Shown piece by piece: positions 1 to 35,976 of a stretch of 35,976 bases of DNA. The stretch's first letter is position 1, and every line of letters begins with the position of its first letter. This DNA comes from Candidatus Niyogiibacteriota bacterium (GTDB lineage: Bacteria; Patescibacteriota; Minisyncoccia; JACROR01). The stretch is from the NCBI GenBank assembly GCA_016214345.1, contig JACROR010000032.1, positions 1-35,976 of the forward strand, in the 5' to 3' direction. The position numbers and the translations under genes were made by a program. The notes below the pieces were generated by a model, which was not told the origin of the DNA, did not search any database, and saw only the letters and a program-made list of their open reading frames with translations.

Positions 1-609
1 ATTTCTGGAAATATTTTTGGCGGCGGCGGCGGGTATGATGACGAGAGATCCCATCAGGAGCGCGCCCACGAAACGAATTCCCAGGGCAACGGTTAGCGCG
101 AAGATTAAAAGATAAGCAAGATCTAACAGTTTGGTTTTGATCCCGATGGAGTGCGCGATTTCCTGCGATATCATATTTAACGCCAATTTTTTGGAGAGCG
201 CGAGCAATAAAGCGATTAAGATTATCGCGAATATCACGGAAATAACCGCATCCCGCGCGGTTAATTTGGAAATATCGCCGAACAGGGCTTCCAGCAATTC
301 TTGTTCCGGAGTGATGAGCGTTCCGATGGCGAGGCTAGTGGTAAAAAATACTCCCACAATGGTGTCGGTGGAGAGCGTGGTTTTGTTTTCCAAAACCCAA
401 ATGCCGAAAACCGCTATCAGTAAAAAAGCCGCGGCCCCCAAGAACGGATTGAAATTGAACAAAAGCGCTATGGCAATGCCGGGAAGGGCGACATGCGACA
501 TCGCGTCTCCCACTAACGCCATTCTTTTTAATATGGCAAAACATCCCAAGAGACTCGCGCTCGCGGAAACGAATATGGCTACCAATAAAGATGGCAAAAG
601 GTGATACAT
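1..609 (-). CDS. Metal (Zn/Mn-type) ABC transporter permease, ZnuB/TroC family; truncated by the window start
   Basis: Minus-strand reading from an ATG at 609 gives MYHLLPSLLVAIFVSASASLLGCFAILKRMALVGDAMSHVALPGIAIALLFNFNPFLGAAAF..., typical of ABC-3 metal permeases. The track lists only antisense/off-frame ORFs here because no stop lies in the window. Confidence 0.88.
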   Translation of the reverse strand, partial: MYHLLPSLLVAIFVSASASLLGCFAILKRMALVGDAMSHVALPGIAIALLFNFNPFLGAAAFLLIAVFGIWVLENKTTLSTDTIVGVFFTTSLAIGTLITPEQELLEALFGDISKLTARDAVISVIFAIILIALLLALSKKLALNMISQEIAHSIGIKTKLLDLAYLLIFALTVALGIRFVGALLMGSLVIIPAAAAKNISRN

Positions 610-610
610 A

Positions 611-1315
611 TTAATCGTGCTCGTGCTGATGCGTATAAAAAGCTTTTTCTCCGCCGTATAATTTTAGCAAGGTTTCGGTGTTCAATGCTTCGTTTGGCAT
701 GCCGTAGCAGATTTTTGTTTTATTGAGGCACAAAACTTTGTGGGCGTATTTATATACCACATTTAAGTCGTGCGATATCAGTATAATGGTGAGATTCAGA
801 TCGTGATGCAGGCGGTGAAGCATTTTATAAATGGATTCTTGTCCGGCAATGTCAATGTCAGCCGTAGGTTCATCAAAAAGCAAAACCGTAGGATGCCCCA
901 AAACCGCCCAGGCCACGAGAATTCTTTGACGCTGGCCCACGGATATTTCTCCCAAGCCGCGTTCAAGCATGGATTCGTTTAATTGCACTTCTTGCAGGGC
1001 TTTTTTTATTTCTTTCTGCATGGGGCGGGGACTTCGCAGATTAAAAAATTCTTTTACGGTAAGCGGCACGTCCGTTTCTATTTCCATGCGTTGCGGCACA
1101 TAGCCGATCTTGGTATTTTTATCCCAAGTTATATTTCCCGCGTATTCCATAAGTCCCATAAGGGATTTGAGAAGCATGGTTTTGCCGGCGCCATTGGGTC
1201 CGATAACCGCCAATATATCTCCCTCATTAACGCTAAAATCAATATTGCGCAAAATGTTCGTCGCGCCTATGGTTACATTTAAATTTTTAACTTCTAACAC
1301 GGCCATTGCGTTCAT
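611..1315 (-). CDS. Metal ABC transporter ATP-binding protein (ZnuC-like)
   Basis: Walker A GPNGAGKT, signature ISVGQRQR, Walker B VLLFDEPT. Start placed at MNAMAVLEVKNLNV rather than at the longer 1489 ORF start. Confidence 0.9.
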   Translation of the reverse strand: MNAMAVLEVKNLNVTIGATNILRNIDFSVNEGDILAVIGPNGAGKTMLLKSLMGLMEYAGNITWDKNTKIGYVPQRMEIETDVPLTVKEFFNLRSPRPMQKEIKKALQEVQLNESMLERGLGEISVGQRQRILVAWAVLGHPTVLLFDEPTADIDIAGQESIYKMLHRLHHDLNLTIILISHDLNVVYKYAHKVLCLNKTKICYGMPNEALNTETLLKLYGGEKAFYTHQHEHD

Positions 1316-1346
1316 TATATAAATTATTCGCGTATTCCGCAAACAA

Positions 1347-1384
1347 CAAAAAACCCGACAGCTTTGGGCTACCGGATTTTTTGT
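1347..1384 (-). terminator. Probable intrinsic terminator between the zinc-ribbon gene and znuC-like gene
   Basis: AAAAAACCCG...CCGGATTTTTT imperfect hairpin with flanking A/T tracts. Confidence 0.5.
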
Positions 1385-1397
1385 TTTGTTTTCGTTT

Positions 1398-1592
1398 TTA
1401 GTAACGATCTCTATGTTGAAACGTAGAGCGTCGTTGTTTGTGACAGTCGCGGCATTGGAGCTGGTCCAATCTCGCCGGATCTGGGTCAAAGGGAAGCTCG
1501 GTTATCGGAGCTCCGCACTTCGCGCATTTCCAGTCGCCCTTGTACATCTGTCGTTGAAAACCGCCGTCTTGACGATTATTATCGTACGCCAT
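1398..1592 (-). CDS. Small zinc-ribbon protein (CxxC...CxxC)
   Basis: MAYDNNRQDGG...CAKCGAPITELPFDPDPARLDQLQCRDCHKQRR; AAGGA Shine-Dalgarno before the internal ATG at 1592. Confidence 0.75.
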   Translation of the reverse strand: MAYDNNRQDGGFQRQMYKGDWKCAKCGAPITELPFDPDPARLDQLQCRDCHKQRRSTFQHRDRY

Positions 1593-1748
1593 TTTTCCTT
1601 GCATTACTTCTATTAAAAAGACCTTATTTAGATTTGAGTTAGGAAAATGGCGTAAATGCCCTTTTGGCCTAATCGCTCTAATTTATACATATTATATCAA
1701 TAAATTGATTTTGTCAACTACCCTGTGTGCGGAGATTACCGTTGGATA

Positions 1749-1777
1749 TTGACTATATAGTCATGATGTGGTAATCT
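1749..1777 (+). promoter_or_regulatory. Sigma70-like promoter for the 60-aa membrane protein
   Basis: TTGACT (1749-1754), 17-nt spacer, TAATCT (1772-1777). Confidence 0.6.
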
Positions 1778-1829
1778 TTTATTAAGTTTTGGAATTCTTT
1801 GATAAAAAATAAAAAAAGGAGATTTCGGA

Positions 1830-2012
1830 ATGAAAGCAAATTGGAAAAGAATTCTCGGTGTGTCATTGATTATCGCGTTATTTACAGCGTTAATTTTGTT
1901 GTCTGATATTATACTGGGCGGTTCAGGTCCAACCTCCATTGTTGTGTTGGTGGGAGTGTCGGTAATCGCGGCATTTGTTATGTACGGCGGACTTTGTTTG
2001 GCGTACGAATAA
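1830..2012 (+). CDS. Small membrane protein (60 aa)
   Basis: AAAAAAAGGAGATTTCGGAATG ribosome-binding site; two hydrophobic segments; followed by a terminator. Confidence 0.7.
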   Translation: MKANWKRILGVSLIIALFTALILLSDIILGGSGPTSIVVLVGVSVIAAFVMYGGLCLAYE

Positions 2013-2019
2013 TCATTTA

Positions 2020-2048
2020 AACTGTGAGTAGAGATGCTCGCAGTTTTT
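2020..2048 (+). terminator. Intrinsic terminator
   Basis: ACTGTGAG...CTCGCAGTTTTTT hairpin plus T tract. Confidence 0.75.
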
Positions 2049-2120
2049 TATTAGGCTTGGAAACCGAGTTTCCAAGTGACGCGGCTTAATGATTTATGAT
2101 ATAATAAAAAAGTAAATTAA

Positions 2121-4445
2121 ATGTCGCGCGTAATATTTATGAGCAGTCGTTTTAATAAAATTTGGCAAGCGTTCAAACGTAAAAAAGCTATTTTTGTAGC
2201 GCGACATCCAGGCCTAAAAAGCATTTCTTTTAAGCTGACATTTATTATTTTTTTGCTGTCCGTTGTGCCGCTTCTGGTCGCGAGTTATTTAATTTTTTCT
2301 TATGTTAAAGCGGATTTGCGCAGTCAGATTATTGAAAGTCAGGTTTTAATCGCGGAAGCGCAAGAAGGGCACGTGTTCTCATTTTTAGAGTCGCTTAAGG
2401 GAAAGACGCTGGATTTAACTTACAATACTTTAATCAGCCGCTTGTTGGAAAAAATCGCAAATAAGAAACCGGATTCAGAACAGGCCGCTCAAGAACTTAA
2501 TACATATTTGTCGTTTATAAGAAAGACGTTTAATAATAGAATTTACGGCATAAATGTTATAGATAAAAACGGCGTGGTGGTCGCGTCAACGGACGCGCGA
2601 GAGATTGGCAGGGATGAAAGGCAAGATGATTATTTTTCGCAAACCATAGGGTTGGATCGCGGACAGGTTTTTTTGAGCGACATTGTAACGGGGCATCATT
2701 TTGTTGAGGGCAAGAATCCATTTTTGGTAGTTGCAAGCCCTTTAGTCGGAGAACAAGACGGTAAAACCATAGGCGTAGTCACGGAATATTTTAAGACGCA
2801 TTATTTAGACGATCTTCTCTCCGGAAAATATCAGGAGGCGCTGGGCGCGATAAGCGGTATTTTGGGCAGGAATAAGACTTTGGATATTTATTTGGTCAAT
2901 AAGGATAAATTGCTTATAACCAAATCACGATTTTTAGGAGTTGAATCGTTTTTAACGCAAGTGGTGGATACGGATCCGGTCAGGGCATGCTTGTCCGGAC
3001 GCGAGGAGGCAGTCGGAATGTGGAATAATTATTTGGGTGATAGGGTGCTTGGCGCCGCGATGTGTTTGCCTAACTTGGGATGGACATTAGTGGTGGAAAA
3101 ACATGAGCAGGAGGCGTTTCAACTCATGGCTGCGCTCACCAAAAATGTAAATACTTTTATTTTTTTAATAATTGCGCTGGTTGCCGCGTTTGGGATTTAT
3201 ATCGCGCGTAAAATAACGCGTCCAATGGTGTCGCTATCCCGAGTTATTCAAGAAATTATTCAGGGCAATTTTCATATGAGATCTCGCGTTGATTCCCAAG
3301 ATGAGATAGGAGCGTTGTCAGGTTCGTTTAATCAGATGCTGGATAAGTTGGATGGGGCAAGCGCTCAATTGGCGGCAGAGAAAAATAAGCTTAGTGTTAT
3401 ATTGGATTCTTTGCCCGTACCCGTGGATATTGTGGACGAGCAAAGGACCATTTTGTATGCTAACGAGGCTTTTAAGAGGTTGTTTGGAGAATGCGCGGCA
3501 GGAGATAAGTGTTATTTAAAAATAAAAGATGACAAGAAGATATGCGAGAATTGTCCGCTAAAAGAAGGCATAGAAAAAATGAAAGGCGTGCGCAGTATAG
3601 AGGTTGGCGGTGTTGGCGGCGGCAAGATTTATTTGATAGTAAGCCACGCCACTTTTAAAGATGTTTCGCAAGAGACTCGGGTGGTAGAAGTATTTTTAGA
3701 TGTTACCAAAGAGCGCGAAGTGGAGCGCATGAAAACCGAATTTGTTTCCGTGGCGTCGCATCAATTGCGAACGCCTTTGACGGCGATCAAATTGTTCGCG
3801 GAAATATTAAAGAGCGAACAATCGGACAATTTGAATAAATCACAAAAAGATTATTTGGAAAACATTTATAAATCTACAGATCGCATGGTGCAATTGGTTA
3901 ACGAGCTTTTGAGTGTTTCGCGGCTGGAGACGGGGCGATTGACGGTAACTCCTAAATTGGCGCAATTAGAAGACTTGATGAGCGCGATTATCAAAGAGAC
4001 GTCTTCCTTGGCGGAATCCAAGCAATGCGTCGTGACTTTCCGCGAGCCTAAAAAGAAATTAGCGCCCATTCCGATTGACACCAGTCTTTTGCGGCAGATA
4101 ATCGGCAATTTGGTGCATAATGCCATTGTTTATTCCGAGCCGGGAAAAAAATGTCAGGTAGAGGTATTATTGGAACAGGATAAATCCGACGCGCTTATAA
4201 CGGTGATAGATCAAGGGGTGGGCATACCGAAAGACGAACAACCGCGTATATTTGAAAAATTTTTCAGGGCCTCTAACGCGGTTAGAGCGGAAGCCTCGGG
4301 AACCGGGCTCGGTCTTTTTATAACCAAAACCATTATTGAAGGATTTGGCGGAAAAATTTGGTTTGAGTCCGCGGTGGGTAAAGGAACGACATTTTATGTT
4401 ATAATACCCATGTCGGGCATGCGAGAAAAAAATGATAAAAAATAA
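2121..4445 (+). CDS. Sensor histidine kinase (TM, Cache-like sensor, HAMP, PAS, HisKA, HATPase_c)
   Basis: TM segments, HAMP (ARKITRPMVSLSRVIQEIIQGNF), H-box VASHQLRTPLTAIK, N-box LLRQIIGNLVHNAIVYS, G-boxes DQGVGIPKDEQ and GTGLGLFITK. Confidence 0.95.
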   Translation: MSRVIFMSSRFNKIWQAFKRKKAIFVARHPGLKSISFKLTFIIFLLSVVPLLVASYLIFSYVKADLRSQIIESQVLIAEAQEGHVFSFLESLKGKTLDLTYNTLISRLLEKIANKKPDSEQAAQELNTYLSFIRKTFNNRIYGINVIDKNGVVVASTDAREIGRDERQDDYFSQTIGLDRGQVFLSDIVTGHHFVEGKNPFLVVASPLVGEQDGKTIGVVTEYFKTHYLDDLLSGKYQEALGAISGILGRNKTLDIYLVNKDKLLITKSRFLGVESFLTQVVDTDPVRACLSGREEAVGMWNNYLGDRVLGAAMCLPNLGWTLVVEKHEQEAFQLMAALTKNVNTFIFLIIALVAAFGIYIARKITRPMVSLSRVIQEIIQGNFHMRSRVDSQDEIGALSGSFNQMLDKLDGASAQLAAEKNKLSVILDSLPVPVDIVDEQRTILYANEAFKRLFGECAAGDKCYLKIKDDKKICENCPLKEGIEKMKGVRSIEVGGVGGGKIYLIVSHATFKDVSQETRVVEVFLDVTKEREVERMKTEFVSVASHQLRTPLTAIKLFAEILKSEQSDNLNKSQKDYLENIYKSTDRMVQLVNELLSVSRLETGRLTVTPKLAQLEDLMSAIIKETSSLAESKQCVVTFREPKKKLAPIPIDTSLLRQIIGNLVHNAIVYSEPGKKCQVEVLLEQDKSDALITVIDQGVGIPKDEQPRIFEKFFRASNAVRAEASGTGLGLFITKTIIEGFGGKIWFESAVGKGTTFYVIIPMSGMREKNDKK

Positions 4446-4485
4446 AATTTTAATAGTGGTAATAGAAAGTTAACGCCAATTTATT

Positions 4486-4872
4486 ATGTCTAAAGAAAAT
4501 AATAAAAAAATTTTAATAGTTGATGATGATCCGCAAATTGTTAAGGCGCTCTCCGATCATTTGGCGCGGGAGGGTTATCTTGTTGAGACCGCGATCAATG
4601 GGGAAGACGGCCTGAAAAAGGCCAAGGCATTTCATCCCGATCTCATGCTTTTGGATATTATTATGCCCAAAATGGATGGCATAACTATGTTAAAGTTGGT
4701 AAGAGAGGATCCGGCAATGTCATCCATTCCGGCTATAGTTTTAACTAATTTACAGACGGAAGAAGGCGTTGCCCGCTCCATTGAAGCCGGCAGCACTACA
4801 TATTTGATTAAGGTGGATTATAGTTTGGCAGAGTTGAGCGATGTCATCAAAAAAACACTTAATATTTTATAG
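4486..4872 (+). CDS. Stand-alone response regulator receiver protein
   Basis: ILIVDDDPQIV, LMLLDIIMPKMDG, TYLIK; no output domain. Confidence 0.93.
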   Translation: MSKENNKKILIVDDDPQIVKALSDHLAREGYLVETAINGEDGLKKAKAFHPDLMLLDIIMPKMDGITMLKLVREDPAMSSIPAIVLTNLQTEEGVARSIEAGSTTYLIKVDYSLAELSDVIKKTLNIL

Positions 4873-4899
4873 GATATTGTATCGCGTTTTTACCTAAAT

Positions 4900-5271
4900 A
4901 TGGACAAGAAGAAAATTTTTTTGGTAGAGGATGATCAATTTATTGTCAGGGCGTACAAAGATAGTTTGGAGCGGGCTAGTTTTGAGGTGGAGGTGGCCTT
5001 GGACGGAGTAGAGGCTATGGAAAAGTTGCAAAATATTACGCCCAATCTTATTTTGTTGGACATTATTATGCCTCTTAAAAACGGTTTTGAGGTATTGTCT
5101 GAATTAAAATCCGACGATAGATTAAAAAATGTGCCGGTGATCATTTTGTCTAATTTAGGGCAGGATTCCGATATCAAAAAAGGCAAAGAGCTTGGCGCCG
5201 TGGATTATATGGTGAAGGCGAATTATTCCATGCAGGAAGTGATAGACAAGATTCGTCAGTATTTGGCGTAG
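4900..5271 (+). CDS. Stand-alone response regulator receiver protein
   Basis: IFLVEDDQFIV, LILLDIIMPLKNG, DYMVK; no output domain. Confidence 0.93.
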   Translation: MDKKKIFLVEDDQFIVRAYKDSLERASFEVEVALDGVEAMEKLQNITPNLILLDIIMPLKNGFEVLSELKSDDRLKNVPVIILSNLGQDSDIKKGKELGAVDYMVKANYSMQEVIDKIRQYLA

Positions 5272-5287
5272 GGCGTTAAATAATACA

Positions 5288-5977
5288 ATGATCCTCTATC
5301 TTAGTTTGCTGGACGGAATATTTATCTGGCTTTTTTTGTGGTTTCTTTTTTGGGGCGTGTTTGTTTATTATTTGCGTCCCCGAGGGGTGGATTATACCGC
5401 GCGCTATATTGTAACCTCCGTTTATTTTTTGGCGGCAGCCGCTATTATAGCGCACCTTTTTTGGGATTATTTCAGGGGGTTGATCAGTGGTTTTACCATT
5501 ATGCCATTTTACGCTTTGGGCGTTGCGTTGATTTTTGACGCGGCGCTTTATTTTTTCGTCAATCGACACAAAGATGTCAGCGATTTTATCGCTAGCCATC
5601 ATCAAACGCCGTTTTTATTGATGGATTATCGCTATATTATTGCCAAGCTTTCCAATATAGCATTTCAGCAATCATTGATCATTTTATTGGCGCTGTTGTT
5701 GTCCAGCAATGGATTTCGCATGAGCGGCATAACCGTCGCTTTCGCCATTCTTTTTGTGTCAGGCCACATTCCCATGTTGCGGTTAGATGGGCGCGGTATC
5801 GGTTCATTTTTTATTGTTGCCGCGGCGTGCGCGGCGTTGTTTTTTCCGTTTTTAATTTTGCGCGTGCCTTACGGATTTGTTTATGCCTATATAATACATC
5901 AGGCTTTTTATATGCTTTCCGGATTATTCTCTTGGTTTTATTTTAAGAAAATAGATGGAGATGTTACGCGGCATTGA
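5288..5977 (+). CDS. Polytopic membrane protein of unknown function
   Basis: 229 aa, many hydrophobic segments; co-directional, close to the receiver genes. Confidence 0.75.
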   Translation: MILYLSLLDGIFIWLFLWFLFWGVFVYYLRPRGVDYTARYIVTSVYFLAAAAIIAHLFWDYFRGLISGFTIMPFYALGVALIFDAALYFFVNRHKDVSDFIASHHQTPFLLMDYRYIIAKLSNIAFQQSLIILLALLLSSNGFRMSGITVAFAILFVSGHIPMLRLDGRGIGSFFIVAAACAALFFPFLILRVPYGFVYAYIIHQAFYMLSGLFSWFYFKKIDGDVTRH

Positions 5978-6056
5978 TTCGTGCGCGAATTGATTTTACG
6001 GATATTTTATAAGAGTAATGTTGATATTTTTTGTTTGTTTGCCTGCTGGTAGGCAG

Positions 6057-6204
6057 GCCTGCCCCATATTTCTATGAAGTATCGGGCGTTCACGCGCTCC
6101 AGCGGCGCGTGCTGCCCTGCGTTCTCGCTCCTACGGCTTTCACTTCGTTCAAGACCAAGCCCGTCGGAGCTCCGAAAGCTACTTCTACGAAACACGGGGC
6201 AGGC
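6057..6204. repeat. Imperfect inverted repeat pair (about 28-nt arms)
   Basis: 6057-6084 GCCTGCCCCATATTTCTATGAAGTATCG versus the reverse complement of 6177-6204, GCCTGCCCCGTGTTTCGTAGAAGTAGCT. Confidence 0.75.
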
Positions 6205-6228
6205 CGATAAATATATACAAAATGCTAA

Positions 6229-6360
6229 GCACTCGCGGATAAAAATCTTTTCGCGGCCATCAAGGAGGAGTCAAGATTGGGCCGAAGCCCCTTTATTTAT
6301 AGGGAGGATGTAAGGTCGCCTCCTTGCAGGCCGCGTAAAAGATTGTTTGGGAGCGAGCGC
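6229..6360. repeat. Nested inverted repeat / large hairpin-forming element
   Basis: Arms GCACTCGC...AATCTTTT-CGCGGCC-AT-CAAGGAGG and CCTCCTTG-CA-GGCCGCG-T-AAAAGATT...GCGAGCGC; inner GGGCCGAAGCCC hairpin. Confidence 0.8.
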
Positions 6361-6488
6361 GAATTTGTTATACGCATGATCTGATTTTGCGCGGCGCAAA
6401 GCGGTGTTATAATCAAATGAGCGAGAGAAATAAAAATATTAATTTTTATTTCCGAGCGAATGCAGATTAAACGTAGTATAATAAATAT

Positions 6489-8033
6489 ATGAAGCGCTAT
6501 TGGATTTATATGGCGATATTCGCGGCCACGCTGGCGTTAGTCATCGGCGGGTTTTTATATTTTAGAACGGGATCCGCGCCGCAGTATGATTTGGCGGTGG
6601 CAAAACGCGGCGATATTTTACAGGAGGTAAGCGTTACCGGAAGCATTAAACCCAACCGAAGCGTTGATTTAGCTTTTGAACAAGGAGGTAGGGTTTCCGC
6701 GATTAAAGTGGCCATAGGCGACCGCGCGCGCGCCGGAGATATTTTGGCGGTTCTTTATAGTAATGACATCTCGGCGCAATTATCGGAAGCCGAGGCGGAG
6801 GTTAAGGTGGAGCAGGCGAAATTAGATGAACTTTTACGCGGCGCGCGTCCGGAAGAGTTAAAATTACAAGAAATAAAAACCAACAATAGCGCTATTTCGC
6901 TGGGGGAAGCGAAGAAAAATTTGCGTGATAATTTACACGATGCTTACACCAAGTCAGATGATGCCGTGCGCAATCGCGTGGACCAATTTATGTCTAATCC
7001 GCGCAGTAACAATCCTCAGCTTAATTTTTCGCTGGCTGACGCGCAATTGGAAAATGACATAGAGTGGCAGAGGGGGGTCGTGGAGAGCGCCTTGAATTCA
7101 TGGAGTATTTCTTTGGACAAGCTTGTCGCGGAAAGCGATCCGGAAATTTATGTCAATGAAGCCAAACAAAATCTGGACAAAGTTAAGTTACTGCTTGATA
7201 GGACGGCTTTGGCGGTTAATTCTCTTACCGCCAGCGCCAATTTCTCGCAAACTAAAATTGACGGTTGGCGTTCCGACGTTTCTACGGGCAGGACCAATGC
7301 TAATACGGCTATAAATAATGTTTCTACGGCGGAAGATAAGTGGAGAACGGCAGAGTCAGCCAAGGCCGTTGCGGATCAGGAGCTCGCTCTTTTGAAGGCC
7401 GGCGCCACAGAAGAAAAATTACGCGCGCAAAGAGCTTTATTTGATCGCGCTGAAGCCGCCGTACGGAATATCCGGGTGGCTCTCGGTAAAACTGTTCTTT
7501 ATTCGCCGATTGACGGAGTAGTAACGGAAAGGCAAGTTGAGGTGGGTGAAATGGTGGCGTCAAATAGCGCGGTTTTTAAAATAATTTCGGAATCTGATTT
7601 TGTGCTTGAAGCAAATGTGCCCGAAGTTGATATCGCCAAGATTAAAATTGGCAATGCCGCCGTAGTTACTTTGGATGCTTATGGCAGTGAAGAACTTTTT
7701 AACGCGACCGTAGTTAAAATGGATCCCGGGGAATTGGTCATAGATGGCGTGCCGACTTACAAAGTTACTTTGAATTTGGTGGATAGCAATGGGCGAGCTA
7801 AGCCGGGCATGAGCGCGAATATTGATATTATAACGGCGCGCAAGGAGCAGACGACCTCTATTCCTTATCGGGCTTTAATAATCAAAAATGGCGATAAAAT
7901 AGTCAGGGTTTTACGCGAAGGAGGCGTGATTGAAGAAGTAACGGTGGAAATTGGTTTACGCGGATCCGATGGAAGCGTGGAAATTATCCGGGGCATTAAA
8001 GAGGGTGACAGCATAGTGGTTTTTATAAAATAA
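6489..8033 (+). CDS. HlyD/MacA-family periplasmic adaptor (membrane fusion) protein
   Basis: N-terminal TM, lipoyl-like halves (VTGSIKPNRSVDLAFEQGGRVSAIKVAIGDRARAGDILA ... VLYSPIDGVVTERQVEVGEMV), coiled coil, next to MacB-like genes. Confidence 0.92.
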   Translation: MKRYWIYMAIFAATLALVIGGFLYFRTGSAPQYDLAVAKRGDILQEVSVTGSIKPNRSVDLAFEQGGRVSAIKVAIGDRARAGDILAVLYSNDISAQLSEAEAEVKVEQAKLDELLRGARPEELKLQEIKTNNSAISLGEAKKNLRDNLHDAYTKSDDAVRNRVDQFMSNPRSNNPQLNFSLADAQLENDIEWQRGVVESALNSWSISLDKLVAESDPEIYVNEAKQNLDKVKLLLDRTALAVNSLTASANFSQTKIDGWRSDVSTGRTNANTAINNVSTAEDKWRTAESAKAVADQELALLKAGATEEKLRAQRALFDRAEAAVRNIRVALGKTVLYSPIDGVVTERQVEVGEMVASNSAVFKIISESDFVLEANVPEVDIAKIKIGNAAVVTLDAYGSEELFNATVVKMDPGELVIDGVPTYKVTLNLVDSNGRAKPGMSANIDIITARKEQTTSIPYRALIIKNGDKIVRVLREGGVIEEVTVEIGLRGSDGSVEIIRGIKEGDSIVVFIK

Positions 8034-8045
8034 TTTTCGTTTGAA

Positions 8046-8762
8046 ATGGCGTTATTGGAAGTTAAAGATTTGGAAAAAACGTATTTTAATGAAGGTGTTT
8101 CCACTCCCGCCATACGCGGGGTTTCTTTTGAGGTAAATAAGGGAGAGTTCGTGGCGGTCATGGGTCCCTCGGGATCCGGCAAATCAACCCTGCTTCATAT
8201 TTTGGGTTTTTTGGACGGCGCCACCCGCGGAGAATACCGTTTTGACGGAAAAACCATGGATGATTATTCTCAGGAAGAAATAGCGCGCATCAGAAATGAA
8301 AAAATGGGTTTTATATTTCAGACCTTTAATTTGCTTCCCCGGACTTCCGTTCTGGAAAATGTAAAATTGCCACTGCTTTATTCGGGCGTTGCGGAATCTC
8401 TCTGGGACGGCATGGCCAAGAAAGCCATTGACGCGGTTGGTTTGTCGCGCAGATTGGAGCACGAGTCATCACAGCTGTCCGGCGGAGAGAAACAGCGGGT
8501 GGCGATAGCGAGAGCATTGGTTAATGATCCGCAAGTCATATTTGCCGACGAGCCTACGGGAAATTTGGATTCTAAATCGGGACAACTGGTAATGGAGATA
8601 TTACAGCGCCTTAACGAAGAGAGCGGACATACGATAATTTTGATCACTCACGAAACCTATACGGCCGAACACGCGGAGAGAGTCATTCATCTTTACGACG
8701 GGCTTGTTAAAAGCGATGGGCGGGTTAATCACCGCTTAAAAGCTAAAGAATTCACAAAGTAA
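8046..8762 (+). CDS. ABC transporter ATP-binding protein, MacB/LolD family
   Basis: GPSGSGKST, QLSGGEKQRVAIARAL, VIFADEPTGNLDS. Confidence 0.95.
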   Translation: MALLEVKDLEKTYFNEGVSTPAIRGVSFEVNKGEFVAVMGPSGSGKSTLLHILGFLDGATRGEYRFDGKTMDDYSQEEIARIRNEKMGFIFQTFNLLPRTSVLENVKLPLLYSGVAESLWDGMAKKAIDAVGLSRRLEHESSQLSGGEKQRVAIARALVNDPQVIFADEPTGNLDSKSGQLVMEILQRLNEESGHTIILITHETYTAEHAERVIHLYDGLVKSDGRVNHRLKAKEFTK

Positions 8763-10009
8763 TGATGCCTATTAAATACAGCATTAAGAGCGCGGCCAAG
8801 GCGATAGTCACCAATAAATCGCGTTCTTTTCTTACGATTTTAGGCATTGTTATAGGTATTGCCGCCATTATTTTAATTATGTCCATTGGCAGGGGGACGG
8901 CTAAATTGATTTTGGGGGAGTTAAGTGGCATGGGGGCTGAAACCATAGTTATACGCCCCGGACGCGAGCCTAAGGGCCCCTCGGATATACCGCAGACTAT
9001 TTTCGCGGATTCATTGAAATCCAGGGATGTAGACGCCTTACGGAAGAAAAGCAATGTTCCCACGCTGGCAGATATTGCTCCGGCGGTTATCGTGCCGGGA
9101 AGCGTTTCTTACGGAAACGAAACATATAAGCCGACCATTTTTGGCTGGTCCGCGGATTTTATGAGAGACGCTTTTAATATTAATCCGGTGGAGGGAAGAT
9201 TTTTTGATGAATCTGAAATAAAGAATAGGGCTGATGTGGTGATTATCGGCGCTAAGGTGAAAAGGGAATTGTTCGGCAACGCCGACGCCGTCGGAGAAAA
9301 TATTAAGATAAAAAATAAGAAATTCAGGGTGATAGGCATCTTGCCGTCACGCGGGCAAATTTCGTTTTTGAACTTGGACGATATGGTCATTGTTCCTTAT
9401 ACTACGGCGCAATTGTATCTTTTGGGCATCACTCATTTTCATGAAATTGTCGTTAAGGCAACGGATCCCACGGTGGTGGAAAGGACGGTACGGGACATAC
9501 AGCTTACTTTGCGCGAGTCGCACGGCATTACGGATCCCGCCAAAGATGATTTTTTTGTGGTGACACAGGAGGGACTGGTAAAACAAATTGGGAACATCAT
9601 GAGCGGGCTTACTTTATTTTTATCTTTGGTGGTGGCGATTGCTTTGGTGGTGGGCGGCATAGGTGTTATGAATATAATGCTGGTATCGGTCACGGAGCGC
9701 ACCCGGGAAATAGGATTGAGAAAGGCGTTGGGCGCCACGGAAAAAGACATAATGCTGCAATTTCTTTTGGAGGCAACCATGCTTACGCTGATTGGGGGAG
9801 CGGTGGGGATTATGTTGGGAGCCATTGGCGCTTTTATATTCCCCATAGTTTTAAGTTTCGCCACGGGGCTTGACTGGTCTTTCAGTTTTCCGGTAGTGGC
9901 CGCGGTGCTTGGCTTGGGAGTCTCGGCGTCGGTCGGATTTATTTTTGGGATTTATCCGGCTTATCAGGCCTCTAAAAAGAGCCCGATGGAGGCTTTAAGA
10001 TACGAGTAA
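8762..10009 (+). CDS. ABC transporter permease, MacB/FtsX type
   Basis: MacB_PCD-type N-terminus and FtsX-type C-terminus (GIGVMNIMLVSVTERTREIGLRKALGATEKDI); start overlaps the upstream stop. Confidence 0.95.
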   Translation: MMPIKYSIKSAAKAIVTNKSRSFLTILGIVIGIAAIILIMSIGRGTAKLILGELSGMGAETIVIRPGREPKGPSDIPQTIFADSLKSRDVDALRKKSNVPTLADIAPAVIVPGSVSYGNETYKPTIFGWSADFMRDAFNINPVEGRFFDESEIKNRADVVIIGAKVKRELFGNADAVGENIKIKNKKFRVIGILPSRGQISFLNLDDMVIVPYTTAQLYLLGITHFHEIVVKATDPTVVERTVRDIQLTLRESHGITDPAKDDFFVVTQEGLVKQIGNIMSGLTLFLSLVVAIALVVGGIGVMNIMLVSVTERTREIGLRKALGATEKDIMLQFLLEATMLTLIGGAVGIMLGAIGAFIFPIVLSFATGLDWSFSFPVVAAVLGLGVSASVGFIFGIYPAYQASKKSPMEALRYE

Positions 10010-10033
10010 AATCTTGTTATAATATATTTAATC

Positions 10034-10573
10034 ATGGGCATAGATTTACATCCTTTTTTGGTTCATTTTCCCATAGCGTTTTTGTTTACATATTGTATTT
10101 TTGAAATATTTCGTTTTAAGCGATTGCTTGCGTTGCCATCATGGTTTTATATAAAAGGCGCGATATTGGGCATCGGAGTTTTAGGAGGCATGGTCGCGCT
10201 ACAGTCCGGAGAATTACTTGAACATAAGTTTGATAGCACCGCGCTTAAGGCGTTAGTAGAGATTCATGCTTTTTGGGGATCTGCCACCATATCTATTTTT
10301 TCTGTTTTGGTCGCGGCTTACGCGGTGCGATGGTTTATTATGGCTGGTTGGGACCAGTCCATTTACCATCTGCCCGTTATAGGAAATATTTTTCGTTTGG
10401 TTTCGCCTATTTTGAATGTTTTGAGCAAATGGCTTATAGATTCGCCGCTTGCCGCGCTGATTGCCATAATTGGTTTAGTCGCTCTTTTAATCACAGGTAC
10501 CTTGGGTGGCGCCATAGTATATGGGCCAAATGCGGACCCGTTTGTTTATTTTGTTTATAATTTATTTTTTTAA
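10034..10573 (+). CDS. DUF2231-like membrane protein
   Basis: MGIDLHPFLVHFPIAFLFTYCIFEIF... with four hydrophobic segments; family assigned by eye. Confidence 0.65.
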   Translation: MGIDLHPFLVHFPIAFLFTYCIFEIFRFKRLLALPSWFYIKGAILGIGVLGGMVALQSGELLEHKFDSTALKALVEIHAFWGSATISIFSVLVAAYAVRWFIMAGWDQSIYHLPVIGNIFRLVSPILNVLSKWLIDSPLAALIAIIGLVALLITGTLGGAIVYGPNADPFVYFVYNLFF

Positions 10574-10575
10574 AT

Positions 10576-10809
10576 ATGTGTTTAGCGACACCGAGCAAAG
10601 TTATAAAAATAGACGGGGACTGGGTGAAGGTAAAATCTTTGAACCATACGCACAGAGCCAATATAAGTCTTTTGAAAAATAAGAGAATTTCTTTAGGCGA
10701 TTATCTTTTGATACACGGCGATTTGGCCATACAAAAATTGCCGGAAGACGAGGCGTTGAAAATTTTGAAAATGATCAATAAAAATTCCGCGCTCTTTAAT
10801 AAAAAATAA
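10576..10809 (+). CDS. hypC: Hydrogenase maturation chaperone HypC/HupF family
   Basis: N-terminal MCLATPSKVIKIDGD and GDYLLIHGDLAIQKLPEDEALKIL. Confidence 0.93.
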   Translation: MCLATPSKVIKIDGDWVKVKSLNHTHRANISLLKNKRISLGDYLLIHGDLAIQKLPEDEALKILKMINKNSALFNKK

Positions 10810-10822
10810 AAAAGGAGATGTG

Positions 10823-11425
10823 ATGGACGGCATAAGAATGTCCTGTGTATATAGTTGGAATTGCGACAAGGCCAAGGGGTTGGGAGTTTCCGATATTTTA
10901 TTGAATTTCGCAAAGAATTCGGAGACGGACGTTCAGAAAATTCAAGAAACGCTTTTTTTGCTGGAAATCGGAAAATTTTATAAGAAGATTGCCGAAATTA
11001 ACTCCATGTCAGACCCTTTTGATAAAAGAATCGTTTCTTATTATTGGACGGGACAGCCGAACTTGGCTGGCGAACTTTGGCATAATTATACGACATTATT
11101 GCCTTTGCTTGCGGTGCCTTTTTCATTTTTAAAAATTGGATTGATTGATAACTGCTTAGCGCGCGCCGGAGAAGTGGTTCGGACGGGAAAGGGCGGTCTG
11201 GTGGCGCGCTATCGTCCTTTGATCAAAAATGAAACGGGACTTGCCATTTCCGAAACATTTCAAGAAAAAAATATTGAAAAAGTGTTTGGCGGCCCTGTTA
11301 AAAAGGGAGATTTGATAATCTTTCATTTTTCTAACTTTACGGGGAAAATAAATTTCCACAACGCCGGCATTTTGGATAAAATAACAAAACAATCCCTGAA
11401 TAAATTTAATGCCGAACATAAATAA
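10823..11425 (+). CDS. Uncharacterised protein, possibly DUF6390-like, next to hypC
   Basis: AAAAAAGGAGATGTG before ATG 10823; ...INSMSDPFDKRIVSYYWTGQPNL...GKGGLVARYRPLI...VKKGDLIIFHFSNF. DUF6390 resemblance is from memory only. Confidence 0.7.
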   Translation: MDGIRMSCVYSWNCDKAKGLGVSDILLNFAKNSETDVQKIQETLFLLEIGKFYKKIAEINSMSDPFDKRIVSYYWTGQPNLAGELWHNYTTLLPLLAVPFSFLKIGLIDNCLARAGEVVRTGKGGLVARYRPLIKNETGLAISETFQEKNIEKVFGGPVKKGDLIIFHFSNFTGKINFHNAGILDKITKQSLNKFNAEHK

Positions 11426-11456
11426 AACAGTCCGCCCCGGGCAGACTGTTTTTTTA
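11425..11456. terminator. Bidirectional intrinsic terminator between convergent operons
   Basis: AAAACAGTCCGCCCCGGGCAGACTGTTTTTTT, A tract on one side and T tract on the other. Confidence 0.85.
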
Positions 11457-11468
11457 TTTGACGCGCGA

Positions 11469-12695
11469 TCAATGTACCGAGCAGGTTATGCATGGATCGT
11501 ATGCCCGGATGAGCATTTCTATTAAATGTTTTAGTTCTTTTTGGCTCGCGTTCGGATATTGTTTTAATAGCGTGGTGGCGGATGTCTCCATGGAAGTGAG
11601 ATTCTGGACAGTGGGCGTGATGATGTTGGCGTAAGTTATAACGCCATTTTTATTTATGCGGACTTCGTGATAAAGACCTCCGCGCGGAGCTTCCACCGCG
11701 CCCACACCCCGCAGAGGCGGATTTTTAGATGGTTTAGCAATGAGGTTGTTTAATTTATTGCGTAGCAGTTCTTCTATTATTTTTATGCCGTCTTCCAGTT
11801 CAAAAACGGTTTCCATTATTTGGGCTAAATTATTGTGGAATGGATTTTGGAAATCAAGTCCTGATTGGAGCGCGATTTTTTGATGGGGACCGTGATACAG
11901 GCGAGCCATGGATCCTACCATGTATTCTCCACCTTTATAGGCGCCAAATTTTGCCGTTGATCCGTTGCGCACTTCTTCTTCTATATTTTTTTTGTAGTCG
12001 GATATTTTGAATTTCGCGCGTTTGTTGGAAATCACTTTTCCATTTTGTTGAGTCAGCAATTCCAGATCAACTTTAAGCCGCGGATAATTCAGACTTTTAA
12101 AAATTTGGAGCAGGGCGCGCGCCTTGGGGATGTTTCGTTTTATTTTATCCTGAAGATTTCTAAGTTCTTTTTCGTTGGGTATTTTGTGAAATCCTCCGAC
12201 AGTGGTTTGCGTGGGATGCACATTTCTGCCCGCTACCACATATGCGATTTCATCGCCTATTTCTTTGAGCGCGAGCGCCATAGCGAATTTTTTCGGGTCT
12301 TTTTGGTTAAGTTCCGTTATCCGGTCAATGCCGATATAGTCGGGAAGCGCGAGAAATACCGCGTGCAATATATGACTTTGCACGTTTTGTCCGATTTGCA
12401 TGAGTCGCCGTAAAAGCTTGGTCTGGTTGCTTATTTTTATTCCCAGCGCCGCTTCCGATGAGGCGAGGGACGCCAAATTATGGGCAATGGGACATACTCC
12501 GCATATGCGCGGAGTTATCCAGTGCATTTCTTCCAGAGTTTTTCCCACGAGTATGCCTTCAAATAAACGTTCGCCCTCCAAGACATTCAATTTAACGAGA
12601 CCCTTTTCCCAGTTAATCGTTAAACTGCCATGGCCTTCTATTTTGGCTATGTATTCTTTCGCCCGTTCCATAATTAAATTCGGTTTTTGCGGCAT
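11469..12695 (-). CDS. hydA: NiFe hydrogenase large (alpha) subunit, group 3b-like
   Basis: L1 motif RICGVCPIAH and C-terminal YDPCITCSVH followed immediately by TGA; operon with delta, gamma and beta subunits. Confidence 0.95.
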   Translation of the reverse strand: MPQKPNLIMERAKEYIAKIEGHGSLTINWEKGLVKLNVLEGERLFEGILVGKTLEEMHWITPRICGVCPIAHNLASLASSEAALGIKISNQTKLLRRLMQIGQNVQSHILHAVFLALPDYIGIDRITELNQKDPKKFAMALALKEIGDEIAYVVAGRNVHPTQTTVGGFHKIPNEKELRNLQDKIKRNIPKARALLQIFKSLNYPRLKVDLELLTQQNGKVISNKRAKFKISDYKKNIEEEVRNGSTAKFGAYKGGEYMVGSMARLYHGPHQKIALQSGLDFQNPFHNNLAQIMETVFELEDGIKIIEELLRNKLNNLIAKPSKNPPLRGVGAVEAPRGGLYHEVRINKNGVITYANIITPTVQNLTSMETSATTLLKQYPNASQKELKHLIEMLIRAYDPCITCSVH

Positions 12696-12705
12696 ATTTA
12701 TGGGG

Positions 12706-13494
12706 TTATTTTTTGTAATTTTTCAACGCTTGTTTGAAGACATTTTTATATTCAGGAATTTGATTGAAAAACATCGTAACATGGTTGTTAATTTCTTTTT
12801 CGGAGGCGAATCGGCGTAAGATTTTCACCAATGCCGGAATGTTCGCTTCTTCGCGTACGCCGAAACATCCGTAGCATGGGCTTCCGCCGGAAATGCAAAT
12901 GGCTTTGCAACCGCCTTGCGTAATGGGGCCGAAGCAGATTTTTTTATGGAGCAGGCGGCATTGGTTTCCGGCTAACTTGCATTCCAGGCATACGGAATAT
13001 CTGCGATAGCGTGGAGTTTTACCGGATAACAACTCTTCCAGAGTTCGCACCAACTCATCTTCGTCAACCGGACAACCGTGAATCATATGGTTAACTTTGA
13101 CGTAAGCCGAAAGGGGAAGCGCGTCTATTCCTTTGGGTTTGTAATTCGCGCCGTAAATTTTCGCGTACCATTTTTTTCGTTCGGACTTGTTCATAATGCC
13201 CGGGATGCCGGCAATGGAAGCGCACGCGCCGAGAGATATTATCAGTTTTGATTTTTCCCGGAGTTCGCGAAGCAGGTCTATTTCGTCTTGAGTGACGGGT
13301 GTGCCTTCAATTATGGCGGCGGCGTAAGGGCCGTCCTTTATTTTTTCTTGGCCCAGCCGCCAATTCACTATATTAAATCTGTCAGCTAAATGGACCAACC
13401 GTTCTTTTATGGATACGAGTTTTACTTCGCACCCCTCGCAGTCTGTAAAATCATAAATCGCTATTTTTAGTTTTTTTGAAAATCTATTTTGCAT
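12706..13494 (-). CDS. hydD: NiFe hydrogenase small (delta) subunit
   Basis: DFTDCEGCEVKL, EGTPVTQDE, SLGACASIAGIPG, HGCPVDEDEL, GGCKAICISGGSPCYGCFG. Confidence 0.95.
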   Translation of the reverse strand: MQNRFSKKLKIAIYDFTDCEGCEVKLVSIKERLVHLADRFNIVNWRLGQEKIKDGPYAAAIIEGTPVTQDEIDLLRELREKSKLIISLGACASIAGIPGIMNKSERKKWYAKIYGANYKPKGIDALPLSAYVKVNHMIHGCPVDEDELVRTLEELLSGKTPRYRRYSVCLECKLAGNQCRLLHKKICFGPITQGGCKAICISGGSPCYGCFGVREEANIPALVKILRRFASEKEINNHVTMFFNQIPEYKNVFKQALKNYKK

Positions 13495-13526
13495 TTTTTG
13501 CTTTGAATTTTTAAATAATATCAGCC

Positions 13527-14354
13527 TTAATCCCAGTTTTTATCTATCTCGTCTAAATTAAATACCGGTCCGTCCGCGCAAACATATTTATTTCCGGTGA
13601 CGCAGTGCTGGCAGCGTCCCACGCCGCATTGCATTTTGCGTTCCATGCTTATAAATATGCGCTTGTCGGAAATGCCCATGGGATTTAACAAATGTTCCAG
13701 GGCGTTTACCATTGGCCCGGGACCGCACATCGCCACCATGGTATTGGCGGGATTTATTTTAAGTTCCAGCAGACATTCGCTTATGAGCCCGGTCCTGCCT
13801 TCCCAGTTGCAAATCGGCTTGTCCACGGTAAGCATTATTTGTATATTTTTTTGCCAGAATTTCATACGGTTTTTCATTAATAAATCCGGGGGGGTCGAGG
13901 CGCCGTATAAAAGATGTACGATTCCGAATTTTGCGCGATTATTTATTATATATTCTATCAGCGCGGCAATGGGCGGCAGGCCGCATCCTCCGGTAATCAT
14001 TATAATGTCTTTGCCGAGGAAGTTTTCTATGGGATAGCCATTACCGTAAGGTCCGCGTAAAGTTATTTTACTCCCTTCTTTCATGTGATGTAGCGCGGAA
14101 GTGGTTTGGCCGATTTTTCGTACCACTATGTCTATATGATTGCGGTTAAGCGGATCAGAGGCGGGGCCGAAAGGCGCTTCTCCGTAGCCCCAAACGCCCG
14201 CCAAAACGAATTGTCCTGGCGTGAAGATTAAACCGTTTTTTTGCGCGGAAAATTTTTTACCATCGGTTCTTTTCAGGCGGAAAAGTTTGACACTGGGCGA
14301 ATGTTCTTCAATTTTGGCTATTTTTACCGATATGGGCGCGTAAATGTTTTGCAT
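13527..14354 (-). CDS. hydG: Hydrogenase gamma subunit, FAD/NAD(P)-binding oxidoreductase with C-terminal [2Fe-2S] motif
   Basis: GPYGNGYPIENFLGKDIIMITGGCGLPP, CGPGPMV, MQCGVGRCQHCVTGNKYVCADGPVF. Confidence 0.94.
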   Translation of the reverse strand: MQNIYAPISVKIAKIEEHSPSVKLFRLKRTDGKKFSAQKNGLIFTPGQFVLAGVWGYGEAPFGPASDPLNRNHIDIVVRKIGQTTSALHHMKEGSKITLRGPYGNGYPIENFLGKDIIMITGGCGLPPIAALIEYIINNRAKFGIVHLLYGASTPPDLLMKNRMKFWQKNIQIMLTVDKPICNWEGRTGLISECLLELKINPANTMVAMCGPGPMVNALEHLLNPMGISDKRIFISMERKMQCGVGRCQHCVTGNKYVCADGPVFNLDEIDKNWD

Positions 14355-14356
14355 AT

Positions 14357-15292
14357 TTATGCGCGGTTAGCGATTTTATATTTTTGCGTTATGTTTATCA
14401 GTATTTTTTCTATGTCAATTCGCGCGGGGCAAGCGGCCTGGCATCTGCCGCAGGCGACGCATTGCGGCTCGCCAAATTCTTCATAACTTCGCGCGAATTT
14501 ATGATAAAACCAGTTGTAATATCTTTCTTTAAGAGTTTTATGAAAATTATGGCCGCCCGCGACGCGGCTGAATTCAGGCAGGGTGCAGGCGGCCCAGTTC
14601 TGGCACCGTTTACAACTTTTACCGGCTATATCCATGGAATCTTCCGTAGAAAAACAATGGCACAAGGGGCACACATAAGCGCAGATTCCGCATCCTAAGC
14701 AGATTTTGGCCAATTCATCCCAAATTTGCGGATAATTTTTCCATGACCAAGCCACCGCGTCTTTAAGCATTTCCGCGTCTTGTAGCAAGAGACGCAGTTT
14801 TGGCATGGTTTTGTTTTCTGCGTATTGGCTGGCAGGAATATTTTTTGACGGACGCGCTAATGCCATTTTTTTAATTAAAACCGTTCCTTTGGCGGTTACT
14901 GGCATTACGGCAAAATCTTTTGGTGATAATTTTTGTAATATTAAATCTCCGCCGGGCGGTATGTTAAATTGTTCGTCAGTCAGCCCTATAATTGTGGTTT
15001 TGGAACGGCGTCGGAAATAGTAGTAATTTTTGTTGGGTCGCGACATTATTTCATCCAAACGAGTTATGGCTTCCAGGTCGCGGAGCGGCAGTCCGAACAG
15101 GATAAACGGCTTTATGGGGGGCAGGGTTTTTAGGCGGCTCTTTTTGATATCAAAATTAAAAGCAGTTTCTTGCGCGGGGAAAAGGTATTGTTTGGGCGCT
15201 AGTATGTTTTTTCGGCAATCTATAACCACGAATTTTTTCTTTAATTCGTTTAGAAAGCCGTTAAGATTTATTTGAAGCGGCGCTGTCGTCAT
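14357..15292 (-). CDS. hydB: Hydrogenase beta subunit, 4Fe-4S sulfur reductase-type
   Basis: CLGCGICAYVCPLCHC and CVACGRCQAACPARIDI; first gene of the hydBGDA-type operon. Confidence 0.93.
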   Translation of the reverse strand: MTTAPLQINLNGFLNELKKKFVVIDCRKNILAPKQYLFPAQETAFNFDIKKSRLKTLPPIKPFILFGLPLRDLEAITRLDEIMSRPNKNYYYFRRRSKTTIIGLTDEQFNIPPGGDLILQKLSPKDFAVMPVTAKGTVLIKKMALARPSKNIPASQYAENKTMPKLRLLLQDAEMLKDAVAWSWKNYPQIWDELAKICLGCGICAYVCPLCHCFSTEDSMDIAGKSCKRCQNWAACTLPEFSRVAGGHNFHKTLKERYYNWFYHKFARSYEEFGEPQCVACGRCQAACPARIDIEKILINITQKYKIANRA

Positions 15293-15298
15293 TTGTTT

Positions 15299-15327
15299 AT
15301 TATAATGCTTATTGGTCGGCTATTCAA
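15299..15327 (-). promoter_or_regulatory. Sigma70-like promoter of the hydrogenase operon
   Basis: Minus strand TTGAAT-N17-TATAAT, then AAACAA and the hydB ATG. Confidence 0.7.
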
Positions 15328-15344
15328 AAATTTATAAGTATTGA

Positions 15345-15376
15345 AAATAAAAAAGGGCATCGCTTTCGCGATGCCC
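15345..15376 (-). terminator. Intrinsic terminator of the 32-aa peptide gene
   Basis: GGGCATCGC TTTC GCGATGCCC perfect 9-bp stem with an A tract on the plus strand (T tract on minus). Confidence 0.85.
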
Positions 15377-15388
15377 GAGGCCGGCATT

Positions 15389-15487
15389 TTATGGCCGTAC
15401 TGTTTTGGCGGATTGGGCAAGGGCGTACAATAGCCCGGTCAAGACGCTGATTTCAATTATGGCTGTGAGCCACATTACTACAAACAT
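15389..15487 (-). CDS. Small membrane peptide (32 aa), not in the ORF track
   Basis: AAAGGAGGTGGTCTG-ATG; MFVVMWLTAIIEISVLTGLLYALAQSAKTVRP; followed by a strong terminator. Confidence 0.7.
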   Translation of the reverse strand: MFVVMWLTAIIEISVLTGLLYALAQSAKTVRP

Positions 15488-15540
15488 CAGACCACCTCCT
15501 TTCTTGGGAAATAGGGAATCTCACTCAATTCTGTTGTATT

Positions 15541-15566
15541 ATATACGATAAATAATATATTGTCAT
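15541..15566 (-). promoter_or_regulatory. Sigma70-like promoter of the 32-aa peptide gene (approximate bounds)
   Basis: Minus strand ATGACA-N17-TATAAT; the -10 hexamer extends a few nt below 15541. Confidence 0.65.
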
Positions 15567-15652
15567 TGGTTCAGGTAATCTCCACACACATATGGCGGTT
15601 TTTTTTATTTAATTTTTTTGTTGTTTAAATGCTCAAAAAAATATAATTTGGA

Positions 15653-15680
15653 TTGCAAAATACGCATTTTTAGGTATAAT
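15653..15680 (+). promoter_or_regulatory. Sigma70-like promoter for the isochorismatase-like gene
   Basis: TTGCAA-N16-TATAAT. Confidence 0.6.
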
Positions 15681-15731
15681 GGCAAAAACGGATAAATGAT
15701 TTTGCACTTTTAAAATTATGAGGAGGCGATT

Positions 15732-16247
15732 ATGGGTATGGCCGTTTTGGTCATTGATATGCAGGATCATTTTTTAAGATCCGTGATTGATGATGTTAAT
15801 GTGTTGATTAACAACCAGATAAAAGTTTTGCATTTTTGCGCGGAGCATGCTATTCCTGTGGCGATTCTGGAATATCATGGCGATGGTCCAACAATCAGTG
15901 CATTGCAGAATAAAATAAATGAAGTACCATGGCACAAAACTTTTATTAAATTACAAGATGACGGATTTAGTAATCCTGAACTTACGCCGTGGCTTAAAGA
16001 GAGGGACGTAGATCGGCTGGTTTTGATGGGCGTAAATTCATGCTTTTGCGTGAAGCAGACGGCTTTGGGTGGCAAATTGCATGGATTTGAGATTGCGACT
16101 TCATCGGCCTTGGTATCGTGCCCTCATGAGGCGGAATCTAGGGAACATCTTGAATTGTATTTCTTTGCCGCCTTTGATTTTCAGTTTAGTTTGGACCAAT
16201 TATTTGAATATATGGCGGCCGCGCCTCAATCCAAGAGCGCTTTTTGA
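15732..16247 (+). CDS. Isochorismatase-like cysteine hydrolase
   Basis: VLVIDMQDHFL, LMGVNSCFCVKQTALGG; AGGAGG ribosome-binding site. Confidence 0.88.
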   Translation: MGMAVLVIDMQDHFLRSVIDDVNVLINNQIKVLHFCAEHAIPVAILEYHGDGPTISALQNKINEVPWHKTFIKLQDDGFSNPELTPWLKERDVDRLVLMGVNSCFCVKQTALGGKLHGFEIATSSALVSCPHEAESREHLELYFFAAFDFQFSLDQLFEYMAAAPQSKSAF

Positions 16248-16260
16248 ATAATTTATACGC

Positions 16261-16290
16261 AACGGCGGAAAAATATCCGTCGTTTTTATT
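16261..16290 (+). terminator. Intrinsic terminator
   Basis: AACGGCGGAAAAATATCCGTCGTTTTTATTTT. Confidence 0.7.
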
Positions 16291-16324
16291 TTGACCAAAT
16301 TTTGCATATAATATGTAAGTACTT

Positions 16325-17056
16325 ATGAAACGCCAAAGAAATATATACGATCCAAAATCGGACAAGCCGTTTAAATTAAGCCGGAGCAAGTTGGAGCTTT
16401 TTACGGAGTGCCCGCGCTGTTTTTATTTAGATCGTAGATTAGGGGTGGGGCGTCCGTCCGGATTTCCTTTCACTTTAAATACCGCGGTGGACTCGCTTTT
16501 AAAAAAAGAATTTGACATACATCGCGCCAAAGGCGAGCCGCATCCGCTGATGCGGGAATACAACATTCCGGCAATTCCTTTCGCGCACGGCGATTTGGAC
16601 AAGTGGCGGGAGAATTTCGTGGGCGTGCAGTATTGGCACGAGCCGACCAAGTTTATCATCACCGGAGCGGTGGATGACATTTGGATAAATCATGGAGGGG
16701 AGCTTATGGTCGTGGATTACAAGGCAACCAGCACCACTAAAGAAATTTCTTTGGAAAGCGAATATCGGCAGGCGTATAAAAGGCAGATGGAAATTTACCA
16801 GTGGCTGCTTCGCCGCAACGGCTTTTCCGTGTCAGATGTGGGATATTTTGTTTATGTTAATGGTAAGGCGGATAAAAAGGCTTTTGACAAAAAATTGGAA
16901 TTTGATGTGCAATTGTTGCTCTATAAAGGGAATGACGATTGGGTGGAAAAAACTATTTTCGCCGCGCATAAATGCCTTAATTCCGGAAAAATGCCCAAGC
17001 CAAAAGATTCATGCGCGTATTGCGAGTATGTAAAAGACGCGGTATCGGAGTTATAA
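16325..17056 (+). CDS. PD-(D/E)XK nuclease superfamily protein (RecB/Cas4-like)
   Basis: LSRSKLELFTECPRCFYLD, GAVDDIWINHGGELMVVDYKAT, QMEIYQWLL, CAYCEY. Confidence 0.85.
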   Translation: MKRQRNIYDPKSDKPFKLSRSKLELFTECPRCFYLDRRLGVGRPSGFPFTLNTAVDSLLKKEFDIHRAKGEPHPLMREYNIPAIPFAHGDLDKWRENFVGVQYWHEPTKFIITGAVDDIWINHGGELMVVDYKATSTTKEISLESEYRQAYKRQMEIYQWLLRRNGFSVSDVGYFVYVNGKADKKAFDKKLEFDVQLLLYKGNDDWVEKTIFAAHKCLNSGKMPKPKDSCAYCEYVKDAVSEL

Positions 17057-17063
17057 TAATTGC

Positions 17064-18041
17064 ATGGCTAAGATATTTGTAACAAGAAAAATTCTTGATG
17101 TGGGCATAGAGAAATTAAAATCGCGGTATGAAGTAATCGTGAACCCTTATGATAAGGTTTTATCAAAAGAGGAATTGATTGCGGCTTTGCGGGCAGATAA
17201 ATATGACGCGGTGCTTTGCCTGCTCACCGATAAAATAGATGCCGAAGTTTTTGACGCGGCCGGTTCGCAATGCAAAATTTTTGCCAACTATGCCGTGGGT
17301 TTTGACAATATTGATTTGGTAGCCGCTCGCGCAAAAAATATCATGATAACCAATACGCCGGGTGTTTTGACGGATACCGTCGCGGAACACACTTTCGCGC
17401 TGATGCTCGCCATTTCTCATCGCATAGCCGAAGCTGATAAATTCACACGCGCAGGAAAATACGTGGGATGGGCGCCGGAGCTTTTATTGGGGACAAATTT
17501 GTCCCGCAAAATAATAGGCGTAGTGGGATTAGGAAGAATAGGGTCTCGCGTGGCGCATCACGCGGTTCATGGCTTTGACGCGCGGGTCATTTACCACGAT
17601 GTTAAAAGAAATGAAGAATTTGAAAAAGAATTCGGAGCGGAATTCAAAGAAAATGTGGAAGATTTGCTTCGCGCGGCGGACTTTGTTTCGCTTCATGTAC
17701 CGTTGTTGCCGGCAACAAAACATTTGATTAACGCGGAACGGCTTAAATTGATGAAGCCATCGGCTTATTTGATAAATACTTCGCGCGGTCCGGTGGTGGA
17801 TGAGGCAGCGTTGGTTTTCGCGCTGCAAAATAAAATTATTAGAGGTGCGGCGTTGGATGTTTTTGAAAATGAGCCCAAGTTGGCGTTGGGGCTCGCGGAA
17901 TTGGATAATGTGATAATCACTCCGCACATCGCTTCCGCCACCGAGGAGACGCGTTCTAAAATGTCGGAAATGGCGGCGGATAATATTATTGTCGCGTTAG
18001 ATGGTGGTGTACCGCCCAATCTTGTGGTTTTGCAAAAATAA
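17064..18041 (+). CDS. D-isomer-specific 2-hydroxyacid dehydrogenase
   Basis: GVVGLGRIGSRVA Rossmann motif, NTSRGPVVDEAAL, DVFENEP, TPHIASATEETR. Confidence 0.93.
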   Translation: MAKIFVTRKILDVGIEKLKSRYEVIVNPYDKVLSKEELIAALRADKYDAVLCLLTDKIDAEVFDAAGSQCKIFANYAVGFDNIDLVAARAKNIMITNTPGVLTDTVAEHTFALMLAISHRIAEADKFTRAGKYVGWAPELLLGTNLSRKIIGVVGLGRIGSRVAHHAVHGFDARVIYHDVKRNEEFEKEFGAEFKENVEDLLRAADFVSLHVPLLPATKHLINAERLKLMKPSAYLINTSRGPVVDEAALVFALQNKIIRGAALDVFENEPKLALGLAELDNVIITPHIASATEETRSKMSEMAADNIIVALDGGVPPNLVVLQK

Positions 18042-18070
18042 AATAGCGCCGTTTGAAGACGCTATTTTTT
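18040..18070. terminator. Intrinsic terminator, likely bidirectional
   Basis: AAAATAGCGCCGTTTGAAGACGCTATTTTTT. Confidence 0.75.
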
Positions 18071-18163
18071 AGATAAAATTTTTTGAAATCCCGTGATAAA
18101 AAAGTATATTGGTATTGCAACTAAGCACAGAATAAGTATGCGTATCATCATCCGCCCTTTCAT
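18062..18163 (-). CDS. Small membrane peptide (33 aa), not in the ORF track
   Basis: MKGRMMIRILILCLVAIPIYFFITGFQKILSKK; strong upstream promoter; stop within the shared terminator. Confidence 0.6.
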   Translation of the reverse strand: MKGRMMIRILILCLVAIPIYFFITGFQKILSKK

Positions 18164-18194
18164 GTAATTATTAAATAACTTATGGTTTGATGCT

Positions 18195-18223
18195 ATTATA
18201 GTCCTAATATTATGAATTGTCAA
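18195..18223 (-). promoter_or_regulatory. Perfect-consensus sigma70-type promoter
   Basis: Minus strand TTGACA-ATTCATAATATTAGGAC(17)-TATAAT. Confidence 0.8.
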
Positions 18224-18258
18224 ATTTTGTTTTAGAGAGTATTAATAATTAAAATAAT

Positions 18259-19224
18259 ATGCGAAACGCCATTATAAATTTTACCAAACAATTTGCATAT
18301 GAGCCGATTATTGAAAATGAGGCCGCGCTTTCAGGACGGAAGCGATTGATTGTGATTGGCATGGGCGGCTCTCATTTGGCGGGCGATATTTTAGCCGCTA
18401 TAAAGCCGTTTTTGGGCATAATAGTGCACAAAAATTATGGCTTGCCCGAAATGCCGGAGAAAGATTTAAAAGAAAGCCTCGTGGTGCTTAGTTCTTACTC
18501 GGGCAATACCGAAGAAGTTTTAGACGCGTATCAGGAAGCCAAAAAGCGCAATTTAGCGATGACCGTTATGTCCATCGGCGGCAAATTATTGGAGATGGCG
18601 CGAAAAGACGGCGTGCCCGCCATCCAATTGCCTGACATGGGCATTGCTCCGCGTTTTGCTTTGGGGTTTAGCTTGATGGCGCTTTTGAAAATCGCGGGGG
18701 AAGAGGAATTGCGAGAATCAGCCCGGAAATTATCCGGTAGTTTGAACGCCGTTCAATATGAAGATAGGGGAAAAATGCTCGCGGAAAAATTGCGAGGAAA
18801 AATTCCCTTAATTTACGCTTCTTTAAAAAATCAGCCTGTCGCTTACAATTGGAAAATAAGATTGAATGAAACGGGGCGCGTTCCCGCTTTTTATAATGTG
18901 TTTCCGGAATTAAATCATAATGAATTAGAGGGTTTTGACGTTAGGGAAACGACCCGCGGATTGTCGGGCGATTTTTATTTTATTTTTTTGCAGGATCCGG
19001 ATGATGGGCCGAGAATAGTGAAACGAATGGATGCCATGAAAACACTTTTGGAGAATAAAAATTTGCCGGTTGAAATTTTGCGTTTGGATGGCAACAACAC
19101 GCTTTATAAAATATTTTCTTCCATAATATTGGCGGATTGGACGGCGTATTATTTGGCGGCGGGTTACGGCATAGGAGAGAATGAGGTTCAATTGATCGAG
19201 AAATTTAAAAAACTCATAGAGTAA
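18259..19224 (+). CDS. SIS-domain bifunctional phosphoglucose/phosphomannose isomerase-like protein
   Basis: VIGMGGSHLAGDI, VVLSSYSGNTEEVLDAY, FPELNHNELEGF. Confidence 0.88.
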   Translation: MRNAIINFTKQFAYEPIIENEAALSGRKRLIVIGMGGSHLAGDILAAIKPFLGIIVHKNYGLPEMPEKDLKESLVVLSSYSGNTEEVLDAYQEAKKRNLAMTVMSIGGKLLEMARKDGVPAIQLPDMGIAPRFALGFSLMALLKIAGEEELRESARKLSGSLNAVQYEDRGKMLAEKLRGKIPLIYASLKNQPVAYNWKIRLNETGRVPAFYNVFPELNHNELEGFDVRETTRGLSGDFYFIFLQDPDDGPRIVKRMDAMKTLLENKNLPVEILRLDGNNTLYKIFSSIILADWTAYYLAAGYGIGENEVQLIEKFKKLIE

Positions 19225-19311
19225 TAATGTCTATAAGTTTATTGAAACGCGCGCGCAAGTGCCGCTTGCGGCAGGTTTAATTTTTGCTTACAATTAGCGC
19301 GTTCCATATTT

Positions 19312-20472
19312 ATGATAAAATTCCGAATTTTAAAAAGATCGCGTAAAAGTCGGGCGCGGCTGGGTGTGATTGAGACTCCGCATGGGGTTATTGAAACGCC
19401 CGCTTTCGTGCCCGTTGCCACGCAGGCGGTCATCAAAACTCTTACCAGCGAAGAGGTGGCTTCTACCGGTTCGCAGCTTTTGATATCCAATACTTTTCAT
19501 CTCCATTTAAAACCCGGAGAGGATCTGGTGCGGCGGGTGGGCGGCATACATAATTTTATGAATTGGAAGCGGCCGCTCATGACGGATTCAGGAGGATTCC
19601 AGGTTTTTAGTCTGGGTTTTGGCATGGATTTTAATTCCGGAAAGATGTTCAAGGGCCGTGAAGATATGCCGGAAAATCTCATATCCATGGGTTCGCAGCC
19701 GCGCAATTTAAAAATTACCGAAGACGGAGTTTACTTCCGATCTCCGCTGGATGGCAAAGAGCTTTTTCTGGGCCCTAAAGAATCCATTAAGATACAGGGG
19801 AAATTGGGCGCCGATATTATTTTCGCCTTTGACGAATGCACGTCACCGCACGCCAATTATGATTATGTTAAGAAGGCGATGGAAAGAACGCATAGGTGGG
19901 CTGAAATTTGCGTAACTGCGAAAAAAAGCGATCAGGCGATGTTCGGCATAGTGCAAGGTTCGCGGTTCCAAAATCTGCGAAAAGAGAGCGCTAAATTCAT
20001 AAATTCCCTTGAGTTTAGCGGGTATGGCATAGGCGGAGATTTGGGGGACGGTGTCGCGGGCATGAACAAAGTTTTGGATTGGACGCTGCCATTGTTGAAT
20101 GACGCGTTACCGCGCCATCTTTTGGGAATAGGATACCTCGGTGACATGGAAAACGTAGTTAAGCGCGGTATTGATCTCTTTGACTGCATTGTGCCTACGC
20201 ATTATGGCAGAAGAGGGATCGCTTTCGTGGCGCGAGGCGCTAATTCTTTTGATAAATTAAATTTGGGCAAATCTTTATTTTTAAAAGATAAAGATCCGTT
20301 GGATAAAAAATGCGACTGTTTGGTTTGCCAAAATTATCGCCGCCATTATATCGCGCATCTTTTGCGCGCCAAGGAGATCACGGCGATGAAATTGCTTACT
20401 TTCCACAACCTGCATTTTTTCAGCAAGTTCGTGGAAAATATAAGAAATAAAATTAAAGAAGGTAAAATATAA
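19312..20472 (+). CDS. tgt: tRNA-guanine transglycosylase
   Basis: ETPAFVPVATQAVIKTL, MTDSGGFQVFSLG, DIIFAFDECTSP, zinc site CDCLVCQNYRRHYIAHLL. Confidence 0.96.
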   Translation: MIKFRILKRSRKSRARLGVIETPHGVIETPAFVPVATQAVIKTLTSEEVASTGSQLLISNTFHLHLKPGEDLVRRVGGIHNFMNWKRPLMTDSGGFQVFSLGFGMDFNSGKMFKGREDMPENLISMGSQPRNLKITEDGVYFRSPLDGKELFLGPKESIKIQGKLGADIIFAFDECTSPHANYDYVKKAMERTHRWAEICVTAKKSDQAMFGIVQGSRFQNLRKESAKFINSLEFSGYGIGGDLGDGVAGMNKVLDWTLPLLNDALPRHLLGIGYLGDMENVVKRGIDLFDCIVPTHYGRRGIAFVARGANSFDKLNLGKSLFLKDKDPLDKKCDCLVCQNYRRHYIAHLLRAKEITAMKLLTFHNLHFFSKFVENIRNKIKEGKI

Positions 20473-20475
20473 TTT

Positions 20476-21441
20476 ATGAAAAGCGCCAATCCCGTGCGTG
20501 CCACGACTTTTGAGGTGGTTAGGCGCGCTAAATATGTTAAGATTAATCGCCGTAAAATAAAGGAATTGGCTCGGCTGTGGGCGCGCGATGCTTTAATAGG
20601 TAAATTGCAATGGCCCGTTGACACGCATTACGCGAGCCATAATTCAAAAAAACTTTTAGATTATATTGTACTACTGGACACGCTTAATTTCGGTTTTTGG
20701 TCGCGTGATGATAAAAAAAGTTGGAATATATTTTATCGCGGCAAGCGTTATGGCAGATATTTCGCGTGGGCCATGTCGCTTAAAAAGTTTTTTGAGAATG
20801 ATCTGGATGCCGGCTTGGATCGTTTCGAGCGTATCACATTCAATGAATTTAAAAATATTTTTCACGGGCGAGGAGAACTTTTATTTTTAAAAAAACGCTG
20901 GCAGATGGCGCGGCAAGTGGCGCGAGCCATACGGATGAAATACGGCGATGCCGGCAATATGGTAATGTCTTGTGACCAAAAATTTTCATGGTTGGTGCCC
21001 AAGATCGCCGCTCTGCCTTCTTTTGATGATGTGGCAATGTACGGTGGCAAGAAAGTATATATTTGGAAGCGGGCGCAAATATTGGCATTAGATATTTGGG
21101 GAGCATTTCAGGGCCGTGGGTTGGGAAAATTCAAAGACTTGGATTATGTGACGACATTTGCCGATTACAGGATTCCGCAAATATTGCGTGAATACGGGGT
21201 ATTGGAATATTCGCCTGTTTTGGAAAAGAAAATATTGAATAAGCATTTAATAAGATCCGGATCGGCGCATGAGGTGGAGATACGCGCTGCTACGATTTGG
21301 GCGGTGGAATATTTGACTCAAGAGCTTCATAATAATGGTGTTCGGGTTCATCTCTTTCAGGTGGATTGGTTCTTGTGGGAAACCAGCAAGAAGATAAAAA
21401 TACAAATGCCGCATCATTTAACCAAGACTGTTTTTTATTAA
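20476..21441 (+). CDS. Queuosine salvage protein (DUF2419/Qng1-like N-glycosylase)
   Basis: LDTLNFGFWS, YGGKKVYIWKRAQILALDIWGAF, TTFADYRIPQILREYGVLEYSPVL, SGSAHEVEIRAATIWAVEYL; 3 nt after tgt. Confidence 0.88.
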   Translation: MKSANPVRATTFEVVRRAKYVKINRRKIKELARLWARDALIGKLQWPVDTHYASHNSKKLLDYIVLLDTLNFGFWSRDDKKSWNIFYRGKRYGRYFAWAMSLKKFFENDLDAGLDRFERITFNEFKNIFHGRGELLFLKKRWQMARQVARAIRMKYGDAGNMVMSCDQKFSWLVPKIAALPSFDDVAMYGGKKVYIWKRAQILALDIWGAFQGRGLGKFKDLDYVTTFADYRIPQILREYGVLEYSPVLEKKILNKHLIRSGSAHEVEIRAATIWAVEYLTQELHNNGVRVHLFQVDWFLWETSKKIKIQMPHHLTKTVFY

Positions 21442-21463
21442 ATATTTATGGTAATGTTGAATT

Positions 21464-21670
21464 ATGGAGAGAAAAAAGCTTTATAGGAGCGAAAAAAATA
21501 AAATAATATCCGGCATATTCGGAGGCGTGGGAGAGTATTTTGATATTGACCCTTCTTTGCTCCGTTTGTTTTGGGTTCTCGTAGTGGTATTCACGGGACT
21601 TTTCCCCGGGATCATAGCTTACGCGACGGCCGTGGCGGTAGTCCCCAAAAAGGCCCACAAGCTGGAATAA
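21464..21670 (+). CDS. PspC domain protein
   Basis: KKLYRSEKNKIISGIFGGVGEYFDIDPSLLRLFWVLV. Confidence 0.92.
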   Translation: MERKKLYRSEKNKIISGIFGGVGEYFDIDPSLLRLFWVLVVVFTGLFPGIIAYATAVAVVPKKAHKLE

Positions 21671-21726
21671 ATTTTTGTAAATTACTTTTTGTCTCGCCCA
21701 TCAAGGCGCGGGAAATAATTTTTAAT

Positions 21727-22554
21727 ATGCCTGAACTTCCCGAGGTGGAAACAATTAAAAAAGATCTATCTCTCAAAATACTCCGCAAAAAGATCAGGCG
21801 AACGGCAGTTTTTGATCGCGTGATTGTTAAAACTTCGCTTAAAGATTTTGCGAAGTATTTGCGCGGCAATACTTTTATGGACATTGAGAGAATTGGCAAG
21901 CTTTTGATTTTTTCTTTAAAAGAGGGCGGTAGAGTTTTGCTTGCGCATTTGGGAATGACAGGACAATTGGTGTATGTTCGCGCGGGTGTGGCGCCCGGCA
22001 AATTTACGCGCGTGGTTATTTATTTTATGGACGGCTCGGCGCTTTTTTTCAATGATATCCGTAAATTCGGTTATTTGAAGTTGGCGCGCGAGAAAGATAA
22101 AAACGCGATTATAGCCAAGAGTTTCGGCTTAGACGCGTTGTCTTCCCATTTTACCGCGAACAAATTAAAAGAATTTTTACGCCGGAAAAAGGGAAGCTCG
22201 CTTAAAGCCGCTCTGTTGGATCAGAAACTTTTAGCGGGCATAGGCAATATTTACGCGGATGAAATATGTTTTGACGCCGGATTTTTACCTTCACGCAAAG
22301 CCGGATCGCTAAGTCTCGCGGAAATTCGCAGGATGTATCGGAGCATAAAAAAAGTATTGGCGGACGCGGTAAAAAATCGCGGAACATCATTCAGGAATTA
22401 TGTTGACGCGAACGGCAAATCCGGAAATTTTTCGCGGCAGCTTAAAGTATATGGAAGGGAAGGTAGTTTATGCGTGAAGTGCGGACGGACTCTCATACGT
22501 AAAATTATCTTAGCGGGCAGGGGGACGAGGTATTGCCCTCATTGCCAAAAATGA
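21727..22554 (+). CDS. mutM: Formamidopyrimidine-DNA glycosylase
   Basis: Start MPELPEVETIKKDL (catalytic Pro2/Glu3); C-terminal zinc finger CVKCGRTLIRKIILAGRGTRYCPHCQK. The ORF-track start at 21571 is too long. Confidence 0.96.
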   Translation: MPELPEVETIKKDLSLKILRKKIRRTAVFDRVIVKTSLKDFAKYLRGNTFMDIERIGKLLIFSLKEGGRVLLAHLGMTGQLVYVRAGVAPGKFTRVVIYFMDGSALFFNDIRKFGYLKLAREKDKNAIIAKSFGLDALSSHFTANKLKEFLRRKKGSSLKAALLDQKLLAGIGNIYADEICFDAGFLPSRKAGSLSLAEIRRMYRSIKKVLADAVKNRGTSFRNYVDANGKSGNFSRQLKVYGREGSLCVKCGRTLIRKIILAGRGTRYCPHCQK

Positions 22555-22620
22555 TTTACGGGTGTAATTTAGTAACAGAAAAGTAAATTGAAAATTCCAT
22601 AATATGTGAGTAAGGAGGGC

Positions 22621-23076
22621 ATGATGTCAGAAGGCAAGAAAATCAAAGTATATCTGGCAGGATCGTTTGTTCCCTGGGCTTCTTATTTGGATTGGAGAAA
22701 TTATATTAAAGAGCGATTAGGCCATGCTATTGATTTTTATGACCCGCGGAAAAACACTAACCAGATTTCTATAGCGCATTTCGTGTATGAAGATTTGGAG
22801 CGGGGCGTGGCGGAGAGCGACTTGGTATTTTATTTCGTGACCAATGTGGGCGACGTGGGAGCTTCGGCGGAGTGCGCTTTTGGCATCGCTAAGGGCAAGT
22901 TTGTGGTTCTTTGCGTTAATAATGATGTCAAGATGGTACATCCTTTCACGTTGGGCATGGGGAAGAGGGTGTTTATTGGTTTGGATGCCGGCATGGTTTA
23001 TCTTAGAAATCTGGTCAAGTACGGCCTGGAAGACGAATCTAAGGCGATATATGCCACCATGAAAGAGTTGGGTTAA
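22621..23076 (+). CDS. Nucleoside 2-deoxyribosyltransferase-like protein
   Basis: KVYLAGSF..., ESDLVFYFVTNVGDVGASAECAFGIAKGK; AAGGAGG ribosome-binding site. Confidence 0.75.
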   Translation: MMSEGKKIKVYLAGSFVPWASYLDWRNYIKERLGHAIDFYDPRKNTNQISIAHFVYEDLERGVAESDLVFYFVTNVGDVGASAECAFGIAKGKFVVLCVNNDVKMVHPFTLGMGKRVFIGLDAGMVYLRNLVKYGLEDESKAIYATMKELG

Positions 23077-23092
23077 ACCCAGCTCTTTTTTA
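23062..23092 (+). terminator. Intrinsic terminator overlapping the stop codon
   Basis: AAAGAGTTGGGTTAAACCCAGCTCTTTTTT. Confidence 0.85.
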
Positions 23093-23155
23093 TTTGGGAT
23101 AAGTTTTGATAGAGCGGCGGATGCGGTATTTCAATATTTGAAGTATAATAAAGAC

Positions 23156-23386
23156 ATGGAAAATTATTTGATAAATAATTGGTGGGTTGTGCTTTTATTG
23201 GCATTGTGGGTCTTGCCATGGAAGGGTGTGGCTCTTTGGAGGGCCGCTCAAAATTCGCAAAAATACTGGTTTATCGCCCTCTTAGTGATAAATAGTTTGG
23301 CGATTTTGGAAATAATTTACATTTTTTATTTCAGTAAAAAAGCGCCCTTGGAGAAGGAATCGCCCGAAGATACCCACAGTGCTTGA
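23156..23386 (+). CDS. Small membrane protein, DUF5652-like
   Basis: MENYLINNWWVVLLLALWVLPWKGVALWRAAQNSQKYWFIALLVINSLAILEIIYIFYFSKK. Confidence 0.75.
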   Translation: MENYLINNWWVVLLLALWVLPWKGVALWRAAQNSQKYWFIALLVINSLAILEIIYIFYFSKKAPLEKESPEDTHSA

Positions 23387-23411
23387 CTATTTGGCAGTTT
23401 TTTGCTAATAT
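23383..23411 (+). promoter_or_regulatory. Sigma70-like promoter of candidate small RNA 1
   Basis: TTGACT-N17-TAATAT. Confidence 0.7.
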
Positions 23412-23417
23412 ACCAGT

Positions 23418-23495
23418 GTGAGTGCCTTCCTCCGCCTTGGGTGGAGGATACAAACGATGTCTGTACAAAGCCCCGCTTCGGCGGGGTTTTGTATT
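23418..23495 (+). ncRNA. Candidate small transcript 1 (hairpin plus intrinsic terminator; may encode a 14-aa peptide)
   Basis: Promoter, CCTCCGCC/GGTGGAGG hairpin 23429-23447, terminator TACAAAGCCCCGCTTCGGCGGGGTTTTGTA 23464-23493. Confidence 0.6.
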
Positions 23496-23524
23496 TCCTA
23501 AAATGCTGTGACGTTTCATGTATT

Positions 23525-23553
23525 TTGACTAATTTTTATGCCAACAGTACTAT
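23525..23553 (+). promoter_or_regulatory. Sigma70-like promoter of candidate small RNA 2
   Basis: TTGACT-N17-TACTAT. Confidence 0.7.
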
Positions 23554-23559
23554 ATATAA

Positions 23560-23721
23560 TAGAATGAGTTCATGAATAGACTGGGTAGCGCAATCCCGCT
23601 TATGGAGAGCGGCAATGATCGTACTCACAAAGGACATAGTTTGGAGTTAACGTCATGCCGCTCTCCATGCGAAATATAAAGTTTTTAAAAAATACTCCGC
23701 ATAACGCGGAGTATTTTTTTT
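23560..23721 (+). ncRNA. Candidate structured small RNA 2
   Basis: 13-bp perfect inverted repeat ATGGAGAGCGGCA/TGCCGCTCTCCAT and terminator AATACTCCGCATAACGCGGAGTATTTTTTTT. Confidence 0.65.
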
Positions 23722-23754
23722 ATTTGTATTCGTAAAAGTATTTTTAAAAATTAG

Positions 23755-23905
23755 TTATCCCCCTCACCCAGAATGACATTGCGCTGAATATTTTGCCGTT
23801 GTTTGTATGATAAAAATTATTTTTTATGTAAAACATAATATTATTTTTTTGATTTTTTAATTACACGCGCAAAATGATGTCATTTCTGGGTGAAGGGGTT
23901 ATCCA
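23755..23905. repeat. Imperfect inverted repeat flanking an AT-rich spacer, with an adjacent DnaA-box-like TTATCCACA
   Basis: CCCCCTCACCCAGAATGACAT (left) versus ATGTCATTTCTGGGTGAAGGGG (right), then TTATCCACA at 23899. Confidence 0.65.
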
Positions 23906-24035
23906 CAACTTTGGGATTTTTATGTTTTTATTAGCGCGAAATTATACGATAATAATAGTAGAAGGTCAATTTTGAGAAATAACAAATAATTTGTGGTCGA
24001 TGTTTGTTTACTATTTTCTAAAAAATATTTAAAAA

Positions 24036-24110
24036 ATGAAAAAGAAGAAAGCCAAGAAAGTTACAAAGCACGCTAAGAAACCGGCGAAGAAAGCAAAGAA
24101 GCGCCGCTAA
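24036..24110 (+). CDS. Lys-rich 24-aa polybasic peptide, not in the ORF track
   Basis: MKKKKAKKVTKHAKKPAKKAKKRR, directly followed by an intrinsic terminator. Confidence 0.6.
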   Translation: MKKKKAKKVTKHAKKPAKKAKKRR

Positions 24111-24114
24111 ACAT

Positions 24115-24151
24115 AAAATCCTCTCCGTTTTAAACGGGGAGGATTTTATTT
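24115..24151 (+). terminator. Intrinsic terminator
   Basis: AAAATCCTCTCCGTTTTAAACGGGGAGGATTTTATTTTT. Confidence 0.85.
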
Positions 24152-24222
24152 TTATAAAATATGCTGTATAATGATGGAATATGCCCGTGCGGCATTATAA
24201 AAATAATTTTTAATATAAAATC

Positions 24223-24591
24223 ATGAGATCGCGCATTAAAGCTACGAATTTTAAACAAACAGAGGCCTCAAAAGTTTTAGTAGAAGAAAAATTGGTTGCC
24301 CCCATTGCCAAGTTTTTAGGGGCTTTGGACGATCAAATGGACCTCATTTTGGAGGTGGAGATCGCCAAGTCAACCAAGCACCACAAAGAGGGCAGGGTTT
24401 GGGAGTGTGAGGTGAATTTGGATATGCCGCATATGAAAACCGTGCTTCGCGCCAAGAACGCGGCGGAATCTTTGGAAGAGGCGGTTAATATAACAAAGTC
24501 TAAATTGGTCAATGAAATAAAGAAGTATAAAAGCAAGCCCGGCAGTAAAAATAAAAAAGTAAGGCGCGCGGCGAAGTACGGCGTTTTATAA
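24223..24591 (+). CDS. hpf: Ribosome hibernation-promoting factor / RaiA family
   Basis: Short HPF-like fold: KATNFKQTEASKVLVEEKLVAPIAKFL...CEVNLDMPHMKTVLRAKNAAESLEEAVN. Confidence 0.85.
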   Translation: MRSRIKATNFKQTEASKVLVEEKLVAPIAKFLGALDDQMDLILEVEIAKSTKHHKEGRVWECEVNLDMPHMKTVLRAKNAAESLEEAVNITKSKLVNEIKKYKSKPGSKNKKVRRAAKYGVL

Positions 24592-24659
24592 TTCGGGCTT
24601 TGATCTCGTTTTTAATTTAACGCGCAGTTTGACCGCTTGAGCGCGGCGGTAAAATTTTT

Positions 24660-27284
24660 ATGCCATTTTTCTCTAAAATTTTTGGCGATCCCAATGAAAA
24701 ATTTATACAAACACTCTATCCGACCGTGGAGCGTATTAATGCTTTTGACGCGGACATGGGAAAATTATCCGATGGCGATCTTGTTGCGAAGACCGCTGAA
24801 TTTAAAAAACGGATAGAAGAAGGAGAGCCCTTGGATGATATTTTACCGGAAGCGTTCGCGCTGGTCAGGGAAGCGGCGAAACGAACGCTTCGTCAGCGCC
24901 ATTATGATGTGCAGCTCTTGGGTGGCATAGTTTTGCATCAGGGCAAGATCGCGGAAATGAAAACCGGAGAGGGCAAAACTTTAGTGGCAACCTTGCCCGT
25001 TTATTTAAACGCGCTTGCGGGAGAGGGCGCGCATGTGGTGACCGTTAATGATTATCTTTCCCGGAGAGACGCGGTTTGGATGGGACAGATCTATGGCGCG
25101 TTGGGTCTTTCCGTCGGTTGCATAAATAACAACGCGTCATATTTATATGATAAAAATGCGCGAGCGGATGACGCGACGCGCGATAAACTGGGAGGTTTTG
25201 AGGTGATCCATGAATTTTTAAAGCCGTGTTGGCGGCGTGAAGCGTACGCGGCGGACATAACTTACGGCACCAATAATGAATTCGGTTTTGATTATTTGCG
25301 GGATAATATGGCTTATTTGCCGGAACAAGTTTCCCAGCGCGGACACGCTTTTGCCATAGTGGATGAAGTTGATTCCATATTGATAGACGAAGCGCGCACT
25401 CCGCTGATTATTTCCGCTCCGGACGAAGAATCCGGCGAGTTGTACCGTATTTTTGCCGGTATTGCCCCTCGTTTGCAAAAAGACCAAGATTACAAGGTGG
25501 ATGAAAAAATGCGCGCCGTAACTTTAAATGACGAAGGCATAGCCAAGGTGGAAAAGATACTGGGAGTTGATAATATTTACACGGAAAAAGGGATAAAATA
25601 CGTGCATCATTTGGAACAGGCGCTTCGCGCGCAGGCTCTTTTTTTTCTGGATAAGGATTATGTGGTGAAGGGGGGAGAAGTAATTATAGTTGATGAGTTC
25701 ACGGGGCGGTTAATGCCGGGGCGCAGATGGTCCGACGGCTTGCATCAGGCGATTGAAGCGAAAGAGGGGGTGCAAGTACAGCGTGAATCGCGCACCATGG
25801 CCTCCATAACTTTTCAGAATTATTTCAGGATGTATAAAAAATTATCGGGCATGACGGGCACGGCTATAACTTCCGCCGAAGAATTTCATAAAGTTTATAA
25901 TTTGGAAGTGGTCACGGTTCCCACCAATAAAACGATCCAACGAAAAGACGGATCGGATCAAATATTCCAGACCGAGGCAGGGAAATTGCGCGCCGTCGCG
26001 GCGCAAATAAAAAAATGCCGTGAAAAAAGCCAGCCGATCTTGGTGGGCACGGTTTCCATAGAAAAAAACGAAAGATTGTCGGAAGTGCTTCGGCGCGAGG
26101 GTATTCCGCATGAATTGCTGAATGCCAAAAATCATGAACGGGAAGGCGCGATCATCGCGCAAGCGGGAAGTCCGGGGGCGGTGACTCTTGCCACGAACAT
26201 GGCGGGACGCGGCGTGGATATTATTTTGGGCGGCAATCCTCCGACTACGGAAAATGCGGAGAAGGTTAAGGCGGCTGGCGGATTGTTCGTGTTGGGCACG
26301 GAGCGGCACGAGGCGAGGCGAATTGACAATCAGTTGCGCGGGCGGTCGGGCAGGCAGGGAGATCCCGGGGAGACGCAATTTTTTGTTTCTTTGGAAGACG
26401 ATCTGATGCGCATTTTCGGTTCGGATAAAATTAAGGCCATGATGGGCACTTTCGGCATGCCGGAAGACGAGCCCATAGAACATAAAATGATCTCCCGCGC
26501 GTTGGAATCAGCGCAGGAAAAAATAGAAGGTTTTAATTTTGACGCGAGGAAGCACTTGTTGGAATACGATACGGTCATGAACAAACAGCGCCAGTCCATA
26601 TATAGAAGGCGGAATGACATTTTATTCGGAGACGCGGTTTTGGCGGAGAGTACGGCGCGTGAATTGGTGGAAGATGATCTGGATGATCTGGTCCATTTCC
26701 ACACGCAGGGCGATGTTTTTGAATGGAACATCAAAGGAATATATGAAAATTTGAACGCGCGTTTCGGAGTGTCGGGCGAGGTTTCGCGAAAATTGTCGGA
26801 AATCAAAGATGAGGAAAGATCCGCGGATGATGTTAAGGCGGACTTGGTTGAATATGTTTTGGGAGTTTGGCGCGAAGCTTTGGCGAAAAGAAAACAGGAA
26901 TTGGGAGATGCCGCGTTCGGCGAGATGATAAAAACTTTATTGCTTCAAGTAATAGATATGCTTTGGGTGGGGCATTTGGAAGCCATGGAGTATATGCGTT
27001 CTTCCGTGGGGTTGAGGGCTTATGGACAGCACGATCCACTGGTGGAATATAAAAACGAAGGAGTAAAAATGTTCCATGAATTGGAAGCGGGCATTCGCGC
27101 GCATTTGTCGCATTTGATATTAAAAACCGCGCCGAGGCCTGTGATTCCAACGATAAAAATGGAAGAGGGTCGCGGGGAAGTTAAAAAAAATGGCGTGCCC
27201 GCTGAAACCTCGGAAAAAGCTGGGCGCAACGATCCTTGTCCGTGTGGTTCAGGTAAGAAATTCAAAAAGTGTCATGGGTCATAA
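24660..27284 (+). CDS. secA: Preprotein translocase ATPase SecA
   Basis: MKTGEGKTLVATLPVYLNAL, VDEVDSILIDEARTPLIISAP, MAGRGVDIILGG, C-terminal CPCGSGKKFKKCHG. Confidence 0.98.
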   Translation: MPFFSKIFGDPNEKFIQTLYPTVERINAFDADMGKLSDGDLVAKTAEFKKRIEEGEPLDDILPEAFALVREAAKRTLRQRHYDVQLLGGIVLHQGKIAEMKTGEGKTLVATLPVYLNALAGEGAHVVTVNDYLSRRDAVWMGQIYGALGLSVGCINNNASYLYDKNARADDATRDKLGGFEVIHEFLKPCWRREAYAADITYGTNNEFGFDYLRDNMAYLPEQVSQRGHAFAIVDEVDSILIDEARTPLIISAPDEESGELYRIFAGIAPRLQKDQDYKVDEKMRAVTLNDEGIAKVEKILGVDNIYTEKGIKYVHHLEQALRAQALFFLDKDYVVKGGEVIIVDEFTGRLMPGRRWSDGLHQAIEAKEGVQVQRESRTMASITFQNYFRMYKKLSGMTGTAITSAEEFHKVYNLEVVTVPTNKTIQRKDGSDQIFQTEAGKLRAVAAQIKKCREKSQPILVGTVSIEKNERLSEVLRREGIPHELLNAKNHEREGAIIAQAGSPGAVTLATNMAGRGVDIILGGNPPTTENAEKVKAAGGLFVLGTERHEARRIDNQLRGRSGRQGDPGETQFFVSLEDDLMRIFGSDKIKAMMGTFGMPEDEPIEHKMISRALESAQEKIEGFNFDARKHLLEYDTVMNKQRQSIYRRRNDILFGDAVLAESTARELVEDDLDDLVHFHTQGDVFEWNIKGIYENLNARFGVSGEVSRKLSEIKDEERSADDVKADLVEYVLGVWREALAKRKQELGDAAFGEMIKTLLLQVIDMLWVGHLEAMEYMRSSVGLRAYGQHDPLVEYKNEGVKMFHELEAGIRAHLSHLILKTAPRPVIPTIKMEEGRGEVKKNGVPAETSEKAGRNDPCPCGSGKKFKKCHGS

Positions 27285-27292
27285 GGGTAAAG

Positions 27293-27320
27293 ATAAAGCC
27301 ACCTTATTTGGTGGCTTTAT
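27293..27320. terminator. Intrinsic, likely bidirectional terminator
   Basis: ATAAAGCCACCTTATTTGGTGGCTTTAT between convergent genes. Confidence 0.75.
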
Positions 27321-27326
27321 GAGTTT

Positions 27327-27740
27327 TTAATATGGTCGGATTTTGCCGTCAGTGGTGCGGATGCGGCTTCGCGTTTCTTCAACGGACAGCATTTGGTCAT
27401 CTTTTAAGATTACTTCGGTTATGACGCCATCTGCCGTAATTTGATAAATGGGACGCTTGCGACTTGCCATGAATGCCGCTTCTTTGAAGACTCCGGCTCC
27501 CCATTTTCCGTCACGGAAAGGAAGAAAAATTCCTGCGTGGCATTTTGGCAAAACTTCTTTATAAAAGTACTCCATTTCATGGCCGGTAAGTTTTAAAAAA
27601 TATTCGTATCCTGCCTGGTGATGTTTTTGATTGGGATTTTCTATGCTCCACCCCGGGAAGATTTCGGAGATGGCTTTTAGCAGTTGTTTTTCGAGTTCCG
27701 TATCATAGGTATTGATCGGATGTCCAAAATATAATGACAT
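27327..27740 (-). CDS. Nucleoside 2-deoxyribosyltransferase-like / conserved hypothetical protein
   Basis: MSLYFGHPINTYDTELEKQLLKAI...GIFLPFRDGKWGAGVFKEAAFMASRKRPIYQI; AAAAGGAGATTAAAATG start overlapping the end of the upstream gene. Confidence 0.65.
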   Translation of the reverse strand: MSLYFGHPINTYDTELEKQLLKAISEIFPGWSIENPNQKHHQAGYEYFLKLTGHEMEYFYKEVLPKCHAGIFLPFRDGKWGAGVFKEAAFMASRKRPIYQITADGVITEVILKDDQMLSVEETRSRIRTTDGKIRPY

Positions 27741-27741
27741 T

Positions 27742-27972
27742 TTAATCTCCTTTTGACGGTGGAGGTTCGGATTTTTTGAGATATTCATCAGTGATTTTTT
27801 TGAGCACTTGCGGTCGGTGTATGTCCATGAAAATAAGGACGGCCACAAGATCTTCCTCGTTTTCTATTACGGTATTTAGAAAAATTTCTTCCATTTCTTC
27901 GTCAGAAACGCCAAACTCGCCGGTTTTCTTGGCCGCTTCGATCATCTGTTTCACCGTATATTCTTTGGGCAT
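27742..27972 (-). CDS. Hypothetical 76-aa acidic protein
   Basis: AAAGGGAGGAACAAATG ribosome-binding site; overlaps the signals of the downstream gene. Confidence 0.65.
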   Translation of the reverse strand: MPKEYTVKQMIEAAKKTGEFGVSDEEMEEIFLNTVIENEEDLVAVLIFMDIHRPQVLKKITDEYLKKSEPPPSKGD

Positions 27973-28110
27973 TTGTTCCTCCCTTTATAAAGTTAAAGAG
28001 CCGATATTTAAATAAAAGCTTACCTTATTTTATTTACAAAGTCCATAGGCAACAGTCATTGCGAGGGGTCATATTTATGCCTTTTTTCGTTGAGTTGGTC
28101 TGTTAAAATT

Positions 28111-28139
28111 AAAATAAGCGATAAGGACGCGCTTATTTT
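28111..28139 (+). promoter_or_regulatory. 5' leader hairpin abutting the P-type ATPase start codon
   Basis: AAAATAAGCG-ATAAGGACG-CGCTTATTTT-ATG: 10-bp perfect stem with AAGGA in the loop. Confidence 0.65.
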
Positions 28140-30668
28140 ATGAAAGAGAGCCATCTTTTGATCAAGTTGCCGGACGGAGTTTTGGGCTTGACGCGCCAGG
28201 AGGCGGCGCGGCGGCTGAAACATTACGGGCTTAACGAAATCGCGGAGAAAAAACAACTTTCGCTGGTTGCGTCTTTTTTATTGAAATTCGCCAATCCACT
28301 TATTCTTATTTTGGTTATTGCCGCCATCATTGCCGCGGCTTTGGGCGAGCGGATGAATCCCGCCATCATCATAACTATTGTGGTCATAAGCGTAACGCTG
28401 GATTTTATAAACACTTACAAGTCGGAGCGAGCGGCCGAAGCCCTAAAAGAGCGCGTGAAAATTACCGCCACAATTATCAGGGACGGGCAAGCGCGTGAAT
28501 TGCCGCTGTCGCATATTGTTCCGGATGATATAATTTTTCTTTCTCCCGGAGACTTGATCCCGGCCGACGGAAAAATAATCCAGGAAAAAGATTTTTTTAT
28601 AGACGAGTCGTCGTTGACCGGAGAATCTTTTCCGGTGGAAAAGAGCGTGGGAGCCGAGGTTTTTATGGGGAGCAGCGCGGTTACGGGCGATGCTTTTATG
28701 TCGGTTACGGTAACGGGAAAAAATACTAAATTCGGCAAAATTGCCGAATCTCTTGCCCATAAAGAAGAGCCCACTGATTTTGACCGCGGAATGAAAGATT
28801 TCAGCGTTCTCATAATGAAAATAACTTTTTTACTGGTTATTTTCGTATTTTTAACGAACGCGCTATGGCGGCATGAGGCGCTGGAGTCTCTTCTTTTTGC
28901 GGCGGCGTTGGCCGTGGGACTGACGCCTGAACTTTTGCCTATGATAATCGCCCTGAATTTAACTCGCGGATCGCTGGCCATGGCTAAGCACGGAGTTATC
29001 GTAAAAAAATTATCCGCCATACAAAATTTCGGAAGTATGGATGTATTGTGCACCGACAAAACCGGCACTTTGACGGAAAATAAAATTGCCTTGGTAAAAT
29101 ATGTGGACGGATTGGGGCGCGCGGCGGAAGACGTGTTTTTTTACGCTTATTTGAACAGCCAGTACCAGAGCGGGTATTCCAATCCGCTTGACGCGGCGGT
29201 AATTGAGCACAAGTCTGCGGATATTTCCGGATATAAAAAAATAGACGAGATCCCGTTTGATTACGCGAGAAAGCGGAACGCGGTCATAGTGGAACAAGGG
29301 AATGAACACGTGCTTATTGCTAAAGGCGCGCCGGAGGAATTATTTGGCGTTTGCAATGTTTACCTTGTTAAATCCGCCGAAGGCGATGTCCCGCAAAAAG
29401 CGGGACAATTTAACAGGGTTTATGGAAAAGTAGAAAAAAAAATGGATGAGGAGGCGTTAATTAAAATACATCAAGAATATGACAGATTAAGCCATGAAGG
29501 ATTCAGGGTGCTCGGAGTGGCGATAAAAAAGATCAAAGACCAGAAAAAAGTTTATTCGTATGATGAGGAGCGTGACATGGTTTTTTGCGGTTTTATGGCG
29601 TTTTTGGATCCGCCCAAAACCACGGCCGCGGAAACCCTTAAATTATTGGAAAAATACGGCATAGAAATCAAAATTATTACCGGAGACAACGCGCTGGTCA
29701 GTCGAAAAGTCGCGCGTGATATTGATTTGCCGGTTAAAGGAGTTTTGACCGGCATAGAAATGGAGCAATTGAATGATTATGAGTTGCGTACGACAGTGGA
29801 AGAAACCACCGTGTTCGCGCGTATTTCTCCGGATCAAAAAACGCGGATTATCCGTTTACTTCAAAAAAATAAGCATGCGGTGGGATTTTTAGGCGATGGC
29901 ATAAATGACGCGCCATCGCTCAAGGCTGCTGATGTGGGTATTTCAGTAAACAACGCGGTTGATGTCGCCAAAGAATCCGCGGATTTGATTTTGGTTGAGA
30001 AGAGCTTGCGTGAACTGGTGGAGGGGGTCATCCTAGGACGAACGACTTTTGCCAATACCATGAAATATCTGATGATGACTTTGAGCTCCAATTTCGGCAA
30101 TATGTTTTCCATGGCCGCGGCATCCATGTTCATACCTTTTTTGCCGATGTTACCGGTGCAGATTCTTTTAAACAATTTATTGTACGACGGTTCGCAATTC
30201 ACCATTCCATTGGATCGCGTTGATAGCGAGGACGTGTTGCATCCCAAAAAATGGGATATGCGTTTTATTAAGCGGTTTATGCTGGTCTTTGGTCCCGCCA
30301 GTTCGTTTTTTGATTTTCTTACTTTCGCGGTTTTATTTTACGGATTTAATTTAGTGAACGGCGCTTTTCAGACCGGATGGTTTTTGGAATCCATTGCCAC
30401 GCAGATTTTCGTGGTTTATATAATACGCACTAAAAAGCTGCCATTCTTAGAAAGTTGGCCGAGTCCGCTTTTGATTTTCAGTGCTTTATTGGCGGTTTTT
30501 GCCGCGTGGGCGATCAGTTTCAGTTCTTTGGGCAAAATTTTCGGGTTGGTCAGTCTGCCTGTCGCGCCGTTACTGTCCATAGCGGTTATTACGGCTTTGT
30601 ATTTGGTCGTCGTAGAAATACTTAAACGCCGATTTTACCGAAAATACGCGGCCGTGTCGCCGGCTTAA
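28140..30668 (+). CDS. Cation-transporting P-type ATPase, MgtA-like (P3B)
   Basis: DESSLTGES, VGLTPELLPMI, AIQNFGSMDVLCTDKTGTLTENKI, GDGINDAPSLKAADVGISV. Confidence 0.92.
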   Translation: MKESHLLIKLPDGVLGLTRQEAARRLKHYGLNEIAEKKQLSLVASFLLKFANPLILILVIAAIIAAALGERMNPAIIITIVVISVTLDFINTYKSERAAEALKERVKITATIIRDGQARELPLSHIVPDDIIFLSPGDLIPADGKIIQEKDFFIDESSLTGESFPVEKSVGAEVFMGSSAVTGDAFMSVTVTGKNTKFGKIAESLAHKEEPTDFDRGMKDFSVLIMKITFLLVIFVFLTNALWRHEALESLLFAAALAVGLTPELLPMIIALNLTRGSLAMAKHGVIVKKLSAIQNFGSMDVLCTDKTGTLTENKIALVKYVDGLGRAAEDVFFYAYLNSQYQSGYSNPLDAAVIEHKSADISGYKKIDEIPFDYARKRNAVIVEQGNEHVLIAKGAPEELFGVCNVYLVKSAEGDVPQKAGQFNRVYGKVEKKMDEEALIKIHQEYDRLSHEGFRVLGVAIKKIKDQKKVYSYDEERDMVFCGFMAFLDPPKTTAAETLKLLEKYGIEIKIITGDNALVSRKVARDIDLPVKGVLTGIEMEQLNDYELRTTVEETTVFARISPDQKTRIIRLLQKNKHAVGFLGDGINDAPSLKAADVGISVNNAVDVAKESADLILVEKSLRELVEGVILGRTTFANTMKYLMMTLSSNFGNMFSMAAASMFIPFLPMLPVQILLNNLLYDGSQFTIPLDRVDSEDVLHPKKWDMRFIKRFMLVFGPASSFFDFLTFAVLFYGFNLVNGAFQTGWFLESIATQIFVVYIIRTKKLPFLESWPSPLLIFSALLAVFAAWAISFSSLGKIFGLVSLPVAPLLSIAVITALYLVVVEILKRRFYRKYAAVSPA

Positions 30669-30735
30669 ATTAAGAGGTGTAATATATTATAGATAAGAGT
30701 ATGTTTAATGCGCGCATTATTAATTAAAAAATTTT

Positions 30736-32025
30736 ATGCAAAAAAGAACGCTGTTGATCTCCGTTAACATTATCATTTTTTTGCTTGTTTTAGCCGCGAC
30801 GCTCATTTTTACCCAAGTCTTGTGGGGCAGATTGGTAGAAAATTTGATTAAAGAGGAACAAGAGCATGAAATGACTTTTGCTGGAAACATCGCCAATATT
30901 TTACGGCTGGAGATGGAAAACCAGATCACTCTTTTTACTCAAATAGCTCAGTTGCCGGAAATTCAAAGCTCCGACCCCGCGGTTTGCAATCAAAAACTTG
31001 ACGATTTATTTTTCAAATACGGCAAAAAACTTACCAACATCGGCCGGATGAATGCTAAAGGAATTTTTGACTGCTCCTATAACCGCGATGCCATCGGCGT
31101 CAATGGTCCAAGCGTGGCGCCCCATCTGAAAACCATCATTGAAGATCCGGAGCATCGGCCTGTTTTGGGCCGTATCATTCCGCCTGTGGCCGGTACGGTG
31201 AGTGCCGGCCCGATTACTTCATTTCATGTTCCGATTTTTGACAAGAACGGCAAATTTTTGGGAACTTTGGGCGGAGCCATTAATTTCAACGACTTAAAGG
31301 ATAAATATCTCAAGGATGTCATTGTTTTACAGCAGGGATACGCCGTCATCACTGATGACAACGGCGATATTCTCTATCATCCCCGGACTGAATTTATGGG
31401 AAAAAATGTCTGGTCTGAAGAAATGCAAAATAATACCGGCCGAAGCCAGGCCTTAAATGAAATGTGGAAAAATGTCGCCGCCGGCAAGACAGACATTGTT
31501 CGCTATGTTTTTGAAGGAAAAGAAAAAATCGCCGCCTATGTTCCGGCAACAGTATTGCCCGGCCGGGTGTGGGGGGTCACTGTTACGGTGCCCCTGGAAG
31601 ACTTGCAAAAAATTTTGCTGACCCAGGGCATAAACCGCGTTTTCTTGCAATTTAATCTGACGATAGCGGCCATAATTATTCTGGCTTTTATTCTCTTGCA
31701 ATTTTTTGAAGTTCGCTGGTTGTTTAAGCCTTTGAACAATATGGATGCCGCCTTGAAGAAATTGTCACAAGGGGATTTTACGGACGCCGATATTCTCTTG
31801 GATGGCGGAGGCAAGGATGAATTCAGCCAACTGTCTCAAAATTTGAGAGGCGCCTTGGCTGTTTTATGGGAAAAAACCGCTAATGTTGACGAGGCGGTGG
31901 CGGAAAAGACGCGGACGCTGGAGTCAAAAGTCGCCGAATTGGAAGCGGCAAACAAAGCCATGATCGGCCGCGAACTCAAGATGATGGAGCTGAAAAAAGA
32001 AATTGAGGAGCTTAAAAATAAGTGA
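30736..32025 (+). CDS. Membrane sensor protein (Cache-like sensor, HAMP, coiled coil), no kinase domain
   Basis: Two TM segments, VFDKNGKFLGTLGG-type Cache features, HAMP, C-terminal coiled coil; ends at TGA inside a direct repeat. Confidence 0.8.
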   Translation: MQKRTLLISVNIIIFLLVLAATLIFTQVLWGRLVENLIKEEQEHEMTFAGNIANILRLEMENQITLFTQIAQLPEIQSSDPAVCNQKLDDLFFKYGKKLTNIGRMNAKGIFDCSYNRDAIGVNGPSVAPHLKTIIEDPEHRPVLGRIIPPVAGTVSAGPITSFHVPIFDKNGKFLGTLGGAINFNDLKDKYLKDVIVLQQGYAVITDDNGDILYHPRTEFMGKNVWSEEMQNNTGRSQALNEMWKNVAAGKTDIVRYVFEGKEKIAAYVPATVLPGRVWGVTVTVPLEDLQKILLTQGINRVFLQFNLTIAAIIILAFILLQFFEVRWLFKPLNNMDAALKKLSQGDFTDADILLDGGGKDEFSQLSQNLRGALAVLWEKTANVDEAVAEKTRTLESKVAELEAANKAMIGRELKMMELKKEIEELKNK

Positions 32026-32043
32026 GTAGTTTGTAGTGAGTAG
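32021..32043. repeat. 23-bp direct repeat copy A
   Basis: AGTGAGTAGTTTGTAGTGAGTAG. Confidence 0.95.
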
Positions 32044-32049
32044 AAAATT

Positions 32050-32415
32050 ATGAAAGTAGAATCGTATGAAAATTTAATCGCATGGCAGAAATCAATGGAC
32101 TTGGTGATTGCCATGTATACATTGACAGGAAAATTTCCAAAAGAGGAAATATATGGTTTGACTTCGCAGATGCGTCGCGCGGCTGTTTCAATTCCTTCTA
32201 ATATTGCGGAAGGGAGTAGGCGCAGTTCTTGTAAAGATTTCAGAAATTTTTTATTTAATGCTTACGGTTCAGGCGCAGAGCTGGAAACACAAATCAAGAT
32301 TGCCAAAAGGCTTTTATATAGAGAGAACAAAGATTATGAGCAAGTAGACGTGTTACTTGGTGAAGTGATGCGGATGTTGAACAAGCTAACTCATGAACTC
32401 AAGATCAGTGAGTAG
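32050..32415 (+). CDS. Four-helix-bundle protein (23S rRNA intervening-sequence protein family)
   Basis: ESYENLIAWQKSMDLVIAMY...FPKEEIYGLTSQMRRAAVSIPSNIAEGSRR...ELETQIKIAKRL. Confidence 0.93.
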   Translation: MKVESYENLIAWQKSMDLVIAMYTLTGKFPKEEIYGLTSQMRRAAVSIPSNIAEGSRRSSCKDFRNFLFNAYGSGAELETQIKIAKRLLYRENKDYEQVDVLLGEVMRMLNKLTHELKISE

Positions 32416-32429
32416 TTTGTAGTGAGTAG
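32407..32429. repeat. 23-bp direct repeat copy B
   Basis: AGTGAGTAGTTTGTAGTGAGTAG, identical to copy A. Confidence 0.95.
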
Positions 32430-32454
32430 TGCGTAGTTTACTACCAACTACAAC

Positions 32455-32525
32455 CTACAAACTACTCACTACAAACTAACCATGAAACTACCCACTACAA
32501 CCTACCCACTACAAACTACCCACTA
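32455..32525. repeat. Inverted and tandem derivatives of the same repeat (CTACYCACTACAA units)
   Basis: CTACAAACTACTCACTACAAACTA is complementary to copy B, followed by CTACCCACTACAACCTACCCACTACAAACTACCCACTACAA. Confidence 0.9.
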
Positions 32526-35500
32526 CAAGCTAATAAGCCTTGTTCTCATTCTCGCCGTCTCTTTAGGAGCTCTTTTGCTATTGGTAAAGACTTCTCTGTC
32601 TTCAGTGTTTTATGCCAGTATTCTCGTCCATTCTTTTGTTATGTTGACCATTGCCGCAGTTATCTTTTTTATTTGCTTCTTTTCTTATCAACACTACGCC
32701 AAAGACAAAGATATTCGCTGGTATGTCATTAGTCTGGCTTTCTATATTTTGGGATTTTTTAGTTTTGTTCACGCGGTTTTGGTGCCGGCTTTCGGCTGGG
32801 GAGGCGAGGAATTATTTGATATTAGCGAACACTATGGATTTTTTCTTGCCTCGCTTCTGCTTTATGGCTTGATTGTTCCTTTTTCCGACCGGATCAAAGA
32901 GAAAATTTATCAAGGTCGGATGAAAATATTTATAGGCGCGAATCTCTTATTGCTTATTGGCTTTGTTTTATTGTTTTTCTTGCCTTCTTTCGCCGGAACG
33001 GCGTTTCGCAGTATTAATTTTTTTATCGGATTTACCGTTATTAATTTTCTGCTTCTTCTTTTTATGCTGTTCGCCCGAAAGGAGGATAGTTTTTTTGCCT
33101 CACCCCTTCTCAATGTTTTGGCCTTATTAACAGTTGCCACGTTAACGCCATTTTTTTACCGCGAATGGAACCTTGTCTGGTGGTATTATCATTTCTTATG
33201 GTTTTCCGCGCTACTACTACTACGAGCCAAAGAGGAAAGAAATGTCGTTGAGATCCTTTTTTCCTCCTTTTCCATCCGCACCAGGCTATTTTTCATAATC
33301 GGACTGTTACTTATGGCCGTTAGTTTAAACGGTTTTATTGACTTTCGCTTGTCGCGCAATCATCTTTATACGCAAACCTTGGAAAGTTTGGATTTAATGG
33401 CGGATGTTCAAGGGGGGTGGGTTCTTGATTATTTGGATGGTCTAAAAAATAGAGCCGTTGATTTCGCTTCAGACGGATTTATTCGCGAAAGCTTGAAAAA
33501 AATTCTCTCCGGCGATCGTGAGGCGGCAAGCAATCTAAACCGTCATCTTTTAGAAAATAAACAATCTCTTGATCCGGCGATTGTCGGCATAATTATTATG
33601 GATATGAATGGCAGGGTTGTGGCCGCCAGCCAAGAGACGGAAGTTGGCATGAAAGACATGGCTACGGATAAGATCTTTATCCGGACCATGGGGGGTCGTT
33701 ACGGTGAGGCATTTTTGTCTAACATGACGGAAGATTTTCATTTCGGAGAGAAACATATTGTTATCAAGGCGGCCGCGCCCGTCATTGACCAGGAGAGAAA
33801 AGAAAACATGGGAGTGATCGTACTGTTTTTTAACACCGCGAGTTTGTCGGATATTTTGATCGGCAGAACCTCAACAACATTGGGCGCCATTTCCACCTGG
33901 ATGCATAGGAAAAAAACCATAGAAACGTATCTGGTCAATCAGGACGGAGTCATGCTGACAGAATCAAGATTTATCGCGAACGCTCCCTTAAACCAAAAGG
34001 TTGACACCGTTCCTGTTCGTTTGTGCGCAAAATCCGAGGAGATGAGCGGCGAGTATCTTGGTTATCGGAACAGTTCTGTTTTTGGCGCTTCCATGTGCCT
34101 GTTCAATGGTTGGACTTTGCTTACGGAAATTGACAAGGATGAAATGCTGGCAACATTGGGGGATTATTTACAGCAAAATTTGCTTTCAGCCAGCGCTACT
34201 TTTTTGCTCATTTTTTTGGTGATGTATCTTTTCATGGTCGGCATTACTTCTCCACTCCGGGAATTATCCGAAGTTGTTTATAAAATCGGCCGCGGCGATT
34301 TTACCGCTCGGGCCGCGTTGATCACTCGTGATGAATTTGGCCAATTGGGCCGGGTGTTTAATCAGATGGTAGAGAATGTTCAAAAATCAAGCGCCGGTTT
34401 GCGGAATAAAGTGAAAGAAGAAGAGATGAGCCGTCTGGCAACAACCAATATCCTTGAGGATCTGGAAATTGCCAAAAATCAAATAGAGTTGGCCAAAGTC
34501 AAAGACGAAGCAACGCTCGCGAGCATCGGTGATGGCGTTATTGGCACTGATACGGACGGTAAAATAGTTCTTATGAATACAGCCGCTCAAGGCATGTTGT
34601 TGTGGCCGATAGAAGAGGCGATAGGCAGGGCATCCTTTGATGTGGTTTCGTTGGAAGACGAAAATCAAAATTTTGTGCCTCGCGAAAAACGGCCCGTAAC
34701 TTTGGCGCTTACCGGCACTATTACCGTCGGTAATATTTATTATTGTGTTCGCCAAGACAAAACTAAGTTCCCGGTCGCGATTAAGGCAACCCCGATTGTG
34801 CTCAACGGTAAAATTATAGGCGTTGCTGAAATACTTCGCGACATTACCAAAGAAAGAGAAATTGAAAAATTGCGAACCGATTTTCTTTCTCTCGCTTCTC
34901 ATCAATTGCGCACTCCGCTTTCCGGGACCAAGTGGCTCATTGAAACGCTTCAGCGGAATATTCTGGGCGAGCTTACGTCAAAGCAAAAGGAATATCTGGA
35001 TAACATTTATCAGTCAAATGAAAGGATGTTAAGGCTGGTTTCCGACATGCTTAATGTCTTGCGCCTGGAAGGCGGAGGCGCGCTTCTTAAAAAAGAAACC
35101 ATCTCCATTAAACAATTTTTGGAAGACACCGTATTGTTTATGAAGTCAAGCGCGGAGAGCAAAAAAGTGCTTTTGCGCAACGCGTTTAAGGGGGATCAGA
35201 CGATCAAAATGGAAACGGATTGCCAGATACTTAGAAGTATTTTTGAATGTTTTGTTTCCAATGCCATCAATTATTCGCTGCCAAAACAGGAAATCGTATT
35301 TGATGTTAAAGAAGAACCTTTGACGTATGTATTTTCGGTGAAGGACAGCGGTATCGGCATTCCTCCTGATGAACAAAAAAAGATTTTTGAGAGATTTTAT
35401 CGCGCCAGCAATGCCAAAGCATTGAAACCGGATGGCACGGGATTGGGTCTTTATATCGCGGCTCTTTTGGCGGAAAAATTAGGAGGCGAAGTCACCTTTG

Positions 35501-35568
35501 AATCAGAAGAAGGCAAGGGTTCAACATTTTATTTGCACATCCCCAAGATTAAAAAACATTTAATTTAA
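32482..35568 (+). CDS. Large sensor histidine kinase (multi-TM N-terminus, Cache-like sensor, HAMP, PAS, HisKA, HATPase_c)
   Basis: LASHQLRTPLSGTKW, ECFVSNAINYS, DSGIGIPPDEQKKIFERFYRASN, GTGLGLYIA. Confidence 0.94.
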   Translation: MKLPTTTYPLQTTHYKLISLVLILAVSLGALLLLVKTSLSSVFYASILVHSFVMLTIAAVIFFICFFSYQHYAKDKDIRWYVISLAFYILGFFSFVHAVLVPAFGWGGEELFDISEHYGFFLASLLLYGLIVPFSDRIKEKIYQGRMKIFIGANLLLLIGFVLLFFLPSFAGTAFRSINFFIGFTVINFLLLLFMLFARKEDSFFASPLLNVLALLTVATLTPFFYREWNLVWWYYHFLWFSALLLLRAKEERNVVEILFSSFSIRTRLFFIIGLLLMAVSLNGFIDFRLSRNHLYTQTLESLDLMADVQGGWVLDYLDGLKNRAVDFASDGFIRESLKKILSGDREAASNLNRHLLENKQSLDPAIVGIIIMDMNGRVVAASQETEVGMKDMATDKIFIRTMGGRYGEAFLSNMTEDFHFGEKHIVIKAAAPVIDQERKENMGVIVLFFNTASLSDILIGRTSTTLGAISTWMHRKKTIETYLVNQDGVMLTESRFIANAPLNQKVDTVPVRLCAKSEEMSGEYLGYRNSSVFGASMCLFNGWTLLTEIDKDEMLATLGDYLQQNLLSASATFLLIFLVMYLFMVGITSPLRELSEVVYKIGRGDFTARAALITRDEFGQLGRVFNQMVENVQKSSAGLRNKVKEEEMSRLATTNILEDLEIAKNQIELAKVKDEATLASIGDGVIGTDTDGKIVLMNTAAQGMLLWPIEEAIGRASFDVVSLEDENQNFVPREKRPVTLALTGTITVGNIYYCVRQDKTKFPVAIKATPIVLNGKIIGVAEILRDITKEREIEKLRTDFLSLASHQLRTPLSGTKWLIETLQRNILGELTSKQKEYLDNIYQSNERMLRLVSDMLNVLRLEGGGALLKKETISIKQFLEDTVLFMKSSAESKKVLLRNAFKGDQTIKMETDCQILRSIFECFVSNAINYSLPKQEIVFDVKEEPLTYVFSVKDSGIGIPPDEQKKIFERFYRASNAKALKPDGTGLGLYIAALLAEKLGGEVTFESEEGKGSTFYLHIPKIKKHLI

Positions 35569-35586
35569 TATGTTATAATAAATATT

Positions 35587-35976
35587 ATGAAGAATCGCAT
35601 ATTGATCGTTGAGGATGAGGAGTTTCTTATTAGGGCTCTGAAAGATAATCTGGAAGTGGAGGGATACGCCATTGATACCGCGATGAACGGCGAGGAAGCA
35701 ATGGATCGCATCCGGAAGCAGCTTCCGACTATTATTTTACTTGATCTTTTGATGCCCAAAAAGGACGGCTTTTATGTATTGGAAGAAGTGAAAAAAAATC
35801 CCGATTGGAAGCTGATACCGATCATTGTGCTTTCCAATCTTGGCGGTGATGCCGATATCAAGCGGGCATTGGAGATGGGAGCATCCGATTATTTTGTTAA
35901 ATCCCAACATCCCATTGAAGAAGTTATTGAGAAGATCAAAGCGCACATTGAAGGAAAGATGCCGCCCAAAACTTCT
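35587..35976 (+). CDS. Response regulator receiver protein, truncated at the window end
   Basis: MKNRILIVEDEEFLIRALKDNLEVEGYAIDTAMNGEEAMDRIRKQLPTIILLDLLMPKKDGFYVLEEV...; not in the track because no stop lies in the window. Confidence 0.92.
   Translation, partial: MKNRILIVEDEEFLIRALKDNLEVEGYAIDTAMNGEEAMDRIRKQLPTIILLDLLMPKKDGFYVLEEVKKNPDWKLIPIIVLSNLGGDADIKRALEMGASDYFVKSQHPIEEVIEKIKAHIEGKMPPKTS

Follow-up and report, generated by a model that had tools for sequence, protein, structure and literature searches.

Tailless group 3b-type [NiFe] hydrogenases of CPR bacteria and a candidate maturation route beside them

Tailed and tailless large subunits described so far

Most [NiFe] hydrogenases need a cleavable C-terminal tail on the large subunit and some do not, and the locus described here bears on the reason for this difference. 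Pyrococcus-type sulfhydrogenases I and II (HydBGDA, ShyABCD) carry a short tail that goes with a protease of the HycI type. Large subunits that are tailless by nature have been listed for groups 2b, 2d, 4c, 4e and 4g, group 3b not being among them, and it is the Hyp machinery that matures such enzymes (PMC7294309). When the tail was trimmed artificially, E. coli Hyd-2 and the soluble hydrogenase of R. eutropha lacked nickel or cofactor; for the membrane-bound hydrogenase of R. eutropha the tail was not essential for cofactor incorporation (PMC7294309). The iron group on the HypCD scaffold is held by HypC Cys2 and possibly also by a HypC histidine (His51 in E. coli), and a review of 2025 counts the source of CO among the unsolved questions (PMC12134894).

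The enzyme analysed here is like the tailless enzymes of groups 2b, 2d, 4c, 4e and 4g in having no C-terminal extension and, apparently, no protease step (PMC7294309). Those enzymes are H2 sensors or membrane-bound energy-converting hydrogenases, whereas the present one is of the cytoplasmic group 3b type. It also resembles the 'hyd1' hydrogenases of Jaffe et al. 2020 (PMC7304191), a 3b-related clade of CPR bacteria in which the small, gamma and beta genes accompany the large-subunit gene and a HypC-like gene lies close by, but the main text of that study is silent on the C-terminus and on maturation. The clade of the present enzyme matches hyd1 and a long-branched tailed clade matches 'hyd2' of the same study (PMC7304191), the assignment being made by gene content and branch shape and not by the sequences of Jaffe et al.

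The operon and the end of its large subunit

The window, that is the whole stretch of 35,976 nucleotides that was analysed, is one contig of a 691-kb Patescibacteria/CPR genome in 32 contigs that is 92.6% complete. One large subunit of the phylum sample (G186) agrees in every residue with that of a named Nealsonbacteria contig (L113), which places the phylum as Patescibacteria/CPR. The features are summarized in Table 1. Judged by its sequence, the window operon specifies a group 3b-type [NiFe] hydrogenase with four subunits that belongs to the CPR-specific hyd1 clade. The small, gamma and beta subunit genes adjoin the large-subunit gene (12706-15292), as in group 3b enzymes. The four subunits, their functional order and the best family matches are in accordance with the Pyrococcus-type sulfhydrogenases, but the large subunit scored far under the equivalog cut-offs (HydA 245 bits, cut-off 880; ShyA 239 bits, cut-off 700), which marks it as a distant, CPR-type relative of the 3b enzymes. 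All four ligand cysteines are present in both CxxC pairs (RICGVC and DPCITC). The NCBIfam models of Pyrococcus-type large subunits extend past the L2 histidine, whereas the window enzyme is tailless.

Table 1. Positions of the hydrogenase and maturation genes in the window and in related loci
Feature	Position	Strand	Match or basis
Large (catalytic) subunit, 408 aa, without C-terminal extension	window 11469..12695	-	NCBIfam HydA/ShyA, Pfam NiFeSe_Hases
L1 motif RICGVC, first ligand Cys pair	window 12492..12509	-	sequence
L2 motif DPCITCSVH (11472-11498), stop TGA (11469-11471) directly behind	window 11469..11498	-	sequence
Small (delta) subunit, 262 aa	window 12706..13494	-	best families ShyD/HydD; Oxidored_q6
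Gamma subunit, FAD/NAD(P)-binding	window 13527..14354	-	HydG-gamma, AsrB, ShyC families
Beta subunit, 4Fe-4S protein	window 14357..15292	-	HydB/ShyB families, Fer4_22
Terminator-like hairpin, 13 pairs, between two converging operons	window 11424..11452	.	consensus scan
HypC-family chaperone, 77 aa, with Cys2	window 10576..10809	+	PF01455, 60.6 bits vs cut-off 28.5
DUF6390 protein, 201 aa, HypC-like C-terminal domain	window 10820..11425	+	PF19927, 1.4e-10, 41.5 bits vs cut-off 25
DUF2231 membrane protein, ends 2 bases before hypC	window 10034-10573	+	
HypC-HydE fusion	L061:8149-9432	-	
HypC-HydE fusion	L196:4836-6002	+	
HypC-HydE fusion	L197:3061-4335	+	
HypC-HydE fusion	L198:2994-4418	+	
HypC-HydE fusion	L199:2068-3438	-	
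HypC-HydE fusion	L200:2636-3982	+	
HypC-HydE fusion	L179:2614-3945	+	
Run HypC - EamA - DUF6390	L083:377-2239; also L077, L080, L103, L106, L201, L203, L204		

The protein encoded by the ORF at 11469-12695 (minus strand) ends in ...RAYDPCITCSVH, followed by TGA at 11469-11471. With the L2 motif included the end reads ...MLIRAYDPCITCSVH-TGA, and the in-frame codons behind it are TCG CGC GTC AAA TAA (SRVK, stop). An earlier note on this DNA had read a large subunit that stops exactly at DPCITCSVH-TGA with SRVK and a TAA in frame behind it; the codons agree with this, and all 29 members of the clade end alike. Its claim that the mature C-terminus is encoded directly was likewise borne out, the stop standing right behind the L2 residue. 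The predicted hairpin starts 17 bases beyond the stop, so the 3' end of the gene is compact. The stop codons of the 21 long window genes were TGA in 4 and TAA in 17, thus TGA is an ordinary stop here; with this and the uniform ending of the clade (29/29), an assembly error or a recoding of TGA was rejected.

Distribution of the tail and of its protease

The large subunit was searched for in 380 genomes of the phylum, 58 of which gave a match, the complete sequences being of two kinds, tailless and tailed, and a further 80 named homologues were sampled. The tree comprised 133 large subunits aligned without the tail. Every large subunit of the hyd1 clade (29/29) ends at the last L2 residue, the stop being TAA, TAG or TGA; this residue is Gln in place of His in one member, and the end branches within the clade reach about 1 change per site. 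The sister CPR enzymes of hyd2 keep a tail, mostly of 7-9 aa, e.g. FLKVKWL. Scoring of the C-terminal extensions, which had been suggested as a check, thus separated a tailless CPR clade from its tailed sisters, and the trait is by this comparison one of the whole CPR hyd1 lineage and not a private mutation. The earlier note had allowed that homologues all ending here would make it a known lineage trait; the lineage part stood, but no published description of tailless 3b enzymes was found in the literature, which was covered in part.

Among the 80 named homologues 12 were tailless, of which 4 were from CPR and 8 from Myxococcota, Acidobacteriota, Nitrospirota and Desulfobulbales. The tree revealed two supported tailless clades, one of CPR (29 rows, SH-aLRT 96) and one of the other phyla (8 rows, 100). 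The best tree required two changes to taillessness, and a single tailless clade was not rejected (AU test, p 0.113). The tails of the other sampled 3b-type enzymes were of 5-37 aa apart from this one further clade, which supports the view that the ending is unusual for 3b. The second tailless 3b-type clade consists of L149, L158, L161, L165, L166, L172, L177 and L178, and a HycI-like gene was absent from the fetched stretches of its 8 loci. The 'HydG' adjoining the tailless enzyme in L172 was rejected, as it is ThiH.

The presence of the protease was compared with that of the tail. The 26 genomes with a tailless hyd1 enzyme, that of the window included, gave no match to PF01750 (HycI) or to the divergent HycI-like profile A1, and the same two profiles match in tailed genomes, usually adjoining or overlapping the large-subunit gene. 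The search of the genome for a HycI-type endopeptidase that the earlier note proposed was therefore negative for both profiles, which supports its statement that protease processing should not be needed. Over the 133 loci a protease was found nearby in 77/96 tailed and 0/37 tailless cases, a contrast resting on about two evolutionary events for which a sign test cannot reach 0.05. Only 1 of the 28 tailed CPR loci was without a nearby protease (G039, at a contig end). The HycI-like gene of hyd2 lies within about 4 kb of the large subunit, mostly adjoining it. In this divergent protease family D16, D56 and H84 are invariant, and we take these to be the metal-binding positions of HycI.

On these grounds it is highly probable that hyd1 is a tailless clade in which the mature C-terminus is translated directly and a HycI-type protease is dispensed with. 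The hyd1 large subunit would be translated with its mature C-terminus, skipping the nickel-checked cleavage step, and would fold to the mature form without this checkpoint, as regulatory (H2-sensing) hydrogenases do. We infer that the enzyme works and acquires its metal centre with no such checkpoint. In this clade a cytoplasmic group 3 enzyme is found naturally trimmed, and the same radiation contains tailed sister enzymes for comparison.

Maturation genes and the readings that they allow

The search for maturation genes covered HypA, HypC, HypD and HypF; HypA, HypD and HypF were not detected in the window genome (G000), and HydG, HydE and an [FeFe]-hydrogenase were also not found there. The window HypC starts MCLATP and lies above the cut-off of PF01455. 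HypC was present in 50/58 hydrogenase genomes, many of which are metagenome assemblies, HypD in 12/58, and the genomes with a true HypF are almost identical to those with HypD. HypD and HypF were both absent from the single-contig hyd2 genomes G146, G167 and G189 and from the well-assembled hyd1 genomes G021 and G022. Weak HypF matches in most genomes were partial and confined to single HypF segments, and were set aside as likely acylphosphatase, YrdC or TsaD/Kae1. The window genome thus appears by its gene content to be without most of the standard metal-centre genes.

Three putative maturation cassettes were found in the CPR genomes with these hydrogenases. Cassette A consists of HypC/D/E with HypF or its C-terminal part. 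Cassette B, found in six hyd1 genomes, is HypC fused to a radical-SAM HydE, all four proteins scanned being above the cut-off of TIGR03956 (255-296 bits); two of the six genomes also have HydG, and no [FeFe]-hydrogenase was detected in these two. No published description of the fusion was found in the part of the literature that was covered. Cassette C is the run HypC - EamA transporter - DUF6390 and occurs in hyd1 and hyd2. Large subunits 88-93% identical carry, in the same adjoining place, A in G116, G073 and G213, B in G184 and C in G173; all three cassettes are missing from 7 hydrogenase genomes. The loss of the tail is independent of the cassette, since hyd1 lacks it whichever of A, B and C is present and hyd2 has it together with C. 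The transporter is conserved within cassette C beside CPR hydrogenases, and in the window the DUF2231 gene sits where many relatives carry the EamA gene adjoining hypC.

DUF6390 was found in 31/58 hydrogenase genomes and in 1/322 others (Fisher 2e-28), and in 1/17 genomes with cassette A or B (HypD or HypC-HydE) against 30/37 without (Fisher 1.6e-7), the tests treating genomes and species as independent and not being corrected for phylogeny. Weak matches in L116, L119 and L121 are likely HypC and were rejected. Compared with HypC, the C-terminal part of DUF6390 aligned (hhalign 96.7%, E 3.5e-10), Cys112 falling on HypC Cys2 and His169 on the histidine of the GDxxxxH motif, so that a cysteine and a histidine stand at the iron-ligand positions of the HypC/HypCD scaffold. 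The only invariant columns are Gly78, Cys112 and His169. HypC was also the top match, weakly, in the search of solved structures (E 0.0016), and an AlphaFold prediction of DUF6390 made with two sequences had a pLDDT of 41. The N-terminal domain differs from HypC (CGPD, YWxGN and PHHSFHV in relatives), and unlike the HypCD scaffold most carriers of DUF6390 are without HypD. No mention of DUF6390 was found in the literature, of which the coverage was partial. From these comparisons DUF6390 is a candidate maturation factor. In the window protein the PF19927 match covers the C-terminal part only, two motifs that the relatives have in the N-terminal part, CGP(D) and PHHSFHV, are missing, and no EamA gene stands beside it as in most relatives. 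The shortened window copy is by its sequence a divergent or partly degenerate member, and because of these features its function is less sure than in the relatives.

An alternative maturation route is suggested by gene content as likely but unproven. There is about an even chance that the iron group is handled not by the canonical scaffold but by HypC and the HypC-like DUF6390. In most relatives the EamA transporter (not seen in the window) would join these two, and one may guess that a precursor is imported through it. The wider proposal, that CPR bacteria build the [NiFe] cofactor via interchangeable non-canonical cassettes, HypC+EamA+DUF6390 or HypC-HydE+HydG, with hyd1 also skipping the proteolytic checkpoint, is tentative and falls slightly short of even probability. 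In the one cassette DUF6390 would stand in for HypD/E/F, perhaps acting on an imported precursor; in the other, radical-SAM [FeFe]-maturase chemistry would be brought to a [NiFe] enzyme. If the swap of cassettes is true, HypDEF would have a natural replacement, and with HypC-HydE/HydG the CO and CN ligands could come from an anoxic source.

Other explanations were weighed against this reading. The earlier note had proposed that one nonsense substitution could have removed a short extension; such a recent change in this genome only, or a mistake in the sequencing or assembly of the TGA, is one rival. The four-residue frame SRVK behind the stop, the short tails of the P. furiosus type and the NCBIfam models running 4 positions beyond the match would fit such an event, but since three different stop codons follow one and the same position in the 29 members, and no conserved tail-like codons lie behind the stop anywhere in the clade, the supposition was not supported and we give it almost no credence. 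Cleavage of an internal site by a protease of an unrelated family, or readthrough of the TGA followed by removal of the SRVK tail, is hardly more probable. The protease search did cover the HycI type only; however, every member of the clade ends with the L2 residue, most of them at a TAA or TAG, and TGA is an ordinary stop here.

The remaining two readings concern the metal centre. A normal HypABCDEF set could lie elsewhere and the hyp cluster could be missing from the incomplete window assembly (92.6%, 32 contigs), with DUF6390 as an accessory factor; some hyd1 relatives do carry HypD, E and HypF. This is improbable, as HypD and HypF are absent also from single-contig genomes that are 99% complete and from genomes of 5 and 10 contigs with a rating of 99-100%, DUF6390 hardly ever occurs together with HypD/HydE (1/17 vs 30/37), and the cassettes swap at one place. 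The enzyme may instead hold no NiFe(CN)2CO centre, with another metal or none, so that only its NAD(P), flavin and FeS parts serve and tail and protease were lost with a useless checkpoint. The missing HypA, HypD and HypF of the window genome and the CPR group 4-type relatives reported without ligand cysteines (PMC7304191) agree with such a state, which is unlikely. Against it, the whole clade conserves the four ligand cysteines and the residues around them, HypC is retained, and tailless hyd1 enzymes occur also with full HypC/D/E/F cassettes; hyd2, which is also without HypD/F, retains a protease with conserved acidic and His residues.

Some further observations were made in the related loci. 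HypC-HydE is directly beside the [NiFe] large-subunit gene in L061 and L179, and HydG adjoins it in L061 and L200. The named Falkowbacteria contig L179 has the large subunit, HycI, a short HypA-like ORF and HypC::HydE in one run. A divergent relative of the large subunit in G282 (L096:5889-7103, plus strand) has an altered L1 (RFCGDC) and no L2 CxxC, and by its sequence is likely without a [NiFe] site. In a hyd2 subclade (L091, L097, L100, L102, L104, L105 and others) L2 ends in Asn (DPCMSCATN) followed by a FLKIxW tail, and the HycI-like gene overlaps the 3' end of the large-subunit gene on the opposite strand.
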